Assembly: GCF_002723955.1 (NCBI RefSeq)
Contig: NZ_BEWN01000001.1
Location: 496,001 to 560,000, forward strand
Reading direction: 5' to 3'
Length of the DNA: 64,000 bases
Source of the DNA: Gluconobacter frateurii
Lineage (GTDB): Bacteria; Pseudomonadota; Alphaproteobacteria; Acetobacterales; Acetobacteraceae
Part shown: positions 1 to 64,000 of the stretch, in pieces
How positions within the stretch are numbered: position 1 is the stretch's first letter
How the letters are laid out: every line of letters begins with the position of its first letter
Program-made: the position numbers and the translations under genes
Notes under the pieces: model-generated
What the model saw: the letters and a program-made list of their open reading frames with translations, nothing else
Told to the model about the DNA's origin: nothing
The model's database searches: none

Positions 1-527
1 GCGAGGCGGCGCATGATCATATTGCGCTTGAGCGTGGAAAGATGGTCCACGAATAGGACGCCATCCAGATGATCCATTTCGTGTTGGATGCAGGTCGCGA
101 GAAGACCATCCGCGTCCCGCTCGATGATTTCGCCGGCAAGGTCCCGGTAACGGACGCGAATCGATTCGGGGCGGATCACTTCGGCATACTGGTTCGGCAG
201 GGAGAGGCAGCCTTCTTCCCGAACGGCCATCTGCTCGGAATCCGTGACGATTTCCGGATTGATCAGAACCATTGGCTCACGGGGGGCGTCTTCCTCGGCC
301 ACATCCACGAGGGCAAAGCGCATGCCAAGGCCGACCTGCGGGGCGGCGAGGCCGATGCCGGGGGCCTTGTACATGGCGGAAAACATGCCTGGAAGCGTTT
401 CACGCAGGAACGCCATGTCTTCCGCGCGTACTTCGCGGGCGACCTGACGCAGCACGGGGGCAGGGGCAATCAGGATCGGGGTCGGGGGCACCGCATCGAT
501 GCCGGACAGGAAATCGAATTCGCTCAT
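1..527 (-). CDS. def: Peptide deformylase (3' end cut by window edge)
   Basis: Removes the formyl group from the N-terminal methionine of nascent proteins in the cytoplasm, using a metal ion. The reverse-strand reading frame opens at the ATG at 527-525 and has no stop before the window edge, so about 175 residues are visible. All three family motifs are present: GIGLAAPQ, EGCLSLP and the metal-binding QHEMDH. The C-terminal tail is missing. It is divergent from the Hsp20 gene, with a 165-bp shared promoter region. The start is followed directly by the family-typical N-terminus, with a proline-rich stretch before the first helix. The identification is firm from the motifs. Confidence 0.95.
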   Translation of the reverse strand, partial: MSEFDFLSGIDAVPPTPILIAPAPVLRQVAREVRAEDMAFLRETLPGMFSAMYKAPGIGLAAPQVGLGMRFALVDVAEEDAPREPMVLINPEIVTDSEQMAVREEGCLSLPNQYAEVIRPESIRVRYRDLAGEIIERDADGLLATCIQHEMDHLDGVLFVDHLSTLKRNMIMRRL

Positions 528-692
528 GCTCTGCGATGTAGCGAGGGTGAGGCTTTTGTGCCAGTCCTGAGGGGCATTTCCCAAGGCATAACTTGCATCT
601 TTGGGGTGCTCCACCATATCCTGTGCTGATGTCAGGTGCCTCATGGAGGGTCTGACACCCATTGTCTCGCTCGTGGAGGAGGCTCAAGCCCT

Positions 693-1202
693 ATGTCCGG
701 TCGTCTGTTTACGTCACCCATGTTCCTTGGTTTCGATCATCTTGAGCAGATGCTTGAGCGTGCGTCCAAGTCTACGTCCGACGGTTATCCGCCTTACAAC
801 ATCGAACAGCTGAGCCAGACGGCCCTGCGGATCACGCTGGCTGTGGCGGGGTTCGTGATGGACGATCTTCAGATCACGCAGGAAGACAACCAGCTTGTGA
901 TCCGCGGTCGCCAGACCGATGACAGTCAGGGGCGGGTGTTCCTTCATCGTGGGATTGCTGCGCGGCAGTTTCACAAGGCGTTCGTTCTGGCGGAAGGCAT
1001 CGAAATTGGTGGAGCCTGGCTTGATAATGGCCTGCTGCATATCGATCTTCTGCGCCCAGAGCCGGAAGTGCGCGTGAAGCGGATTGCCATCACGCAGGGC
1101 CGCCGGACGGCAGGAACGCCGCAGACCGTGCAGCACGAAGTGGTTCCACCCGTGGTCAAACCGCGCCGGGCACGACCGGTGCGTGATCTTGACGACGAAT
1201 AA
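693..1202 (+). CDS. Small heat-shock protein, Hsp20/alpha-crystallin family
   Basis: ATP-independent holdase chaperone that binds unfolding proteins in the cytoplasm. The 169-residue product has a short N-terminal arm and then an alpha-crystallin domain at about residues 30-135, with the pattern LAVAGF, a QLVIRG strand and a basic, proline-rich tail. I chose the ATG at 693 because GGAGGA lies about 10 nt upstream and MSGRLFTSPM matches IbpA-like starts; an ATG at 636 would add 19 residues unlike the family. DUF1150 and RidA follow in the same direction, probably one stress-related unit. This Hsp20-DUF1150 neighbourhood is common in Alphaproteobacteria. Confidence 0.9.
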   Translation: MSGRLFTSPMFLGFDHLEQMLERASKSTSDGYPPYNIEQLSQTALRITLAVAGFVMDDLQITQEDNQLVIRGRQTDDSQGRVFLHRGIAARQFHKAFVLAEGIEIGGAWLDNGLLHIDLLRPEPEVRVKRIAITQGRRTAGTPQTVQHEVVPPVVKPRRARPVRDLDDE

Positions 1203-1278
1203 ACCGTTTTTTGACAGTTTGTATGTTTCAACCTGACTGGTGCCACAGAAGCCCACAGGTTTCAGTAAGGATCAGGAC

Positions 1279-1530
1279 TTGAACAATCCGTTCGAAAACA
1301 GTGATGGGCATGAAGAGATGCTCCCGGCCGATCTGAGACGGATCACGGGACCACAGCTTCGCACGTTGGGCATGTCCCAGCTCGCCTATGTCAGATCCGT
1401 CATGCATGACGGTGAGCTGATGGTTGCAATTCATGCTGCTGATGGCACACCCATGGCCGTGGCAGACGATGAGGAAAGCGCTATGGACGCGATCCTTGAA
1501 CATGAAATGATTCCCACTCTTCTTCAGTAA
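1279..1530 (+). CDS. DUF1150 family small protein
   Basis: An 83-residue acidic protein of the DUF1150 family, whose molecular role is not known; it is regularly found next to Hsp20 genes in Alphaproteobacteria. The core TLGMSQLAYVRSV, followed by ADGTPMAVADDEESA and a C-terminal helix, is the family signature. The start is uncertain. I prefer the TTG at 1279 because AAGGA lies 7 nt upstream, but an ATG at 1240 in the same frame, and one at 1318, are also possible. It lies 76 bp after the Hsp20 stop and 9 bp before the RidA gene, so it is likely co-transcribed with both. Confidence 0.75.
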   Translation: MNNPFENSDGHEEMLPADLRRITGPQLRTLGMSQLAYVRSVMHDGELMVAIHAADGTPMAVADDEESAMDAILEHEMIPTLLQ

Positions 1531-1539
1531 GGTTCAGGC

Positions 1540-1902
1540 GTGCGCACCAACTCCGACATTACCCGCCATCTTGAGGAAAACCGTCTTGCCGGTGTCGTGA
1601 CCCATAATGGTCTGGCCTATCTGGCCGGACAGGTCGCGGATGATGCCACGCTGGATACCGAAGGCCAGACGGCTGACATCCTGCGCCAGATCGACGCACT
1701 TCTGGCGGATCTGGGTACAGACAAAACGCGTATCCTCTCCGTTCAGATCTTCCTGACCGACATCAATGAGATCGGGAACATGAACAAGGCTTGGGATGCG
1801 TGGTTGGATACGGGTCATAAGCCCGCCCGTGCCACTGTTGAGGCCAAGCTGGCCGATCCGGACTGGCGGGTGGAAATTACGGCGATTGCGGCCCTGCGCT
1901 GA
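1540..1902 (+). CDS. RidA family protein (enamine/imine deaminase)
   Basis: Members of this family hydrolyse reactive 2-aminoacrylate and related enamines released by PLP enzymes. The 120-residue length is typical. The C-terminal signature ARATVEAKLADPDWRVEI contains the conserved arginine that binds the substrate carboxylate and the downstream glutamate. It opens at a GTG, with TAAGG overlapping the end of the DUF1150 gene. Conserved N-terminal stretches such as GLAYLAGQVA and FLTDINEIGNMNKAW fit the YjgF fold. It is the last gene of the Hsp20 unit and is followed at once by a strong terminator. The exact substrate is inferred only from the family. Confidence 0.88.
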   Translation: MRTNSDITRHLEENRLAGVVTHNGLAYLAGQVADDATLDTEGQTADILRQIDALLADLGTDKTRILSVQIFLTDINEIGNMNKAWDAWLDTGHKPARATVEAKLADPDWRVEITAIAALR

Positions 1903-1920
1903 GCAGAAGCAACTCCCAAC

Positions 1921-1961
1921 AAAAAAAGCGGTACGGCCAAACAGGTTGTACCGCTTTTTTT
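1921..1961. terminator. Strong bidirectional rho-independent terminator
   Basis: A perfect 14-bp inverted repeat: an A-run plus GCGGTAC at 1921-1934 pairs with GTACCGC plus a T-run at 1948-1961, around a 13-nt loop. The stem ends in A and T runs on both sides, so it can terminate either strand. It closes the Hsp20-DUF1150-RidA unit. Confidence 0.9.
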
Positions 1962-2301
1962 ATTTGTTCGGGATCGTTTAGAGTCCGGTACGGGTTTTAT
2001 TCAAACGTACCAGAAACGGAGATAGCTGCTACAAGGCCGGTACTAACGCTCTAGGTTGGTTGGGCCGGATGCCAATATGTTTGAAGCGCGCCTACACTAT
2101 TGTGAGGGCCCCTTAAAAAGCGGTGCGCACGATCATTCGTACGGATTGTCCGGCTTTTGAGCCTGCACTTTTGGAATGACCAGGGTTCTGTTTTCCAATC
2201 AGGTGATGGCCCCGTGCAGCTTGGTCAAGGCCCCAAAAACTGAGCTTTTCAGGCTGCTCATTGAAAGAGGACGAGCAAGTGCTCGTCCTCTCTTTTGTAG
2301 A
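1962..2301. other. Non-coding spacer between the RidA and permease genes
   Basis: About 340 bp between the RidA terminator and the end of the leftward permease gene. A 10-bp hairpin (GAGGACGAGC at 2267-2276 with GCTCGTCCTC at 2281-2290, loop AAGT) lies just after the permease stop and is followed by a T-rich stretch on the plus strand and a shorter one on the minus strand. It is the likely permease terminator. I see no convincing gene elsewhere in the spacer. Confidence 0.5.
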
Positions 2302-3636
2302 TCAGAGGGTGGCATCGAACACCACGTGCTCTGCCGTTTCGTCGCCGCTTTTCATGCAGTACGCCGCGAACATTGCAATCACGACGAAGCATCCCATCGG
2401 AACAATGTATGCAAGCTGCATGTTTCCGCCGGTAGCGTCCGAAATATAGCCCTGCAGAAGCGGGAGAATGCCACCGCCACTGATGCTCATCACCAGAATG
2501 GACCCGCCATATGCGCGATCATGGCCGAGTTCATCGACGGTCAGGCCATAGATGGTTGGCCAGCAGGGGCCGAGGAGTCCACTGACGAGGATGGCTGCAT
2601 AGACAGCGGTGAAGTCATGCACCATCACTGCATAACCTAGCGCAACGATGCAGAGCAGGCTGTAAACGAACAGAACACGCGCCGGGCGGGCGTGCCGCAT
2701 GAAGAAGTTGGCCACCAGCTTGCCGACAAAGAACGCACAGAATGAGGCGATCAGGTACACGGAGGCCTGTCGTTCATTGATGTGCCCCAGCCGCATGGAA
2801 AGGCGAATGATGAAGCTCCAGACGCCAACCTGTGCACCGACATACAGAAACTGTGTCAGGATACCGAGGACGAAACGCTTGTTGGCGGACAGCCGTTTGA
2901 GAGCCCCGGCAGTATCCAGTTCATGACTGCGCTGCTGATCACGTCCTTTGCAGGCCGGATAACGTGTGACGCCAATGGCGATCATGACGACCAGCAGCAC
3001 GCCGAGAATATAGACATATGGTTCAAGGGTGGCGTGGATCATGCCGAGCTGATGCTGCCAGGCCTGAGCGGCTGGCATGGCGGAAAGCTGCTCGCGTGAC
3101 AGGTCACCATCTTTGAAAATCAGATAGGCCCCCATGCTGGAGCCAAGAATGGCGCCAATTGGCTGAAATGCACTGGCAAAGTTCAGACGGTGCGTTCCGC
3201 GTCCCGGAGGGCCGAGTAGGGTGCAATAGGTATCGGCCGCAGTTTCAATAAAGACCAATCCTGCCGCGACGACAAAAAGGGCGACAAAGAAGATCTGATA
3301 TGTCGCGAAATGGGCGGCAGGGAAGAAGAGGCAGCAGCCGATCAGATACAGGAGCAGTCCAAGTTGGATCGACCATTTGTAGCTGAAGCGCTTGATGATC
3401 ATGCCTGCTGGAATGCCCAGCACGAAGTAGCTGATGTAGAATGAGAACTGCACGAGAGCGGATTGAAAATCCGACAGCATGAAGGCTTTGCGAAACTGCC
3501 CGATCAGCACGTCATTGAGGCTCATTGCACAGCCCCAGAGGGAAAACAGGCAACATAGCAGCCCAAAGGCCAGAAGAGGTGTGCGGTTCAGGTAAAAGCC
3601 GTCCGGGAGTTGGACGATCGGATCAGACTTGGCCAC
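2302..3636 (-). CDS. MFS sugar permease, FucP-like (sugar:H+ symporter)
   Basis: Inner-membrane transporter of the major facilitator superfamily, in the fucose permease (FucP/GluP) branch that takes up monosaccharides with protons. The 444 residues form about 12 hydrophobic segments. The N-terminal helix carries the branch signature SLNDVLIGQF (N41, D42), and E131 in FIETAAD matches the proton-coupling glutamate of FucP. Both halves have the usual conserved glycine-rich loops. Which sugar is moved cannot be read from the sequence; fucose, galactose, glucose or mannose are possible. It stands alone, with a LacI-type half-palindrome just upstream of its start. Confidence 0.87.
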   Translation of the reverse strand: MAKSDPIVQLPDGFYLNRTPLLAFGLLCCLFSLWGCAMSLNDVLIGQFRKAFMLSDFQSALVQFSFYISYFVLGIPAGMIIKRFSYKWSIQLGLLLYLIGCCLFFPAAHFATYQIFFVALFVVAAGLVFIETAADTYCTLLGPPGRGTHRLNFASAFQPIGAILGSSMGAYLIFKDGDLSREQLSAMPAAQAWQHQLGMIHATLEPYVYILGVLLVVMIAIGVTRYPACKGRDQQRSHELDTAGALKRLSANKRFVLGILTQFLYVGAQVGVWSFIIRLSMRLGHINERQASVYLIASFCAFFVGKLVANFFMRHARPARVLFVYSLLCIVALGYAVMVHDFTAVYAAILVSGLLGPCWPTIYGLTVDELGHDRAYGGSILVMSISGGGILPLLQGYISDATGGNMQLAYIVPMGCFVVIAMFAAYCMKSGDETAEHVVFDATL

Positions 3637-3656
3637 GGATGCCTCGCAGAACTAAA

Positions 3657-3668
3657 TTGAGCGCTAAA
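3657..3668 (-). promoter_or_regulatory. Possible LacI-family operator
   Basis: TTGAGCGCTAAA is a near-perfect palindrome centred on CG (five of six pairs), the layout of LacI/GalR-family operators. It lies about 20 bp upstream of the sugar permease start, where a repressor would block expression. No LacI-family gene is in the window, so this is only a suggestive site. Confidence 0.3.
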
Positions 3669-4011
3669 GATAGAAATCCGATCCCTTCAGGCTGGTACCA
3701 GCATTAGGGATATGGGGTTGGTGTTATATTGAGTGCATATATCACACATAAAGTGTTTTAAAAGTGGTATTCCCTACTTGGTTCAATGTACTGGCCTTTT
3801 AACGGGATCACATTGCATGGAGGTCCTGGGCTAGAAAGATGGGACTATCCCATCCGGGATCGTGCAGCTCATGATCCGACACCGAGGTTTAAGCCGCCAT
3901 AAATAAAGGTGTGCCGGGGTAACGGCCTCTTTCTGGGGGTTCCGCCCATGCAGGGATGAGGGTAAGTCCCGACAGCCATTCACTTCCAGATCCCAGTGCC
4001 TCCGAGGACCC
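3669..4011. other. Hairpin-rich leader upstream of the ABC-F gene
   Basis: This spacer has no convincing gene. Its right half is unusually structured: GATGGGA (3838-3844) pairs with TCCCATC (3848-3854) over a 3-nt loop, GGATC (3857-3861) pairs with GATCC (3873-3877), and further short G/C stems follow towards 3990. A GAGGAC ribosome-binding site precedes the ATG at 4012. A structured 5' leader or small RNA is possible, but I do not recognise a known riboswitch class. Confidence 0.35.
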
Positions 4012-5631
4012 ATGATTCGTCTCGACAACATCAGCAAGCATAACGGCCAGCGCGTCATCTTCATTGAGGCCTCGGCCGCTTTGCTGAAAGGCGAAAAAGT
4101 GGGGCTGGTGGGGCCGAACGGTGCGGGTAAGTCCACGCTGTTCCGTCTCATCACAAAGCAGGAGGAGCCTGATGAGGGCAATGTCCTGACGGATCGGGGT
4201 GTGACCATCGGCTTCTTCAGTCAGGATGTTGGTGAGATGTCCGGCCATAGTGCCGTGGCGGAAGTGATGAACGGGGCAGGGGCTGTCTCGGAAGTCGCAG
4301 CCGAGTTGGCTGAATTGGAATCTGCCATGGCGGATCCGGAGCGCATGGATGAGCTGGACAGCATCATCGAGCGCTTTGGAGAAGTACAGAGCCGGTTTGA
4401 GGATCTGGGCGGATACGCGCTGGACGGGAAGGCGCGTGAGGTTCTTCATGGTCTTGGGTTCAGCCAGGAAATGATGGATGGCGATGTGAGTCGTCTGTCT
4501 GGTGGCTGGAAAATGCGTGTGGCTCTGGGGCGTATCCTTCTGATGAAGCCTGACGTGATGCTGCTTGATGAGCCGAGCAACCATCTTGATCTGGAAAGTC
4601 TGATCTGGCTGGAGCAGTTCCTGTCCGGTTATGATGGTGCGCTGCTCATGACGTCCCATGACCGTGCCTTCATGAACCGCATCATCAACAAGGTGATCGA
4701 GATTGATGGCGGAAACCTGACAACCTATTCCGGCGACTATGAGTTCTATGAAGAACAGCGCGCCCTGAACGAGAAGCATCAGCAGGCGCAGTTCGAACGT
4801 CAGCAGGCGATGCTGGCGAAGGAAATCAACTTCATCGAGCGTTTCAAGGCCCGTGCGTCTCATGCCGCACAGGTTCAGAGCCGTGTGAAGAAGCTCGACA
4901 AGATCGACCGTGTCGAGCCGCCGAAGCGTCGTCAGGCCATGAGCTTCGAGTTCGCGCCTGCACCACGTTCAGGAGATGTGGTGGTTAACATTCAGGGCGT
5001 GGACAAGCGTTATGGCAGCCGCACGATCTATGATGGGCTGGATCTGATGATCCGCCGTCGGGAACGCTGCTGCATCATGGGTGTGAACGGTGCCGGCAAG
5101 TCCACGCTGCTGAAACTTGTGACCGGTACGACTGAGCCAGATGCAGGAACGGTCACGATCGGAAGCAACGTGAAGGTCGGTTACTTCGCTCAGCACGCCA
5201 TGGACCTTCTGGATGGTGACAAGACTGTTTTTGAAACGCTGGAATATGCATTTCCGCAAGCCAATCAGGGAGCACTGCGCTCACTGGCGGGTGGCTTCGG
5301 CTTTTCAGGCGACGAAGTGGAAAAGAGCTGCCGGGTTCTGTCTGGTGGTGAGAAGGCTCGTCTGGTCATGGCTCTGATGCTGTTCGATCCGCCGAATTTT
5401 CTGGTGCTCGATGAGCCGACCAACCATCTGGACATTGCCACGAAGGAAATGCTGATTTCCGCCCTCGCGGATTACGACGGCACGATGCTGTTCGTGTCCC
5501 ATGATCGTCACTTCCTGGCGGCTCTTTCCAACCGCGTGCTGGAACTGACGCCTGAGGGTATTCACCAGTATGGGGGCGGCTATTCGGAATATGTGGCGCG
5601 GACGGGTCAGGAAGCGCCGGGCCTGCATTAA
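4012..5631 (+). CDS. ABC-F family ATPase (ribosome-associated, YbiT/EttA-like)
   Basis: A soluble protein with two fused ATP-binding cassettes and no membrane domain; ABC-F proteins act on the ribosome as translation factors. Over 539 residues the first cassette has Walker A GPNGAGKST (about 35-43), signature LSGGWKMRVAL and Walker B DVMLLDEPSNHLD. An inter-domain linker (about 245-310) is rich in charged and glutamine residues, and the second cassette has GVNGAGKST, LSGGEKARL and LVLDEPTNHLD. Length and architecture fit YbiT best. It has its own leader and no cotranscribed neighbour. A role in antibiotic resistance cannot be assigned. Confidence 0.9.
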   Translation: MIRLDNISKHNGQRVIFIEASAALLKGEKVGLVGPNGAGKSTLFRLITKQEEPDEGNVLTDRGVTIGFFSQDVGEMSGHSAVAEVMNGAGAVSEVAAELAELESAMADPERMDELDSIIERFGEVQSRFEDLGGYALDGKAREVLHGLGFSQEMMDGDVSRLSGGWKMRVALGRILLMKPDVMLLDEPSNHLDLESLIWLEQFLSGYDGALLMTSHDRAFMNRIINKVIEIDGGNLTTYSGDYEFYEEQRALNEKHQQAQFERQQAMLAKEINFIERFKARASHAAQVQSRVKKLDKIDRVEPPKRRQAMSFEFAPAPRSGDVVVNIQGVDKRYGSRTIYDGLDLMIRRRERCCIMGVNGAGKSTLLKLVTGTTEPDAGTVTIGSNVKVGYFAQHAMDLLDGDKTVFETLEYAFPQANQGALRSLAGGFGFSGDEVEKSCRVLSGGEKARLVMALMLFDPPNFLVLDEPTNHLDIATKEMLISALADYDGTMLFVSHDRHFLAALSNRVLELTPEGIHQYGGGYSEYVARTGQEAPGLH

Positions 5632-6029
5632 GGGAAGAACTCAAACGCAGCAGGCCGGAAAAGACGCCTTCTGATCGGAGCGTGTATTGAGTTATGCGGT
5701 GCGGCTCAGGCCAACTGTTTGAACTCGCCAGCAAAACGGGCAGATGAAGAATTTGGTGCTGTTTACACCTGCATCGTGACGGCACTGGAGGAAAGGTAGA
5801 AAGTTCATTTGCGGACCGTGCAATGCGTCTGGCTGTGAATTATCGTGCTCAGGCCTGTCGAGGCGAGCGGAACCTCTACTCTGGCGGGGCTGCCGGTCTG
5901 ACAGCGTACGCTGCCTGTGTTGAGACTCTGACCCGCCATTGGATCTCTGATCTTAAAGCGGCCTATTGGTGGCGGGTCGAAAAATTTGGGAGCTAGTTGT
6001 TCCCAATATATTCGATAGCTGGACGACTG
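5632..6029. other. Spacer without a recognised gene (one 57-codon ORF)
   Basis: About 400 bp between the ABC-F gene and the leftward NTF2-like gene. A 57-codon ATG ORF runs from 5823 to 5996 on the plus strand, but I recognise no family in it, and its start has no clear ribosome-binding site beyond GGAGG some 30 nt away. It may be a decayed gene. No tRNA or strong terminator was found. Confidence 0.3.
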
Positions 6030-6425
6030 TTATCGTAATGATCCGAGCGTCTTGTCATCGTGCTGGCCTTTCAGCACATGAGTCAGTTCATCAACAAGGC
6101 ACAGTCTGCCATTGTTGAATTGGTAAAAGGCGATGACCTTAATTTGGCTCGTTTTTCCTGAAAGACGGATGGCGCGGGCAATATGCACTGTTGCGGCCTG
6201 ATTGTCCTGGCAGACAATCTGCTGGATGTCGATTTCAAGCCTCTGAAGCGCGTTTCTTAGAGCAATGGCATGCTCCAGAAATTCGGCGAGTGTCATTTCC
6301 CGGCCATCGACAAACTGCCGGTAATCCGGCGTCATGAATTCTGTCAGCGCCGCCGGATCTGATGAGAAGTCTGTAAAAACCTCAAACATCTGACGGATAA
6401 TCTGTTCTGGGCTCTGTGCTGGCAT
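6030..6425 (-). CDS. NTF2-like / SnoaL-like domain protein
   Basis: A 131-residue protein with the features of the nuclear-transport-factor-2-like fold: an N-terminal helix (PEQIIRQMFEVF), a mid-protein TPDYRQFVDGREMTLAEF segment and C-terminal strands (KVIAFYQFNNGRLCLVDEL). The fold is used by small enzymes such as SnoaL-type cyclases and by binding proteins. No catalytic residues can be assigned, so substrate and reaction are unknown. It is divergent from the AraC-type regulator at 6545 with 119 bp between them, so that regulator may control it. Confidence 0.65.
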   Translation of the reverse strand: MPAQSPEQIIRQMFEVFTDFSSDPAALTEFMTPDYRQFVDGREMTLAEFLEHAIALRNALQRLEIDIQQIVCQDNQAATVHIARAIRLSGKTSQIKVIAFYQFNNGRLCLVDELTHVLKGQHDDKTLGSLR

Positions 6426-6544
6426 GGGATGTCCTTCGTAATTCTTGGAAGGACATATTACCGGGGCTGCTTTTGGCGTTCTTTCGGTCTCAGGCCATAA
6501 TTCGACTCATATGCGCCAAATGATAGTCTCGGGAACCTGTTTAG

Positions 6545-7285
6545 ATGAATGATCCATGGCCGTGGCTTTTCGGAAAAAGCCTGCAACAGGATATGCGACG
6601 GGAAACGGAGCGCCACTTGCACGCCGAGGGACAGATCCTGGGCATTGAAAGCGGGGTGATGGCTATCAGGGGCGTAACGGCTTACTGGCTGGTTGGTCCG
6701 GGATCGGTTCTCTGGCTGCCTCCCGGGTTTTGTCATGAGGCACGCTCTCATGGGGCTGTGGCGGGGTGGAGCCTTTATGTCCGTCCCGGATCATGTGCCG
6801 ATCTGCCGCAAGAGCCCTTTCTTGCAGAATGCACCCGCCTTCTTGGGGCTCAGGCAGAGCGGTTGTCGCAAAGTGCTGAAGGGCAGACATGGTCGCCGCG
6901 TCTGGCGGGTCTGGCAGAGTGTTTCTGGGACGAATTTCTGTCTGTGCCGCGAAGGAGCGCGTCACTGCCTTTTCCCCAGTCCGCCCAACTTGTTCGGGTG
7001 ACAGAAGCACTTTGTGCAAACCCGGCTGATCCTCGAGACCAGAAAGACTGGGCTGATCTGGCGGGGCTGTCTGTCCGCACATTTGTACGGCATTTCAGGG
7101 CCGAGACGCATATGCCTTTTTCAAGCTGGAAGCAGCGTCTTCGTATCCTGAATGCTCAGGAAAGGCTGGCGCGTGGTGAGCCTGTAACCTCTGTCGCTCT
7201 CAGTGTCGGTTACGAAAGTCTCGGCGCTTTTGCGGAGGTATTCAAAAAGAATACAGGATTACGCCCCAGCGATTACGGCAAATAA
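6545..7285 (+). CDS. AraC-family transcriptional regulator with N-terminal cupin
   Basis: DNA-binding regulator of 246 residues. The N-terminal half is a cupin-like sensor: it starts with RHLHAEGQI and includes WLPPGFCHEA, a pattern seen in the NimR/YeaM branch. The C-terminal 100 residues carry the two helix-turn-helix motifs of AraC proteins (DWADLAGLSVRTFVRHFRAE and the SVGYESLGAFAEVFKKNTG signature). It is divergent from the NTF2-like gene, its likely target. The ligand is not known. The Shine-Dalgarno before the ATG at 6545 is weak. Confidence 0.88.
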   Translation: MNDPWPWLFGKSLQQDMRRETERHLHAEGQILGIESGVMAIRGVTAYWLVGPGSVLWLPPGFCHEARSHGAVAGWSLYVRPGSCADLPQEPFLAECTRLLGAQAERLSQSAEGQTWSPRLAGLAECFWDEFLSVPRRSASLPFPQSAQLVRVTEALCANPADPRDQKDWADLAGLSVRTFVRHFRAETHMPFSSWKQRLRILNAQERLARGEPVTSVALSVGYESLGAFAEVFKKNTGLRPSDYGK

Positions 7286-7314
7286 AGCAGTATGTGGCAT
7301 CCGGCCTGACGTCA

Positions 7315-7665
7315 TCAGAGATGCAGTCCGAAGCGCGGTCCGATCCATGTCATTGCAAAATACAGGGTAATCGTCAGGCAGCAGCCGAGGGCGAGGGAAA
7401 CCCAGAAATCATATCCATGCCGTAGCAGGACCGGGATCAGCAGGAACATCGGCAGTGAGGGGATGACATACCAGAATGTCGCCTCAGCATGGGCGGCCAT
7501 GTTCGCGGGGGCGGGTTTGTCGTTCCACAGCCATATCATGCCAAGAACCGAAACGAGCGGCAGTGAGGCGATGAGTGCGCCAAAGCCTGGATAACGACGG
7601 GCCAGCGTGGACGCGGTCGCAATCAGTATTCCAGAAATCAGGGCTTTTATGGCGAGATGCAGCAT
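7315..7665 (-). CDS. DUF3147 family inner-membrane protein
   Basis: A 116-residue integral membrane protein with about four hydrophobic helices (near LISGILIATAS, LIASLPLVSVLG, WYVIPSLPMFLL and LALGCCLTITLY). The patterns GALIASLPLVS and PSLPMFLLIPVLLRHG are typical of DUF3147, a family without a known function. I take the internal ATG at 7665 because the 14 residues an upstream ATG (7707) would add are unlike the family. It lies 73 bp downstream of rpoN on the same strand, where many Alphaproteobacteria instead have hpf and ptsN, and is convergent with the AraC gene. Confidence 0.75.
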   Translation of the reverse strand: MLHLAIKALISGILIATASTLARRYPGFGALIASLPLVSVLGMIWLWNDKPAPANMAAHAEATFWYVIPSLPMFLLIPVLLRHGYDFWVSLALGCCLTITLYFAMTWIGPRFGLHL

Positions 7666-7738
7666 GGAACAGACCCTAACGGCATGGGCTGATCGTGCAA
7701 TCAGCAAATAAGGTGGGGCCTGATAGAGTGAGAAGCCA

Positions 7739-9061
7739 TCAGGACGTTTTCTTCAGGCGCCGTCTCTGGCTTGATTTCGCGATGCCCAGACCTTCCCGGT
7801 ATTTCGCAACGGTGCGGCGCTGAATGGCAAAGCCCTCTTTCTGAAGCAGGGCTGTCAGGGCGTCATCCGAAAGAATGTCGTCTCCTTCTGCGGCAATGAG
7901 GGCGCGTAGACGATGTTGAATGGCGCTGGCGCTTTGAACCGAGCCGTCACTGGCCTGAAGGGCTGTTGAGAAGAACATGCGAAGTGGCACGATACCACGT
8001 GGTGTGTCCATGTATTTGCCGTTTACGACGCGGCTGACCGTGCTTTCGTGCACGTCTGTCGCGGTAGCGAGATCGCGCATGGTGAGGGGACGGAGGGCAG
8101 AAATTCCGCTTTCGAAAAAAGCGGTCTGCTGACGGATGATTTCTGCTCCGACTTTCAGAATGGTCTGGCGACGCATCTCCAGCGCCCGGATGACGGCGCT
8201 GGCTTCATTGGCATAGGTCTGGAGTTGCCGTCCTACCTCTGAGTTGCTGTCAATGTGCCGTTGAATATCCGTGTCCACGTGGCAGCGGGGCAGGGTGCGA
8301 TGGTTGAATGTTAGGCGAAAACCGTCTCCGTTCCTACGGACGGTCAGGTCAGGTTGGATCGGGGTGACGGGATGGCATGGAGCGAAACCGGGACGGGGGT
8401 TGAGGGCCTGAATTTCTGCCAGCATATCGAGCAGATCATCCTGCTCGAGCTGACATTTCTGGCGCAGAAGCCGCCAGTCACGCCGGGCCAGAAGATCCAG
8501 ATTGGCCAGCAGAATTTTCATGGCGGGATCGAGCCGACCGCATCGCTCCAATTGCACAGCCAGACATTCTTCCAGAGAGCGGCAAAACAGGCCGGCAGGG
8601 TCCAGCCGCATCAGAATGCGTCGGATAGACTCAAGAGCGGCTGTTTCCATGCCGAGAAGGTGTGCAATGTCGGAAACAGGCTCGGGAAGACGTCCTGCAT
8701 CGTCGAGGCTGGCCAGAAGATACAGTGCTGCGGCCCGATCGCGGTGTTCAGGAAAGGTCAGATGGATCTGGCTGCTCAGATCGTCATGGAGGGAGGGGCC
8801 GGGAGCGGCGGTTTCAGGTTGTTCCGCTCCTGACGTGAAACGATCCGGATCGTCGTCATGGTAATCGGGCGCTTCGGCAGGTTCTGGAAGCACGACTGTA
8901 TCGGCTGGTTCAAGAACGAGCAGGGGGTTGAGTTCCGCAATCTGCTGGAGGGACTGCGTCAGTTCCTGATGGCCGAGTTGCAGCATCGCAATCGCCTGAC
9001 GCAACTGTGGCGTCATGACGAGCGACTGCGACTGGCGCTGTATCAGACCGGGACCGAGCAT
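7739..9061 (-). CDS. rpoN: RNA polymerase sigma-54 factor
   Basis: Alternative sigma factor that recognises -24/-12 promoters and needs enhancer-binding ATPases; it often controls nitrogen metabolism. At 440 residues it has the glutamine-rich activator-interacting region I (LVMTPQLRQAIAMLQL, about 14-30), an acidic region II, the core-binding domain (about 100-300), a helix-turn-helix (TDVHESTVSRVVNGKY) and the C-terminal RpoN box, here RRTVAKYREGLGI. It starts 9 bp after lptB and ends the rnd-kdsD-lptCAB-rpoN operon. The lptB-rpoN linkage is conserved in Proteobacteria. Confidence 0.97.
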   Translation of the reverse strand: MLGPGLIQRQSQSLVMTPQLRQAIAMLQLGHQELTQSLQQIAELNPLLVLEPADTVVLPEPAEAPDYHDDDPDRFTSGAEQPETAAPGPSLHDDLSSQIHLTFPEHRDRAAALYLLASLDDAGRLPEPVSDIAHLLGMETAALESIRRILMRLDPAGLFCRSLEECLAVQLERCGRLDPAMKILLANLDLLARRDWRLLRQKCQLEQDDLLDMLAEIQALNPRPGFAPCHPVTPIQPDLTVRRNGDGFRLTFNHRTLPRCHVDTDIQRHIDSNSEVGRQLQTYANEASAVIRALEMRRQTILKVGAEIIRQQTAFFESGISALRPLTMRDLATATDVHESTVSRVVNGKYMDTPRGIVPLRMFFSTALQASDGSVQSASAIQHRLRALIAAEGDDILSDDALTALLQKEGFAIQRRTVAKYREGLGIAKSSQRRRLKKTS

Positions 9062-9070
9062 CCCGTCAGA

Positions 9071-9826
9071 TTAGAGCGAGAAGTTCTCTCCAAGATAGAC
9101 CCGGCGCACATCTTCGTTTGCGACGATGGCTTCCGGTGTGCCTTCCATCAGAACCTGACCACCATGCATGATGTAGGCGCGGTCAATAACTTCAAGCGTT
9201 TCGCGGACGTTATGGTCCGTAATCAGCACGCCGATGCCACGATCCTTGAGGTGGGACACAAGATCGCGAATTTCGCCCACCGCAATCGGATCAATACCGG
9301 CGAGAGGTTCATCGAGCAGAATATAGTTCGGCTGGCTGGCCAGAGCGCGGGCAATTTCCAGACGGCGACGTTCACCACCGGACAGCGCCAGCGACGGAGA
9401 GCGACGAAGATGGGTGATGCCGAACTCAGCCAGAAGGCCATTCAGCATGGTTTCGCGCTTTTCAGGATCGGATTCGATCACTTCCAGCGCCGCCATGATG
9501 TTCTGTTCGACGTTTAGTCCACGGAAAATGCTGGCTTCCTGCGGAAGATACCCCACGCCAAGTCGGGCGCGGCGATACATCGGAAGCTGCGTGATGTCTG
9601 CACCATCCAGCGTGATGGAACCCGTGTCAGGCTGAACCAGTCCCACGATCATGTAGAAGCTAGTGGTCTTGCCCGCGCCATTCGGCCCGAGCAGGCCAAC
9701 GGCTTCACCGCGCTGAACCTGAAGCGAGACGTTTTTGACGACGGCACGCTTCTTATAGGTCTTGCCAATACCGCTGGCGACAAGGCCGGTCTGAAGCACG
9801 GAAGCTGTGGAAGGTGTCTCGGTCAC
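9071..9826 (-). CDS. lptB: LPS export ABC transporter ATP-binding protein
   Basis: Cytoplasmic ATPase of the LptB2FG complex, which pulls lipopolysaccharide from the inner membrane and pushes it along the Lpt bridge. The 251 residues contain Walker A GPNGAGKTT, a Q-loop, signature LSGGERRRLEIARAL and Walker B YILLDEPLAGIDP, with the switch histidine in ITDHNVRETL. The C-terminal YLGENFSL matches the LptB tail. The ATG overlaps the end of lptA by 4 bp, implying translational coupling. The ORF has an extra 15-residue N-terminal stretch compared with E. coli LptB. Confidence 0.97.
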   Translation of the reverse strand: MTETPSTASVLQTGLVASGIGKTYKKRAVVKNVSLQVQRGEAVGLLGPNGAGKTTSFYMIVGLVQPDTGSITLDGADITQLPMYRRARLGVGYLPQEASIFRGLNVEQNIMAALEVIESDPEKRETMLNGLLAEFGITHLRRSPSLALSGGERRRLEIARALASQPNYILLDEPLAGIDPIAVGEIRDLVSHLKDRGIGVLITDHNVRETLEVIDRAYIMHGGQVLMEGTPEAIVANEDVRRVYLGENFSL

Positions 9827-10767
9827 TTTGGGGCCTGGCTGCTGTTGGCTTCGTTGGGAACGACAAGTCCCTGAATAGGAGAGTCCGATCCTGGCAGCAT
9901 CGTGGCAATCCCGGTTTTCATGTTCACGATGGCCTGCGACCCGTTGTTCTGGTTCTGGCCCTGCGTCACGTGAACATGGCCGATCAGGCGGGCAATCTGC
10001 GTCGCGAAAACATAGACGCCACGGTCACCCGTTGCGGTCTGGGTCTGTGTGCGCAGGACAACGTGACCCCAGCCATAGGCACGATCCAGCTTGGACGATC
10101 CGCCACCAAGCGGATTGCCATTTGTACTGGCGGGTTGGGGCTGGCCAGCGGGTGCAGGCGAATCCGGAGCGCTGAAGGAGACCAGAACGTCTGCCTTGAC
10201 CTGTTTGCCATCATTGGTTGTGACGGTTGCATCCCCGCGGCCGACGGACATGCGGGTCTTGGAATGATATTCCATAACGTCCCGCGCAGTCAGAACGTCT
10301 TGTGGCGTCGTAAGCTTCAGGTGCTTGCCCGTCATGACCATGACGGCCTGATCCATGTCGTACAGGGCATGATCGCCCCAACCCTGATCCGTCTGGTTGT
10401 AGATATGGACGTTCCCGCGTGCCTCGATGCGGTACAGCTCAAGCGAGCCGCCCATCGGGTCGGCTTCGCCGCTCTGGCCATTTGCGGGTGGCGGCGGCGG
10501 TGTTGGCTGGCCGTCGGGGGCTGTCTTTTTGCGGAGATATCCGATGAGTGTATCGGCATCGACAGTTACATCCCCACGAACGGCGCGGGCGCCCCCTGTC
10601 AGGGTAACAGTCTGGGCATTGCGATCGTAGATTTCCTCGTTTTTCCAGAACAGCTTGACGGCCTCACCATGAGACATGTCCAGCCCGTCTGCATAGGCGG
10701 CAGGAGTGGCTACGGTCGCGAGAAGAAGTCCTGCAATGGGAAGCAGTCGGCTGATGCGGCTCATCAT
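9823..10767 (-). CDS. lptA: LPS transport periplasmic protein LptA (OstA family)
   Basis: Periplasmic bridge protein that carries LPS from the inner to the outer membrane. It has an N-terminal signal peptide (hydrophobic LLPIAGLLLATVAT, cleavage near AYA-DG) followed by OstA beta-strand repeats such as IYDRNAQTVTLTGGARAVRGD and VTVDADTLIGYL. At 314 residues it is much longer than the roughly 185-residue E. coli protein, with proline/glycine-rich inserts in the middle; long LptA forms occur in Alphaproteobacteria. The start overlaps the lptC stop (ATGA), as expected in this operon. Confidence 0.9.
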   Translation of the reverse strand: MMSRISRLLPIAGLLLATVATPAAYADGLDMSHGEAVKLFWKNEEIYDRNAQTVTLTGGARAVRGDVTVDADTLIGYLRKKTAPDGQPTPPPPPANGQSGEADPMGGSLELYRIEARGNVHIYNQTDQGWGDHALYDMDQAVMVMTGKHLKLTTPQDVLTARDVMEYHSKTRMSVGRGDATVTTNDGKQVKADVLVSFSAPDSPAPAGQPQPASTNGNPLGGGSSKLDRAYGWGHVVLRTQTQTATGDRGVYVFATQIARLIGHVHVTQGQNQNNGSQAIVNMKTGIATMLPGSDSPIQGLVVPNEANSSQAPK

Positions 10768-11531
10768 TTCTCTGTCTTGGCTCCTTCCTGGCGGAGGCGG
10801 GCCGCCGGGGAAGGGGGGCCGTTATCGTCATTGCGGACCGTCAGACCCGGCCCTGTAAACTGCATGATACCCGCATGCTGGTCCAGGAAATAGCCCTGAG
10901 CATCCTGTGTGCCAAATGGCCCTTCGGCATGGACCCAGTCCCGAGAGGCAATCACGTCCTGTTTCAGGTCCATATCTGCGGACGGACCGTTCATGAGGGT
11001 GCCGTCATCGCGGTACAGGACGACGTTGTCATCAAGGTTCAGGGTCTGCTCGTGCTGCATATAAATGCCACGATCGGCCTTGATATGGGCCCAGGAATTC
11101 CCCGAAAGCTCAATATCCGCCACGGGGTCCACCAGATCAACGCGGTCCGGGCCTTGCTGATGCGTGGTGCGGGCCGTGATCATGTAGAGATGGTTATGGG
11201 CGTCCAGACCGCGATAGACGGCATTTTCCATGTTGCCGCTTTCGACGCGAAGCCGGGCCATTTCTTTCAGGGCCGCACGGTTCTGGTTCACGAGATGGGA
11301 AATCTCAGGCCATGCCGCAATCGAACTGAGTAGAACGAGTGCCAGGCCGGGAAGGGCCCATTTGGCGAAACCCAGCAGAGAGCGCCTGCGGGCGAGTTGC
11401 TCAGCATTTGGGGCCGTACGTACCCTGTCAAAAGCCGCGCGGCGAAGGGCATCGAGCTTCGCCAGGCTCTCGCTGCGGTTCTCGGCGAAATCATCACGCC
11501 GGGGGCGTTTGTCGTCCTGAGGCGTGCTCAT
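10764..11531 (-). CDS. lptC: LPS export ABC transporter periplasmic protein LptC
   Basis: Single-span inner-membrane protein that hands LPS from LptB2FG to LptA. It has a charged cytoplasmic N-terminus, one transmembrane segment around residues 53-70 (ALPGLALVLLSSIAA) and a periplasmic LptC beta-jellyroll domain (about 90-240). At 255 residues it is longer than the E. coli protein, mainly from the 50-residue N-terminal extension. The gene overlaps kdsD and lptA by 4 bp each, so kdsD-lptC-lptA-lptB form one tightly coupled unit. Confidence 0.88.
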   Translation of the reverse strand: MSTPQDDKRPRRDDFAENRSESLAKLDALRRAAFDRVRTAPNAEQLARRRSLLGFAKWALPGLALVLLSSIAAWPEISHLVNQNRAALKEMARLRVESGNMENAVYRGLDAHNHLYMITARTTHQQGPDRVDLVDPVADIELSGNSWAHIKADRGIYMQHEQTLNLDDNVVLYRDDGTLMNGPSADMDLKQDVIASRDWVHAEGPFGTQDAQGYFLDQHAGIMQFTGPGLTVRNDDNGPPSPAARLRQEGAKTEK

Positions 11532-12514
11532 GCCAGACCAGCCCGCAAAAGGTCATGCAGGTGAATGATGCCCTGTGGTCGCCCATCTTCGCCCACGACG
11601 AAAAGACTTGTGATGGGTTTGGAGCGTGCATTCATAAGAAGCAGGACGTCCTGTGCCAGAGTCGCGGGGGTGGTCGTGATCGGTGACCGGTTCATCACTT
11701 CTTCAGCTGTTGTCGCATCGAGATCACGGTGCAGCGCACGGCGAAGATCCGCATCCGTGATGAGGCCGCAGAGCACGCCTGCGTCATCTGTAACACCCAT
11801 GCACCCGAATGCCTTGCGTGTCATCTCCAGAATGACGGAGCGTAGCGAGAGGCTGGTCTTCCCGAGGGGGAGGGCGTCGCCGGTATGCATCAGTTCCCGC
11901 ACTGGCCGCAGTCTGGCGCCCAGACGGCCTCCGGGATGGAAGGTCTGGAAATCGCTAGCCGTAAAGCCGCGCTTTTCAAGGAGGGCAATGGCCAGCGCGT
12001 CGCCCAGAGCAAGCTGGAGAAGTGTGCTCGTCGTTGGAGCCAGCCCCATGGGGCACGCTTCCCTGGCTTTGGGAAGCACGAGAGCAATTTCTGCTGCACG
12101 GGCCAACGCAGACGTTTCGACGGAGGTTATCGCAATCACGCCGAGATGTTTGTGCGATGCATAAGACAGAATTGCGGCAAGTTCGGCTGTTTCGCCAGAA
12201 TTTGACAGCGCAAGGATTAGATCGCCTGCTGCGACCATGCCCAGATCGCCATGGGAGGCTTCAGCGGGATGCACAAAAAGGGAAGGTGTGCCAGTGGAGG
12301 CCAGGGTTGCCTGGATCTTGCGGCCAATATGCCCGGATTTTCCGATGCCGGTGACGATCAGTCGGCCGGGGCAGTTCAGGATACGGTCAACGGCTTTTGA
12401 GAAAGCAGATCCAAGCGATGAATGAAAGGCTGCTTCCAGCGCCTCAAGGCCCTGACGTTCCGCTGCGAGGGTATGCAGGGCCGAGGGAAGGGGCGAGACA
12501 GCTTGGCTGGTCAT
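11528..12514 (-). CDS. kdsD: Arabinose-5-phosphate isomerase (KpsF/GutQ family)
   Basis: Converts ribulose 5-phosphate into arabinose 5-phosphate, the first step to KDO for the LPS inner core. The 328 residues hold an SIS sugar-isomerase domain (about 35-175; GIGKSGHIGRKIQATLASTG and ALSNSGETAEL bind the phosphosugar; HPAEASHGDLGM carries the catalytic histidine) and two CBS domains (about 205-328). The operon position next to lptC supports this role. It ends with a 4-bp overlap with lptC. The rnd gene lies 21 bp upstream. Confidence 0.95.
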   Translation of the reverse strand: MTSQAVSPLPSALHTLAAERQGLEALEAAFHSSLGSAFSKAVDRILNCPGRLIVTGIGKSGHIGRKIQATLASTGTPSLFVHPAEASHGDLGMVAAGDLILALSNSGETAELAAILSYASHKHLGVIAITSVETSALARAAEIALVLPKAREACPMGLAPTTSTLLQLALGDALAIALLEKRGFTASDFQTFHPGGRLGARLRPVRELMHTGDALPLGKTSLSLRSVILEMTRKAFGCMGVTDDAGVLCGLITDADLRRALHRDLDATTAEEVMNRSPITTTPATLAQDVLLLMNARSKPITSLFVVGEDGRPQGIIHLHDLLRAGLA

Positions 12515-12535
12515 GAATTCAGGGCCGGGTCGTGA

Positions 12536-13180
12536 TTAGGCGCGGTGTGCGAAGATATCGGGATTTTCATATCCCAGAAGATCAAGACGTGCGCGGGCCG
12601 ACAGGAAATCAAAGCACGACTGCGCCAGTTCACGACGGTTTTCCCGGATCAGCATGGCTTCCAGTTTCTCCCACAGGGCGTGCAGATGCAGCACATCAGA
12701 CGCAGCATAGCGCTTTTGGTCTTCCGTGAGGATGTCTGCGCCCCAGTCAGAGCTCTGCTGATGCTTGCTCATCTCCACACCAAGCAGATCGCGGCACAGA
12801 TAGGCTAGGCCGTGGCGATCCGTGAAAGTATAGACGAGACGCGCGGCAATCTTGGTGCAGATGACGGACGAAATGGTGATACCCAGAGCGTGCTGGAGAA
12901 CGGCCACATCAAAGCGAGCGAAGTGCATCAGTTTGGTGATGGACTCATCCGACAGGAGAGCCTTGAGATTGGGGCAGTCATAACCGCGCCCCCCCATGGA
13001 AACAGGCTTGATCTGCACAAGATGCGCTTCACCGTCGCCGGCGGAAAGCTGCACAAGGCAGAGGCGATCTCTGTGGGGATTGAGACCCATGGTCTCGGTA
13101 TCAATGGCGACAACAGGGCCAATATCAAAATCGTCCGGCAGGTCGCCGTCATGAAGATGGATGGCGTTCTGCTGGCTCAT
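12536..13180 (-). CDS. rnd: Ribonuclease D, short form without HRDC domains
   Basis: A 3'-5' exoribonuclease of the DEDDy family involved in tRNA 3'-end maturation. The three exonuclease motifs are visible: VAIDTETMGLN (Exo I), HFARFDVAVLQ (Exo II) and YAASDVLHLHALW (Exo III with the catalytic tyrosine). At 214 residues it consists only of the exonuclease domain and lacks the C-terminal HRDC domains of E. coli RNase D; the short form is usual in Alphaproteobacteria. It heads the kdsD-lpt-rpoN operon and lies close to tRNA-Leu, which is transcribed in the same direction. Confidence 0.92.
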   Translation of the reverse strand: MSQQNAIHLHDGDLPDDFDIGPVVAIDTETMGLNPHRDRLCLVQLSAGDGEAHLVQIKPVSMGGRGYDCPNLKALLSDESITKLMHFARFDVAVLQHALGITISSVICTKIAARLVYTFTDRHGLAYLCRDLLGVEMSKHQQSSDWGADILTEDQKRYAASDVLHLHALWEKLEAMLIRENRRELAQSCFDFLSARARLDLLGYENPDIFAHRA

Positions 13181-13241
13181 GATAGTGTCACCAATTTTTT
13201 TAGAAGCTCAGAGGGTGAGGCTTATGAAGCCTGACCGTCTG

Positions 13242-13328
13242 TGGTGCCCAGAAGAAGACTCGAACTTCCACGTCCTTTCGGACACAGGTACCTGAAACCT
13301 GCGCGTCTACCAATTCCGCCATCTGGGC
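13242..13328 (-). tRNA. tRNA-Leu (anticodon CAG)
   Basis: On the reverse strand the gene folds as a class II tRNA of 87 nt including an encoded CCA. The acceptor stem GCCCAGA pairs with TCTGGGC, the D-arm contains GGTAGACGC, and the anticodon stem CAGGT/ACCTG encloses the loop TTCAGGT, giving CAG. A short variable stem TGTCCGAAAGGACG follows, then the T-arm with GTTCGAGTC. It reads CUG leucine codons. Confidence 0.96.
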
Positions 13329-13420
13329 TCAGAAAGCACCGGGTTTTTTCAGTTTCCTGAAGCATCCCGGGTTGGTGAAGAGGCGTTTACCTCGACTGTA
13401 GGGACGCGTCAACTGTCTGC

Positions 13421-14395
13421 ATGAAAGAAAAGAAGAAAATGGAGAAACTTTTTTCCCGGACTTCGCCACGTAAGGTGGCGGTCCTCGGCGGCGGTGGCTT
13501 TATAGGCCGCAGCTTTGTCCGGAAGCTGGTTGCAACAGGACATATCGTTCGGGTCGGAAGCCAGAATCCAGAAGCGATTCAGGGGCTTGGCAAGGCAAGG
13601 GGGACCGGGCGTGTCGAGTTCCTGAAAGTCTCTGTCAATGATGCCGATCAACTGGATCGTCTGTTTGATGGAGCGGACGCGGCGGTTAATCTGGTCTCAG
13701 TCATGACGCCGGATGTCCGGGTGCTTCACAGGATCAATGTGGAAGGAGCCCATCTGGCTGCCGTCCGCGCACAGCGTGCAGGGGTGAAGAGTTATGTTCA
13801 CATGTCTGCCATTGGAGCTTCACTGACGTCGCCAGGCGCTTATGGTCGGAGCAAGGGGGCGGCTGAGCAGGTTGTCAGGCGTGTGTTTCCGGATGCCGGA
13901 TTGTTGCGTCCTTCCGTCGTGTTCGGTCCAGAGGATAGTTTCTTCAATCTGTTTGCTCTGATTGCGGCAGTCTCGCCTGTTCTGCCGGTTTTCGCTCAGC
14001 ACACACGTTATCAGCCGGTTTTTGTCGAAGATGTTGCTGAAGCTTTGCTGCGTCTGCTGGAGCCTGAGCATGCAGGACGTATCCTCGAGGCTGGCGGCCC
14101 CGACATTCTGAGTATGCGGGAGATGATGGCGTTTGTTCTGGAAGCGTCTGGTCGTCACGGGTTTCTGCTACCGATCCCGGCGGTGCTCGCCCGTCTTGAA
14201 GCTTCCGTGTTGGAGAGGTTGCCGGGCCACCTGCTGACGCGTGATCAGGTGGCGATGATGTCCGTCGATAATGTGGTGCATCCGGGGCCAGACAATTTGC
14301 AGACGCTGGATATCCATCCGGTGTCCATGCGAATGGTGGTGCCGGAGTATCTGAAGGCGGGAGTTTTCAGGCTTTATCGACAGCTCAAATCCTGA
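13421..14395 (+). CDS. NDUFA9-like NAD(P)-binding protein (atypical SDR, complex I-associated)
   Basis: A 324-residue Rossmann-fold protein of the atypical short-chain dehydrogenase group related to the mitochondrial complex I subunit NDUFA9. The dinucleotide-binding motif VLGGGGFIGRSFV is at about residues 20-32. AAVNLVSVM, YVHMSAIGA, the YGRSKGAAEQ active-site-like motif and LRPSVVFGPEDSFF follow the family pattern. Alphaproteobacterial homologues are annotated as complex I NDUFA9 subunit family proteins, but whether they bind complex I is not established. An internal ATG at 13439 is an alternative start; neither has a clear ribosome-binding site. Confidence 0.85.
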   Translation: MKEKKKMEKLFSRTSPRKVAVLGGGGFIGRSFVRKLVATGHIVRVGSQNPEAIQGLGKARGTGRVEFLKVSVNDADQLDRLFDGADAAVNLVSVMTPDVRVLHRINVEGAHLAAVRAQRAGVKSYVHMSAIGASLTSPGAYGRSKGAAEQVVRRVFPDAGLLRPSVVFGPEDSFFNLFALIAAVSPVLPVFAQHTRYQPVFVEDVAEALLRLLEPEHAGRILEAGGPDILSMREMMAFVLEASGRHGFLLPIPAVLARLEASVLERLPGHLLTRDQVAMMSVDNVVHPGPDNLQTLDIHPVSMRMVVPEYLKAGVFRLYRQLKS

Positions 14396-14574
14396 TCGGT
14401 CCATATCGGACCTAAATAATGTGGGATTTCTGCAATGAAAGCGGTGATCCAAACGTGGTTTTTGGTTATAGGTAAGTATCACTGACTGTTATCACTTAAA
14501 GTGACGGAATAGCTGGTACTCCACCGATTTCGTGCGTTCCACGGAACGTATGGTTTGTTTAGGAGACACGGCGC

Positions 14575-16008
14575 ATGGCCGAACGGATGTTGCAGTTCGT
14601 CAATCACCCACAGATCCTTCCGGAGAAGCGCGATGCTGCCGAGCGTCGCGAGGACTTCGGGGAGATTTACCGTGGGTTTGCGATGAGCCGCGCCGAAGAG
14701 CAGGCCTCGCGGTGCTCTCAATGTGGCATTCCGTTCTGCTCCGTGCATTGCCCGCTCGGCAACAACATCCCGGACTGGTTAAAGCTGACGGCGGAAGACC
14801 GTCTGCAGGAAGCCTATGAGATGTCTTCGGCAACCAACACCTTTCCGGAAATCTGCGGCCGCATCTGCCCGCAGGATCGTCTGTGCGAAGGCAACTGTGT
14901 GATCCAGAAGGGGTTCGAGAGCGTCACTATCGGGGCTGTCGAGCGCTTTATTACGGAGAATGCCTTCGAGCAGGGCTGGGTGCAGCCGCGTCTGCCGGAT
15001 CGTGAACTCAAAGTCAGTGTTGGCGTCGTGGGTTCCGGGCCTGCCGGTCTGGCCTGTGCGGAGCGTCTGCGGGCACGCGGCTATGAGGTTCATGTCTATG
15101 AACGTCAGGACCGTGTGGGCGGCCTGCTGACATACGGTATTCCGAGCTTCAAGCTGGAAAAACATGTCGTGGCCCGTCGTCACAAGCTGCTGGAAGAGCA
15201 GGGCATCATTTTCCATCTTTCCACACCAATCGGTGCGGGTGAGGGGGAGACGTCACTGGATGATCTGCGGACGCGCCATAACGCGGTGTTCCTTGGAACG
15301 GGCGTCTACCGTTCGCGCTCCGTAAATGTTCCGGGTGCAGACCTGAACGGCGTTGTGGATGCAATTGACTTCCTGACGGCGTCAAACCGTCGCGGATATG
15401 ACGAAGACCCTGGCGAAGATGCCGCGCTTCACGCCAAGGGCCGTCGTGTTGTGGTCATTGGCGGTGGTGATACGGCCATGGACTGCGTTCGGACGTCCAT
15501 CCGTCAGGGCGCTGAGAAAGTCACCTGCGTCTATCGTCGTGACCGTGCGAACATGCCGGGCTCCCGTCAGGAAGTTTATAACGCCGAGGAAGAAGGCGCG
15601 AACTTCGAGTGGCTTGCTGCACCGGAAGAGTTTCTGGGCGAAGGCACGGTTGAAGGTGTGAAGGTGCTGAAAATGCGTCTTGGTGCACCGGATGCCACGG
15701 GCCGCCGCTCTATCGAAGGCACGGGCCAGCATTCCATTATTGAAGGCGACCTTGTGATCCGCGCGCTGGGTTTCGATCCGGAAGACCTGCCGGGCCAGTG
15801 GCAGCAGCCGGAACTTGCCGTGACGCGCTGGGGCACGCTGACGGTTCCGCCGGGCGGCTTCCAGACAAGCCTACCGGGCGTGTTTGCTGGTGGCGATATT
15901 GTCCGCGGTGCGAGCCTCGTTGTCTGGGCCATCAAGGACGGCCGTGATGCGGCTGATGCAATTCACCTTTCTCTGACCGAGACCCTGGCGCTGGAGGCCG
16001 CGGAATGA
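14575..16008 (+). CDS. gltD: Glutamate synthase (NADPH) small subunit
   Basis: Beta subunit of glutamate synthase; it takes electrons from NADPH through FAD and passes them through 4Fe-4S clusters to GltB. The 477 residues show the N-terminal cysteine motifs for the clusters (C47, C50, C55, C59 and C94, C98, C104, C108), the FAD-binding GSGPAGLACAERL, the NADPH-binding VIGGGDTAMDCVR and the C-terminal FAGGDIVRGASLVVWAI. AGGAGA lies just upstream of the ATG. It overlaps gltB by 4 bp (ATGA), so the subunits are coupled, with gltD first. Confidence 0.97.
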   Translation: MAERMLQFVNHPQILPEKRDAAERREDFGEIYRGFAMSRAEEQASRCSQCGIPFCSVHCPLGNNIPDWLKLTAEDRLQEAYEMSSATNTFPEICGRICPQDRLCEGNCVIQKGFESVTIGAVERFITENAFEQGWVQPRLPDRELKVSVGVVGSGPAGLACAERLRARGYEVHVYERQDRVGGLLTYGIPSFKLEKHVVARRHKLLEEQGIIFHLSTPIGAGEGETSLDDLRTRHNAVFLGTGVYRSRSVNVPGADLNGVVDAIDFLTASNRRGYDEDPGEDAALHAKGRRVVVIGGGDTAMDCVRTSIRQGAEKVTCVYRRDRANMPGSRQEVYNAEEEGANFEWLAAPEEFLGEGTVEGVKVLKMRLGAPDATGRRSIEGTGQHSIIEGDLVIRALGFDPEDLPGQWQQPELAVTRWGTLTVPPGGFQTSLPGVFAGGDIVRGASLVVWAIKDGRDAADAIHLSLTETLALEAAE

Positions 16009-19000
16009 CACAGAACACCGATTTCATCCGCGATTATGCCGAGAACGTCGAGCGCCTGAAGGGTCTGTATGACCCTACGCAGGAGCGCGATTCCTGTGGT
16101 GTGGGCCTTGTCGCTGCTCTGGATGGCAAGCCGTCCCGCGCTGTTGTGAAAGCTGGTATCGAGGCTCTGGGGAACATCTGGCACCGTGGTGCTGTCGATG
16201 CCGATGGCAAGACGGGCGATGGTGCGGGTATCCATGTTGAAATCCCGCAGGATTTCTTTGCCGAAGCCATTCATAACAGCTCCAGCGATGACACGATCGA
16301 CGGTCGCATTGCCGTTGGCATGGTGTTCCTGCCGAAGACGGATCTGGCGTCGCAGGAAGCTGGCCGTCAGATCATTGAAACCGAGGTTCTGAACTTCGGC
16401 TACGGGATCTATGGCTGGCGTCAGGTGCCGATCGACACGGCCTGCATTGGCGAAAAGGCCAACCAGACGCGCCCTGAGATCGAACAGATCATGATCCGCA
16501 ATACGCTGGGTCGTTCGGAGGATGAGTTCGAGCGTGATCTGTATGTGCTGCGTCGCCGCATCGAGAAGCAGGCGACCCGCCAGCAGGTGGATCTGTATAT
16601 CTGTTCGCTGTCCTGCCGATCCGTCATCTACAAGGGCATGTTCCTGGCCGAGAACCTGACGGACTTTTATCCGGATCTTCTGGACGAGCGCTTCGTTTCG
16701 CGTTTTGCGATCTACCATCAGCGTTACTCGACCAACACGTTCCCGACCTGGAAGCTGGCCCAGCCGTTCCGCAAGGTGGCGCATAACGGTGAGATCAACA
16801 CGATCTCCGGCAACACCAACTGGATGCGGTCGCACGAAACGCGCCTGTCGCACGCAGCACTCGATCCTTACATGGAGGATCTGAAGCCAGTCGTGCAGGC
16901 TGCAGGTTCGGATACGGCCGCACTGGATAACGTCTTCGAGCTTATGACCTTCGGTGGCCGCAGCGCGCCGATGGCCAAGATGATGCTCATTCCGGCCTCC
17001 AGCGGTGCGAACTCCGCGATTTCTCCGGCCGCGCGGGCCATGTTCCGCTACTGCAATGCGGTCATCGAGCCGTGGGACGGCCCGGCTGCGGTCTGTGCAA
17101 CGGATGGTCGCTGGGTCATCGCCGGGCTGGATCGTGCGGGTCTGCGTCCGCTGCGATATTCCATCACCAACGACAACCTGCTGATCGTGGGTTCGGAAGC
17201 GGGTATGGTCCGCGTACCGGAAGCGCGCATTCAGCGTCGTGGGCGCCTTGGTCCGGGACAGACACTGGCGCTCGACCTCAAGGAAGGTCGCCTCTATCAG
17301 CCGGATGAACTACTTGAAATGCTGGCCTCCCGTCAGGATTTCCAGTCTTGGGTCAAGCGCATCCGCAATATCGAGCCGATCGTGCGGGATGTGGTCGAGC
17401 CGGAAGGTATGGCCGCCGACGTGCTGCGTCGCCAGCAGATGGCCGTCAGCCTGACGCATGAAGAACTGGAGACCATCCTTCACCCGATGGTCGAGACGGC
17501 TGCCGAAGCCTTGGGTTCCATGGGCGATGACACGCCGCTTCAGGTTCTGTCCAAGATCTATCGTGGCCTGTCGCATTATTTCCGTCAGGGCTTCAGTCAG
17601 GTTACGAACCCGCCGATCGACTCCTTGCGTGAAACGCGGGTGATGAGCCTGATTACGCGTCTGGGCAATCTGGGGAACATTCTCGACGAGCGCCCGGAAC
17701 AGTGCGATCTGCTTCAGCTTCCCAGCCCGGTTCTGACGGTTGGTGAGTTTGATGAACTGCGGAAAGTCTGCGGTGAGAACGCTGCCTCGATCGACTGTAC
17801 TTTCCCGGTTGAGGATGGCGAGGAAGGTCTGCGTGCGGCGATCGCGTCCATCCGGGTTCAGGCGGAAGATCATGTCCGTGGAGGTTGCACCCATCTGTTC
17901 CTGACGGATGAGAACACAGGTCCGGATCGCGTGGCTGTGCCGATGATCCTTGCGACGGCTGCCGTGCATGTTCATCTTGTGCGTCATTCCCTGCGTACGT
18001 TCACGTCCCTGAACGTGCGGACGTCCAGTGCTATCGACGTTCACGCCATTGCCGTGACGATCGGTGTTGGTGCGACGACGGTGAATCCGGCGCTGGCCCA
18101 GCACAGTATTGCAGACCGTTTGCGTCGTGGCCTGTTTGGCCAGATGACGATGCGTGAGGCGATGGAGCGTTACCGCAAGGCGGTGGACAAGGGTCTGCTC
18201 AAGATCATGTCCAAGTTCGGGATTTCAATCATCTCGGCTTACCGCGGTGGCTACAACTTCGAAGCCATTGGTCTGTCCCGTGCGCTGGTGGCTGAGTTCT
18301 TCCCAGGCATGCCGTCGCGTATTTCCGGCATTGGTCTGCCGGGTATCGCCCGCAACATCCTGAAGGCTCATGCATCTGCGTGGGATCAGAAGGTTGAAGC
18401 GCTTCCGGTCGGTGGCCGTTACAAGCTGCGCCGTCAGGGAGAGACGCATGCGTTCTCCGGCCAGCTTGTGCACATGCTGCAAAGTGCGGTTTCGGCCAAC
18501 AGCTACACGCTGTATCGCCGTTACGCCGATGCCGTGCGTCAGATGCCGCCGGTTGCCCTCCGTGACCTGCTAGACTTCAAGGCACCTCACGCACCAATCC
18601 CGGTGGACGAGGTTGAGAGCATCACGCAGATCCGTCGTCGCCTTGTCGCGCCGGGCATCTCGCTGGGTGCCCTGAGCCCGGAAGCGCATGAGACGCTGGC
18701 GATTGCGATGAACCGGATTGGAGCGAAGTCTGATTCCGGTGAAGGTGGCGAGGACGCCGAGCGTTCCAAGCCGCGCCCGAACGGGGACAATGCGTCTTCC
18801 GCGATCAAGCAGGTGGCGTCTGGCCGGTTCGGTGTGACCGCGCAGTATCTGAATGACTGCCGCGAGATTGAAATCAAGATGGCCCAAGGCGCGAAGCCGG
18901 GCGAGGGTGGGCAGCTTCCGGGCTTCAAGGTCACGGAACTGATTGGCCGCCTGCGTCATGCGACACCGGGTGTGACGCTGATTTCTCCACCGCCGCATCA

Positions 19001-20525
19001 CGACATCTATTCGATCGAGGATCTGGCCCAGCTCATCTACGATCTGAAGCAGGTCAACCCGACGGCAACCGTCACCGTAAAGCTGGTTGCCCGGACGGGT
19101 ATCGGCACGATTGCGGCGGGTGTGGCGAAGGCGAAGGCCGATGCCATCCTGATCTCCGGTCATTCCGGTGGTACGGGTGCCAGCCCGCAGTCTTCGATCC
19201 ATTATGCGGGTCTGCCGTGGGAAATGGGCCTGTCCGAAGCGCATCAGGTCCTGATGCTCAACCGTCTGCGTCATCGTCTGGTGCTGCGGACGGATGGCGG
19301 CATCAAGACGGGCCGTGACGTTGTCATGGCGGCGATGCTGGGTGCGGAAGAGTTTGGGATTGGTACGGCCGCGCTGGTCGCCATGGGCTGCATCATGGTG
19401 CGTCAGTGCCACTCCAACACCTGCCCGGTTGGCGTCTGCGTTCAGGATGAGAAGCTGCGTGCGAAGTTTGAAGGCTCCCCGGAGAAGGTCATCAACCTCT
19501 TCACGTTGATTGCCGAAGACATCCGCCATATCCTTGCCGATCTGGGCGTTCGCTCTCTTGAGGAGGTCATCGGACGGACGGACATGCTGCGTCAGGTCTC
19601 TCGCGGCGCGGACTATCTGGACGATCTGGATCTGAACTCCCTGCTGGTGCAGGCCGATCCGGGTGAACATGCGCGTTACTGCACCCGTGAGGGCCGTAAT
19701 GAGGTTCCGGAAACGCTGGACGCACAGATTGTGGCCGATGCGATTCCGCTGTTCGAGCGTCGGGAGAAGCTGCATCTGCATTACAACGTGCAGAACACGC
19801 ATCGTGCGATCGGGACACGTATTTCCGGCATGATCACCCGTCAGTTCGGGATGCATGAACTACCGGAAGGCCAGCTTACGCTGTCGCTTCGTGGGTCGGC
19901 TGGTCAGTCCCTGGGTGCGTTCGCGGTGCAGGGTCTGAAGATGATCGTGGAAGGGGATTCCAACGATTACGTTGGCAAGGGGCTTTCGGGTGCGACGATT
20001 GTTGTCCGTCAGTCTCCGGCGTCTACATGGCGTTCGGAAGAGAATGCGATCATTGGCAACACGGTTCTGTACGGTGCCACGAGCGGCAAGCTCTTCGCAG
20101 CTGGTCAGGCTGGTGAGCGTTTCGCGGTTCGTAACTCCGGTGCGACGGCTGTTGTTGAAGGCTGTGGCTCGAACGGTTGTGAGTACATGACCGGCGGCAA
20201 GGTTGTGATCCTCGGCGAGACGGGCGACAACTTTGGCGCAGGCTTTACGGGCGGTATGGCCTATGTGCTCGATCCGAAGGACCGCTTTGAATCCCGCATC
20301 AATCCGGACACGGTGATGTGGAACCGCGTGCAGCCTGGCAGCCGCTGGGACGTGGAACTGCGCACGCTGGTTGAGCAGCATGTGGAAGAAACGGGTAGCA
20401 CTTACGCCGCTGACCTGCTGCACTGCTGGGAGCATACGCTGGAGCAGTTCTGGCACATCGTTCCCCGCGAATATGCCAAGGTCATTGGCTATGTGCAGGA
20501 AGATCTGTCCAAGCTTTCAGCCTGA
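16005..20525 (+). CDS. gltB: Glutamate synthase (NADPH) large subunit
   Basis: Makes two glutamates from glutamine and 2-oxoglutarate, the second half of the GS-GOGAT ammonia assimilation route. Of 1506 residues, the first 30 are a likely propeptide that is cleaved so that Cys31 (DSCGVGLV) becomes the catalytic N-terminal nucleophile. Then follow the class II amidotransferase domain, the central domain, the FMN-binding synthase domain (GHSGGTGASP), the 3Fe-4S cluster cysteines C1129, C1135 and C1140, and the C-terminal GXGXG beta-helix. Full-length and intact. A terminator follows 25 bp after the stop. Confidence 0.98.
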   Translation: MTQNTDFIRDYAENVERLKGLYDPTQERDSCGVGLVAALDGKPSRAVVKAGIEALGNIWHRGAVDADGKTGDGAGIHVEIPQDFFAEAIHNSSSDDTIDGRIAVGMVFLPKTDLASQEAGRQIIETEVLNFGYGIYGWRQVPIDTACIGEKANQTRPEIEQIMIRNTLGRSEDEFERDLYVLRRRIEKQATRQQVDLYICSLSCRSVIYKGMFLAENLTDFYPDLLDERFVSRFAIYHQRYSTNTFPTWKLAQPFRKVAHNGEINTISGNTNWMRSHETRLSHAALDPYMEDLKPVVQAAGSDTAALDNVFELMTFGGRSAPMAKMMLIPASSGANSAISPAARAMFRYCNAVIEPWDGPAAVCATDGRWVIAGLDRAGLRPLRYSITNDNLLIVGSEAGMVRVPEARIQRRGRLGPGQTLALDLKEGRLYQPDELLEMLASRQDFQSWVKRIRNIEPIVRDVVEPEGMAADVLRRQQMAVSLTHEELETILHPMVETAAEALGSMGDDTPLQVLSKIYRGLSHYFRQGFSQVTNPPIDSLRETRVMSLITRLGNLGNILDERPEQCDLLQLPSPVLTVGEFDELRKVCGENAASIDCTFPVEDGEEGLRAAIASIRVQAEDHVRGGCTHLFLTDENTGPDRVAVPMILATAAVHVHLVRHSLRTFTSLNVRTSSAIDVHAIAVTIGVGATTVNPALAQHSIADRLRRGLFGQMTMREAMERYRKAVDKGLLKIMSKFGISIISAYRGGYNFEAIGLSRALVAEFFPGMPSRISGIGLPGIARNILKAHASAWDQKVEALPVGGRYKLRRQGETHAFSGQLVHMLQSAVSANSYTLYRRYADAVRQMPPVALRDLLDFKAPHAPIPVDEVESITQIRRRLVAPGISLGALSPEAHETLAIAMNRIGAKSDSGEGGEDAERSKPRPNGDNASSAIKQVASGRFGVTAQYLNDCREIEIKMAQGAKPGEGGQLPGFKVTELIGRLRHATPGVTLISPPPHHDIYSIEDLAQLIYDLKQVNPTATVTVKLVARTGIGTIAAGVAKAKADAILISGHSGGTGASPQSSIHYAGLPWEMGLSEAHQVLMLNRLRHRLVLRTDGGIKTGRDVVMAAMLGAEEFGIGTAALVAMGCIMVRQCHSNTCPVGVCVQDEKLRAKFEGSPEKVINLFTLIAEDIRHILADLGVRSLEEVIGRTDMLRQVSRGADYLDDLDLNSLLVQADPGEHARYCTREGRNEVPETLDAQIVADAIPLFERREKLHLHYNVQNTHRAIGTRISGMITRQFGMHELPEGQLTLSLRGSAGQSLGAFAVQGLKMIVEGDSNDYVGKGLSGATIVVRQSPASTWRSEENAIIGNTVLYGATSGKLFAAGQAGERFAVRNSGATAVVEGCGSNGCEYMTGGKVVILGETGDNFGAGFTGGMAYVLDPKDRFESRINPDTVMWNRVQPGSRWDVELRTLVEQHVEETGSTYAADLLHCWEHTLEQFWHIVPREYAKVIGYVQEDLSKLSA

Positions 20526-20548
20526 TTGCTTCGATTGATTAAAGTCTG

Positions 20549-20586
20549 AAAAGCCCCGCATCAGGTTTCTGGTGTGGGGCTTTTTT
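20549..20586 (+). terminator. Rho-independent terminator after gltB
   Basis: AGCCCCGCA at 20552-20560 pairs with TGTGGGGCT at 20573-20581 (one G-T pair) around a short loop and is followed by a run of Ts to 20586. The A-run on its left means it may also serve the convergent FMN reductase gene on the minus strand. Confidence 0.9.
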
Positions 20587-20593
20587 CTGTAAC

Positions 20594-21163
20594 TTAGGAC
20601 TTGAGCTTTCTGGTTAGGGTGACGAGCGCGGCGATCTGACTAGAAATAAACCTGCAGGTTGGTTCGTCCGTCAGTTTCAGCGTTTCCGGATCTACTTTTC
20701 CCGCTACCATGCCAATCATCACCTCAGGCCGGTTAAGAACAAAGGCGTCCAGAAACACCATATTCTGTCGGAGGTTGTATTGCGCTCTGGCCCCTCCGAT
20801 CATCCCGGGGGACGCCGTCTGGATGGCGACAGGTTTGCCGCTGAAAGGTTGAGGCGTTACGCGGGAGAGCCAGTCGATGGCGTTCTTCAGTACGCCGGGA
20901 ATGGAATAATTATATTCAGGGGTCACGATGATGACGCCGTCTGCAGCCCGGATCTGCTCCGCCATGGCCAGAACGGGAGCCGGAAAGCCTGTGTCCTGAA
21001 CATCTGCGTTGTAATGCGGAAAATCCCCGATTGATCCGAGCGGGGTAATGGAAACTCCTTCGGGCGCAAGTTCGGGCAAAGCGCGCGCAACTGCCGCGTT
21101 GAAGGAGGCTTTGCGGAGACTTCCGAGCAGGGTGACGAAATGCAGAGGCGTGTCGTTGGGCAT
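20594..21163 (-). CDS. NADPH-dependent FMN reductase (ChrR/YieF-like)
   Basis: Flavodoxin-fold quinone/FMN reductase that transfers hydride from NAD(P)H via FMN; relatives reduce quinones, chromate or azo dyes. The N-terminus has the FMN-phosphate loop LLGSLRKASFNAAVARAL, then the family motif TPEYNYSIPGVLKNAIDWLSR, and later GGARAQYNLRQ. I chose the ATG at 21163 (189 residues) because the sequence becomes family-like immediately afterwards; an upstream ATG at 21202 would add 13 residues. It is convergent with gltB and stands alone. The natural substrate is unknown. Confidence 0.87.
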   Translation of the reverse strand: MPNDTPLHFVTLLGSLRKASFNAAVARALPELAPEGVSITPLGSIGDFPHYNADVQDTGFPAPVLAMAEQIRAADGVIIVTPEYNYSIPGVLKNAIDWLSRVTPQPFSGKPVAIQTASPGMIGGARAQYNLRQNMVFLDAFVLNRPEVMIGMVAGKVDPETLKLTDEPTCRFISSQIAALVTLTRKLKS

Positions 21164-21239
21164 GGACTGGTTTCCGTCAAAGAGTCGGGTTTTTGTTGTC
21201 ATGACCCGAAGGGGAACAGATCATGACACAAAGCAGGAG

Positions 21240-22433
21240 TCAGGCTGCGTTTTTCAGCATCCCGTGAGGATCGAGAACGAATTTGCGTGGTGCGCCGTTG
21301 TCGAAGTCATGGTAGCCGCGTGGTGCGTCTTCCAGTGAAATCACGGTGGCGTTGACGATATGGGCGATGGGCAGGCGTCCATGCAGAATGGCCTGCATCA
21401 GTTGCCGGTTATACCTCAGAACAGGTGTTTGCCCGGTGTGGAATGACTGACTTTTGGCCCAGCCCTGACCCAGTCGGAGTGTCAGGTTGCCTTTCTGCGC
21501 CGCAGCTTCATGAGCGCCTGGATCTTCCGTCACATAAAGGCCTGGAATACCGATGGCCCCGGCTGGCCGGGTGACTTCCATGGCCTGATTGAGGATGACG
21601 GCTGGTTGTTCCTTTCCGTCATATCCTTTGGCCTCGAAACCGACGGCATCAATGAAGCTGTCGACCTCCGGTGTCCCGATGACCTGTTCGATGAGGTCTC
21701 CAAGTCTGTCATGGTTCTGGAGGTTGATGGGCTCAAACCCGACCGCCTTTGCATGAGCGAGACGTTCAGGATTGAAATCGCCGATCATGACGACGGCAGC
21801 GCCAAGAATGCGCGCCGACGCGGCTGCGGCCATACCCACTGGCCCGGCGCCCGCGATATAGACCGTTGAGCCCACACCCACCTTGGCATTGATGGCACCA
21901 TGGAACCCGGTGGGGAGAATATCGGTCAGCATCGTGAGGTCTCTGATGCGCTCAAGCGCCTGAGCCTTGTCAGGGAAGCGCAGCAGATTGAAATCGGCAT
22001 AAGGGACCATGACGTAACGGGCCTGTCCGCCAACCCAGCCACCCATATCCACGTACCCATAGGCGCCCCCCGCGCGGCTGGAGTTGACCGTCAGGCATAC
22101 GCCCGTGTGCTGTTCCCGGCAGCATCGGCATCGCCCACAGGCGACGTTGAACGGAACGGAGACCAGATCGCCCTTGCGGACCATCTCGACATCCGAGCCG
22201 GTTTCGATGACTTCGCCGGTGATTTCATGACCGAGCACCAGCCCGGACGGCGCTGTTGTGCGGCCTCGGACCATATGCTGGTCGGAGCCACAGATATTGG
22301 TGGAGACGACCTTGAGAATGACGCCGTGGTCAATCTTCCGGCCATCGGGTGTTTCCATTCTGGGGTCATCGATCCGCTGGACTTCCACATGATTGGGGCC
22401 GAGGTAAACGACCCCTCTGTTTTCGTCAGACAT
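21240..22433 (-). CDS. fdhA: Formaldehyde dehydrogenase, glutathione-independent
   Basis: Zinc- and NAD-dependent dehydrogenase/dismutase that oxidises formaldehyde to formate without glutathione, close to the Pseudomonas putida enzyme. The 397 residues have catalytic-zinc ligands in NICGSDQH and GHEITGEV, the structural zinc cysteines of ACGRCRCCREQHTGVC and the NAD-binding AGAGPVGMAAAASA. Signature stretches PDGRKIDHGVILKVV and GQTPVLRYNRQLM are typical of the family. I take the ATG at 22433 because GGAGAG precedes it; the longer frame from 22463 lacks this. It is transcribed alone, 77 bp from the FMN reductase gene. Confidence 0.93.
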   Translation of the reverse strand: MSDENRGVVYLGPNHVEVQRIDDPRMETPDGRKIDHGVILKVVSTNICGSDQHMVRGRTTAPSGLVLGHEITGEVIETGSDVEMVRKGDLVSVPFNVACGRCRCCREQHTGVCLTVNSSRAGGAYGYVDMGGWVGGQARYVMVPYADFNLLRFPDKAQALERIRDLTMLTDILPTGFHGAINAKVGVGSTVYIAGAGPVGMAAAASARILGAAVVMIGDFNPERLAHAKAVGFEPINLQNHDRLGDLIEQVIGTPEVDSFIDAVGFEAKGYDGKEQPAVILNQAMEVTRPAGAIGIPGLYVTEDPGAHEAAAQKGNLTLRLGQGWAKSQSFHTGQTPVLRYNRQLMQAILHGRLPIAHIVNATVISLEDAPRGYHDFDNGAPRKFVLDPHGMLKNAA

Positions 22434-22621
22434 GGCTTCTCTCCAGGTTCGGGCAGCGGCCATCCCTTGCGGCCGGGTTCGCCCGGCACGACGAAATGTT
22501 GTCGTACAGAGACCTCAACGTTCGCCGCGTGTTCTGGAACCGTGACATAGGGCTACAGACGCGCCTCTCGCTCGAACGTGATTGAGCGTGCCCTGTTTTG
22601 GGCCCGGGCCAATGGGATCTT

Positions 22622-23830
22622 TCAGGCGGACACGATCAGGCCTTTCTGGGTATCAGTCTTCGGCCCCGGAAACACCGTGGCAATTGCTTGCGGAGGCATG
22701 TGGAGATGGTCGCACAGCACACCGGCGGCTACGGCGCGCAGGTCTGTTGTCGGTGCAAGATCCCGGTTTTCAAAGAGTTGGCTGGGGCGCAGGCCAGGCC
22801 ATGTGCCGCCGACCTTTCCTCCCGCAACGGCACCTCCGGCAAGGAACGTGACAGTGCCCGTGCCATGGTCCGTTCCACCTGTTCCGTTCATGCGGACGGT
22901 TCTGCCAAACTCCGTCAGGGCAAGGACGACCGTGCGTTTCCAGCTGTCTCCAAGGCTTTGACGCAAGGCTCCAATCCCGCGATCAAGCTGGGCGAGGGGG
23001 CTTCCCAGTCGTCCGAGCTGTGCGGCATGTGTGTCCCATCCTCCGATTTCTAGAGCGGCGATCCGGGGACCATGGGGTGTGGCCAGCATTTGCCCCGCGG
23101 CGGTTGAAAGCTGCATGAAGGCATCGGGTTTGCGGGGTTTACCAGTCTCAGAGGCGTTTTTCATTCCCGTCATGGTGGCGTCCGAAAAACCCCGGGCTTT
23201 CAGGCCATTCCTGAAAGCGGGGCCTGTGATGGGGTCGGACGCGTTCAGGGCAACGATCTGGTTGTAAAGATCCTCGTCCGGGTGCTGGCTTCCTGCGGGC
23301 GCGTAGCTTCCGACCTTTGCAGAACCGCGAAGCAGAAGGGGAACCGTTAGCCCCATGGCCAGCCCGTATCCATCAGGTCTGTTGGCCTTCCCCTGAAGGA
23401 CGGACACAGCCCGGTTCAGCCAGCCGCTGCTCAGCCGGTTATCGGCACCGCTTTCCAGATAGTCCTGCGCTTCAAAGTGGGAGCGGCTGCGGTAATGGCC
23501 TGCCACGGCATGGATAGGCAGCATCTGACCTTCGCCATAGAGGCTATGAAGTGTCTGAAGAGAGGGATGCAGCCCGTAGAAGCCGCCCAGATCAAGAAGG
23601 CCGCCCTCCTGTCCGGGTTCAGGAAGAACAAGGTCCCGGCGATGTGTTCTGAGATCGGCATCTCCGTATGGGGTGACAGCAGACAGGCCATCCAGTGCGC
23701 CCCGAAGGATAATGACCACAAAGCGTGGATCGTCCGGACCTCCGGGTGAACCGGCAAACGCGAGAGAGGAACGCCCGAGTGTCCAGCTTGCAGCCAGACC
23801 CAGCAGGGCAGTGCGACGATGGATCATCAT
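22622..23830 (-). CDS. DUF1501 family protein, Tat-exported
   Basis: A 402-residue member of DUF1501, related to the sulfatase/alkaline phosphatase superfamily but with no proven activity. The N-terminus is a twin-arginine-type export signal (HRRTALLGLAASWTLG, with A-F-A near residue 26), so it is probably periplasmic. Family motifs VVIILRGALDGL, HYRSRSHFEAQDYLESG, EIGGWDTHAAQ and TEFGRTVRMNGTGGTDHGTG are clear; the last two contain metal-ligand-like D and H residues. It lies 3 bp after the DUF1800 gene, a pairing conserved across many Proteobacteria. Confidence 0.88.
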   Translation of the reverse strand: MMIHRRTALLGLAASWTLGRSSLAFAGSPGGPDDPRFVVIILRGALDGLSAVTPYGDADLRTHRRDLVLPEPGQEGGLLDLGGFYGLHPSLQTLHSLYGEGQMLPIHAVAGHYRSRSHFEAQDYLESGADNRLSSGWLNRAVSVLQGKANRPDGYGLAMGLTVPLLLRGSAKVGSYAPAGSQHPDEDLYNQIVALNASDPITGPAFRNGLKARGFSDATMTGMKNASETGKPRKPDAFMQLSTAAGQMLATPHGPRIAALEIGGWDTHAAQLGRLGSPLAQLDRGIGALRQSLGDSWKRTVVLALTEFGRTVRMNGTGGTDHGTGTVTFLAGGAVAGGKVGGTWPGLRPSQLFENRDLAPTTDLRAVAAGVLCDHLHMPPQAIATVFPGPKTDTQKGLIVSA

Positions 23831-23833
23831 GGG

Positions 23834-25141
23834 TCAACGCCTCTGGAATTCGGGTGAAGAGAAAAGCAGAGCCAGCGCATCCTGACGGGAGCCGGCATGA
23901 TGCATGGCGAGTTGGGTTTGTGGTCGGAGCGCCGGGCCGAGGGCGATATGGGCGATCTCCATCGGGTCTCCGGCCCGGACATGAGCTGCCATTCGCCACG
24001 CCCAGTCCGTGCGGGCCAGCATGTCCGCAGGCGCGCTCCAGTCTGCCGCATTATCACTCCAGCCGTTGGGTAAGGGAGCCGTCCATAACGGTTGTCCCAG
24101 TGAAGCAAAGGCTGCGTAAAGCTGATGGGCGGGGGAATGTGGATCGTCCGGCTGGCTGGGGGCGCCTCCCAAAGACAGGGCTCGCATGACGGCTGTGGCA
24201 TAGTCCATGGGGGAGCGGAACTTGCTGCCAGAGCGGTTCGTATCGTGAAGGTCTGCCAAGGCGACAGAGGCTTCCCGCAGGTCTCCGTCACTGTCCCGGA
24301 GGACGGAGGTAATGTGGTTGATATCCTGCGGCGAAGGCGTGTCGGAAATGAAGTGTCCGACCATCTGGGTTGCGATATGGCGGTACGTTGCAGGATGTGT
24401 GCCCAGAAAGTGCAGGGCCTGCACGCCGCCGTCTTCACCTTCGGGGAAGGTCTGACCCATGACGGTTTTTTCGCCCGGTTCGTGAGCTTTTTCCCGGAAT
24501 ACGAAGCCGGGCTGTTCGGCTTTCATGTCGATGCTCCAGCCTGTCAGGATGGCTGCGAAGGACGTAACGTCTGTTTGGGTGTAGCCAGAGGCCGGCGAGA
24601 CCGTGTGCAGTTCCAAACATTCACGGGCCAGATTTTCGTTAAGCCCGTGATGACTTTTTCGTCCTGCGGAGCTGGTGGGTCCGATGGACGATGCGTTGTC
24701 CAGATACATCAGCATGGCCGGGTGACGCATCACGGCGAGAAGCATGTCCGAGAAGTGTCCTGTCACATGCGGGCGAATGGCCTCACGCATATAGGCGCCA
24801 ATGACCGCTCTTGTGCCGCCCTGACGCAGGCTGACCGTGAAGTGATTGAACCAGAACCACGCAAGCCGTTCGCGGAAAGGCTGGTCCGTCACAAGCAGGT
24901 TGTCGAGCTGGGTTGTGACTTCCATCTGAAAAATTGGTTTGACCAGAGGGTCGCCCTGTAGCTTGGTCTTGCGCTGTTCCCGCAGGGCAATCAGGCCATC
25001 CGAACACGGACCGACAGTCCTGAACATGGCCGCATCAGGGGCATCGAGCTGACGGGAAAGCCATTCCCGGAGAGGTATGTCAGAAGAGCCACTCTCTCGT
25101 TGGCCCCAACCAAATCTGTTTATGGCACTGACAAGTCGCAT
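23834..25141 (-). CDS. DUF1800 family protein
   Basis: A 435-residue DUF1800 protein of unknown function. Typical stretches are the start INRFGWG, the FWFNHFTVS motif, the ARECLELHTVS motif and FAAILTGWSID. It is almost certainly cotranscribed with the downstream DUF1501 gene, and the two probably act together outside the cytoplasm. I see no clear signal peptide in the annotated start region. The divergent spacer carries a CsoR-like palindrome, but that seems to serve the copper locus on the other strand. Confidence 0.85.
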   Translation of the reverse strand: MRLVSAINRFGWGQRESGSSDIPLREWLSRQLDAPDAAMFRTVGPCSDGLIALREQRKTKLQGDPLVKPIFQMEVTTQLDNLLVTDQPFRERLAWFWFNHFTVSLRQGGTRAVIGAYMREAIRPHVTGHFSDMLLAVMRHPAMLMYLDNASSIGPTSSAGRKSHHGLNENLARECLELHTVSPASGYTQTDVTSFAAILTGWSIDMKAEQPGFVFREKAHEPGEKTVMGQTFPEGEDGGVQALHFLGTHPATYRHIATQMVGHFISDTPSPQDINHITSVLRDSDGDLREASVALADLHDTNRSGSKFRSPMDYATAVMRALSLGGAPSQPDDPHSPAHQLYAAFASLGQPLWTAPLPNGWSDNAADWSAPADMLARTDWAWRMAAHVRAGDPMEIAHIALGPALRPQTQLAMHHAGSRQDALALLFSSPEFQRR

Positions 25142-25444
25142 GGCATCCTCACGATGTCCGGTGGACGGGAGTGGCAGGACTTTACTGAAGGCTGCTCGCC
25201 TTATGTGGCAAAATCTGGACGCTCTTGTATGGAAGTGTCAGCGGATGCGGGTGTCGGCGTTCATATTCCATATACCCATTGGGGTATATGTCGTTTGATT
25301 ACTTGATACCTATCCGGGGTTTATTTCTTTCCTGGAGGCGTTTTAAGTCTATTTACAACAGAGAGTGAGTGATCTTTTCTGCGCCTGAAGATTTGAGCAA
25401 GGTCGCAGACGCTGGTTTCAGGGCAAATCACTGGAGGTCGGAAT
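25142..25444. promoter_or_regulatory. Divergent spacer with CsoR/RcnR-type palindrome at 25269-25290
   Basis: The 303-bp spacer contains a perfect inverted repeat with 9-bp arms, CATATACCC (25269-25277) and GGGTATATG (25282-25290), separated by ATTG. TACCC-N-GGGTA symmetry is the hallmark of operators for CsoR/RcnR/FrmR metal or formaldehyde sensors. It lies about 155 bp upstream of the DUF2946-TonB receptor genes, consistent with copper control. No such regulator gene is in the window. GGAGG precedes the TTG start at 25445. Confidence 0.55.
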
Positions 25445-25870
25445 TTGTCAGCCACGATACGTCGTTGGCTGTTGGTAATCTGCGTTCTGCTGGGACTGTT
25501 TGGGCAACTTGCACTTCAGAGTCAGGCGCTTTCTGACGAAACCCCTCGTGCCACCTTTGAGCGTTTGACCGGATTGCAGATCGGGCCGAATGATCCTGCA
25601 TCCACTTCCCATGCTGCAATGATGTCGATGGGGAATGCCGGGATGCACGGGATGATGCATCACTCGGGACCGCATCACCATCATGATGCGGCCTGTCCGC
25701 TATGCCCGTTGCTGCATCTTCCCGCTGTTGTTCTTCTGGCAGCGGCCCTTTTCCTGCTCACCATGATCCGCTGGGCCCGCTGGCGATATCTGGCACAGGC
25801 GGTTCGTGCACCGCCGGTCGGGCGGGTGGCCTGTCTGCCCCCAGCAACAGGGCCGCCATTCTTCGCCTGA
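25445..25870 (+). CDS. DUF2946 family protein, His/Met/Cys-rich
   Basis: A 141-residue protein with an N-terminal signal anchor (RRWLLVICVLLGLFGQLAL), a central metal-binding-like stretch rich in Met and His (about residues 60-78) followed by CPLCPLLH, and a second hydrophobic segment (LPAVVLLAAALFLLTM). This is the DUF2946 layout, often found beside TonB-dependent copper receptors; a periplasmic metal-handling role is inferred. It opens at a TTG with GGAGGT upstream. The TonB receptor follows 83 bp later on the same strand. Confidence 0.7.
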   Translation: MSATIRRWLLVICVLLGLFGQLALQSQALSDETPRATFERLTGLQIGPNDPASTSHAAMMSMGNAGMHGMMHHSGPHHHHDAACPLCPLLHLPAVVLLAAALFLLTMIRWARWRYLAQAVRAPPVGRVACLPPATGPPFFA

Positions 25871-25953
25871 AATCACGTCTCTGCCGGTCGCCTGCGTCCT
25901 GAAAAGGGGATGCGCGCGAGCGGCTGTCTGTGTTTCATCGAAGGTTATGGATC

Positions 25954-28074
25954 ATGTTTTTTCTCAATGTCCGGCGTGTGTCACGTCCGGCACTGTTGCT
26001 CTGTGGTTGCGCGCTTGTTTTCTCTCTGAATCCGGCTTTTGCGGACGATACGGATAACGCACAGACCCAGAAGTCTCCTTCCACAGAGTTTATCACGGTC
26101 AATGGTGTGCGACGCACCACAACCACGGACCCGGATGTGACAAGCCTGTTCAAGCGTAGTCTTGGATTTAGTGCCTACTCTGCCGGCGGCGTTTCGGCGC
26201 TTCCTGTGCTCAATGGTATGGCCGATGACCGGGTGGCGACATTTGTGGACGGGATGCGCATGCAGGCGGCATGCCCCAATCACATGAACCCGGCCATGTC
26301 CTATATTGATCCGGATATGGTGTCTTCCGCTGTGGCCATCGCTGGCATCACGTCGGTCAGTCAGGGCGGGGACAGCACCGGCGGCACGATTGAGGTCAAT
26401 CGCAAGGACCCGATCTTTTCAAAAAGTTCGAAAATCCTCGTGACCGGGCACGCGAAAGGAGAGTATCGCAGTAATGGTGGCGGCTCTGGAGCGTCCGGGT
26501 CAGTAACAGTCGCCAACGACTGGCTTAGTCTGCGTTACACCGGCTCTTATAGTCACGCGAGCGACTATCATGCGGGCGGTGGGCAACGGGTTCTCTCAAC
26601 GAACTATCTGAGCTTCAATCATGCTGTCACGTTAGGAGTTCGTAAGGAAAACCATCTGCTGGCTTTAACGGTCGGGCAGCAGGACATCCCGTATGAAGGT
26701 TTCCCGAACCAGTACATGGACATGACGAACAATCGCTCCACGTTCGTGAACGGAAAATATACGGGCGATTTCAACTGGGGAACGCTTGAGGCACGTGGCT
26801 TCTGGCAGCGTGTTGATCACGCGATGAACATGCTCTCCGACAAGGGAGGGCATACGGCCTCGACCGGGATGCCGATGAATACGGACACTCGGACAGCGGG
26901 CTATTCCATCAAGGCCACGATCCCTCTGGGGCCGAGACATACGCTCGGAATTGGCAGTTCATTCGACCACAACGGCCTGAATGACTGGTGGCCGCCATTG
27001 CTGAACAGCACGATGATGGGGCCGGACACGTTCCATAATGTGAATAACGGGCATCGCGACCGGCTGGGCCATTACATAGAATGGAAAGCCCGGTGGGCGC
27101 CTCGTTTCTCCACGGAGCTCGGATTGCGAAACGATCTGGTCCTGATGAACACCGGACCGGTCGCTCCCTATTCCTGGACCAGCATGATGAGCATGGCGGA
27201 TGCTGCTGCAGCCAAGGCTTTCAATGCGGCGTCCCGTGGGCGGACGGATACCAATTTCGACGTCACGGCAACCGGACGATGGCAGGCCCTCGATAGTCTG
27301 ACCATTGAAGGCGGTTACGCGCGCAAAACCCGCTCTCCCAATTTGTATGAACGCTATGCCTGGGGGCGGGGTACGATGGCCACAACGATGATCGGCTGGT
27401 TTGGGGACGGGAACGGCTATGTTGGGAACCTCAATCTGACGCCTGAAATCGCCAATACGGTCAGTACGACGGTTACGCTGCATGATCCGCATGGGCATCG
27501 CTGGGAAATCAAGGTTCAACCGTACTACACCTATACTCATCACTACATAAACGTCGTGAAGATCGGAACGCTCTCGAATGGGCTGTCCATGCTCCAGTTC
27601 GCCAATCACAATGCCCAGAGCTATGGCATCAACAGCTCGATGTTTGCGAGACTATGGAACAGTCAGACGTATGGTCAGGGTGAGATACAAGCCAATCTGA
27701 ACTGGGTCCGCGGGCAGGATTTGGTGTCTCACGCGGGCCTCTATCATCAGATGCCGACGAATGGCGTGATAACGCTGCGTGAAACGTTCCAGAACTGGAG
27801 TGTGCACGTGGATGTGACGCTCGTTAAATCCAAGGAAAGCGTGGATCGACTGCGTCAGGAACCGCGCACGCCGGGTTATGCGTTGCTCGGCTTGGGTGGA
27901 AGCTATCACTGGCGGTATTTCACGTTGGATGGCAGCATCGATAACGTTCTGGATCAGAAATATTACCTGCCCTTGGGCGGGATGTCGCTCGGGGATTACC
28001 AGTCCACGGGGTATCTTGGTCCACTATTAGGGCTGGGGCGCTCTTTTAATCTGAGTCTGACGGCGTCTTTCTGA
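25954..28074 (+). CDS. TonB-dependent copper receptor (OprC/NosA-like)
   Basis: Outer-membrane TonB-dependent transporter, 706 residues with a signal peptide ending near NPAFA-DD. The plug domain has VATFVDGMRMQAACPNHMNP, where C107 and M111 form the CxxxM pair that binds copper in Pseudomonas OprC, and HAM at 289-291 matches the partner HxM motif. The C-terminal barrel ends in a typical phenylalanine (LSLTASF). Numbering is from the ATG at 25954, which has GAAGG upstream; a GTG at 25930 is an alternative. Context with DUF2946 supports copper uptake. Confidence 0.88.
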   Translation: MFFLNVRRVSRPALLLCGCALVFSLNPAFADDTDNAQTQKSPSTEFITVNGVRRTTTTDPDVTSLFKRSLGFSAYSAGGVSALPVLNGMADDRVATFVDGMRMQAACPNHMNPAMSYIDPDMVSSAVAIAGITSVSQGGDSTGGTIEVNRKDPIFSKSSKILVTGHAKGEYRSNGGGSGASGSVTVANDWLSLRYTGSYSHASDYHAGGGQRVLSTNYLSFNHAVTLGVRKENHLLALTVGQQDIPYEGFPNQYMDMTNNRSTFVNGKYTGDFNWGTLEARGFWQRVDHAMNMLSDKGGHTASTGMPMNTDTRTAGYSIKATIPLGPRHTLGIGSSFDHNGLNDWWPPLLNSTMMGPDTFHNVNNGHRDRLGHYIEWKARWAPRFSTELGLRNDLVLMNTGPVAPYSWTSMMSMADAAAAKAFNAASRGRTDTNFDVTATGRWQALDSLTIEGGYARKTRSPNLYERYAWGRGTMATTMIGWFGDGNGYVGNLNLTPEIANTVSTTVTLHDPHGHRWEIKVQPYYTYTHHYINVVKIGTLSNGLSMLQFANHNAQSYGINSSMFARLWNSQTYGQGEIQANLNWVRGQDLVSHAGLYHQMPTNGVITLRETFQNWSVHVDVTLVKSKESVDRLRQEPRTPGYALLGLGGSYHWRYFTLDGSIDNVLDQKYYLPLGGMSLGDYQSTGYLGPLLGLGRSFNLSLTASF

Positions 28075-28203
28075 CAGTCCTTTTATGACCTGGGGAACTG
28101 TTGGGTTTTCCGGGGCAGACTTGAAGCTGGTCATGCAAGCCCATTAACCTGTGGTTCATCTGTCGGCACAGTGGTGCCAACTGAACGGACAACAGAGGGG
28201 TTC

Positions 28204-29016
28204 ATGGAAAATCACGTCAATACATTGTGGGGTCAGTTTTATGGCTGGCTCCCCACGCTTCTAAGTTATGTCGGGCAACTCGTGCTGGCGATTATTGTGC
28301 TGCTGGTGGGCTGGTCCATCATCAACATGATTACGCGTGGCATGGGCCGCATGATGGCTGCCAGCAATATCGAGCCAACCCTCCGGGGCTTTCTGCTCAG
28401 TGTTGTCGGGCTGCTGCTGAAGGCACTTCTGCTGATCAGCGTTGCATCCATGGTTGGCATTGCAACGACGTCTTTCGTCGCTGTTCTTGGTGCGGCTGGT
28501 CTGGCAGTCGGCATGGCGCTTCAGGGCAGCCTTGCCAACTTTGCGGGTGGCGTGCTGATTCTGCTGTTCCGTCCGTTCAAGGTCGGGGATTCCATTACGG
28601 CCGCGGGCAATACGGGAACGGTTGTCTCGATCGAGATGTTCCGGACAGTGCTGCAGGATTCCACGAACGACATTGTTTACGTACCAAACGGGACGCTCTC
28701 GAACAATGTGGTCATCAATAGTTCCCAGTCTGAGCGACTGCTCGCATCAGTCAGCCTGCTGATTGATTATAATGACGATATCGACAAGGCTCGCGCTCTG
28801 CTCCTGGACCTGTTTGAGAATGATGCGCTGGTTCTCAAGGCGCCGGCTCCATCCGTTTCATTTCTACCACGCCCGGCCAATATTGCCGTAACGCTGGGCT
28901 TCTGGTGCGCACCGGGCAATGTGACGCCGCTGGTTGCCAAGTATTCCGAAGCGTCCATTCAGGCGCTGAAAAAAGAAGGTTTCCGTCTGGGTGTTACCGC
29001 CCGTACTGCGGCCTGA
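28204..29016 (+). CDS. Small-conductance mechanosensitive channel (MscS family)
   Basis: Inner-membrane channel that opens under turgor stress. The 270 residues have three transmembrane helices in the first 130, and the pore-lining TM3 with its small-residue pattern GAAGLAVGMALQGSLANFAG, followed by the conserved LLFRPFKVGD and the cytoplasmic beta and alpha/beta domains. I take the ATG at 28204 with GAGGGG upstream; a GTG at 28171 would add 11 residues. It is the last clearly chromosomal gene before the AT-rich stretch and the prophage. Confidence 0.92.
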   Translation: MENHVNTLWGQFYGWLPTLLSYVGQLVLAIIVLLVGWSIINMITRGMGRMMAASNIEPTLRGFLLSVVGLLLKALLLISVASMVGIATTSFVAVLGAAGLAVGMALQGSLANFAGGVLILLFRPFKVGDSITAAGNTGTVVSIEMFRTVLQDSTNDIVYVPNGTLSNNVVINSSQSERLLASVSLLIDYNDDIDKARALLLDLFENDALVLKAPAPSVSFLPRPANIAVTLGFWCAPGNVTPLVAKYSEASIQALKKEGFRLGVTARTAA

Positions 29017-29025
29017 TGTTTTGTG

Positions 29026-29066
29026 CCGTGCCTGGGATATCGTCTGGGCACGGTAATTATTTATTC
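29026..29066 (+). terminator. Likely terminator after the MscS gene
   Basis: CCGTGCC (29026-29032) pairs with GGCACGG (29047-29053) around a 14-nt loop and is followed by an A/T-rich run. The loop is long and the T-run interrupted, so it is weaker than others in the window. Confidence 0.45.
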
Positions 29067-29108
29067 TAATACTAAAAATAAATATCATAAAATTTGGAAA
29101 TAATTGCT

Positions 29109-29894
29109 ATGGAATGGAAATTGCCAAATGAGCTGAACAATCCCGCACCACGAGATATATACAGGCTGCCAATTTTCATAAAACAATGGGTGTGGATATT
29201 TGGGGTTTTAGGATTTTTTGGTGTTTTACCAATATTAATTATCTCTGCAGTTATTTTGAATAACATTCATAAATTTGAGGTTCATGGTCTTGTCGCCATC
29301 GCTCATATTGACAAATCCTACCTTGTAAAAGAGCGACACGGATGGAATTGTATGGTAGAATACTCTTTCTTTAACAAAGAAAGAGTATTTATAGACAAAA
29401 ATAAAACGTCTTATAACAATATAAATTGCTCGAGAATGTATGGTAGAAATATAAAAATTTACTATTTAAAAGATAATTACAATCGCAATGTACCTATGGA
29501 TAAAAATAGAGAAAATGAAAATTCTCTTATGAATATCTCGTCCTTATTATTGGGCTTGATAATTGTTTCTAGTTGTTATGTTTTCTTGCAGTCATTTTTT
29601 CAGCTTCGTAGAGAGGCGAAGTTGATGCGGCTAGGTTGTGCGACACAAGGATGGATCACAACAAGCGCTATAAAACGACAAAACAATCAGAGATTTCTCC
29701 GTGTTTACGGAATTTATAAAGATAGAGAGGAGAATATTTATAATTTTCATAAAGATTTTTCTCTAATGTACGGAGATGACGGAAATTCTGTTCTGGAAAA
29801 GGCTAAATTAAATACGACTATTCTTTATTATCCAGGGAGACATGATTTAAATATAATGTATCCGCCAAAATACATTGGATTTTATTCCGAATGA
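29109..29894 (+). CDS. AT-rich two-helix membrane protein, possibly DUF3592-like
   Basis: A 261-residue protein of unknown function. It has two clear transmembrane segments (near residues 25-47 and 140-163), each followed by a similar extracytoplasmic-type segment containing a Y-F/I-x-Y-Y pattern and ending near YYLKDN or YYPGRHD; this duplicated layout loosely resembles DUF3592 proteins. Base composition is far more AT-rich than the flanking chromosome and codon use is accordingly shifted, suggesting horizontal gain. The Shine-Dalgarno is weak; a TTG at 29094 would add 5 residues. It lies at the prophage border, so it may be cargo. Confidence 0.5.
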   Translation: MEWKLPNELNNPAPRDIYRLPIFIKQWVWIFGVLGFFGVLPILIISAVILNNIHKFEVHGLVAIAHIDKSYLVKERHGWNCMVEYSFFNKERVFIDKNKTSYNNINCSRMYGRNIKIYYLKDNYNRNVPMDKNRENENSLMNISSLLLGLIIVSSCYVFLQSFFQLRREAKLMRLGCATQGWITTSAIKRQNNQRFLRVYGIYKDREENIYNFHKDFSLMYGDDGNSVLEKAKLNTTILYYPGRHDLNIMYPPKYIGFYSE

Positions 29895-30177
29895 TATATT
29901 GAATTTGGGGTGAACGCAGCACCAGCTTTTTCAGTGAGAAAAAATGTATTTTAGGAAATGCATGAAAACTTTGGGCAACAGCGATTTTTGAGATTGGTGG
30001 TGGACCCGACGCAACTAGATAAATCTATTCAAAACAGTAGCTTATCACGTCAAACCATCAAATTCCCACAACGGAAAGTCCACGCGCGAATCGACGTTGT
30101 GTCAAACCTATTTTTGGGATCGCGGGCACTATCCGTAAAGCAGTAGCTATGGAAAAGTTTATTCTAGGAAATGTAAA
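29895..30177. other. Short spacer with a possible gene remnant
   Basis: A 62-codon ATG ORF (29958-30146) opens after TTTTAGGAAATGC, and the next gene opens after a similar TTCTAGGAAATG, which hints at a partial duplication of a 5' region. I recognise no protein family, and the middle part is less AT-rich than its flanks. It could be the scar of an insertion. No insertion-sequence ends are visible. Confidence 0.25.
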
Positions 30178-30555
30178 ATGAAGAACTACAAGGAAGACTT
30201 TGACGAATTCATGATTGGTGTGAATGGAAATAACCCCATAGGAATTTGGTGGTCGCTTGGTCTTAGTGATCATGATGAACTTTCGTTAAAAGAGAAGTTT
30301 AATTTATTTAAAGAATTTTTCTGTTTTGCAATAAAAGAAAACAGAATTATTGAATACGATTTGAAAAAAAATGTCGCTATTTTTTCTAAAGATGATCCTG
30401 ATGTAGTTTTTGATAGAATATTTTCAGATTTCCCATGGGAAAAAGTCGACGAAAATTCTAGTGATGAAAATAAGTATTTTGATATATACATGCATACAAA
30501 GTTTGATGGATGGGCGACTTTGTGTGCAGGAACGCATCTATTTATTCCGGAATAA
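30178..30555 (+). CDS. AT-rich small acidic protein, DUF596-like
   Basis: A 125-residue acidic protein with no transmembrane segment. The order of elements (an N-terminal FDEFMIG.. helix, GIWWSL.., a K/E-rich helix EKFNLFKEFFCFAIKE, then RIFSDFPWE and a C-terminal FDGWATLCAG) is loosely reminiscent of DUF596, a family of small proteins of unknown function. The likeness is from pattern only. AGGA lies upstream of the ATG. Base composition is very AT-rich, like the gene at 29109, and it ends 14 bp before the prophage lysis module on the other strand. Confidence 0.45.
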   Translation: MKNYKEDFDEFMIGVNGNNPIGIWWSLGLSDHDELSLKEKFNLFKEFFCFAIKENRIIEYDLKKNVAIFSKDDPDVVFDRIFSDFPWEKVDENSSDENKYFDIYMHTKFDGWATLCAGTHLFIPE

Positions 30556-30568
30556 TAAATTTTCTTAT

Positions 30569-30775
30569 CTATTGAATATTGCAGACTTTATGGATGCGAG
30601 ACATTTGGATCGCGCTTTGAATTAAGGCAGGACAGTCCTGCCTGTGTGTGCGGATCTCGGCTGCCATTTCCTTCTGGAAATCAGCCATCCAGGGATGAAG
30701 GGCAGGGCACACCACCTTGATGTGCGATTGCGCACACCCAGCCAGCACCAGGCACAATAGAACGGCCCGCATCAC
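30569..30775 (-). CDS. Small lipoprotein, Rz1-like outer-membrane spanin candidate
   Basis: A 68-residue protein starting with MMRAVLLCLVLAGCAQ, a complete lipoprotein signal with lipobox LAGC (modified cysteine at about residue 14). Lysis modules often end with an Rz1-type lipoprotein that fuses the two membranes in the last step of lysis. It overlaps the upstream membrane-protein gene by 4 bp (ATGA), as spanin pairs commonly do. The mature part lacks the usual proline-rich stretch, so the role is inferred from position and lipobox. Last gene of the late operon. Confidence 0.6.
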   Translation of the reverse strand: MMRAVLLCLVLAGCAQSHIKVVCPALHPWMADFQKEMAAEIRTHRQDCPALIQSAIQMSRIHKVCNIQ

Positions 30776-31002
30776 GCTTTCCCCTTATCCAAGGCATCCA
30801 GAAGCTCATCCACGGTCTGCGGAGCATCTGCACCGCGCTGTTCCATGGCTTGCAGCTGCGTCACCTGAGACGCTGCGTCTTTGACGTCCTGATCAGCCGT
30901 ATCGGCCTTCTGCGATTTGCCTCCGGCTCGATACAGCCCGAGGGCCGACGCCACAGCCAAAAGGGCCATGACGCCGACAATCGCCAGATTGGCAGTATTC
31001 AC
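30772..31002 (-). CDS. Small membrane protein, Rz-like inner spanin candidate
   Basis: A 76-residue protein with an N-terminal transmembrane segment (ANLAIVGVMALLAVASALGLY) followed by a hydrophilic, helix-prone domain rich in Gln, Asp and Lys (about 30-76). This matches the topology of inner-membrane spanins, although it is shorter than lambda Rz. It overlaps both neighbours by 4 bp and sits just before the lipoprotein, supporting a two-component spanin. No sequence-family assignment is possible. Confidence 0.55.
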   Translation of the reverse strand: MNTANLAIVGVMALLAVASALGLYRAGGKSQKADTADQDVKDAASQVTQLQAMEQRGADAPQTVDELLDALDKGKA

Positions 31003-31256
31003 TGAGCTGGCGCCTGAGTGACGGGACCAGCAGCGATAACGCGCTCCAGATCCGTGGCACCTTCCAGTGTCTTGGTCAGAGCAGCATCGAACGCCGTGAT
31101 ATCGACATGCTCAGCCAGCTTGGACATGGACGCGGCCAGAACCCCCTGAAGCACGAGGCCACCGACGCTGATGCCCTGCTGCACCGTAGGCGTGTCAGCC
31201 TTGCCCAGAGACTGGTTTACGAGACCCTGAAGAGCCGTGACAGAATTGAAAGCCAT
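30999..31256 (-). CDS. Hypothetical phage protein, lysis region
   Basis: An 85-residue protein of unknown function. It is rich in Ala, Val, Leu and Thr with an amphipathic GGLVLQGVLAASMSKLAEHV stretch in the middle, but no clear transmembrane helix. I start it at the ATG at 31256, which has GGAAG upstream; this comes right after the T-run of a hairpin terminator. It overlaps the next gene by 4 bp. Position between endolysin-linked genes and the spanin pair suggests a lysis or virion-related role only by context. Confidence 0.5.
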   Translation of the reverse strand: MAFNSVTALQGLVNQSLGKADTPTVQQGISVGGLVLQGVLAASMSKLAEHVDITAFDAALTKTLEGATDLERVIAAGPVTQAPAQ

Positions 31257-31271
31257 AACTGTTTCTTCCAT

Positions 31272-31296
31272 AAAAAAAGCTGCCTCGACGGGCAGC
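31272..31296 (-). terminator. Intercistronic hairpin with T-run
   Basis: GCTGCC (31279-31284) pairs with GGCAGC (31291-31296); the A-run at 31272-31278 is a T-run on the minus strand. It is placed directly before the leader and ribosome-binding site of the gene starting at 31256. Confidence 0.75.
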
Positions 31297-31388
31297 GTTG
31301 CATCCGACGGTCTGACAGCAGGATTGCTGCCTCCTTCGGAGATCTGAGGAATGAGGATGATCGAACCTGGTCCGACGGACGGGTTCAG

Positions 31389-31715
31389 TCAGGTAGGCGC
31401 TTTGGGCTTGCCCTTGCTGTCCAGGATTGGCACGCCACTGTCCGTGCCTGCCTTTTTCAAAAGCGGCGCTTCAGCCCGTGTCGTCATGACGGCCGTGAGC
31501 CCGATCTTGTACATGGCCGCGGCATATTTCTGCTCGAAGGCCAGAAAGCTCAGAAGCTGATAGGGCCTGACCCAGATCGATCCGGGGTCCGGTGGGGCAA
31601 GTCTGGAACGCAGGAAGCCGCAGACATTCAGTAGCATCGACGTCAGAACAAGAAAGATGCCGCCCCAGAGCAGGACTTGAGGCGGGAGGAAGCCGAGAAG
31701 GTCAGACAGCTGCAC
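31389..31715 (-). CDS. Small membrane protein, possible holin
   Basis: A 108-residue protein with a hydrophobic N-terminal helix at about residues 10-32 (LPPQVLLWGGIFLVLTSMLLNV), a proline-rich turn, a second amphipathic stretch (FLAFEQKYAAAMYKIGLTAVM) and a charged C-terminal tail. It starts 14 bp inside the end of the endolysin gene. Holins are usually coded beside endolysins and have this size and topology, so holin is the best guess; no family signature is recognised. Confidence 0.5.
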   Translation of the reverse strand: MQLSDLLGFLPPQVLLWGGIFLVLTSMLLNVCGFLRSRLAPPDPGSIWVRPYQLLSFLAFEQKYAAAMYKIGLTAVMTTRAEAPLLKKAGTDSGVPILDSKGKPKAPT

Positions 31716-32205
31716 GGCCTACTCCCATGACTGTCTGCTTGCCCAGGAACACATCCCGTTCAAAGGCGCGACGTGTGGTCAGGCCAGCCAGTTCGACCAG
31801 GTGCCCTTTCACGGTGGCCTTGTTCCAGCGTGTCAGTTCATTAGCCGCACCGACGTAACAGGCGGCATTGAGTTTGCGCAGCAGCGTAGAGCTTGCCACG
31901 GCCGGCGTTCCGACGTTGTACTGCCAGGACAGAAGAGCGGCCCGCTGGACGTCCGAAAGAGGAACCCTGACCAGGCGGGACAGAGCGACGTCCAGAGCTG
32001 TGACAGACTGTAGCAACAGGCTGGTAGCATCCGCCTCACTGATGGGTGGTGTCTTAGCCGTGACGGGCTTGCCGTCTTTCAGCCAGCGACTGCCGTAACC
32101 GATGGTCCAGTACCCGGCAGGGCAGACATAGGGCTTCGACCGGAATCCTTCGAAACCGGGCAGCCTTAAGAGCGTCGTGGCCATCACGACGGCAGTTTCA
32201 TTCAT
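31702..32205 (-). CDS. Phage endolysin, GH24 lysozyme
   Basis: Cleaves the glycan strands of peptidoglycan at the end of infection. The 167-residue product shows the catalytic triad pattern E-x8-C-x5-T (E19, C28, T34) within FEGFRSKPY...GYWTIGYG; the middle position is Asp in T4 lysozyme and Cys in many lambdoid lysozymes. The second conserved motif QRAALLSWQYNVG is at about residues 85-97. The start at 32205 has GGAAAA upstream. There is no signal-arrest-release segment, so release should depend on a holin, for which the overlapping downstream gene is the candidate. Confidence 0.92.
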   Translation of the reverse strand: MNETAVVMATTLLRLPGFEGFRSKPYVCPAGYWTIGYGSRWLKDGKPVTAKTPPISEADATSLLLQSVTALDVALSRLVRVPLSDVQRAALLSWQYNVGTPAVASSTLLRKLNAACYVGAANELTRWNKATVKGHLVELAGLTTRRAFERDVFLGKQTVMGVGRAAV

Positions 32206-32217
32206 GGGATTTTCCAT

Positions 32218-32244
32218 AAAAAAAGCCGCCCGGTGGGGCGGCTT
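32218..32244 (-). terminator. Intercistronic hairpin with T-run before the endolysin
   Basis: AAGCCGCC (32223-32230) pairs with GGCGGCTT (32237-32244); the A-run at 32218-32224 reads as a T-run on the minus strand. It separates the lipoprotein gene from the endolysin. Confidence 0.85.
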
Positions 32245-32281
32245 CGAAACAGTTTTGTTTGCGAGGTATTGAGTTTGCGCC

Positions 32282-32854
32282 TTAGTGCACGCGAGCGCCG
32301 TGGTAGTAAACAGGCTGATTTTGAAGAGCGAAAGTTACATAGCCTCCATCCAGACCATCTAGCTTAACTGTTTCGCCGAGCTTGATTGTCTGGTGGAATG
32401 GCACCTTGTATTCCTTGAAAGGAAGGGGGGCTGCCTCTTTGTCGATCGCAGCAGAGAACCATGGAGAACCACTGAAATTATTCATGGTGTAGGAGGCGCT
32501 AATGGTCGAGATGACCTCTCCTACAACCTCAAAATCGTTTGCAGTGTGCCCTGCTACATACGCATTCACTTTGTAAGAGAGAATGCCATTCTGACAGCTA
32601 TGGCGATCAACATCACAGATACGAATATAGCTTGGTGGTGAGGAAATATTTTGCTGGCTAGACCCATTTTTTGAAAGTGGGATATTCTCCGTGCCGGAAG
32701 AGAATACTTGGCCTGCCTTCTGGACAAGATTGTGTTCTGAAGCATGGAACGCGACGATGCTTTGAAGGGTTATTTCAGGCTGGTGGACTGCACATGCAGA
32801 AAGCGGCATTGCCAATAGTGCAAGCAAAGAATTTCTGAAAAGATGGGTTCTCAT
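32282..32854 (-). CDS. Prophage lipoprotein, probable moron
   Basis: A 190-residue protein with a clear lipoprotein signal: positively charged MRTHLFRN, a hydrophobic LLALLAMPL and the lipobox LSAC (cysteine at about residue 21). The mature part looks like a beta-rich globular domain with two cysteines (ICDVDRHSCQNG). I recognise no family. It is less GC-rich than the neighbouring late genes and is separated from the endolysin by a terminator, which is typical of independently expressed cargo genes. A surface or periplasmic role such as superinfection exclusion is possible but unproven. Confidence 0.6.
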   Translation of the reverse strand: MRTHLFRNSLLALLAMPLSACAVHQPEITLQSIVAFHASEHNLVQKAGQVFSSGTENIPLSKNGSSQQNISSPPSYIRICDVDRHSCQNGILSYKVNAYVAGHTANDFEVVGEVISTISASYTMNNFSGSPWFSAAIDKEAAPLPFKEYKVPFHQTIKLGETVKLDGLDGGYVTFALQNQPVYYHGARVH

Positions 32855-32905
32855 AACTCTAAACTCCCTTGAAAGACGACAATATACGATAAAGATCGTT
32901 AATAT

Positions 32906-33235
32906 TTACTTTCCAATCGACACCACCATGTGAACAACGCCAGATCCGAGGATCGAGGTGGCGAGTGTAATGATGGCCGTAACTACAGAGCGAGCCCCGA
33001 ACAGTCGGTCCAGCTTGCTGTTGATCTGCTTGTTCGCAGTTTCCATTTTCGTCTCCAGGCTTGCGATCTGGTTTCGAAGAGATGCAATTTCAGACCTGAC
33101 TTCACTACGCAGCGTGTCGTGCTTGTCATTCAGGCCGTCGGCAAATGTTTCGAGCTTCAGAGCACGGTCCTGGAGGACACGGATTTCAGCCTGAAGAGAG
33201 GCAAGAAGGTCTTCAGGTCTTTGAGCGTCAGGCAT
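32906..33235 (-). CDS. Coiled-coil protein with C-terminal membrane helix
   Basis: A 109-residue protein: residues 8-75 form a long heptad-like helix (repeated L/I at a-d spacing, e.g. LQAEIRVLQDRALKLE and IASLRNQIASLETKME), followed by a transmembrane segment (VVTAIITLATSILGSGVVHMVV). Similar small proteins occur in lysis modules of prophages, some annotated as holin-associated. No specific role can be assigned. The start at 33235 follows GGAAAA directly after a hairpin T-run. Confidence 0.55.
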   Translation of the reverse strand: MPDAQRPEDLLASLQAEIRVLQDRALKLETFADGLNDKHDTLRSEVRSEIASLRNQIASLETKMETANKQINSKLDRLFGARSVVTAIITLATSILGSGVVHMVVSIGK

Positions 33236-33246
33236 GGTTTTTCCAT

Positions 33247-33270
33247 AAAAAAAGCCGCCCGTAGGCAGCT
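33247..33270 (-). terminator. Intercistronic hairpin with T-run
   Basis: AGCCGCC (33253-33259) pairs with GGCAGCT (33264-33270) with one mismatch; the A-run at 33247-33253 is a T-run on the minus strand. It lies upstream of the coiled-coil gene and after the tail-fibre genes. Confidence 0.75.
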
Positions 33271-33302
33271 GTCAGAGAACGTCAGAAAAGAAGGGACAGA
33301 GA

Positions 33303-33959
33303 TCAGGCCATGATCGGATCAGGCCGCGCCGGCAGTGCCGTGCTGGTCGTGTCCGTGCCATCCGCGATGGCAGCGATCGCCTTCACATAGGCCTTCATCG
33401 GATCCGTAAAGGCTTCACCCATCGCGGCGGCCAGGTTGACCTGGTACTGGATCCAGGCCTGTTCGGATTTTGCCTGGTCAGGCAGCGGCACAGGAACAGG
33501 CGGCGGCGTGTAATCCACCAGCTTCCCATCCTGAACGCCCTTGTCGCCCTTGTAGGCATAATCCCCGCCCAGAGCCTGCCAGTCAGCACCAGACAGCAGC
33601 AGGAGGTCATCGAGCCCCGGCAAATTCTTGTGAGAGCCGAGAGTCCAGAGATCGTACCATCCCGTCACGCCCGTAGGTTGCGCGGCCGTATGGTCGAACT
33701 GCGCGGCATAACGGCTGGCATAGACCAGAGCACCCCCTGACACCGGAATGTTCGTAGCCCCGACCGACTCTGCAAACTGATCTTCTGTCAGGACAACCAA
33801 ATCAGAGACAGCGGGTAACGCTAGCACGTTGATTTGTGCCTGCGGGTTGTTTGTGGTGCCGCCCCAGACGTCCAGGACGCCCGTGACGACAGATCCGTCC
33901 GTGCTCGCATAATAGCGATCCGGATACGCGGATTTGATAGCATCTAATGCTGTGGTCAT
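33303..33959 (-). CDS. Tail-fibre-associated protein (possible assembly chaperone)
   Basis: A 218-residue protein starting 1 bp after the stop of the tail-fibre gene. The N-terminal two thirds contain beta-strand and loop stretches (YYASTDGSVVTGVLDVWGG, GATNIPVSGGALVYASR) and the C-terminal third is helical (QAKSEQAWIQYQVNLAAAMG). A fibre-plus-adjacent-small-gene layout is common for tail-fibre assembly proteins, and the helical tail fits, but I see no diagnostic family motif. The first 31 residues of the longer frame from 34052 overlap the fibre gene and are unlikely to be used. Confidence 0.5.
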   Translation of the reverse strand: MTTALDAIKSAYPDRYYASTDGSVVTGVLDVWGGTTNNPQAQINVLALPAVSDLVVLTEDQFAESVGATNIPVSGGALVYASRYAAQFDHTAAQPTGVTGWYDLWTLGSHKNLPGLDDLLLLSGADWQALGGDYAYKGDKGVQDGKLVDYTPPPVPVPLPDQAKSEQAWIQYQVNLAAAMGEAFTDPMKAYVKAIAAIADGTDTTSTALPARPDPIMA

Positions 33960-33960
33960 C

Positions 33961-35070
33961 TTATCTTGGTCCCGCTGCAATAACATCGATATCGGTGGCA
34001 CCGCCGCCGTTGATCCAGAGCGTAAATCCACCCGAATCCGCAGAAGATGCATGACAGTTCATGTCGCTGCCGTTGCGATTTTGAGCGATAACCTGAGGCG
34101 TCCCGGAGAACCCGGAACTGAAGTTGATCCGTGTCAGGGACTTGGCGCCGATAACTGTCATCCGGACAATCTTTTCAGATCGGTCCATGGGCAGGTCAGA
34201 GAGCTGGGCCAGAACGTAGCTGGTCAGAGATCCGTCAGGCTTGTATCCGCTCAAATACGGCGCGGAGGCACTGTTGCTAAAGTTGACCGCGTTAATCTTC
34301 AGATCCCCGCTGGATCCGGAGGTTGTCGGCTGCGTCGTGACATAATTACCAGTGGGCTGTTTGCCGTTGATCTGGCTTTGCAGATAGGCCGTCGTGTCTG
34401 TCAGGGCCTGCGACTGCGCATAGTTGCCGATCGGCTGGGCATAACCACGGATCTTACTGTCCACGTTTGCATTGGATGGAATTGCCAGCGCGCCCCAGCT
34501 GGTCACAAGCTGGACGTAAGCCGAGGCATTGTCTTCGGTTGCGGCATTCACCAGCTGCAAATTGAGAACGGGAAAATTCCCGCCACTTACATCTCTGTTA
34601 ACGAAACGGTTCTGGACATCGACCGCCGGTGCAGCCTGTTGCGATCCCCAGTCTGTGACACGCGGCACGGTGCAGGTGGTTGTCACCGTCAGCGTCTGCA
34701 GTGTTCCATTCTGCGCCGAGAGATCGCCCCGGAGCACCAGAGATCCATTGCCATCGAGCACAGGCGTGTAAAATGCCGGCACCCAGGAATAGACCCGGAC
34801 TGTCCCGGTGAAATTGAGCGCCTGCGCCGTGTTCTGTGTGGTGCCGGTGATGGTCTGACGACTGAGAGTATTCGGTGTCCCGACTGTCAGGACACCCACA
34901 CCCCATTCTGCCTGGGTACCGTCATCGGCAAAATAGAACACCTGCCCGCCACCCGGAGCAGCTGAGGCAAAAGAGCGTCGGTCCTGGACGGCACCATTCA
35001 GCACGAACGAGGCCGTGCCCGGATTGGTGGCCGTCTCCAGAACCAGATCAAGAAGAAGCGGAGCCGCCAC
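33961..35070 (-). CDS. Phage tail fibre / receptor-binding protein
   Basis: A 369-residue protein with fibre-like composition: low charge, rich in Gly, Ser, Thr, Asn and Gln, with a short N-terminal virion-attachment-like domain (about 1-90) containing GGGQVFYFADDGTQAEWG, a repetitive middle (e.g. IGNYAQSQALTDTTAYLQSQINGK) and a C-terminal domain ending GGFTLWINGGGATDID. It lies directly after the hub genes, the usual place for the distal tail fibre. The receptor is not predictable. A second fibre gene at 44983 suggests this phage carries two adhesins. Confidence 0.7.
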   Translation of the reverse strand: MAAPLLLDLVLETATNPGTASFVLNGAVQDRRSFASAAPGGGQVFYFADDGTQAEWGVGVLTVGTPNTLSRQTITGTTQNTAQALNFTGTVRVYSWVPAFYTPVLDGNGSLVLRGDLSAQNGTLQTLTVTTTCTVPRVTDWGSQQAAPAVDVQNRFVNRDVSGGNFPVLNLQLVNAATEDNASAYVQLVTSWGALAIPSNANVDSKIRGYAQPIGNYAQSQALTDTTAYLQSQINGKQPTGNYVTTQPTTSGSSGDLKINAVNFSNSASAPYLSGYKPDGSLTSYVLAQLSDLPMDRSEKIVRMTVIGAKSLTRINFSSGFSGTPQVIAQNRNGSDMNCHASSADSGGFTLWINGGGATDIDVIAAGPR

Positions 35071-35071
35071 G

Positions 35072-35819
35072 TTAAAGCCTTTCCGTCAGTGTAAGGGTCT
35101 GGGCATGCCGATCGGCCGGCCCGAACGGATTTGAAAGATCGCCCCCTGAAAGCCTCCCGAACAGGGAGGTCTGGGCCAATGCTGCCGAACTGGCAGACGG
35201 GTCCGGCACGAACAGAATGTTCTGTCCGGTGGCCGCCATATGCTGGATCTGGCGCAAGACAACAGCGTCCGCATCGCCGTAGGACTGATGCGCGATCGAC
35301 AGGCCACGCTGGACATACCGCGCATCCACGAACTCGCCACCAGACAGCGTCGTGGTGCTCTGCTGTCCCACCGTCAGGCTTTCGGTGCTTTCCGTGGAAT
35401 AGTTCCGCACGGGCTGCCAAAGTGGCCCGGCATAGGCCAGCGGGATTGGTCGGGTCTTTCAAAGTGATCGTCAGAATATTGCCGGACTGAACCGATGGTA
35501 AAACGTAAATGCACTGACCGCCTGAGACCTGACACGGGCCAGACCAGGTAAATACCTGCGTGCTGCCTTGCCAAAGATGGATTTCCCATGTGGCCGCCGC
35601 AGACAGATTGGTCCGGTGCAGGCTGACCGCCCGGATAGTTGCCGTGGCACTGAAGGTGAATTTCGCACTGATCGAGGCGGTAGAGGGACTACGCCAGCCG
35701 AGGCTGGCCGCCCCGTGCTGGTTCTGGAGGTTGGTGGCCGGCAATGCCGAGACCTCGGAACTGGCTGTGATCGCCGCGCCCAGGACAAGGTTTTGCCAGC
35801 CGATGCCGCAGTTCTGCAT
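35072..35819 (-). pseudogene. Tail hub-associated protein gene, split by a frameshift near 35430-35445
   Basis: Two overlapping frames seem to code one protein. The first (from the ATG at 35819) is sensible for about 130 residues (GIGWQNLVLGAAITASSEV.. through NILTITLKDPTNPAG) and then turns to basic, cysteine-rich nonsense. The +1 frame continues naturally with YAGPLWQPVRNYSTES.. to the stop at 35072. The full product would be about 248 residues. A single-base deletion, a sequencing error or +1 recoding near the CCC of the PTNP stretch are all possible. Position between hub and fibre suggests a baseplate or distal-tail role. Confidence 0.6.
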
Positions 35820-35822
35820 AAC

Positions 35823-37442
35823 TCAGACCAGTATGGTGAGGGTTGTCGTGTTGCTGGAGCTGGTGACGTGTTCACTCACAACAATTCCCGGAATGGCGGA
35901 TTTCGCGCCTGGCACCGGAGCCTGAAGCGACACCGGATCCCCGAGATCCACGGCCAGAGCCACGGATTGCGGCACATCCACCGCCCAGAGATGCCGGCGC
36001 TTTCCCCAGACCGCACCATGCCAGTTGGCTATGGCCTGCGCATCAGCCTGATTGGCGAGTGCCGTGGAGATCAATGCCGGATCATTCGGAACCCGCCATG
36101 CTGCTTTCACAGTGGTATCAAACCAGACAGCACCCCGGTCGCTTTCGGCAATCAGGGACTGACGATCCGCCGAGGCCTGCGGATGCAGACCGGATCCGGA
36201 GGTCTGGACCGTGAAATTATGCTGCCATCCGATGCGCCAGCGCCAGGTGGGCGGATCCAGAGAGCTGTCCAGAGCCACGGGCGAAATCGCGCTGATGACG
36301 TCCGTGGTCAGGGTCAGGACCGGATCGCCGGCATCTGCTGGATCCTGCAAACGGATCGGCCGCAAGGTACCCGTCCGGGTTGGAACCATGGACAGGCCCA
36401 GGCCAGACAGCATCGTGCTGACCGCCTGGAGACCTGTCACACTGCTGGACCCGTCCCAGAACCACCCGCCCGCATACGGCACCAGGCTGGACGTGGCAGT
36501 CCAGGCGGCATCGATGTAAGCGGCTGGCATGACCATGTCTTCAATCAGGAACTGTCGCAGCACGTCCAGGACGTTGACAGGAGCCGCGCCCGATCGGAAA
36601 TGCCCCACCGCATCGACGGTGATTCCATAGACGGGTTTGGTGCCCAGCCGGATCCAGGTGCCCGCACTGCTGGACAGAACCGTATAGGTGCCCGGATCCG
36701 GAGACGTGGCGTAAATATCGGTGACAGCCCCGCCATAGGCGATGCCGGCATAGCCGCCTTCATACAGGGCTGTAATATCGGCGGGCCCGTCTGACAGCTG
36801 ATAGACGTAGTTGCTGCTGTCGATCAGAACAGGCGTGACATTGCAGACCGTGCCCCGCAGGCGCGGCACATCCCGGCCGACCACATTGCTGTCTCCATCA
36901 AGTCGCCCTGTGCCCCCATAGATCGAGACGGGAACGGTCCCGTCCAGCCAGTAGGTGGCATCGAGCAGCGTGATGGACACGCTGTTCAGACCCGGCTGCC
37001 AGTTCTTTCCCAGACCCGCGAAAACGGGACGCAGAGAGGCGGACGCCGGATCCGTCCAGATCTGTCGGGTGCCATCCCAAAGCCGCACACCTTCCCGGAG
37101 CGTAACGGGAAGATGGTCATTCACACGGCTTTGCAGCAGACCGTCCAGAACGCCGTCCGGATTGGCCAGCGTCAGGATCCCGATTGAGAACGACCCGCCC
37201 AGGGCATCGGCTGACAGGGTCAGGGACCGTGACAGATCCAGCGCCTGGGTAACATAGGGCGGATAGGGGATATGCGTTTCCGTCACATAGCCCGCATCCG
37301 AGAACCGCAGGGTTTCGACTGATTCCGGATTATCCGGATATTGCGTCAGAGCCCCCCATGGAACATTGCCCCACCCTGGAACCGCTGCCGGCTGCGTGAC
37401 GGCCGGCAGAACGATTTCCATATCAACCGTGCGAAACCTCAT
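35823..37442 (-). CDS. Phage tail hub / baseplate protein
   Basis: A 539-residue structural protein coded directly after the tape measure gene (4-bp overlap), the usual place of the distal tail or hub protein. The first 160 residues include a strand-rich region (SLTLSADALGGSFSIGILTLANPDG), the middle contains an IEDMVMPAAYIDA helix, and the C-terminus includes WRIGWQHNFTVQT and a strand-rich end (IPGIVVSEHVTSSSNTTTLTILV). Proteins with this layout are found in siphoviruses of Alphaproteobacteria. The assignment rests mainly on gene order. Confidence 0.65.
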   Translation of the reverse strand: MRFRTVDMEIVLPAVTQPAAVPGWGNVPWGALTQYPDNPESVETLRFSDAGYVTETHIPYPPYVTQALDLSRSLTLSADALGGSFSIGILTLANPDGVLDGLLQSRVNDHLPVTLREGVRLWDGTRQIWTDPASASLRPVFAGLGKNWQPGLNSVSITLLDATYWLDGTVPVSIYGGTGRLDGDSNVVGRDVPRLRGTVCNVTPVLIDSSNYVYQLSDGPADITALYEGGYAGIAYGGAVTDIYATSPDPGTYTVLSSSAGTWIRLGTKPVYGITVDAVGHFRSGAAPVNVLDVLRQFLIEDMVMPAAYIDAAWTATSSLVPYAGGWFWDGSSSVTGLQAVSTMLSGLGLSMVPTRTGTLRPIRLQDPADAGDPVLTLTTDVISAISPVALDSSLDPPTWRWRIGWQHNFTVQTSGSGLHPQASADRQSLIAESDRGAVWFDTTVKAAWRVPNDPALISTALANQADAQAIANWHGAVWGKRRHLWAVDVPQSVALAVDLGDPVSLQAPVPGAKSAIPGIVVSEHVTSSSNTTTLTILV

Positions 37443-40400
37443 GCCGCCCTCGGCCGTGTGGCGTCGGTGACAGCCTGAAGCTGGGTTGTCTTCTGTGTTG
37501 CCGTGGCAACTTTCACCAGCTCGGCCATTTGGTCGGTCATGCCTTTCAGAAGGTCGTTGGTCTGTTGCGACAGCTTCTGGACCAGAGAGGCCGTGATCTT
37601 GTCACTGTCTGACTGCCCCAGGGCTTTCAGGATATTCGTGACCTGCGTGAAATCCGTGCTGTATCCGGTGCCAGAACCCTGCCAGGTCTTGGACGTGGAC
37701 AGGAAGGTGCTGGCATCAGACTGGATCCGCGACAGGGCATCATAATCCCCGCCCATGGCTGCCTGATAATCGCTCATCAGGTTGTCATTGGCGCTCTGGT
37801 ACTGCGCCTGGGCAGACAGTGGCGATGCGTCGGACGTATTCAGCCCCCGCGCATAATCCGTCAGGCTGGAAAACACCGACGTGACAGACTGCTGCGCCTG
37901 TTCCTGGTATTCCTTCAGCTGTGCCACGGACGTGCCGTTGTACTGCTGCTGGATCTGGAGGCGTTCAGCTGCCAGCGTCTTTTCCAGATCGGCCGACTGA
38001 TCCACATAGGCCTGCTGGGACGCATAGGAATCGCCCAGGAAGGACTGCCAGGTATCTTTCAGGGACTGGCGCTGCTGATCGGCACTGGTGTCAAAATTCA
38101 GGAGCGCTGCCCCTTCATCATCTCCTGTCGCCGTCATGTAACGCGCCCGGACACCCGCATCAGACTGATTGAGCGTGGTCATGTTGTTTGCATAACCCTG
38201 ATCGTAAAGCGTCTGATATTTGGATGTCAGGGCAGACCCATCGAGCCCGTAAGCCGAGGCCTGCGACGCCGCAGCGTCATAGGTCTGTTTCAGCGTCGCC
38301 ATCTGGTCCACCCAGGACTGCTGGCCGGAAACCGTGGCAGACAGCAGGCTGGGCATCGTCGTGTTGACGAACGTGCTGATCGTGGAGATCTGCGTCTGGA
38401 GATCGGACGTGGACATCGTCTGTCCGTCCAGCGCCGTATCCAGGGCCGTCTTCAGATCCCCGGTCTGCTGCGTGAAATTCTGGATCGTGACGGTACCGTC
38501 CGAATTGAATTTCGAGACCGAGACGCCCAGCTGATCGACCGTATCCGCCATGGTCTTCAGGCTCTGGATCGCCGCCGTGTAGGTGGAAACGTCCGTGATG
38601 TCCGAGGGCATGCCCTGAGACAGCGCCTGATTGAACGTGGCGTCAGAGCTGGTCAGCGTGGAGCTTTTCAGCAGGTCCGTCAGGGAGACGGACCGGAGCG
38701 CTGCGTTCTTGTTGTTTTTATCATCCCGCACCGTGCCCAGATAGCCACCCCCAATATCAGCCCCGGTCGAGGACAAAACGCTATTGATCGACGAGATATC
38801 TGTCTTCAGCTGCTCCGTGATCGTGTCCGTCTGGGCCTGGTTCCAGGTCTGGCCCAGAGACAGCTGACCATCGATCGTCTGCACCTGGTCGATCGTGTAG
38901 GGGTTCTTCTTGTGCCCGAAGAGGCCACCAAGAAGGCCACCCAGACCACCACCCACCAGACCACCAATCAGCGTTCCGACGCCTGGTATGAAGGAGCCGG
39001 CCAGAGCGCCGAGACCAGAGCCGATACCACTACCCAGCGTCCCGTTCGTACCACCCCCGATTGAGGACAGCGCCGAGCCCAGGCCAAAGCCGCCACCGAT
39101 GCCGCCTAGAAGGTTCCCCACCGTCGCCGTCCCGAACAGATTGGTTTTCAGTCCGGAGGACAGCCAGGAGGTGCCGCCAAGACTGCTGGAAACCGATGAT
39201 CCGGAACTAACAGGATTCCATCCCCAGCCCCCGGAATAGGTGCTGATCGCGTTGGTTGCAGACACCCCAGAGGATGACCCGGATCCCGAAAGGATCGAGG
39301 AAATATCTCCGATGGTTGTCCGGCTTTTGCCATCGATGGCACTCAGAAGTGGATTGATCAGCGTCAGCTTGGCGATCATGGAGACCAGCTGGCTTTCCAC
39401 GCCCTGCATGGCAGACTTGAACGTCACCCCGCCATTGGAGGCATTGACGAAGGCCTGCGTGAAGTCACCCGACAGCGTGTCCGCTGCTGAGGAAATATCA
39501 CTGGTCAGTTCACTCAGGGCATCCTGCTGTTTCTGATAGGCGTTCGTGGCCGACTGGATTGCTGCCACGTTCGTCAGGTCAGTCTGGCTGGCCTTGGACG
39601 TGAGATCGGCACCATTCTCCAGAAGGCTGTTGCGCTCTTTCAGAACCGCCATCTGAACCGAAACGGCATCCGAGTTTTGACCCAGAGACGCCGTTTCCGC
39701 CTTGATGTAATCCAGATCGAGGGACTGACCATACGCCTTGCGGGCTGTCGTCAGATCTGCCTGCGCAGACGCTGCTTTGTCGAGAGCATCCGTTAGGACC
39801 GCCTGCTGACGTGCCTGCTCTTTTGTTCCTGAAATAGACGTGTTCTGGACCGTTTCGGATGCTTCCACGGACCGCAGATACTGGTCCAGGCTGCCCTTGC
39901 TGCCATCATAGGAAGACAAAAGCGCTTCCTGGGCAGTCGTCTTGCGGGTCATGGTATCGATCGAGGCATTGAACTCGCCCGTCAGGATCTGCTGTTCCCG
40001 TGCTTCAGCCACCAGAATGTCAGCCGTAGAGGCATGCGCCTGACCCATCTTGCGGGCAGCGTCCTCGACCTGCTGATCCACCTGGACCATGGCTTTTTGC
40101 GCAGCCGTTCCAGCCCAGGCAGCATCCGTGGCCTGTTCCTGCTGATGCGCCAGCTCCTGAAGCGGATCCCGGAGCTCGTTCAGCGCGCCCTTGTGGGTCA
40201 GCAGACGATTGGTCAGATCCTGAGTGGACGCCGCATAGTCAGCATCCGTCACCTTGCCCGCCTTGTGCAGGTCATCCAGCGCGGCTTGGGCAGATGTGAG
40301 CTGCTTGATGGCGTTGGTCTGATCCTGCACCTGGGACGCTGTATAACCGTCCGAAGTCTTCAGGGCATCGTCCACACGCCCCTGCATGCTTGCCACAGTC

Positions 40401-42145
40401 GTGGCACCATAGACCTGGCCACCCGTGACCTTGTCCGCATAATCCTGGACAGACTGCGGAACAGACTTTGAGCCCTTCAGGTAGGAATCAACATTTCCTT
40501 CGCCCCAGTTATAGGCCATGGCTACAAGCTGCTGATTTCCGTCATACTTGGAATAGAGCCGGATCAGGAGCCGTTCAGCGGCCGTCACGTTGCCGGTTGG
40601 GTCCGTCAGGTCATTCCCATCAGCATTGGACGGCATCACCTGCATGGCGCCAATGGCACCGGCAGACGACGTGACCACCTGACCGTTTTTGTATTGACCC
40701 GTGGCACTTTCCACGGGCTGGATCCGGTGTGCCAGGGAGAGGACGTCAGAGCTGGCCCCGATCTGAGAGCCAACACTGTCAATCAGGCCGGAAATCCCCG
40801 AAGACGATCCGCTTTGCAGTGTCGCCTGCTGCGCCTCATAAGCCACATGCGCAGGCTGGAAGCTGTCCATCCACTTCTTGGCGGACTGAAGGGACGTTCC
40901 GAGTGAGGCAAGGGCATTGATACCCTTCGTAGCGCCCGCGACAATGCCATCCCCGATGGCGTCAGCCAGGCTTTTTGCACCGGCAATCGGAGCGGCCCAG
41001 TCGTCCCGCAGGTCATGCAAAGCCTGCTGGAAAGGCGTCAGGCCCTGTTCCGAAGCTCCACGTGTTGCTGTTCCGACCTGTTGCATGAGCAGCTGCCAGG
41101 CCTGAAGGCGGTTGCCAGAGTTTTGCAGATCTTCGATCTGGCTGACCAAACTCTGATGAACCCCCAGCAAACCCTTGTCGGCAAAGTCCTGGGCCGCTTT
41201 GGCCGGATCCGCATACGCATCCGCCATGGTCTTGGCGGCTTCTGGCACGGTCTCGCCCATGACTTCGGCCAGATCCCGCGCCTCGGCTGACAAAGCCCGG
41301 AGGCTGGAGCCATCGACCGTGGGCACGGCTGCAAAGGTCGTGGTGACGGAACGGCTATCATCGAGGGAAAGGCCACTACTGGACGACAGCTGGCGTGCTG
41401 CTGCCTCGGCTGATGAGGCCATGGCGGTGTAATCATCACGGGTTGCCCGAAGATGCTGCGACAGCGTCGCCAGCTGTTCCTGTTCGGCTTCGGCCGCAGA
41501 GCCGACCTTGTAGAGGGCAGCAGCCCCCGCAGCCGCCGCAACAGCAAGACCGCCTGGACCGGACAGAAATCCGCCAACAACCTTCACGGCGCTGCCAAGG
41601 CCGCCCATGGTCTGGACGATATTCGGCACCTGATAGAAGGCGGCCTTCATGGCAGAGCCGCCAGACATCACCTGGTCGAAAAATTTATGCGCTTCATCCG
41701 CAACGATGCCGAACTGATAGCCGGACAGTTTGGCCTTATCGGTCGTGTCCTGGAGCGCATCGCCGGCACCCTTAAAGGATTGAACAGCTTTGTCATGGGC
41801 AGCCGCAGCTTTATTAACTTTCGCGGTCTGACCATCCAAAGCGCGTGAGGCTTCTTCTCTGGTGATTTCACCTTTTCGGACGCCATCTGTCAGAGTCTGC
41901 TCAACTGTCGCCAACTCTTTCTGGGTTTTCGCAAGCGCATTTGCAGATTTGGTAACAGCATCAAGAGAATTAACGTTTTCCCGAGCAGTCTTAGTCGAAC
42001 GGCCAATTTTCGTATCCGTGACCTCAACCGATTCACCGACCCGGTCCAGACCGTCCGCAACCTTGTCCAGGGCATCCGCATCAGCCTGCGCAGCTGAGGC
42101 GATCTGTCCACGGTAGGAAACTTCGATCTGCTCAACTGTCGCCAT
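37439..42145 (-). CDS. Tape measure protein with lytic transglycosylase domain
   Basis: At 1568 residues the largest phage gene. It sets tail length and helps DNA entry. Residues 1-130 are coiled coil. A lytic-transglycosylase (SLT) domain lies around residues 470-590, with the catalytic glutamate probably E479 in RIQPVESATGQY and the motifs SAGAIGAMQVMP and AYNWGEGNVDSYL. Hydrophobic glycine-rich segments (LLGGIGGGFGLGSALSSIGG and nearby, around 1010-1080) probably form the membrane-inserting part. Long Gln/Ser-rich helices fill the rest. The start is at 42145; it overlaps the hub gene by 4 bp. Confidence 0.92.
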   Translation of the reverse strand: MATVEQIEVSYRGQIASAAQADADALDKVADGLDRVGESVEVTDTKIGRSTKTARENVNSLDAVTKSANALAKTQKELATVEQTLTDGVRKGEITREEASRALDGQTAKVNKAAAAHDKAVQSFKGAGDALQDTTDKAKLSGYQFGIVADEAHKFFDQVMSGGSAMKAAFYQVPNIVQTMGGLGSAVKVVGGFLSGPGGLAVAAAAGAAALYKVGSAAEAEQEQLATLSQHLRATRDDYTAMASSAEAAARQLSSSSGLSLDDSRSVTTTFAAVPTVDGSSLRALSAEARDLAEVMGETVPEAAKTMADAYADPAKAAQDFADKGLLGVHQSLVSQIEDLQNSGNRLQAWQLLMQQVGTATRGASEQGLTPFQQALHDLRDDWAAPIAGAKSLADAIGDGIVAGATKGINALASLGTSLQSAKKWMDSFQPAHVAYEAQQATLQSGSSSGISGLIDSVGSQIGASSDVLSLAHRIQPVESATGQYKNGQVVTSSAGAIGAMQVMPSNADGNDLTDPTGNVTAAERLLIRLYSKYDGNQQLVAMAYNWGEGNVDSYLKGSKSVPQSVQDYADKVTGGQVYGATTVASMQGRVDDALKTSDGYTASQVQDQTNAIKQLTSAQAALDDLHKAGKVTDADYAASTQDLTNRLLTHKGALNELRDPLQELAHQQEQATDAAWAGTAAQKAMVQVDQQVEDAARKMGQAHASTADILVAEAREQQILTGEFNASIDTMTRKTTAQEALLSSYDGSKGSLDQYLRSVEASETVQNTSISGTKEQARQQAVLTDALDKAASAQADLTTARKAYGQSLDLDYIKAETASLGQNSDAVSVQMAVLKERNSLLENGADLTSKASQTDLTNVAAIQSATNAYQKQQDALSELTSDISSAADTLSGDFTQAFVNASNGGVTFKSAMQGVESQLVSMIAKLTLINPLLSAIDGKSRTTIGDISSILSGSGSSSGVSATNAISTYSGGWGWNPVSSGSSVSSSLGGTSWLSSGLKTNLFGTATVGNLLGGIGGGFGLGSALSSIGGGTNGTLGSGIGSGLGALAGSFIPGVGTLIGGLVGGGLGGLLGGLFGHKKNPYTIDQVQTIDGQLSLGQTWNQAQTDTITEQLKTDISSINSVLSSTGADIGGGYLGTVRDDKNNKNAALRSVSLTDLLKSSTLTSSDATFNQALSQGMPSDITDVSTYTAAIQSLKTMADTVDQLGVSVSKFNSDGTVTIQNFTQQTGDLKTALDTALDGQTMSTSDLQTQISTISTFVNTTMPSLLSATVSGQQSWVDQMATLKQTYDAAASQASAYGLDGSALTSKYQTLYDQGYANNMTTLNQSDAGVRARYMTATGDDEGAALLNFDTSADQQRQSLKDTWQSFLGDSYASQQAYVDQSADLEKTLAAERLQIQQQYNGTSVAQLKEYQEQAQQSVTSVFSSLTDYARGLNTSDASPLSAQAQYQSANDNLMSDYQAAMGGDYDALSRIQSDASTFLSTSKTWQGSGTGYSTDFTQVTNILKALGQSDSDKITASLVQKLSQQTNDLLKGMTDQMAELVKVATATQKTTQLQAVTDATRPRAA

Positions 42146-42154
42146 GACGAAACC

Positions 42155-42793
42155 TCAGGTTCTTCGGGTGAGTATCAAAGCCGGATAGGTGATCGCTTTT
42201 CCGGCTGTTCGGTCTTTGGCGCGCCCATTGCGTCGTAGGATGTAAGGCGCATTGTCCAGCAATCCGGAGGGCACCGTGACAAAGGCACGGGCCGCGTTCA
42301 CGGTCGGGAATTTTCGCTGAATGGATTGGCGCACAGCTTCGACAATTCCGGGCGGAACGCTCATTTTCATGGCGCCAGTGTCGATCTTGCGAGCGTAAGG
42401 CTGAGGATTAACAATCATCACTTCTTTGCCCTCCGGCACGTCAGCCACGTCGTCTGTCCAGGGCTTGCCCTCGACCACGACCACCCAGCTGTCCCGATAC
42501 CGCCCGGACCGGACAGGGGAACGCTCCTTGCAAAGCTGGAGCGCAGCCTTGGCCGCCAGACCCATCACGTTGAACTTGTAGAGAATGAACCCGTCAGGCC
42601 GGACAGAGCTTTCCGGCGCACCCTGACGCCCATCCACGTTCGTGGTCCAGTGCGGAGGCGCATCACCGCGCCTTACGGCCGTGTCACGGGCATTGATAGC
42701 AACCCGTGCCAGATAGGCCGATTGGGCTGCCGGTGACAGCGCCTGATCCCGGAACAGACGGATATTCCGGGCAACACTGCGTGGAGACGCCAT
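42155..42793 (-). CDS. Phage tail-region protein of unknown function
   Basis: A 212-residue basic protein between the GT chaperone and the tape measure gene. Visible stretches are an N-terminal helix (RNIRLFRDQALSPAAQSAYLARVA), FNVMGLAAKAALQLCKERSPVRSGRYRDSW and a PYARKIDTGAMKMSVPPGIVEA segment. The SPVRSGRYRDSW piece recalls HK97 gp10-like tail completion proteins (which have SPVdTGxLrds), and PYARKIDTG recalls their conserved YA..vE.G. A gp10-like minor tail protein is plausible, but its place after the chaperone rather than beside the tail terminator is unusual. Confidence 0.55.
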   Translation of the reverse strand: MASPRSVARNIRLFRDQALSPAAQSAYLARVAINARDTAVRRGDAPPHWTTNVDGRQGAPESSVRPDGFILYKFNVMGLAAKAALQLCKERSPVRSGRYRDSWVVVVEGKPWTDDVADVPEGKEVMIVNPQPYARKIDTGAMKMSVPPGIVEAVRQSIQRKFPTVNAARAFVTVPSGLLDNAPYILRRNGRAKDRTAGKAITYPALILTRRT

Positions 42794-42795
42794 AG

Positions 42796-43610
42796 TTACT
42801 TCCTCAGAGCGTTCTGGAGATCCTGCGTGATCTGAGTGTTCCGATGCGTGAGGAACACGATGTCCAGAGCCCGCACCAGGCGGAACACAAGCGGGCGTTC
42901 ATCCGCCGTGACACCGTTGGCATCACACCACCGATCCACGGCCACCCAGCCGATGGGTTGGGGACGGGAAATAATCCGGATCGCCCCCATGCCTGCACCC
43001 AGACCGTCGGTAATCCAGGGACGGTCGTGCTGGAGATCGTGCCAGGCGCGCCAGGGTACCTCATTCCAGGGATCCGGGAGAATACGGTGCTCCAGAGCCG
43101 CTTCACGGATCTCTGGAATTTCGTTCTCTCCCGTGAACTGGCCCCACTCCAGTTCCCACTGGAGTGAGGCAATCAGTTTCCCTCGGAGGCCTTGGCCTGT
43201 TCTTCACGGTCGGACCCGACACGACCAGCCGCCATGAGGGACAACGTGATAAGGGCCGGATACTCCCCGCTGGACAGCATGTCGCGGAACGCATCCACCG
43301 TCAGGTCCTGTCCGTCGTCACCTTCCAGTCCCTTGACGCCCAGCACACATTCCTGCGCCAGCGCCTTGCCCTGGCACAGATCTTCGTTGGACGGCGGCAG
43401 CGTGTCAGGCGCGTAAAAGCCCGCGCCAGCCCGAACAGAGCGGTTCAGGTCACGTGCTTCTGCCAGACGCAGCGCATACAGCGTGTCACGATAGGCAGGC
43501 GTAAAGCCGCGCGTTGTGATGAAGAACGTGTTGCCTTCAGGTCCGACTTCGATTTCTTCGCCCTGGGAGACACGGTTACGATCGCGCGAGAAGGCTGACA
43601 GCTTTGCCAT
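42796..43610 (-). CDS. Tail assembly chaperone GT fusion, made by -1 frameshifting
   Basis: The second half of the chaperone has no start of its own: its frame is open from the slippery site at 43182 down to the stop at 42796 and continues with IASLQWELEWGQFTGE, IREAALEHRILPDPW and VPWRAWHDLQHDRPW. Joining it to the upstream G frame by a -1 shift at GGGAAAC gives a protein of about 271 residues. In lambda-like phages the G and GT forms escort the tape measure protein during tail assembly, with GT made at a few per cent. The codon-sized gap and the signal make this a near-certain recoded gene. Confidence 0.85.
43145..43182 (-). promoter_or_regulatory. -1 ribosomal frameshift signal: slippery site, spacer and hairpin
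   Basis: Reading the minus strand, the zero frame is G-GGA-AAC-TGA: the heptamer GGGAAAC (43182-43176) fits X-XXY-YYZ, and the stop follows at once. After a 9-nt spacer (43175-43167), CACTCCAGT (43166-43158) pairs perfectly with ACTGGAGTG (43153-43145) around the loop GGGA. Heptamer, spacer and stem together are the classic layout for programmed -1 frameshifting in tail chaperone genes. Confidence 0.88.
43173..43610 (-). CDS. Tail assembly chaperone, G form
   Basis: The zero-frame product, 145 residues, is the short chaperone form that covers the tape measure protein during assembly. It starts at the ATG at 43610 (MAKLSAFSRDRNRVSQGEEI) and ends at a TGA that touches the slippery heptamer. 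The sequence is strand-rich at first (EVGPEGNTFFITTRGFTP) and helical later (FRDMLSSGEYPALITLSLMAAG). A longer frame from 43673 would read through a hairpin terminator and is unlikely. It lies between the CotH-like gene and the 42155 gene. Confidence 0.85.
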   Translation of the reverse strand: MAKLSAFSRDRNRVSQGEEIEVGPEGNTFFITTRGFTPAYRDTLYALRLAEARDLNRSVRAGAGFYAPDTLPPSNEDLCQGKALAQECVLGVKGLEGDDGQDLTVDAFRDMLSSGEYPALITLSLMAAGRVGSDREEQAKASEGN

Positions 43611-43640
43611 GTTAATTTTTTCCGTTTGAATTGAGGGTAT

Positions 43641-43664
43641 AAAAAAACCGCCTCGGAGGGCGGC
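43641..43664 (-). terminator. Intercistronic hairpin with T-run
   Basis: CCGCC (43648-43652) pairs with GGCGG (43659-43663) around TCGGAG; the A-run 43641-43647 is a T-run on the minus strand. It separates the CotH-like gene from the tail chaperone and may set the level of tail assembly transcription. Confidence 0.75.
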
Positions 43665-43674
43665 GGATGTCACG

Positions 43675-44970
43675 TCAGGCTGAGTAGCCCCATTGTGTAT
43701 CGAGCCACGCCAGGCGGCCGTCGTACCAGTGCGTCAGATAGGGATAGGACGCGATGGGGTTTGTCCCGTAGAGCGCCCAGTCGGCTGCCAGATCGTCAGC
43801 TCGAAAACGCGCATAGTTTTGCAGAACCGACCGGAAAGTGGTGCCGGACAATGTCCCTGACCGTCGCAAGTAGGCGTAACGGGCACGGATCTGATCCTGA
43901 AACTGATCACGCATCTGCTTGAAAACCGTTGCCCCATCACTGGCCCAGCCCGTGGTGCCTGGCGCAGCACCATTTGGCTCATTCCACTTCACACCCAGGC
44001 TTTCATCCAGATCGTAGGAATCAATTTCCCATAATCCGGACGTCTGCGTGCCTGTGTACGATTTCAGGATGACGTTATTCAGCGTGCTGTCGAAACTCCC
44101 CACCACCTCAATATGAATGATGTAGTCCAGCCAGGACGCCAGATTGAGATAGTCACGATACAGCAGCCATTTTCCCGGATCCTGAAGACAGGATGCAAAC
44201 CAGTCGATCAGGCGTCCTGGCACGGATGTGTCAGGCTTGGCCGGAGACGAGAATTCCCAGACAGACGTGTTTAACTGGCCCTTGTCCGTCCAGATCGCAT
44301 CCGAGCCGTGTTGCGGCTGGAGCAGATAGTGAGATGGATTCTGGTCGTCAATCAGATAGGTCTGATTGCTGTTATCCGATCGCAGCATATAGCAGCCATA
44401 AAACACTGGCTGCGGATCAGAGGGCGTCTGAAGGTAGACGTTGACCGGCCAACAGTCACACGAGCACAGAGGCGACTGGAAGAGCGTGGTCGTCGCATTC
44501 AGCCGTGCGTACCACGGCGTGAGCTGACCCGGATCCGACGGAGTGTCGCGCCGGATCTGTCGCCAGATTTCCAGACTGACCGCCTCACGGACCATGGAGC
44601 GATCAAAGGCCGTGGGATTGCCCGGAATAGACCCATAGGCCTTGAGCGTGATGGACGTGCTTTCGGCCCACGCTCCAAACTGAATGGCAACCTTGTCCTT
44701 GTTGGCGTTCTTGACCTTGATCTTGAGGTTCTTCTTGGACGCGCCTGCACTGGTCTGCCCCTGGAGGCCGACTGTGCATTTCCCGCTATCGTTGGAATAC
44801 AGAACGGCATCACCGGCCAGAATGGCAAACGTGCAGTTTACCCCGTCACTGTCTGTCGGAGCTGACGGCGCGGCAATAACGAACCTGTCCGGCAATGGTA
44901 GACGCAGAAACGTTTCTGAGGCCCGCAGACCCCAGATCGCCTTGTCCACAGAGGTTGGGTTGTCCCCCAT
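43675..44970 (-). CDS. Phage tail-module protein with CotH-kinase-like region
   Basis: A 431-residue protein. The C-terminal two thirds recall the CotH protein-kinase fold: YRDYLNLASWLDYIIHIEVVGSFDSTLNNVILKSYTG, then a pattern W-x-I-D-S-Y-D-L-D about residues 310-325, like the CotH stretch W-x-x-x-P-Y-D-L-D that carries metal-binding acidic residues. The N-terminal third is strand-rich and could attach to the tail. CotH proteins phosphorylate other proteins and occur in some phages. The likeness is from motif reading only; whether the domain is active, and what it acts on, is unknown. Confidence 0.6.
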   Translation of the reverse strand: MGDNPTSVDKAIWGLRASETFLRLPLPDRFVIAAPSAPTDSDGVNCTFAILAGDAVLYSNDSGKCTVGLQGQTSAGASKKNLKIKVKNANKDKVAIQFGAWAESTSITLKAYGSIPGNPTAFDRSMVREAVSLEIWRQIRRDTPSDPGQLTPWYARLNATTTLFQSPLCSCDCWPVNVYLQTPSDPQPVFYGCYMLRSDNSNQTYLIDDQNPSHYLLQPQHGSDAIWTDKGQLNTSVWEFSSPAKPDTSVPGRLIDWFASCLQDPGKWLLYRDYLNLASWLDYIIHIEVVGSFDSTLNNVILKSYTGTQTSGLWEIDSYDLDESLGVKWNEPNGAAPGTTGWASDGATVFKQMRDQFQDQIRARYAYLRRSGTLSGTTFRSVLQNYARFRADDLAADWALYGTNPIASYPYLTHWYDGRLAWLDTQWGYSA

Positions 44971-44982
44971 GATGCGGTTTCC

Positions 44983-46011
44983 TTATGCCGCAGCCGGAGA
45001 AGCGGCCTTGGCTTCCAGGGCAGCAATCCTGGCCGTCAGGTCAGACCGTTCCAGACGTTCACAGAACAGGCCCAGAGACAGCAGTTCTTCATAGCGAAGC
45101 GTCTGCTGGGTCGCCTGCGTTTTTCCGTCTGCTTCGTACACGGGCTGGACAGTCGTGGTCGTGGACCCATCTTCATTTTTCGCCGTCACGATCTGCGTCC
45201 GTGGCTCTGAACACCAGAGACCGTATTCCGCAGGATCAAGCCCCTGCGCGGTGAAGGCAGCCTGCACAACCTGAGCAATGACGCCAATGTGGCGACGATC
45301 AGATGCACCGTTTTTGAGAGTATACACAACGCCGCTGATGGCAGCCCAGGCGGCCCGAAGCTTTGCTGTGATGTCCGTATAACCACTGTCGCCCAGGGTG
45401 CCGATGATAGTCTTGTCGTTTGCGTCCGAAACAACCTGCGGCGCTGTCTGGGTTACGACGCCTGACCAGGCGTTGTTGGATGTTCCCAGGCTGGTGACGT
45501 TATTGGTCTGTGGGTGCAGCGTAGACCCTCCCACGGCCAGATTCCCGTCCATATTGCCTGTTCCACCCCAGGCAGTCAGCGTAGCCGCTGTCCCCTCATT
45601 GGAGCCGCTATAAAACTGAATGGCGGTCTGGTCGGATCCTCCGGGCTTTCCAGCATTAATATAGGTAATGGCTCCCGAAACGGAGTTGAGCAGAATGCCG
45701 CCACCGTCATCGATGCCGACGACCCCACCATTCGTGCCGACAGCGCTCTTCAGCAGATAATTCCCCAGCTTGGTATCGACGTCCGTTCCGGCTGACTTTA
45801 CTGCAGCAACAGCTTCAGATGCAGATGTCTTGGCAGCAGACGCATCACTTGCGGCCTGTCGGGTCTGACCGGCAAGCGCATCCAGACGAATGCCAGCTGC
45901 TGGTGTAGCGCTGCCTGGATCCAGCACGGTCAGGGCAGAGGCGTCACCGCGCACGAAAGTATCTGCTCCAACCTTGCCAAAGGTTGTCGGGTTTCCATCA
46001 GAAAGAGACAT
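44983..46011 (-). CDS. Tail fibre with S74 intramolecular chaperone domain
   Basis: A 342-residue fibre or spike protein. The C-terminal 150 residues match the peptidase S74 self-cleaving chaperone: the catalytic Ser195 and Lys200 lie in VSDANDK, followed by the helical core (LRAAWAAISGVVYTLK) and the RRHIGVIAQ and YEELLSLGLFCERLE stretches, ending in a coiled coil. S74 domains fold the trimeric fibre and then cut themselves off. The N-terminal half has beta-helix-like repeats. I start at the ATG at 46011 with GGAAGA upstream. Confidence 0.85.
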   Translation of the reverse strand: MSLSDGNPTTFGKVGADTFVRGDASALTVLDPGSATPAAGIRLDALAGQTRQAASDASAAKTSASEAVAAVKSAGTDVDTKLGNYLLKSAVGTNGGVVGIDDGGGILLNSVSGAITYINAGKPGGSDQTAIQFYSGSNEGTAATLTAWGGTGNMDGNLAVGGSTLHPQTNNVTSLGTSNNAWSGVVTQTAPQVVSDANDKTIIGTLGDSGYTDITAKLRAAWAAISGVVYTLKNGASDRRHIGVIAQVVQAAFTAQGLDPAEYGLWCSEPRTQIVTAKNEDGSTTTTVQPVYEADGKTQATQQTLRYEELLSLGLFCERLERSDLTARIAALEAKAASPAAA

Positions 46012-46024
46012 GAGTCTTCCAGTA

Positions 46025-46750
46025 TTAAAGGGGTGAGAGCAGCGGGCCGTTCGCCCAGGTACCAGCAAAAAACTGGCTGCCATCCGTCATGACGGTTTCA
46101 TCGTCCGCGTTCAGGGAGAGGCCAGCCGGCAAGGATTTCGTCCCAGCCTGGTACTCAGCTGGCGCGACGTATCGGCTTCCATCAGCCACCAGATCGGACG
46201 GCAGGATCTGCGCATCGGACGGAACAGGACGCACAAAGCCGTCCTGGTCGATATAGACCCGGCTACCATCCAGTCCGGACACGGCCGTCAACAGGTCTGC
46301 CAGCGTGGCGACGGTGTCGCCCGTCTGAAACTGCGTTGCCCCATCCAGCGGAATGACTGTCGCCAGACGGGCTGGCGTGGTCTGTGTGGCCGGCAGAACC
46401 TTCAGCGCCGCGACCAGAGATTTGCCGTCTGTCAGGGACAACTGCCCCAGAGCATCCAGCGCTGCCAGGCCGCCCGCTTTGCCACGGAAGGAATTTACGG
46501 TGTCCGAGGACGCAGTCCCGGCCGCTTCAGCTTTGGCAGCCGCACTGGCAGCAGCCGTTTCCGCAGCCTCTACAGCATCATCCAGACCGATTGCCGCACT
46601 GATGGCCTGCGCAAGAACAAGGATTGTGACCTGATTGGCACCTGTTCCGCCGGCTTTGGTGACGATTCCCAGGAGCGCGTCCGTAGAAGACACGCTGTCC
46701 GCAAACGGGAGGCCGGAAATCGGCTGCCCTGGTTGATTGGTTGTTGCCAT
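46025..46750 (-). CDS. Phage fibre-cassette structural protein
   Basis: A 241-residue protein that starts MATTNQPGQPISGLPFADSV and has an Ala-rich helical segment (residues about 58-80) followed by strand-rich stretches (DGFVRPVPSDAQILPSDLVADGSRY). This is the make-up of fibre-base or collar-type proteins. It lies between the fibre-tail adaptor-like protein and the S74 fibre and probably links them. No specific family was recognised. It starts 14 bp after the neighbouring gene's stop. Confidence 0.5.
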   Translation of the reverse strand: MATTNQPGQPISGLPFADSVSSTDALLGIVTKAGGTGANQVTILVLAQAISAAIGLDDAVEAAETAAASAAAKAEAAGTASSDTVNSFRGKAGGLAALDALGQLSLTDGKSLVAALKVLPATQTTPARLATVIPLDGATQFQTGDTVATLADLLTAVSGLDGSRVYIDQDGFVRPVPSDAQILPSDLVADGSRYVAPAEYQAGTKSLPAGLSLNADDETVMTDGSQFFAGTWANGPLLSPL

Positions 46751-46759
46751 GTTGTCTCT

Positions 46760-47389
46760 CTATGCGAGCAGCAGCGTGTCTGTTGCCGATCGGAAAACCT
46801 GATTGAGCAACGGGACGCCGGCAGGGGATGTGAGGTGACTGGTCCCGTCCGGAGACAGCAGCTGCGCCACGGAAACCTGCTTCACCTGCGAGGTGCCAAG
46901 GGTAAGAACCCGACCATCCGGATCCGTCAGTGCGTTCGGAATGATGGGCGTGCCATCGGCCAGAGATGGCCAGTCCGGCACGTCGTCCGGCTCGCTGTCC
47001 AGGTTGATCTGGACAGTCACGGCTTCCGTGTGACGACGCCCCTGCAACGTGTGCAGGGTCAGGCTCACCGGCACCAGTGTGTTCGGTTGGCCACCTGCCA
47101 GACAGACAACGGCGAGGCCGTTGACCTTGCCGCACCAGAGCGCTGTCAGGTCCGAGGACGTGACAGGATCCGGAACCGTGGCAGAGACGGACAGAAGCGT
47201 GTCACCCGCATCCGCAAGCCAGCGGCCGGGATCCAGTGCAAACTCCAGGACGTCAGCCGGTGCTTTCGGTGCCCAGCTTTGCCGGATGGAGGGCAGCCGG
47301 ACACCCCAGAGCGGCGGCGTACTGGACGCCAGCAGCCGCAGGGTCCGCGCCGACGCGACCGTCACGCCTGGACAATGGATGTCAGCCAT
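46760..47389 (-). CDS. Phage fibre-tail adaptor-like protein
   Basis: A 209-residue protein with the pattern PKAPADVLEFALDPGRWLADAGDTLLSVSATV followed by a VVCLAGGQPNT...TLHTLQGRRHTEAVTVQI segment, the layout of the phage fibre-tail adaptor family that links fibres to the tail. It is the first gene after the tail tube. Together with 46025, 44983 and 43675 it makes a cassette inserted between the tail tube and the chaperone. The family name is recognised by motif pattern only. Confidence 0.65.
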   Translation of the reverse strand: MADIHCPGVTVASARTLRLLASSTPPLWGVRLPSIRQSWAPKAPADVLEFALDPGRWLADAGDTLLSVSATVPDPVTSSDLTALWCGKVNGLAVVCLAGGQPNTLVPVSLTLHTLQGRRHTEAVTVQINLDSEPDDVPDWPSLADGTPIIPNALTDPDGRVLTLGTSQVKQVSVAQLLSPDGTSHLTSPAGVPLLNQVFRSATDTLLLA

Positions 47390-47403
47390 GACGCAACCTC
47401 ATG

Positions 47404-48366
47404 TCAGCTGCCAGAAGCTGGAGGCGTTGCCGGGATCCGGTCGATCTTGAAGGTTCCGCCCGCTGCCAGCGGATTACCGGAGATGTCGAACGTGGCCACG
47501 ATCGTGGTGTTTTTGCTGCCGGCATTGATCTGCGGGTTTCGGAGGGCTGCGTTCAGGAACGTGAACACGTAGCTGTTCCCGGACGCGTCCTTCACCGTAA
47601 TGGCGATCGGTCCCTGCGTTCCAGCGGCGTAAAGCTGGTATTCATCCCAGGTCTTGAAGAAATACTGGATCTGGCCTGTTGCCAGAATTTCGCCTGGACG
47701 GATCCCGCAGGCGTCCGCATGGCCCATGCCATAGTCAGCCCCGGAGCCATTCCGGTTCAGCGTGATCTGGACCTGACGAATACAGCCTGCGGGTGCCTTG
47801 CCCTGAATGGTCAGGCCGGAGAAGTTGCCAACCGTGTCAAAAATCCGGCCTGTCGGGGCTGCCGTATAGGCCGTGGCGGGATCCGCGTCTGCGATGGACT
47901 GCCCTTTACAGGTGAAGTCAAACGCGACGGATGAGAAGCTGCCCTGGGCAAAGGTGAGCTGTGCCTGCGTGCAGAAGGAGCCTGGACGGACCAACCATTT
48001 TCCGCCCAGCTTTTCGATGACCGTCCAGGTTTTGACGACGGCACCGTTCTGGATCGTGTTGCTGTTCCAGTCTGCCCCAAGGACGGCGGCCAGCATGTCG
48101 TCATAGGTGCCATACGACAGGGCACCAGACAGCGTGCCTGAGGTCGTGGTCTGTGTGACGACTTCCTGAGAGGCTTCGATGTCCGTATTGATTTCATCCG
48201 GACGCTGCGTTGTGTCCTGAGGACGGAAGTTTTCGCCCGTGAAACGGGTGCTCTGGAATGTCCCGGTCGCCTGGACGCCGTAAGTCTTCTCCAGACCATA
48301 GGCAACGGCCGTGTCATTAGACTGGGCACCGGCCTGATACCCTGCTGTCGAGCCCGTGAAGGCCAT
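47404..48366 (-). CDS. Phage major tail tube protein
   Basis: A 320-residue protein of the siphovirus tail tube type. The N-terminus (LEKTYGVQATGTFQSTRFTGENF...RPDEINTD) matches the tube family pattern in which a stretch such as R-x-D-E-I-x-x-D follows the first strands. Strand-rich sequence continues and the C-terminus (GNPLAAGGTFKIDRIPA) is Gly/Pro-rich. A GAGGTG ribosome-binding site precedes the ATG, just after a terminator hairpin. The place between the tail terminator and the tape measure block supports the call. Confidence 0.82.
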   Translation of the reverse strand: MAFTGSTAGYQAGAQSNDTAVAYGLEKTYGVQATGTFQSTRFTGENFRPQDTTQRPDEINTDIEASQEVVTQTTTSGTLSGALSYGTYDDMLAAVLGADWNSNTIQNGAVVKTWTVIEKLGGKWLVRPGSFCTQAQLTFAQGSFSSVAFDFTCKGQSIADADPATAYTAAPTGRIFDTVGNFSGLTIQGKAPAGCIRQVQITLNRNGSGADYGMGHADACGIRPGEILATGQIQYFFKTWDEYQLYAAGTQGPIAITVKDASGNSYVFTFLNAALRNPQINAGSKNTTIVATFDISGNPLAAGGTFKIDRIPATPPASGS

Positions 48367-48380
48367 GGTTTCACCTCATA

Positions 48381-48404
48381 AAAAAAGCCACCGTGAAGGT
48401 GGCT
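48381..48404 (-). terminator. Intercistronic hairpin with T-run before the tail tube gene
   Basis: AGCCACC (48386-48392) pairs with GGTGGCT (48398-48404) over a 5-nt loop; the A-run 48381-48386 reads as a T-run on the minus strand. It lies between the tail terminator gene and the tail tube gene. Confidence 0.8.
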
Positions 48405-48417
48405 GTGTCAGAGAAAA

Positions 48418-48846
48418 TCAGGGGGATGGCAGAGGGAGGACGACGTCCTGGTACCGATAGGTGACGGCCAGACTGAACCGGACCCACTTTCCTGTCTGGT
48501 CATTATCGGGCGGATCGTAAGACTTCCCGTCATAATAGAGACCTTCGGGTGCGGCACCGTCCGGGACGCGGAACGCGACTGACAGGGCCTTGCGGCGTTC
48601 GAGTGCCGGCAAGGCCCCATAACCGCGTGACACGAACAGGTGCAGCCAGATCTGGCCGGTTTCTTCGTCAACGATCTCACCGACGCCCAGGCGATCGCCG
48701 TCCGCGCTGGCAACTTCGAACAGAACCCAGGGGGTCAGCTGATCCTCCGTAGTCTGCGCCATCGCATCCAGCACCGGAATGCCAAAAGGTGCCATGGCCG
48801 CAGAAGCGCGCTGGAACGCGTCCATCCAGACGACAGGAGAGGTCAT
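48418..48846 (-). CDS. Tail terminator protein (DUF3168-like)
   Basis: A 142-residue protein at the tail terminator position. The pattern QLTPWVLFEVASADGDRLG, then QIWLHLFVSRGYG and a C-terminal KWVRFSLAVTYRYQDVV fits the DUF3168/gp10-type tail terminator that caps the tail tube. The length also fits. It overlaps the 48843 gene by 4 bp. The call is supported equally by gene order. Confidence 0.65.
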   Translation of the reverse strand: MTSPVVWMDAFQRASAAMAPFGIPVLDAMAQTTEDQLTPWVLFEVASADGDRLGVGEIVDEETGQIWLHLFVSRGYGALPALERRKALSVAFRVPDGAAPEGLYYDGKSYDPPDNDQTGKWVRFSLAVTYRYQDVVLPLPSP

Positions 48847-49184
48847 GTTCCACCTGCTGCAAAGAGTTTCCAGCCGCAGATCTGATCGCCGTCATAAACA
48901 GCTGTCGCATCTGTCAGCGTGTAAATCCGATCGCCGTCCTTCAGCTGGTCCATGTTGTGCGGGCGGCCATATCCAGCAGCTTGCAGCTCATCATTCAGGA
49001 TTTCCGCCACGAACGGCATGACCGAAACGCCGGCTTCCAGCGCTGCCGTAGCAGGCGGCGCGGAATAGGCGATCAGGTTCACCGCAACGGGAGCAGGAAG
49101 GCTGCCATTATTCGCACGGGACAGCGCCATCATGCGGCCTTTACGTCGGATCTGACGACGCCGGCGTTCTGTCTGATACCCCAT
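48843..49184 (-). CDS. Probable head closure or minor head-tail protein
   Basis: A 113-residue protein with a basic N-terminus (YQTERRRRQIRRKGR), then a strand-rich middle with APPATAALEAGVSVMPFVAEIL and an end ICGWKLFAAGGT. Siphovirus morphogenesis modules have a small head-closure protein here, between connector and tail terminator. I place the start at the ATG at 49184, sharing one base with the upstream TGA (TGATG). No family signature was recognised, so the role is from position. Confidence 0.5.
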   Translation of the reverse strand: MGYQTERRRRQIRRKGRMMALSRANNGSLPAPVAVNLIAYSAPPATAALEAGVSVMPFVAEILNDELQAAGYGRPHNMDQLKDGDRIYTLTDATAVYDGDQICGWKLFAAGGT

Positions 49185-49831
49185 CAGGCACACCCTGCGC
49201 TGCGGAAACGTTGCACCAGCCCAGCCGCTTCCGGTGTCAGTCCTCCTAAAGAGGGATCCGGAACAGCCCAGCTTGTGGAGCCCACGCCCTGTTCATTTTC
49301 TGATTTCAAAGTCGGATCACGGCCCTGAGCATAGTAGGAGGCGGCTGCGACGCGCCGCACGGCCAGGCAAATGGCTCCCGGAAAATTTCCAGGCTGCACG
49401 GTTCCGTCATCCAGAGTGACGGGCGGGTTATATCCCGCCTCATAGGTCACGAGATACCGGCCTGCCGGCCAGAAAGGCTGTGTGACATCAGGCCGGTAAA
49501 GTTCGCCGCAGTCGTCATCGATGACCAGATCGTTGATGGTGTCTTGCTCAAGCGCTGTTCCGTTTCGTGTGACGGCAATCACGTTGTGAACGGGATAGAC
49601 GCCAAGGAGCAGAGACAGCGTGCGAGGGAAGGGACGCACAAAGATTTGGTCCTGCCAGGTCTGGGACAGTAGAGGCCGGCCGATAAATGTCAGAACAGCC
49701 TCAGTCGCATCCATAAGGTATCTCTGGAGGTCCGTATCAGACTGGGCATCTGTGATGCCCAGTCTGATACGGACCTCCAGAGAGGCCAAAGGCACCAGGG
49801 CAGGAGCTGACCCGAGGGGAATGCTTCTCAT
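49184..49831 (-). CDS. Head-tail connector protein (gp6-like)
   Basis: A 215-residue head-tail connector. The N-terminal helical pattern LASLEVRIRLGITDAQ..DTDLQRYLMDATEAVL is the usual start of this family (L-x-E-x-K-x-x-L-x-I ... D-x-x-L-x-x-x-I-x-A-A-x-x-x-V). A strand-rich core follows (YPVHNVIAVTRNGTALE, ELYRPDVTQPFWPAGRYLVTYEAGYN), then the conserved C-terminal helix FPGAICLAVRRVAAASYYAQG. Within the first helix the gene contains a perfect 30-bp inverted repeat (49721-49783). Confidence 0.78.
   Translation of the reverse strand: MRSIPLGSAPALVPLASLEVRIRLGITDAQSDTDLQRYLMDATEAVLTFIGRPLLSQTWQDQIFVRPFPRTLSLLLGVYPVHNVIAVTRNGTALEQDTINDLVIDDDCGELYRPDVTQPFWPAGRYLVTYEAGYNPPVTLDDGTVQPGNFPGAICLAVRRVAAASYYAQGRDPTLKSENEQGVGSTSWAVPDPSLGGLTPEAAGLVQRFRSAGCA
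49721..49783. repeat. Perfect 30-bp inverted repeat, 3-nt loop, inside the connector gene
   Basis: The arms 49721-49750 and 49754-49783 are exact reverse complements over all 30 bases, with TGT (plus strand) between them. The repeat lies in codons about 17-37 of the connector gene and still codes for a family-like helix. Such a long exact palindrome in coding DNA is very unlikely by chance; it would form a stable hairpin in mRNA or single-stranded DNA. Confidence 0.95.
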
Positions 49832-49852
49832 CGATCAGTCTCCTGCTTGAGG

Positions 49853-51091
49853 TTAGCCGCCGTTCGCCGGCGCTGCGCCTGTCTGGAGCGCCTTGATGGC
49901 CGTACCGGCACCAGGCATACCGCCGCCGAAGCGCGCATATCCGAAGAAGGCGGTCTGGAGAGCATCGGCATAGCGCTCATTCAGGCGCACGACCGACAGG
50001 CCTTTCACGTTTCGGAACTTGTAGTTCTTGAAGTTGCCGAACAGCATGGCCTTATTGCCAGCCCCAATGTCAGGCATGCTCTGATTGATGTTCAAAGGCG
50101 AGCCCGCGAACATATCCGGTGCGCCTGCAGCAATGGATGGAGACCAGAGTGGGCGGCCTTCATTGTCCTTCAGCTTGCGCAAAGCCTTGAACGTCATATC
50201 GTTCAACATGAACGAAGCGCCCTGACGATAGGCTGGATCCACACTGTGCTGCAGGTCGAGAATGTCATCATAGCCGATGGCAACGGTGGCCGTGGTAGCG
50301 CCTACTCCTGCGGCCGTGCAGACACCCTGCGGCATATTCGTGCCGGTCCCTACAGTCAGATCATCTGCCAGGGTACGGCCAAAGCGCGTGGCCAGAGCGG
50401 TACGCAGGAAGGCGTCCAGATCAAGGAAGGAATCCTGCATCAGCGTCCAGGGCACCAGGACGGCATCCGTAGCGTACAAATAGGCCAGGACGTTGGAGAT
50501 TCCGAACTTCAGGTCGCTGGTGCTGATCGTAGTGTTTTCACCAATGATCTTGGCGCGAGCAGATGTGTCGTCGTTCGTTGGCCAGGGAAGGGGCGCACCG
50601 GACCCTGTCTGGATCTCGTCGAACAGATCCAGGGACGTGAAGTACCCCTTCAGAGCGACCAGGAGCTGATCGGCAAAGAGGGGAGGAACGAGATAGCCGC
50701 CAGCCTGACCGGACTGGGTGCTCTGTGCGGCCCGGAACTCAGTTCCCAGGCGTGCCTGGTTGAGGGCGAAGACACGGTCCTCTCCGGCAAGGTTGTCCAT
50801 GCCACCACGTAGCCATGCGCCGAAGACACGGACTTCCTGCGTTTCACGATCGCGCTGTTCGTCTGCGCCTCGGCCTTCACCTTCGCCACGGGCCGCAATC
50901 TGCACGGCCAGTTCCGCTTCAGCAGCCTCAGCTGTCTCGATGCGATCAATTCGGGCCTTCAGTTCGTCTGCCTCGGCCATCATGGCGTCGAACTGGGCAT
51001 TCTGTTCGGCGGTGACAGTTTCGCCGTTGATCAGAGCGCGGGCGTCAGAAATCAGCTTTGCACGCTTGGCGCGCAATTCCTTGGAACGCAT
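49853..51091 (-). CDS. Major capsid protein, HK97 family
   Basis: A 412-residue capsid protein. Residues 1-105 are a charged coiled-coil region like the HK97 delta (scaffold) domain, which the co-encoded protease removes. The mature part begins near TQSGQAGGYLVPPLFADQL and contains typical strand-rich segments (GENTTISTSDLKFGISNVLAYLYATDAVLVPWTLMQDS and FMLNDMTFKALRKLKD). The start (MRSKELRAKRAKLISDARAL) fits. Portal and protease genes lie just upstream. Confidence 0.93.
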   Translation of the reverse strand: MRSKELRAKRAKLISDARALINGETVTAEQNAQFDAMMAEADELKARIDRIETAEAAEAELAVQIAARGEGEGRGADEQRDRETQEVRVFGAWLRGGMDNLAGEDRVFALNQARLGTEFRAAQSTQSGQAGGYLVPPLFADQLLVALKGYFTSLDLFDEIQTGSGAPLPWPTNDDTSARAKIIGENTTISTSDLKFGISNVLAYLYATDAVLVPWTLMQDSFLDLDAFLRTALATRFGRTLADDLTVGTGTNMPQGVCTAAGVGATTATVAIGYDDILDLQHSVDPAYRQGASFMLNDMTFKALRKLKDNEGRPLWSPSIAAGAPDMFAGSPLNINQSMPDIGAGNKAMLFGNFKNYKFRNVKGLSVVRLNERYADALQTAFFGYARFGGGMPGAGTAIKALQTGAAPANGG

Positions 51092-51117
51092 GGGATTTCC
51101 TGTTTGGAATGAAAGGG

Positions 51118-51147
51118 GGGAACCGCCACGCTCTAGGGGTGGCGTTC
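51118..51147. other. GC-rich stem-loop upstream of the capsid gene
   Basis: ACCGCCAC (51122-51129) pairs with GTGGCGT (51139-51145) including a G-T pair, with GCTCTAGGG between. There is no T-run on the minus strand, so this is not a simple terminator. It lies between the protease and capsid genes, 27 bp before the capsid ATG, and could affect mRNA processing or capsid expression. Confidence 0.4.
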
Positions 51148-51199
51148 CGTATAGGTCATGACCTGATTCCGCCTCACTTCGAGGGCGGCCAGAGCATGG

Positions 51200-51928
51200 T
51201 CAGAGGGCGTTTTCGGCTTCGGCCAGGCGAGCCATACGCTGGCGTGATGCGATGGCCATCTCGGCCGCCAGTGCGAGGACATCCTTGTCAGGTGTCAGAT
51301 CGATCTTGGCTGAAGGCGAGATAGTGCGGTCATCATTCACGATGACGTCGGCCAGACCTGCATCCTTGGCCTCTTCGGCCGTAAACCAGGTCTCGGCATC
51401 CATCAGTGCGGAAATCTCATCGACACTCTGGCCTGTTTTGCCGGAATAGAGGGCCGCCATCTGGCCATCGATCTTAGCCATGACACCGGCCGTGGCTGTC
51501 ATGTCGGCTTTGTTGCCGACGACGAGGCCCCAGGCATTGTGAATCATCATGAAGGCGTTCGGTGCGATCATGACCGTATCGCCCGCCAGAGCGATATATG
51601 AGGCAGCAGAGGCCGCCAGGCCATCAATGATGACATTGACCGTGCCATCATGCTGCTTGAGCGAGGCATAGATGGCTAGACCATCGAACACGTCACCGCC
51701 TGGGCTATTAATGCGCAGGTTGATGGGTCCGGGACCGACCTGCGCCAGCTGATTGGCAAAATCCTTTGCCGTCACACCCCAAAAGCCGATTTCGTCATAG
51801 AGAAGGATCTCGGCCGGTTGCCCGTCTGCACGGGGGCGACTGGTCAGGGTTTGGGGAAGCCCTGCCTGTGTAAAGGCCAGCAGGGCACGGTTTGAGAACC
51901 GGCCTGCCTGGGCATTGTAGCGTTTCAT
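51200..51928 (-). CDS. ClpP-like head maturation protease
   Basis: Prohead protease of the ClpP fold that cleaves scaffold and capsid during head maturation. The 242 residues contain NLRINSPGGDVFDGLAIY and the nucleophile motif DGLAASAASYIAL (catalytic Ser about residue 107), followed by the histidine in FMMIHNAWG (about residue 130). A charged tail follows after residue 190. It overlaps the portal gene by 4 bp, and the portal-protease-capsid order is standard. Confidence 0.93.
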   Translation of the reverse strand: MKRYNAQAGRFSNRALLAFTQAGLPQTLTSRPRADGQPAEILLYDEIGFWGVTAKDFANQLAQVGPGPINLRINSPGGDVFDGLAIYASLKQHDGTVNVIIDGLAASAASYIALAGDTVMIAPNAFMMIHNAWGLVVGNKADMTATAGVMAKIDGQMAALYSGKTGQSVDEISALMDAETWFTAEEAKDAGLADVIVNDDRTISPSAKIDLTPDKDVLALAAEMAIASRQRMARLAEAENAL

Positions 51929-53262
51929 TCCTGTTGCCCTGGTGAAGGTTGAGGAACAGGCGAGGGGTTATCCGGCCCTTTCGCTGCCTGTGTCGTCAAC
52001 GGCACGTTGGTGCTGTTGATCAGCGGCGTGTCGCCGCCCTTGACGGGTGGCCGGTTCTTCTTCCGGCGCGCCTCGTTGATGGTGCTGACACCACTGGAGA
52101 TCTCGCTTTGCATGACCGTGGCTGTCTTGGCCGGATCCATGGACAGCAGGCCGTCCCGGTCAAATTCTACAAAGAGCCGCGTGCCGGAAAACAGCTTGTA
52201 GTTCAGCTCGCTTTCAATCCGTCGCAGATCTGCATCGAGCGAAAAGATCAGGTACGCCAGCGTATTTTCAGACAGGCCTGTGCCCCACGACGTGGTCTTG
52301 TCCGTCTCGTTCAGGAGATGGAGCGGGACGCCAAAGAAGCGGGAAATATCCGCCACCTGGTAACGTCTGGCTTCGATCGTCTGGAGATCCTGTGGCGAGA
52401 GCTGAAAGGGCGTGTATTTCGACCCTTCATCTGCGATGACTGTTTTACCCCAGTTGGCCACACCCGATTGAGCCTGTTCCAGCTGCCGTCGGAGCCGATT
52501 GAAAGCTGGATCAGACATTTTTCCAGGCACCTGCATAACGCCGCTTGGCATCGAGGCGTTCTGGTGAACACGGCCAGTGCGCTCTTCCATCGAACGCGCC
52601 AGGCCGACCGATCCGCGCGCAAAAGACTGGATCCGGGACAGGCCCTTGATTCCGTCAAAGCCCGGTCCGGGAATGTGCAGCATGTCTTCCTGATGCAGCA
52701 CTTCGCTGTTGCCGTCGTCGTCCGTACAAACGTAGAAATTGATTCCCCGCTTGCCTGGTAGACGGACCACTTGGACCTGCCAGGGCATATAGGCGTCAAA
52801 GCCGATGACACGGCCAGCGCCATCGTAGCGGATGGCACTGTAATGATTGCCCCAGAGCAGCATGTTCACGCCCCAGAGTTCCCGCCAGGAGAAAGCTGTA
52901 AGAGCGCGCCCTGGAAAAGGTGCAGTCTGCAGCAGTGGCATCAGCCGATGGTTTGGCAGTTCTTCGCGCTGCCCATCTGCCGACAGGCGGTAAATCTTGA
53001 GTGGAAGTCCTGCGATGACACCCGCTTCCAAGGTCACGCACCGGTAGACAGCCGAACAGGCCATAGCGGTGCGTTCACTGACAGGTGGCATCCAGTCATC
53101 GCTGGTACCTGGAAGACCTAGAAATTCGCCCCAACTGCCAATCTCGGAAAAAGGCGTGCTGGGGTTCTCTATGCTGTGGGCCATTATAGCCGGTAAGACA
53201 GGCTCTTTCCGATCCGATTGAGGACGTTGAGAGCCGCCGAAAATTGAATTCAGGAATCCCAT
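51925..53262 (-). CDS. Phage portal protein, HK97 family
   Basis: Forms the dodecameric ring through which DNA enters the head. The 445 residues show the family patterns AVYRCVTLEAGVIAGLPLKIY, PGFDGIKGLSRIQ, FQLSPQDLQTIEARRYQVADISRFFGVPLHLLN and the C-terminal RRKKNRPPVKGGD. It starts 13 bp inside the end of terL and overlaps the protease gene by 4 bp. Complete and in the expected place. Confidence 0.95.
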   Translation of the reverse strand: MGFLNSIFGGSQRPQSDRKEPVLPAIMAHSIENPSTPFSEIGSWGEFLGLPGTSDDWMPPVSERTAMACSAVYRCVTLEAGVIAGLPLKIYRLSADGQREELPNHRLMPLLQTAPFPGRALTAFSWRELWGVNMLLWGNHYSAIRYDGAGRVIGFDAYMPWQVQVVRLPGKRGINFYVCTDDDGNSEVLHQEDMLHIPGPGFDGIKGLSRIQSFARGSVGLARSMEERTGRVHQNASMPSGVMQVPGKMSDPAFNRLRRQLEQAQSGVANWGKTVIADEGSKYTPFQLSPQDLQTIEARRYQVADISRFFGVPLHLLNETDKTTSWGTGLSENTLAYLIFSLDADLRRIESELNYKLFSGTRLFVEFDRDGLLSMDPAKTATVMQSEISSGVSTINEARRKKNRPPVKGGDTPLINSTNVPLTTQAAKGPDNPSPVPQPSPGQQE

Positions 53263-55043
53263 AAATCCTCACGGTCAAAAATGCTTTTGGATCCGGGCGG
53301 CTCCGGGTTTTTGGACATGCAGGCCACGGCATCGAACGTGGCCATCAGGGGATCGATCTTCTTTCCGCCCGCCAGCTGCTTGGTGATTTCGATGTTGTTG
53401 CCGCGTGCCTGGGCTTTGGCATTGCCGACGGCCCAGGCCATGATGGGGCGTCCGCCATGATGGAAAGACCCGTCAGCCAGCTTCCGCTCTAGGGTCTTGA
53501 TCGGTCCGGTGAGCTTCCATCCCTGGCTCACACCAACGATTTGGCTTTCCTCGATCCCGCGACGGCGAAGCTCAAAAACGATTTCTGCAACCCCGGCTGG
53601 ATCCAGTCCAATTAGGGCGAGTTTGCCCGATCGGCTGAGATCCTCTGCGATGTCGCCCAATTCAATGATGTCGTCCTGCATGGTTGTGACCAGGACGAGA
53701 TCCCCTTGTTTCTCGAAGTCGAGATAGCGGGGAGCTTCTTCCTTTCGGGTTTTGAGGACATCGCAGAAGACCCAACTGCGTTGCCAATGCAGCCAGTCTT
53801 CAGTTTCGTCATCACAGCCCAGAACAACCATGGATAGGAAGTCATCCAGCCCACCGCCGTCAATGCCGACGACTAGGACACGAGAGCGTCTGACAAGCTC
53901 TTTTAGGGTCAGGTCCGGATCGCCGCACTTTTCCCAGTATTTCGCGCCGGCCCAGGCCTTTTCTCGCAGAGAGAGACCGACCTCGACATTCAGATGCTTG
54001 GCCATCCAGACCCGTAGTGGGCCTTCACCGGCTTCCTTCTGCTGGTCAAACTGACTGAGAAGGAAGTCCTCACTGACTGACAGACCGTAGTTTGGATTGG
54101 TGATGTACCAGTTGTCTGGATCTTTGTGTTTTTCACCCTCGATGAGAGAGGCAGGAAACTCATAGATGACCGGAAAGAACTTCTTGTTCTCCAGCTTTCC
54201 ATCCCGGACAGACCGGGCATACTCCAGCTTGGATTTGAAGACGCCAGCTGGCTCTTCTTCCGACTGAGTGGAGAGGTAGATCACGAAGCCTTCCGGCCGT
54301 GAGGACATGCCGCCCATGGCCTCCATGATCATGTTTTCGCCTGTCGGTTTCTTCCCAAATTCCCACAGTTCGTCGATCAGGATCCCGGTGGCCTTCTTAC
54401 CCACGACTGCCTGCCCATCAGCGGCCACGACCTTGAGCGTGGCACCGGTCTGCCGATGGGTGATAACGCGATTGTACTGCTGGACATGGAAGATTGCGTC
54501 CAGGTCGGGATCGTTCAGCACCATGTCCCGAGCCGGTTTAAAGGCGTTGTCCGCTGCTTCCTTGGTCGGTGCCAGGATCAGAAATTCAGCAGACCGTCGC
54601 CAGTTTAGGACGAGCTGGGTCAGCATGACGCCGGCAGCGATGGTGGACTTGGTGTTCTTCTTGCTGACCAGCAGGAAGAATTCGTTGATGTGTCGGACGC
54701 CTGTATCCGGATCGTAGGATCCAAAGAAGGATGCCGCAAAATCCTTCAGCCAAGGACGGCAGGACTCCCCAATCGTCGGCTCGCCCATCACGTCGACGAG
54801 CTTCAGGGCATTGAAAACGTCCATGCCCTGCTTGGCAGCGGCAGGGAAAAGAGGTGCGCAGGGGATCAGGCTTTCGCGGGCAACAATCCGCTGTTCCCAA
54901 TCAGGGCAGGCCGTTGACCAGGTGAGGCTTGCAACGGTCGCTGTAATAGCTGCGACCTGTTTGACCGCTTTTTTTATGCCCGATCGTTTTGGCGTCGTTT
55001 TTCGTACCCGAGAGGTTGTTTTAACCGTCCCGTCGCTTGCCAT
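53250..55043 (-). CDS. Terminase large subunit
   Basis: ATPase and nuclease that packages DNA into the prohead. The 597 residues have an N-terminal ATPase with the Walker A-like loop SKKNTKST at about residues 127-134 and Walker B ATGILIDELWEFG, and a C-terminal RNase H-like nuclease (VVGIDGGGLDDFLSMVVLG). It overlaps terS by 23 bp and the portal gene by 13 bp. The HNH gene and cos-like spacer upstream suggest a cos-type packaging system. Confidence 0.95.
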   Translation of the reverse strand: MASDGTVKTTSRVRKTTPKRSGIKKAVKQVAAITATVASLTWSTACPDWEQRIVARESLIPCAPLFPAAAKQGMDVFNALKLVDVMGEPTIGESCRPWLKDFAASFFGSYDPDTGVRHINEFFLLVSKKNTKSTIAAGVMLTQLVLNWRRSAEFLILAPTKEAADNAFKPARDMVLNDPDLDAIFHVQQYNRVITHRQTGATLKVVAADGQAVVGKKATGILIDELWEFGKKPTGENMIMEAMGGMSSRPEGFVIYLSTQSEEEPAGVFKSKLEYARSVRDGKLENKKFFPVIYEFPASLIEGEKHKDPDNWYITNPNYGLSVSEDFLLSQFDQQKEAGEGPLRVWMAKHLNVEVGLSLREKAWAGAKYWEKCGDPDLTLKELVRRSRVLVVGIDGGGLDDFLSMVVLGCDDETEDWLHWQRSWVFCDVLKTRKEEAPRYLDFEKQGDLVLVTTMQDDIIELGDIAEDLSRSGKLALIGLDPAGVAEIVFELRRRGIEESQIVGVSQGWKLTGPIKTLERKLADGSFHHGGRPIMAWAVGNAKAQARGNNIEITKQLAGGKKIDPLMATFDAVACMSKNPEPPGSKSIFDREDLWDS

Positions 55044-55620
55044 TGTTCACCACCAGTTTGGGCTGTGTCATGGGAGCAAACCGACCGGAGGACGCCTTTT
55101 CAGCTTCATCCTTTTGCTGCTCTTTCTTGCCTTTTTTGGACCCAGCTTTGCCACCTAGGAGCGTGACAGTCTGCGCAATCGTCTTCAGGATATTCGCTCG
55201 CATCGAGTGACTGACGGCTTTCATCATCTCAGCCTGGCGTCGTGGACTTTTGTCGTCAGCAGTTTCATCACTGATGGTCTCGATGATTTCATCGAGGTGC
55301 TCAGTCGAATGCTCAAGCTCTTCGGTCATACGCCCAGCCAAGCAGAGCAAACGCTCTTCCAGGTCTTCGGGAATGGCTTCCGCGACGACAGGTGAGGGGC
55401 GTTTGTGCGCAACTGGACGTTGGTGCGCAGTGGTGCGCACTTTTGGGGTAGAAGTGCGCACCTTTTGCGCGCCCGTTTTCTCCCATCCTTCAGACGCGAT
55501 GCGCTTGCGCAGGGTGCTTTCAGCAATCCCGAATTGCTTGGCAATCTGGCGGTTTGACAGGCTTCCCGCGCAATAAGCGTTGGCAATTTCCGCCCAGTCT
55601 GTTGGCGGTTTCTTCGACAT
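55021..55620 (-). CDS. Probable terminase small subunit with HTH domain
   Basis: A 199-residue protein just upstream of terL, the standard place for TerS, which recognises the packaging site. The first 60 residues contain a helix-turn-helix of the type NRQIAKQFGIAESTLRKRIASEG. A linker with repeats of KVRT-type and a helical middle (EELEHSTEHLDEIIETISDETAD) follow, then a Lys-rich tail. Start at the ATG at 55620; an upstream ATG would add 12 unlike residues. The linker DNA carries GTGCGCA repeats, possible TerS binding sites. Confidence 0.72.
   Translation of the reverse strand: MSKKPPTDWAEIANAYCAGSLSNRQIAKQFGIAESTLRKRIASEGWEKTGAQKVRTSTPKVRTTAHQRPVAHKRPSPVVAEAIPEDLEERLLCLAGRMTEELEHSTEHLDEIIETISDETADDKSPRRQAEMMKAVSHSMRANILKTIAQTVTLLGGKAGSKKGKKEQQKDEAEKASSGRFAPMTQPKLVVNNGKRRDG
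55405..55461. repeat. Clustered GTGCGCA repeats inside the terS gene
   Basis: GTGCGCA occurs at 55405-55411, 55423-55429, 55433-55439 and 55454-55460, with two of the copies extended to the palindrome GTGCGCAC. A further GTGCGCAC lies at 55644-55651, just upstream of the terS start. Spacing is irregular, between about 10 and 21 bp. The repeats encode part of the TerS linker. They may be terminase or regulator binding sites, but this is inference. Confidence 0.6.
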
Positions 55621-55656
55621 TCTGGACCGTCCTGCGCAGGATGGTGCGCACCTCAT

Positions 55657-55806
55657 TTCGTAATTTCAGGAAAAATTTTCACGCGTGGGACTGGCGCGGT
55701 TACGCCCCCTAGGCCGGCCTGAAGATCCGAACCACCCCCCTAAATCCGTACCATTTCGGTATGGGTTGACGTGTCGAGATGAAAAAACGGCAGTTTTTCG
55801 CCATTT
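55657..55806. other. Candidate cos/packaging region
   Basis: A 150-bp stretch between the HNH gene and terS without a convincing gene. It contains two C-rich tracts, CCCCCTAGGCCGGCC and ACCACCCCCCTAA, and the imperfect inverted repeat CCGTACC/GGTATGG. In HK97-like phages cos lies next to terS and HNH genes, so this is the best place for it. No cohesive end sequence can be identified by eye. Confidence 0.4.
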
Positions 55807-56121
55807 TCACCAGTTTTTAGCGGTTCGCCTTGCTCTGGCCTGCGCCGTCTTGGCCGTGTGGCACGAACCACAGAGCAGCTGGACGTTCTTCAGGTCCAGC
55901 TTCGCACCGCCGTCTTTCAGCTCAACGATGTGATCACCGAAGATCCGGCAGCCCGTGCGGCCGCAACGCTCGCAGACGCGTCCACGCTGTTTGAGGATGG
56001 TGGCCATCAGGCCTCGCCATTCCTTCGACACGTAGAACGCATCCGTAGTCTTGGGAGGAACGCGGGCAATGCTGGTGTCCAGCACTGTCAGACCGTTGTT
56101 GATGCACCGCAGCAGGCTCAT
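55807..56121 (-). CDS. HNH endonuclease (packaging-associated)
   Basis: A 104-residue HNH nuclease. Zinc ligands are in CERCGRTGC and CGSCH; the HNH core is DHIVELKDGGAKLDLKNVQLLC, with the catalytic histidine in GDHI. Small HNH proteins next to terminase genes help cos cleavage in HK97-type phages. It overlaps the end of the DUF3164 gene by 4 bp (ATGA), so the genes are translationally coupled. Confidence 0.92.
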   Translation of the reverse strand: MSLLRCINNGLTVLDTSIARVPPKTTDAFYVSKEWRGLMATILKQRGRVCERCGRTGCRIFGDHIVELKDGGAKLDLKNVQLLCGSCHTAKTAQARARRTAKNW

Positions 56122-56729
56122 GCCTTGGCAATGTCCAATGGCACCTGAATGAATGCGCCATCAGGTGAGGTGCGTTCGTGGAAGCGGATGTAGCTGCGAG
56201 AGGCATTGACCTTCACCGCGTCAGTGATGGCCTGCATGGCGCGTTTCCATTCCTCATCGTCAATCGAAAGCCGGCGCAAGCCCAGGATCTTCGAGACGTT
56301 CAGCTTGCCTTCCTTGCCCACGTCAAAGGCGTCCGTGACAACAGCGCGGATGTTGGCGTTTCCGCCTTCCGTCCAGCGTGTCAGGCAGCTGTCCACCAGT
56401 TCCTTGGCGATCTGGAGTTCAGGGCCGAACGTGATGGTGTCACTGATGGCGATGGTCACGCGCTCGCAGCCGTCATAGGTCGACAGCGTCAGATTGCCCT
56501 TCGCACCACCTTTCTTGGCTCCATACTGTTCAGCCAGAAGGTCCAGAAAAGCCCGGATATCGCTGTCCGCATCCTCACGAAACTGGCGCATCAGCTCACG
56601 AATGGCGCGGGCACGCTCGAAGAGCTTCTTGACCAGTTCGTCCTGGAGAAGGTCTTCCGGCTTCACGTTTGCACGCGGGACAAGGCGTCCTGCGGAATCC
56701 TTCATGTAATCGTCGGGATTGTGGCTCAT
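56118..56729 (-). CDS. DUF3164 family phage protein
   Basis: A 203-residue protein with the DUF3164 pattern: YGAKKGGAKGNLTLSTYDG, then ISDTITFGPELQIAKELVDSCLTRWTEGGNANIRAVVTDAF and LNVSKILGLRRLSIDDEEWKRAMQAITDA, ending SRSYIRFHERTSPDG. It is a family known from Mu-like and other phages, with no proven activity but placed near replication or DNA-handling genes. It overlaps both neighbours by 4 bp. Confidence 0.85.
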   Translation of the reverse strand: MSHNPDDYMKDSAGRLVPRANVKPEDLLQDELVKKLFERARAIRELMRQFREDADSDIRAFLDLLAEQYGAKKGGAKGNLTLSTYDGCERVTIAISDTITFGPELQIAKELVDSCLTRWTEGGNANIRAVVTDAFDVGKEGKLNVSKILGLRRLSIDDEEWKRAMQAITDAVKVNASRSYIRFHERTSPDGAFIQVPLDIAKA

Positions 56730-56923
56730 GCCTGTTCTCGCTTGCGCTTGGCCTCGACTGCGCGGGCGCGGCGTGCCTCGACAGCGGCCCAGATCTTCAT
56801 TCCTGGCATCCGGGCATGGTGTGCCGTGCGTTCGTAGCGCTCGGCTGCGCGGGTCCAGAAGTCCACATGCTCGGCCCGGATCTCGGCTGGTGTCTCAGGG
56901 CGTCGTCGGTATCGGGTGCTCAT
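56726..56923 (-). CDS. Small basic phage protein
   Basis: A 65-residue basic protein (many Arg and Lys; RYRRRP start and EARRARAVEAKRKREQA end) predicted to be mainly helical. No family recognised. I start it at the ATG at 56923; one at 56935 is also possible. It overlaps the DUF3164 gene by 4 bp and is likely in the same unit. It may bind nucleic acid, but this is a guess from charge. Confidence 0.5.
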   Translation of the reverse strand: MSTRYRRRPETPAEIRAEHVDFWTRAAERYERTAHHARMPGMKIWAAVEARRARAVEAKRKREQA

Positions 56924-56965
56924 AGCGCTCTCCAATAATGGCCGACGCCGCCGCTTCGTGAGGCG

Positions 56966-57817
56966 TCAGTCTTTCAGGTAATTGCCGCCGCCATCGCCCT
57001 CTCGGACGTGGGCGTATCGTGTGGTGGTCTTCAGGTCGGAATGTCCCAAAGTCTGCTGGACAACATGGGCGGGTGCGCCGTTGTCCAATGCGTGTGAGGC
57101 ATGGGCGTGCCGGAACCAGTGCGCAGAGGCATCAGGCAATCCGGCACGCTTCGCCGCCCGCTTCACGAGGCGATGTGCCGCTCTCAAGTGAAGCGGGCTC
57201 CCATCGTGACCGGGGACGACAGGCGTATCGGGACGCCAGTCGTCTGCTCTCACAGCCACGATCTCTTTCCACAGCTTTGCGGGGACAAGCACATGGCGTG
57301 TCTTGTTTCCCTTGCCGAACACGGAGGCCACGCCTCCCTGTTGACGCCGTGTCATGTCTCGCCATTTTAGGGCGCACATCTCTGATATGCGCAGCCCCAT
57401 AAAATACAGAACGCGGAGCGCGACCCGCTTTCGCGGGCAGGGCTCCTGCTCGATGATGCGCTTTACATCCTCTTCTGTGAGAATCCGCTCGCTGAGACGA
57501 TCGCGCCCGCGCTCCAGGCGAAGCGCTGCGCCAACGTCCACATCCAAAAAACCAACGCGGACCCCGAAGGCCAGAGCCGATTTGACGGACGCCAACTTTC
57601 GACGGCGCGTGGCATCTGATCCTGCGAGGCCATCAAACCAGCCTTGCAGGTCATCCAGGACAACATCCGCAAGCGGCTTGCCTGCCCACTGACGGAACGC
57701 GTCCACATCCGCACGATAGGCGCGGGACGTGTTCGCGGACCGGTTATGGAGCCACATATTCACGAGGCGATCGTCATCAGAGATACGGGGCTTTTTCGCG
57801 TCCGTCGCTGGTGCCAT
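56966..57817 (-). CDS. Tyrosine recombinase / integrase
   Basis: A 283-residue tyrosine recombinase of XerC-like size. An N-terminal SAM-like core-binding domain (about 15-105) precedes the catalytic domain with all active residues: R143 (GLRISEM), K169 (GKGNK), H233 and R236 (HWFRH), H259 (LGHSD) and the nucleophile Y268 (TTRYAH). No N-terminal arm-binding domain is present. It is placed between the late module and the replication block, not next to a visible prophage end, which is unusual for a phage integrase. A cluster of TTATCTGAC half-sites lies just upstream. Confidence 0.92.
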   Translation of the reverse strand: MAPATDAKKPRISDDDRLVNMWLHNRSANTSRAYRADVDAFRQWAGKPLADVVLDDLQGWFDGLAGSDATRRRKLASVKSALAFGVRVGFLDVDVGAALRLERGRDRLSERILTEEDVKRIIEQEPCPRKRVALRVLYFMGLRISEMCALKWRDMTRRQQGGVASVFGKGNKTRHVLVPAKLWKEIVAVRADDWRPDTPVVPGHDGSPLHLRAAHRLVKRAAKRAGLPDASAHWFRHAHASHALDNGAPAHVVQQTLGHSDLKTTTRYAHVREGDGGGNYLKD

Positions 57818-57884
57818 TGGCCCAACTCTCCGACAAGTAATTGAATTATAAAGGTTTCCGATCCTGCGGAGACCCTGAAAAACC

Positions 57885-57940
57885 GTCAGATAACAGGTAT
57901 TATCTGACGAGTTATAAACCCTTTCAGCGGGTTATCTGAC
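57885..57940. repeat. TTATCTGAC half-site cluster beside the recombinase gene
   Basis: GTCAGATAA (57885-57893) and TTATCTGAC (57900-57908) form an exact inverted repeat with a 6-bp spacer CAGGTA, and a third copy TTATCTGAC lies at 57932-57940; a degenerate GTCCGATAAC is near 57960. Two 9-bp arms around a 6-8-bp core is the layout of a tyrosine-recombinase crossover site, and location 68 bp before the recombinase start fits. A transcription-factor operator is the alternative. Confidence 0.55.
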
Positions 57941-58163
57941 ATTCAATCCGCACAGGCTTGTCCGATAACTCCTGGTTATTGTGTCGCGTCAAACAGAAAT
58001 TCATTGAAGTAGAAAGGAAGAAAATAAAATTTAAATTTTAGGGGATCTCGATGTGATAACGTAAAAACATCAAGTTTAGGTATTTTATAAAGAGTTCGGT
58101 TTCAATGCAAGAAGGTTTTGATCGAAGCATAAGATTATTAGGATAAAACTGGAAAGGAGGTTG
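57941..58163. other. Non-coding spacer turning AT-rich
   Basis: Non-coding stretch between the recombinase gene's half-site cluster and the leader ORF. Composition changes from moderate GC to very AT-rich around 58010, which marks the edge of the AT-rich cargo. A perfect AAGGAGG Shine-Dalgarno is at 58154-58160. No other feature is visible. Confidence 0.4.
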
Positions 58164-58229
58164 ATGAGCCCTTTCAAATGTATAAACTTTTTCGCATTGA
58201 TTGAGAGTGATGAATATGGAACCCAATAA
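58164..58229 (+). CDS. Leader ORF coupled to the AT-rich membrane protein
   Basis: A 21-codon ORF (beginning MSPFKCINFFALIES) with the strongest Shine-Dalgarno in the region, AAGGAGG at 58154-58160. The stop TAA shares a base with the ATG of the following gene (TAATG at 58227-58231). The spacer from GGAGG to ATG is only 3 nt, somewhat short. The layout suggests a leader peptide whose translation delivers ribosomes to the next gene, which has almost no site of its own. Too short to assess by protein family. Confidence 0.5.
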   Translation: MSPFKCINFFALIESDEYGTQ

Positions 58230-59524
58230 TGAGAGTTGAGAGTTTTATTAATCTTATTAAACGTAATACACTAAACAGGAAAAATCAAAATGATGAAATT
58301 GCCCTTAATGAAGAGATAGATTTTTTAGAAAAATCAATATCTAAATTTTCATCAGAACTATCCTTCATAGAAGAAACAATAAACGAAATAGATAATTCTT
58401 ATGTAAGCGATGACAAATTAATAGAAAATTATAATAAATATATAAAATCAAAAATACAGATAGAGAAAACTATAGAAGAATATAGAAAAGAACTTGATAA
58501 ATTTTACTACATTAGAGATGGAGCAATAGAGCAAAAAGAAAAAATAAGAAAAATACAGTTTTTATTATTAGCGCCTATTGTTATACTTTTATTATACATG
58601 ATATTTATTTTTATAAACCAAATCTTATTAGATAAAACATATACTTATAACGGGTATAATGTTTTATCTACACTTTCCATACCTATAGCTTTTTTTTCAA
58701 TAGTTATATATTCAAATATATATTTGAAATATGGAACTATTTTTTTAGATGATTACTATTCAGTTAGTATGGCAATCAGAAGTAATAAATTCGACTTATT
58801 AGATAACGAGAGCTTAAAATTAAATAATGATGTAAATATATCAGATATAATCAATAATTCGGAAAAATCTAAGTTGGGAGAAGACACGTATCCGAGAAAC
58901 GAAAAGGAAGAATTTTTTGGGACAGTAGAAAATGATCCTGAATTTAAGAAAGAATATCTATATAAAGCATTAAGCCAAGATAAGATTCTTGGATACGATG
59001 ATATATTTTTAAATAGCCGAAATAGAATTCTTACAGAAATTGATAGGCTGTCAAATAGTGGAAATTTTAACTTGGCGATTGGAGTGGCGACAACATTTCT
59101 ATCTGTACTTGCTCTCGGAGTTGTTGTTTTTATTCAAAATGCACCTGAACATATAAATCATATACAATATATATCCACTATAATAATGAGACTATCAATT
59201 GCTGTATTTATTGAAGTTTTTGCTTATTTTTTCCTAAAATTATATAAAAAAAATCTTGAGGAAATTCGTTTTTTTCAGAATGAAATATCAAACTTGGATT
59301 ATAAGTGGGCAGCTTTATCAGTTTCTCTAGAGAATGATGATTTAACAAAAATATCTGTTGAAAATTTGATTTCAACAGAAAGAAATTATCTCTTGAAGCC
59401 GGGAGAAACAACGATTGAGCTTGAAAGAGAAAAAATGGAAAAAAATGAAATACTTGAAATAGTTAGGGATGTTACAAATATTATAAAAATCAGAGAAGAT
59501 AGTGGAACAAAAAAGAAAAAATAA
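58229..59524 (+). CDS. AT-rich coiled-coil membrane protein, prophage cargo
   Basis: A 431-residue protein of unknown function. Residues 1-105 are charged coiled coil, then come two transmembrane helices (about 109-132 and 145-167), a 115-residue acidic soluble region, two more transmembrane helices (about 282-305 and 315-335) and a helical C-terminal tail ending in lysines. GC content is far below the phage and host background, implying recent transfer. It is the only large rightward gene in the leftward phage block and lies between the recombinase and a late-regulator-like gene, a common slot for cargo. Anti-phage or superinfection-exclusion function is plausible but unproven. Confidence 0.7.
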   Translation: MRVESFINLIKRNTLNRKNQNDEIALNEEIDFLEKSISKFSSELSFIEETINEIDNSYVSDDKLIENYNKYIKSKIQIEKTIEEYRKELDKFYYIRDGAIEQKEKIRKIQFLLLAPIVILLLYMIFIFINQILLDKTYTYNGYNVLSTLSIPIAFFSIVIYSNIYLKYGTIFLDDYYSVSMAIRSNKFDLLDNESLKLNNDVNISDIINNSEKSKLGEDTYPRNEKEEFFGTVENDPEFKKEYLYKALSQDKILGYDDIFLNSRNRILTEIDRLSNSGNFNLAIGVATTFLSVLALGVVVFIQNAPEHINHIQYISTIIMRLSIAVFIEVFAYFFLKLYKKNLEEIRFFQNEISNLDYKWAALSVSLENDDLTKISVENLISTERNYLLKPGETTIELEREKMEKNEILEIVRDVTNIIKIREDSGTKKKK

Positions 59525-59547
59525 TTTTTTTGCTAAAATTAAATAAT

Positions 59548-59589
59548 CGCTTCATTTTTAATTTTATTTTTTATATTAGAAATGAAGCG
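59548..59589. terminator. AT-rich hairpin between convergent genes
   Basis: CGCTTCATTT (59548-59557) pairs with AAATGAAGCG (59580-59589) exactly, around a 22-nt A/T-rich loop. It lies between the AT-rich gene and the convergent regulator-like gene and likely terminates one or both. The loop is long for a standard terminator. Confidence 0.55.
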
Positions 59590-59614
59590 GATTAATTAAT
59601 GTGAGATATGAAGC

Positions 59615-60112
59615 TCAGTTTTCCTCATAATAATTTGCCAATTGCTCCAGTAGCAATTCAGCTGCACCAGTCATCCCCTGACGGTTCTTCCCATAGTGCT
59701 CAGCAATCTTTCCAAGCGAGAGCCCGTCAAGTACCAATAACACCAGCAGATCCGACGCATAGTGTCCCAATGTACGCCTGATTCTCTCGCACCGCGCTAC
59801 TGCGGCAGAACGTGCGATAAGCATGTCGTGGATGTCGCCACCGCCGGATCCGCGGCGTTCGGGATCTGAGGCGCCCATGATGCCGGTTTCGAAGTCACGC
59901 GCCCATCGTTGGGCGGCATCGACGTGGCGTTGGGTTATCGTGCCAGAACGCAGCAAGCCGTAGAGGCCAGCTCCACGGCGTAGGACGTTGGTTGGTGGTC
60001 TGTCTTTTCCTTGCTCCAGTTCAGCCAGAGCGATGCGGTTTTTCCAGGCCCCCTGCATGGGGACGGCTTCTTCAATTGGTCGAGTTGCCTCAGCGGCAGT
60101 AGTCATTTGCAT
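59615..60112 (-). CDS. DUF6456-like helix-turn-helix protein, possible late-gene regulator
   Basis: A 165-residue protein. The middle resembles DUF6456 proteins (RGAGLYGLLRSGTITQRHVDAAQRWARDFE) and the end has a sigma-r4-like helix-turn-helix (DLLVLLVLDGLSLGKIAEHYGKNRQGMTGAAELLLEQLANYY). Proteins of this shape act in phages as RinA/Q-like activators of late genes. It is the last gene of the leftward early block and lies upstream of the late genes, the classic Q place. A second ATG at 60106 is an equally good start. Confidence 0.55.
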   Translation of the reverse strand: MQMTTAAEATRPIEEAVPMQGAWKNRIALAELEQGKDRPPTNVLRRGAGLYGLLRSGTITQRHVDAAQRWARDFETGIMGASDPERRGSGGGDIHDMLIARSAAVARCERIRRTLGHYASDLLVLLVLDGLSLGKIAEHYGKNRQGMTGAAELLLEQLANYYEEN

Positions 60113-60119
60113 TCCACGT

Positions 60120-60332
60120 TCATGTGGGGTTGCGCTTCATGAATCGGCCGTCGGCATCCCGGTTCGAAGTGAGCCGAGCCAGACGGGCCTGGAGTGTGAC
60201 AATCTCCAGGGCTTGATCCGCCACAGTCCGCTCCAGTGCCAGGGCAGTACGCTGCGCCTGGTCTCGTTCAGAGCGGACCGTGAGGAATTCGGAATGGGCG
60301 AAAGAGGCGAGGGCGCGCCGGAGTGCCTTCAT
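60120..60332 (-). CDS. Small coiled-coil phage protein
   Basis: A 70-residue protein with a continuous helix (residues about 5-55, ERDQAQRTALALERTVADQALEIVTLQARLARL) that shows heptad repeats. No family recognised. It overlaps the replication gene by 4 bp and precedes the late-regulator-like gene. Could be a dimeric accessory protein. Confidence 0.5.
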   Translation of the reverse strand: MKALRRALASFAHSEFLTVRSERDQAQRTALALERTVADQALEIVTLQARLARLTSNRDADGRFMKRNPT

Positions 60333-61531
60333 GCGGCCTGAGCCTGCGGGCGGTACCAGTCCAGATACGCGGTACGTTCAACAGGGCAGGCGGGAAGGTC
60401 ATGCTTCTTGGCCAACTCCGGCCATTCGCGCTTCACGGCTGAGTAGTCCCGCTGGAGATGAAAGGCTTCACTCCAGATCTTCTGCGCCTTGGCATAAGCC
60501 TCCAGCGCACGGTCTTCCCAGTCTTCACGAGGGGTAGGCTCTGGCACTGGGGTAGTCGAAACACCGGCTTGATGATCCGCCCAGAAGCGTTCGATAGGCT
60601 TGCGAAAGGCGCCCATTTTATAGGCTGTGTCGCCGTTCAGAGCCATTTTCTCGGTGTGCTGCTTTACAGCCTCGACCAGAACATCAGCCGGGATGCCGTC
60701 CCGAAGGAAGCGACCGCAAATGCTCTTGGCGAAACCGGCCTGACCGTCCGGGAGGCGTCCAATCTTGAGAACGCGGGCGACGGTCTGGGAGATCAGGGCT
60801 TCTGAAATCTCAAGAGCCGGTTTTCCGGTTTCGGTTTCAGCCGGTTTCGTAGAATTAGAATCAGAAGGGGATATATCTTTCTTTACTTCTAGATCTACGG
60901 GAAACCCAGAAACCGGTTTTGAAACCGAAACCCCGGAAACCAAAACCGTTTTTGAAAACTGGTTTTGGTTTTCAGTTTCGGAAACTGCCCCACCACTGAT
61001 TGATGACAGCAGTCGCATTTCACGCTGCTCGACGGCTTCGCGCTCACGACGCTCCCGTGCCTGCTCGGATGTCTCGCCTTTGCGTGGGCGTCCACCTTTG
61101 GCGGCATTGGCACGAGAGGTCATCACTTTCACCGAGGCTTGCGGTGCAAACTCTCCGGCGTCCTGACGCTCCTGAAACTCGTCCAGGCGGCGTTGCTTTT
61201 CAACGCGGGCCGCAGCGCGTTCTTCGCGCCGGATTTGACGTTCCACGAGGTGAGGGCTGTAGAGCGCGCCGTCTTCATCGCGCAGGATGAAGCGTGTGAA
61301 CTCGAGTTCCGGCAGTACACGTTGCAGCACATCGACATGCTCGCACGCCATCTGCGCCACTTGAGCGTCATCCAGTGCGCGGCCGCCAACGTGGAACACC
61401 ACGTCACGAGCGGCTTTCAGTGCGTCCATGAGGGAGTGGAATACGCCCCGCTGTTCTGCAGGGAGCACCTTAAGGAACGCCATGGCCGGGATGTTGTCCC
61501 GATCAAACGTGGCAGGGATCTGGAGCGTCAT
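60329..61531 (-). CDS. Probable phage replication (O-like) protein
   Basis: A 400-residue protein. The N-terminal half includes a basic, charged helical domain (about 115-185, RREERAAARVEKQRRLDEFQER and GGRPRKGETSEQARERREREA). The middle is a low-complexity Ser/Thr/Glu region coded by GAAACC repeats, and the C-terminal 190 residues are helical (DVLVEAVKQHTEKMALNG). Its position right after the CII-like gene and the iteron-like repeats inside it recall lambda O and related initiators, in which the origin lies in the gene. No domain hit can be named. Confidence 0.6.
   Translation of the reverse strand: MTLQIPATFDRDNIPAMAFLKVLPAEQRGVFHSLMDALKAARDVVFHVGGRALDDAQVAQMACEHVDVLQRVLPELEFTRFILRDEDGALYSPHLVERQIRREERAAARVEKQRRLDEFQERQDAGEFAPQASVKVMTSRANAAKGGRPRKGETSEQARERREREAVEQREMRLLSSISGGAVSETENQNQFSKTVLVSGVSVSKPVSGFPVDLEVKKDISPSDSNSTKPAETETGKPALEISEALISQTVARVLKIGRLPDGQAGFAKSICGRFLRDGIPADVLVEAVKQHTEKMALNGDTAYKMGAFRKPIERFWADHQAGVSTTPVPEPTPREDWEDRALEAYAKAQKIWSEAFHLQRDYSAVKREWPELAKKHDLPACPVERTAYLDWYRPQAQAA
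60818..60990. repeat. GAAACC/GGTTTC iterons inside the replication gene (candidate origin)
   Basis: GGTTTC occurs at 60827-60832, 60833-60838 and 60843-60848, and GAAACC at 60901-60906, 60909-60914, 60921-60926, 60927-60932 and 60936-60941. Further near copies extend to about 60990. The first three are in the opposite orientation to the other five, on either side of an AT-rich stretch (60855-60900). Eight exact copies in 115 bp inside the initiator-like gene is the layout of a theta-type phage origin such as lambda ori. Confidence 0.65.
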
Positions 61532-61977
61532 TTGGAAGCTCCTGACTTTTCCAATCCTCGAACGATCTTTAGAGCATGGTCCACCACACGACGCAGCTTG
61601 GTTAGCTCGTGGCCCAGTTTGTGGGCTTCTTCGACCGTGACAATACCGTCCGCCAGGACGCGGATCGTCATCTTCATGGTGTCGTTGGCCTTGTCGGCCA
61701 CGTCTTCCATGATTTCGGCTACGTCGCCGTGGCCAAGTTGAACCGGTGTCAGATGGTAGCCCAACTCATGTGCCATTGCTTGCAGGATGAATGGCTCCTG
61801 GGCGAACTCATCCAACACAATCGCTACGTCTACGGGGGCTGTCGTGGCGGAATTGCGGTTCTGATATTCCGAGATCCGCGCACGGCCAACGCGTGTGACG
61901 GCCGCTGCGGCATCAATGCCGCCAATCGCGCGGACGGCCAATTGCGTGGCCGTCTTGAGGGCAGGGGCGTGATTCAT
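61528..61977 (-). CDS. Phage regulatory protein, CII-like (CP76 family)
   Basis: A 149-residue protein. It has a helix-turn-helix-like N-terminus (GGIDAAAAVTRVGRARISEYQNR), then the pattern VAIVLDEFAQEPFILQAMAHELGY and a C-terminal helix (ADGIVTVEEAHKLGHELTKLRRVVDHALKIV), matching phage regulatory proteins of the CII/CP76 type. It overlaps the replication gene by 4 bp. The order Cro, (unknown), CII-like, replication protein is the lambda early order. Confidence 0.65.
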   Translation of the reverse strand: MNHAPALKTATQLAVRAIGGIDAAAAVTRVGRARISEYQNRNSATTAPVDVAIVLDEFAQEPFILQAMAHELGYHLTPVQLGHGDVAEIMEDVADKANDTMKMTIRVLADGIVTVEEAHKLGHELTKLRRVVDHALKIVRGLEKSGASK

Positions 61978-62041
61978 GGCTTCACCCTTGCGCTACGATC
62001 GGCCATCTTGCGCGCCTCATTACAAAACGGAGCGACGACAC

Positions 62042-62293
62042 ATGGCTGACGAATGGAAACTGAAGGAAGACGGAAACCTCGATATTTCGAGCGTAACGGG
62101 CTTCCGTACAGTCGTAATTCAGGACGGCGCTGTGGTGCTTCAGGTAAAAGCTGCCACATCCCCTGAACACTATCCGGCTGGTGATAAGCTCGAACAGTTC
62201 TCGCTTTCGCCGCAGACGGCTGCTGAACTAGGGCGCGATCTGCTCGATGCTGCGCAGGTGCTTCTCCAGAAGCCTGAAGGCGAGATGCACTAA
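62042..62293 (+). CDS. Small hypothetical phage protein
   Basis: An 83-residue protein (MADEWKLKEDGNLDISSV) with alternating strands (FRTVVIQDGAVVLQVKAA) and a C-terminal helix (TAAELGRDLLDAAQVLLQ). No family recognised. GGAG is upstream of the ATG. It runs rightward, divergent from the CII-like gene with a 64-bp gap, so it is outside the leftward early operon. Confidence 0.55.
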   Translation: MADEWKLKEDGNLDISSVTGFRTVVIQDGAVVLQVKAATSPEHYPAGDKLEQFSLSPQTAAELGRDLLDAAQVLLQKPEGEMH

Positions 62294-62373
62294 AGCGAAC
62301 CGACGATACTTTTTCGGACCAAGTCATCGCCTTAGAAGGCGAAAGCTTACATTTGTCCTGAGGGAGAAACGTC

Positions 62374-62523
62374 ATGTCCGTACTCCCTGCGCTGTGGTCG
62401 AGGACTCGCGTCCCCGACCACGATCGTCCATCCTGTAGTCACCAGAACAAACAGGAGACGATTCCGTGTATAAAACAGCTGCTAAGATTGCATCTTTCAA
62501 ACGTGCCAATGATGGCACTGTAA
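62374..62523 (+). CDS. Possible small ORF ahead of the 62466 gene
   Basis: A 49-codon ORF with GAGGGAG just upstream of the ATG at 62374. It overlaps the start of the gene at 62466 in another frame and ends at 62523. It encodes no recognised family, and the overlap makes it either a translated leader or noise. Confidence 0.25.
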   Translation: MSVLPALWSRTRVPDHDRPSCSHQNKQETIPCIKQLLRLHLSNVPMMAL

Positions 62524-62729
62524 AAGTCAAAATCAGAGCGTCTTCAGAGTGGGGAGACAGGAAAGCAATTTTTGGGATTTCTTTCCAAGTGCCAAAAGAA
62601 TTTTCACCTGAAGGCCTGACTCTCCTTGAATTAGAGCGGGAGGTTTTGAAAGAGCTATCCGAAGTTGTCTCCAACAGGATTAACGATCTTAACAAAGATC
62701 TATCCGCGAAACGCATGTTTAATCGATAA
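62466..62729 (+). CDS. Small hypothetical phage protein
   Basis: An 87-residue protein opening at a GTG with AGGAG upstream at 62453-62457. It has a strand-rich N-terminus (TAAKIASFKRANDGTVKVKIRASS) and a helical C-terminus (TLLELEREVLKELSEVVSNRIND). No family recognised. It is convergent with the 62740 gene with 10 bp between them. Confidence 0.5.
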   Translation: MYKTAAKIASFKRANDGTVKVKIRASSEWGDRKAIFGISFQVPKEFSPEGLTLLELEREVLKELSEVVSNRINDLNKDLSAKRMFNR

Positions 62730-62739
62730 CGATTTGTTC

Positions 62740-63180
62740 TCATTCTGAACCGTCTTTCGTGTCCCGATACTGAATACCAATGACGTTTGCCGACAGGACG
62801 GTTTGGAAAATTGAAGATGATCCAAATATACTCCCACGGAGAATATTTACTCGCGTGAGAAGCGTATTGAGAATTTCGAGCTGTTCCTTAGACGATTTCG
62901 AGGAAAATGCTCTGATCTCATCTTGAGTAGGTTCAGACTTCCAAAGTCTTTCTGCTGCACCGACGCTTTCCATTCGTTCCAAGGCAGCAAGAACCCAAGG
63001 CTCCAGTTCCACTTTCTTTGCGGGCTGGTTTACTTCTGGCTGCGGCGGAATCCCCACAAGATCATCCGGACAAACTGGCCTAAGAGGCCGATAGCCAGCC
63101 TTCGCATCATCAGCCAAGACAGCATCTTGCTGACGGCGGCATGAGCGGAGCTTACGCTTGAGGGTATGAAGAATGCTCAT
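62740..63180 (-). CDS. Hypothetical protein in the phage early region
   Basis: A 146-residue protein starting with a basic helix (ILHTLKRKLRSCRRQQDAVLADD), then a proline-rich linker and a helical region (EPWVLAALERMESVGAAERLW), ending in a strand-rich tail. No family recognised. It overlaps the Cro-like gene by 4 bp and would be the second gene in the leftward early unit. Confidence 0.5.
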   Translation of the reverse strand: MSILHTLKRKLRSCRRQQDAVLADDAKAGYRPLRPVCPDDLVGIPPQPEVNQPAKKVELEPWVLAALERMESVGAAERLWKSEPTQDEIRAFSSKSSKEQLEILNTLLTRVNILRGSIFGSSSIFQTVLSANVIGIQYRDTKDGSE

Positions 63181-63386
63181 GCTGCGGCTGTTCCAAAATC
63201 ATGACTCGGTTGAGGGAATATGTCTGGACGGATCACGTGGGGATCGAGATTGGCGAGCCGTGCGACCGCGATGACGTGGATTGGTGGCACCCGTCGCCAC
63301 TTACAGACTGCAGAGTGAGAGCGCTTTATGACCTCACCTACCTTCTTGGGGCCACCTGCGGCCCGTATCACTTCACCAATATCCAT
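63177..63386 (-). CDS. Cro/YdaS-like helix-turn-helix protein
   Basis: A 69-residue DNA-binding protein. IGEVIRAAGGPKKVGEVIKRSHSAVCKWRRVPPIHVIAVARL is the YdaS/Cro-type helix-turn-helix, in which K-V-G-E-V-I-K-R-S precedes the recognition helix. Start at the ATG at 63386; a longer frame from 63449 would cross the operators. It is divergent from the CI-like gene and, from position, takes the Cro role. Confidence 0.72.
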   Translation of the reverse strand: MDIGEVIRAAGGPKKVGEVIKRSHSAVCKWRRVPPIHVIAVARLANLDPHVIRPDIFPQPSHDFGTAAA

Positions 63387-63393
63387 AAAGCAA

Positions 63394-63445
63394 TGTGAGC
63401 ATGTCTCACATATTTCTGTCAAGTTTGTGCGTGAGCATGGCGCAC
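63394..63445. promoter_or_regulatory. Phage operators between the Cro- and CI-like genes
   Basis: TGTGAG (63394-63399) and CTCACA (63405-63410) form an exact inverted repeat with a 5-nt spacer. A weaker copy, GTGAG-CATGG-CGCAC, is at 63431-63445. The 92-bp divergent promoter is where CI and Cro should bind. The same element recurs at 63839 and 63872. Confidence 0.65.
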
Positions 63446-63478
63446 ACATCAGCTCGTCAAGACGTGCAGAATTTTCAC

Positions 63479-63826
63479 ATGGAAAACACGTCCAGAATCA
63501 GTGACAGGATCAAAAGTCTTCGCAAGAGACTTAATATGAAGCAGGCGGATTTTGTCGCCGGACTGAATATCTCAAGATCATATTTATCAAAACTTGAGAC
63601 AGGAGAGGAGCAACCAGGAAGGGATTTGCTCATCAGAATGTCACATGAATTCAACGTTTCGCTTGATTGGCTCACATCCGGTTCCGGAGATGCCGTTCCA
63701 GCACGAGCCATAAATGAGCAAGAAGCACTCTTGCTTATGGCCTTTCGCTCACTACCTCCCGACGAAGCCGAAACTCATTTAAAGCTCATGCTTCAGCGTG
63801 CGAATAAGGACAGATTGGATCAGTAA
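63479..63826 (+). CDS. CI-like XRE-family repressor
   Basis: A 115-residue repressor. The XRE helix-turn-helix (IKSLRKRLNMKQADFVAGLNISRSYLSKLETGEEQPGRDLLIRM, residues about 11-54) is full and typical of phage repressors. A short C-terminal helical region (SLPPDEAETHLKLMLQRA) replaces the S24 peptidase domain, so it is probably not RecA-cleavable. Start at the ATG at 63479. Operators flank both sides. Confidence 0.8.
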   Translation: MENTSRISDRIKSLRKRLNMKQADFVAGLNISRSYLSKLETGEEQPGRDLLIRMSHEFNVSLDWLTSGSGDAVPARAINEQEALLLMAFRSLPPDEAETHLKLMLQRANKDRLDQ

Positions 63827-63838
63827 GAAATTATTTCA

Positions 63839-63888
63839 TGTGAGCTAAACTCACTTTGGTGTTGACTGAAATGTTCGCATAACTCACA
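63839..63888. promoter_or_regulatory. Second operator pair, downstream of the CI-like gene
   Basis: TGTGAG (63839-63844) with CTCACT (63850-63855) and TGTTCG (63872-63877) with CTCACA (63883-63888), each with a 5-nt spacer, repeat the pattern of the 63394 operator. They lie upstream of a new rightward ORF at 63923, so the repressor probably controls that promoter too. Confidence 0.6.
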
Positions 63889-63922
63889 TTTACTCCATCG
63901 CACCGACGCGATGGAGATCGTT

Positions 63923-64000
63923 ATGTCATTGTCTGCAAATATAGCTAACGTATCTGCTCCACGCACAAACCTGATGGAGACAGACTCTTATGACCACGGA
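63923..64000 (+). CDS. Start of a rightward gene, cut by the window edge
   Basis: An ATG at 63923 with GGAG at 63913-63916 opens a frame that stays open for 26 codons to the edge (MSLSANIANVSAPRTNL...). It is preceded by two CI-type operators. Too little is visible to name it. Confidence 0.5.
   Translation, partial: MSLSANIANVSAPRTNLMETDSYDHG

What the first reader, a model, noticed from the sequence alone, without database searches (positions are those of the whole stretch)
49721..49783. Perfect 30-bp inverted repeat inside the head-tail connector gene
In the sequence: two exact 30-base arms with a 3-nt loop. They encode the normal first helix of the connector family, so the palindrome was built under protein constraint. 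Chance occurrence is negligible. Possible explanations are template switching during replication (perfecting a quasi-palindrome), a regulatory or processing hairpin in late mRNA, or a site read by a phage nuclease. If it came from template switching, one arm should differ from relatives at the protein level.
Basis: seen in the sequence. Interest (0 to 1): 0.72.

Follow-up and report, generated by a model that had tools for sequence, protein, structure and literature searches.

The report
Phage-gene palindrome made by template switching
A perfect 63-base DNA palindrome inside a prophage's head-tail connector gene is most likely the scar of a single copying slip, in which the polymerase copied one half of an imperfect palindrome onto the other; the process is well known, and this is a long, clean example that replaced six amino acids of a normally conserved helix with five others.

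Summary
The palindrome is real: two perfect 30-nt arms and a 3-nt loop at 49721-49783, inside the connector ORF 49184-49831(-). It is the longest perfect short-loop inverted repeat in the window (next 14 bp) and exceeds those in a 240-kb sample of the host contig (longest 18 bp). None of the 47 homologue rows covering the site carries it. The two nearest (L004, L005) carry an imperfect version: a 9-bp inner stem plus a 7- or 6-bp outer repeat. One arm differs from all of them. Their 17-nt stretch is replaced by 14 nt (49763-49776), the exact reverse complement of the untouched arm (49728-49741), ending precisely at the two short repeats. SLADLKADLGI became SLEVRIRLGI, in frame. The rest of the gene differs from L004 at 4 of 585 sites. 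This is quasi-palindrome correction by template switching. A conserved regulatory hairpin or nuclease site is not supported, because relatives lack the palindrome. A library or assembly artefact cannot be excluded without reads. Known mechanism, good natural example, modest interest.

The parts
49184..49831 (-). head-tail connector (gp6-like) gene carrying the palindrome, 215 aa
   Evidence: PHROG 442; Pfam PF05135
49721..49750 (-). source arm (3' arm of the gene), encodes DAQSDTDLQR; same as the close homologues apart from one L004-specific and one L005-specific difference and the older differences of the rest
49754..49783 (-). rewritten arm (5' arm of the gene), encodes SLEVRIRLGI where L004 and L005 have SLADLKADLGI
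49763..49776 (-). minimal copied tract: 14 nt in place of 17 nt of the relatives
   Evidence: alignment; also picked out by the cluster scan
49728..49741 (-). template of the copied tract (exact reverse complement)
49742..49762 (-). pre-existing inner stem, 9 bp on each side of a 3-nt loop that is not inverted; first switch point lies in it
   Evidence: 9 bp present in L004, L005, L010, L037 and L039
49777..49783 (-). outer 7-nt repeat, rewritten-arm side; return switch point
   Evidence: same 7 bp in L004, L008, L009 (rows L079, L083, L084); 6 bp in L005 (row L080); 3 or 0 in the other six rows compared
49721..49727 (-). outer 7-nt repeat, source-arm side

Best explanation
The palindrome is a recent template-switch mutation. 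The ancestral connector gene held a quasi-palindrome: a 9-bp stem around a 3-nt loop, plus a matching 7-nt pair further out. During one round of DNA synthesis the growing strand left its template inside the inner stem. It was extended on the other arm, either by folding back on itself or by jumping to the complementary parental strand. It then returned to the proper template at the outer 7-nt repeat. The 17 nt between were replaced by 14 nt that exactly complement the source arm. The frame was kept; six residues (ADLKAD) were replaced by five (EVRIR). Shown: the altered arm, the exact copy, the switch repeats, the unchanged source and loop, and absence from the homologues found. Inferred: that it was one event, the intra- or inter-strand route, the strand, and the time. 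The hairpin probably has no selected function.
For: Close homologues found by protein search were aligned at DNA and protein level. Against L004 the 5' arm shows 7 substitutions and 2 gaps in 33 columns, versus 4 of 585 in the rest of the gene (Fisher p 7e-10); the 3' arm has one L004-specific difference. The 14-nt tract is an exact reverse complement bounded by the 9- and 7-nt repeats. In a scan of difference clusters against four related records (120, 204, 203 and 168 clusters), the only reverse-complement explanation of 8 nt or more was this tract, at 30 nt, in each of the four; the reversed-sequence control gave 6 hits in all, of 9 to 15 nt. None of the 47 homologue rows covering the site has EVRIRL or a perfect arm above 9 bp there. 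The three relatives folded already form a stem here (z -5.4, -5.5, -3.1; window -14.3). The source has no other copy in the genome. The process that turns quasi-palindromes into perfect ones is described in PMC7202029 (passages).
Against: No second genome carrying the palindrome was found and no reads are available, so the state rests on one assembly. The exact parent sequence is not seen: L004 has one mismatch in its source arm and L005 one in its outer repeat. Of the ten homologues compared, only L004 has both the 9-bp inner and the 7-bp outer repeat in full. The strand argument is weak: the prophage part of the window itself has near-zero GC skew (-0.016 to 0.015 per 8 kb from 32 kb on).
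Confidence: 0.9

Rival explanations
1. Sequencing-library or assembly artefact: a polymerase switched template at the quasi-palindrome in vitro, and the consensus took the chimeric form.
For: Template switching at inverted repeats also occurs in vitro, in T7 replisome amplification and, as cited there, in PCR (PMC9484634, passages). Only one genome was found to carry it.
Against: The sequence returns to the original template, stays in frame without a stop, and sits in a 1.13-Mb contig of a nearly complete genome (10 contigs, 99.97% complete). An in vitro error would have to dominate the reads.
Confidence: 0.06
2. A selected hairpin: a regulatory or RNase III processing site in late mRNA, or a DNA site read by a phage nuclease.
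For: Very stable RNA hairpin (-65.5 kcal/mol); an HNH gene lies in the same late gene block. In E. coli, inverted repeats are enriched about 25 to 60 bp downstream of start codons (PMC6060812, passages); this palindrome spans nt 49-111 of its gene, so it overlaps the edge of that zone but its centre lies beyond it.
Against: The 47 homologue rows covering the site lack it, including phages 91-97% identical in this protein. Pairing is not kept: L006, L008 and L009 have only 4 bp of uninterrupted inner stem, and L007 shares L006's letters here. The same E. coli paper finds comparatively few inverted repeats of 8 bp or more in ORFs.
Confidence: 0.03
3. Several independent point mutations and a 3-nt deletion that happened to perfect the stem under selection on the protein.
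For: The new residues can be read as partly conservative (D to E, L to V, K to R) when the gap is placed as.
Against: 14 consecutive matched bases have chance 3.7e-9 in that register; the rest of the gene is nearly unchanged (4 of 585).
Confidence: 0.01

Closest known systems
Quasi-palindrome-associated template-switch mutations in E. coli, yeast CYC1 and phage T4 rIIB (Ripley 1982; Dutra and Lovett 2006; both seen only as cited in PMC7202029, passages read)
   Same: Imperfect inverted repeat made perfect by copying one arm onto the other; leading- and lagging-strand reporters exist
   Different: Those are laboratory reporters and mutational hotspots; this is inferred from comparison of natural prophages and replaces 17 nt by 14 in a structural gene
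Template-switch multinucleotide mutations in Saccharomyces cerevisiae genes (PMC8604942; abstract and passages read)
   Same: Arm homogenisation in coding DNA with several neighbouring amino-acid changes
   Different: Table 1 there lists arms of 7 to 16 bp and the abstract up to five neighbouring replacements in a gene; here the arms are 30 bp and six residues are replaced by five
Template switching that creates RNA hairpins (PMC8794818; abstract and one section read)
   Same: One event can create a perfect stem by reverse-complement copying
   Different: The section read treats microRNA and rRNA genes; here a protein-coding phage gene without sign of hairpin function
Coding palindromes in Nematomorpha mitochondrial genes (PMC6649704; abstract and passages read)
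   Same: Perfect inverted repeats inside translated genes; template switching is offered there as one possible cause
   Different: There both arms encode conserved residues and some locations are shared by four species; here one arm departs from the family and no homologue found has it

Membership tests
Quasi-palindrome template-switch mutation | Relatives carry an imperfect inverted repeat at the site | tested here: met
   Ten homologues compared: 9-bp inner stem in five (L004, L005, L010, L037, L039); outer 7 bp in three (L004, L008, L009), 6 bp in L005; both in full only in L004
Quasi-palindrome template-switch mutation | One arm changed, the other ancestral | tested here: met
Quasi-palindrome template-switch mutation | New tract is the exact reverse complement of the other arm and is bounded by short repeats | tested here: met
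   14 nt, bounded by 9 and 7 nt
Quasi-palindrome template-switch mutation | Changes cluster far above local divergence | tested here: met
   9 events in 33 columns against 4 of 585 in the rest of the gene, L004 comparison
Quasi-palindrome template-switch mutation | Present in the DNA molecules, not made in vitro | not testable with these tools
   no reads held
Conserved regulatory or processing hairpin | Stem kept across related phages | tested here: not met
   0 of 47 covering rows has a perfect arm above 9 bp with loop 3-12 in the first 200 nt of the matched stretch; some rows come from the same record
Phage nuclease or packaging site | Site shared by phages with the same packaging genes | tested here: not met
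   four records that align with the window across terminase, portal and capsid genes have the unrewritten arm (L004, L005, L008, L009)
Phage gp6-like head-tail connector (PF05135) | Profile score above the curated cut-off | tested here: met
   26 bits against 21.2

The most novel reading that the evidence does not exclude
The switch created a 30-bp RNA hairpin that now serves as an RNase III cut site, or as a drag on translation, inside late mRNA, and together with the altered helix damps virion assembly. One mutation would then have moved the prophage a step towards domestication.
Probability: 0.05. Interest if true: 0.5.

Novelty: new member of a known kind. Interest (0 to 1): 0.3.

Why it matters
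It is a clean natural example of what looks like one replication error replacing six adjacent residues by five and building a long perfect hairpin in a phage structural gene, with both switch points readable. Such events can pass for positive selection, recombination or a regulatory element. The imperfect form persists in related phages, so recurrence at this site can be looked for.

Tried and rejected
Conserved hairpin, nuclease or packaging site: rejected because the homologues found lack it. Another donor copy in the genome: none. More switch events of this kind in the prophage: none found by the cluster scan, which tests only clusters of at least 4 differences spanning at least 6 nt in aligned stretches. 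The palindrome core in IMG/VR: no match. Related DNA among phage records and related proteins among phage and plasmid records: no match at E 1e-5. PDB sequence relatives of alignment A2: none up to E 1. Structure models were compared only by their printed confidence and helix limits; no fold search was run. Of the 25 places, two are the window itself and eight (L012-L018, L031) were aligned; the other 15, which are weaker matches, were not examined. Paper searches listed no report of this locus; I saw listings only, except seven papers opened, of which I read abstracts, passages or one section, none in full.

Full report
Observation. The palindrome is present as described: 30-nt arms at 49721-49750 and 49754-49783, fully complementary, 3 nt apart. 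It lies in codons 17-37 of the 215-aa ORF 49184-49831 on the minus strand, a head-tail connector by PHROG 442 and Pfam PF05135. The ORF follows the capsid gene (49853-51091, minus strand) in the late region of a prophage. Four IMG/VR phage records share DNA with the window, with gaps, across roughly 30.6-63.2 kb.

Rarity. Scanning for perfect arms of at least 11 nt with loops up to 20 nt, the window holds 7 such repeats, the second longest 14 bp. A 240-kb sample of the host contig holds 23, the longest 18 bp. 148.6 kb of related phage records hold 16, the longest 14 bp. The independent-base expectation for 30 bp or more is 1.9e-12 in 64 kb. The 30-mer has no copy elsewhere in the genome.

Relatives. 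A protein search gave seven phage loci at 79-96% identity (L004-L010) and one Gluconobacter albidus locus at 68% (L003). A profile search gave 35 phage loci, the first seven among them again. The genus search gave a match in 6 of 26 genomes, the window's own included; four of the others (L037-L040) cover the site and the fifth is a 56-base match elsewhere in the gene. In a protein alignment of 49 rows, the window included, 47 of the 48 others cover the site (L018 starts after it; some rows come from the same record). None has the window's EVRIRL; the close ones read ADLKADLGI, ADLKSDLGI, DDLKADLGI, EDLKADLGI or QDLMTDLGI. No covering row has a perfect arm above 9 bp (loops 3-12) in the first 200 nt of its matched stretch.

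Anatomy of the change (coding strand). L004 and L005: TCTCTGG-CGGATCTGAAAGCGGAC-CTGGGCATC, then ACA, then GATGCCCAG-TCTGATACG(A/G)ACCT-(C/T)CAGAGA. Window: TCTCTGG-AGGTCCGTATCAGA-CTGGGCATC, ACA, GATGCCCAG-TCTGATACGGACCT-CCAGAGA. The inner 9 nt and outer 7 nt of the rewritten arm are unchanged. The 17 nt between them are replaced by 14 nt that exactly complement the other arm. The loop is not inverted. The source arm matches L004 and L005 apart from one difference specific to each. Against L004 the altered arm carries 7 substitutions and 2 gaps in 33 columns, while the rest of the gene has 4 differences in 585 (Fisher p 7e-10). The flanks are more diverged (2.9% for L004, 6.4-13.6% for L005-L009), which suggests that these phages are mosaic; no single relative is the parent. 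Of the ten homologues compared, five have the 9-bp inner stem, three the 7-bp outer repeat, and only L004 both in full.

Unbiased check. A script listed all clusters of at least 4 differences between the window and four related records (120, 204, 203 and 168 clusters). It asked whether each derived tract of at least 6 nt is a reverse complement of sequence within 150 nt, taking either side as derived. The only hit of 8 nt or more was this tract, extending to 30 nt, in each of the four comparisons. The control, the same test with plain reversal, gave 6 hits in all, of 9 to 15 nt, so chance hits of that size do occur with this method, but not of 30.

Mechanism. This is the signature of quasi-palindrome correction by template switching, in which a stalled polymerase uses the nascent strand as template, returns, and leaves a more perfect inverted repeat (PMC7202029, passages read). 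The relatives' form already folds as a single strand (z -5.4 in L004, -5.5 in L005, -3.1 in L010, the three folded; -14.3 in the window), a plausible cause of the stall. GC skew is positive on the contig's + strand in 18 of 20 sampled stretches. If the host follows the usual rule (recalled) that the leading strand is G-rich, the nascent + strand passes the source arm first and the rewritten arm second, as a leading-strand fold-back needs. Against this, the prophage part of the window has near-zero skew, an inter-strand jump on the other strand gives the same product, and the event may have happened during lytic growth. This step is inference.

Consequence for the protein. SLADLKADLGI became SLEVRIRLGI: six residues replaced by five. 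The Asp of DLK, invariant in the 26 rows of alignment A3, is lost, or read as replaced by Glu, depending on where the gap is placed. AlphaFold models, built on alignments that differ only by the window protein, give helix 1 as residues 18-25 in L005 (pLDDT 91 for residues 21-30) but 20-24 in the window protein (pLDDT 65 for residues 21-30). This is a weak sign that the helix is disturbed; the model may simply be unsure of an unusual segment. Whether the connector still works is unknown.

Rivals. A selected hairpin or nuclease site is not supported, because even phages 91-97% identical in this protein lack it. In E. coli, inverted repeats are enriched about 25-60 bp after start codons (PMC6060812, passages); this palindrome, at nt 49-111, overlaps only the edge of that zone. 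A library or assembly artefact remains possible in principle, since polymerases switch template at inverted repeats in vitro as well (PMC9484634, passages). It would have to dominate the reads and still return in frame.

Novelty. The mechanism is known; PMC7202029 says that the link between quasi-palindromes and template switching was first observed in yeast CYC1 and phage T4 rIIB. Compared with the yeast coding examples (arms of 7 to 16 bp in Table 1, PMC8604942, passages) this one is long. It is a new instance of a known kind.

Noticed in passing
43675-44970 (-): ORF of 431 aa in the prophage late region matching CotH kinase (PF08757, 53.6 bits against cut-off 23.8), next to an ORF with a Peptidase_S74 domain (44983-46083); an unusual cargo or tail-associated protein.
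   Followed up: no
58229-59524 (+): 431-aa ORF on the opposite strand to its larger neighbours, matching PHROG 5157 (unknown function), in a stretch (about 57987-59622) that BLAST does not align with any of the four related phage records; looks like an inserted accessory gene.
   Followed up: no
29359-29389: 14-bp perfect inverted repeat with a 3-nt loop about 1.2 kb outside the left edge of the shared prophage region, inside a 266-aa ORF without Pfam match.
   Followed up: no
55432-55462: 11-bp inverted repeat inside the 211-aa ORF just upstream of the large terminase; a repeat with the same or nearly the same arms and the same loop length is also in three of the four related records (L071, L073, L077), and in L073 both arms change together so that pairing is kept. 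Unlike the 30-bp palindrome it may be conserved.
   Followed up: no
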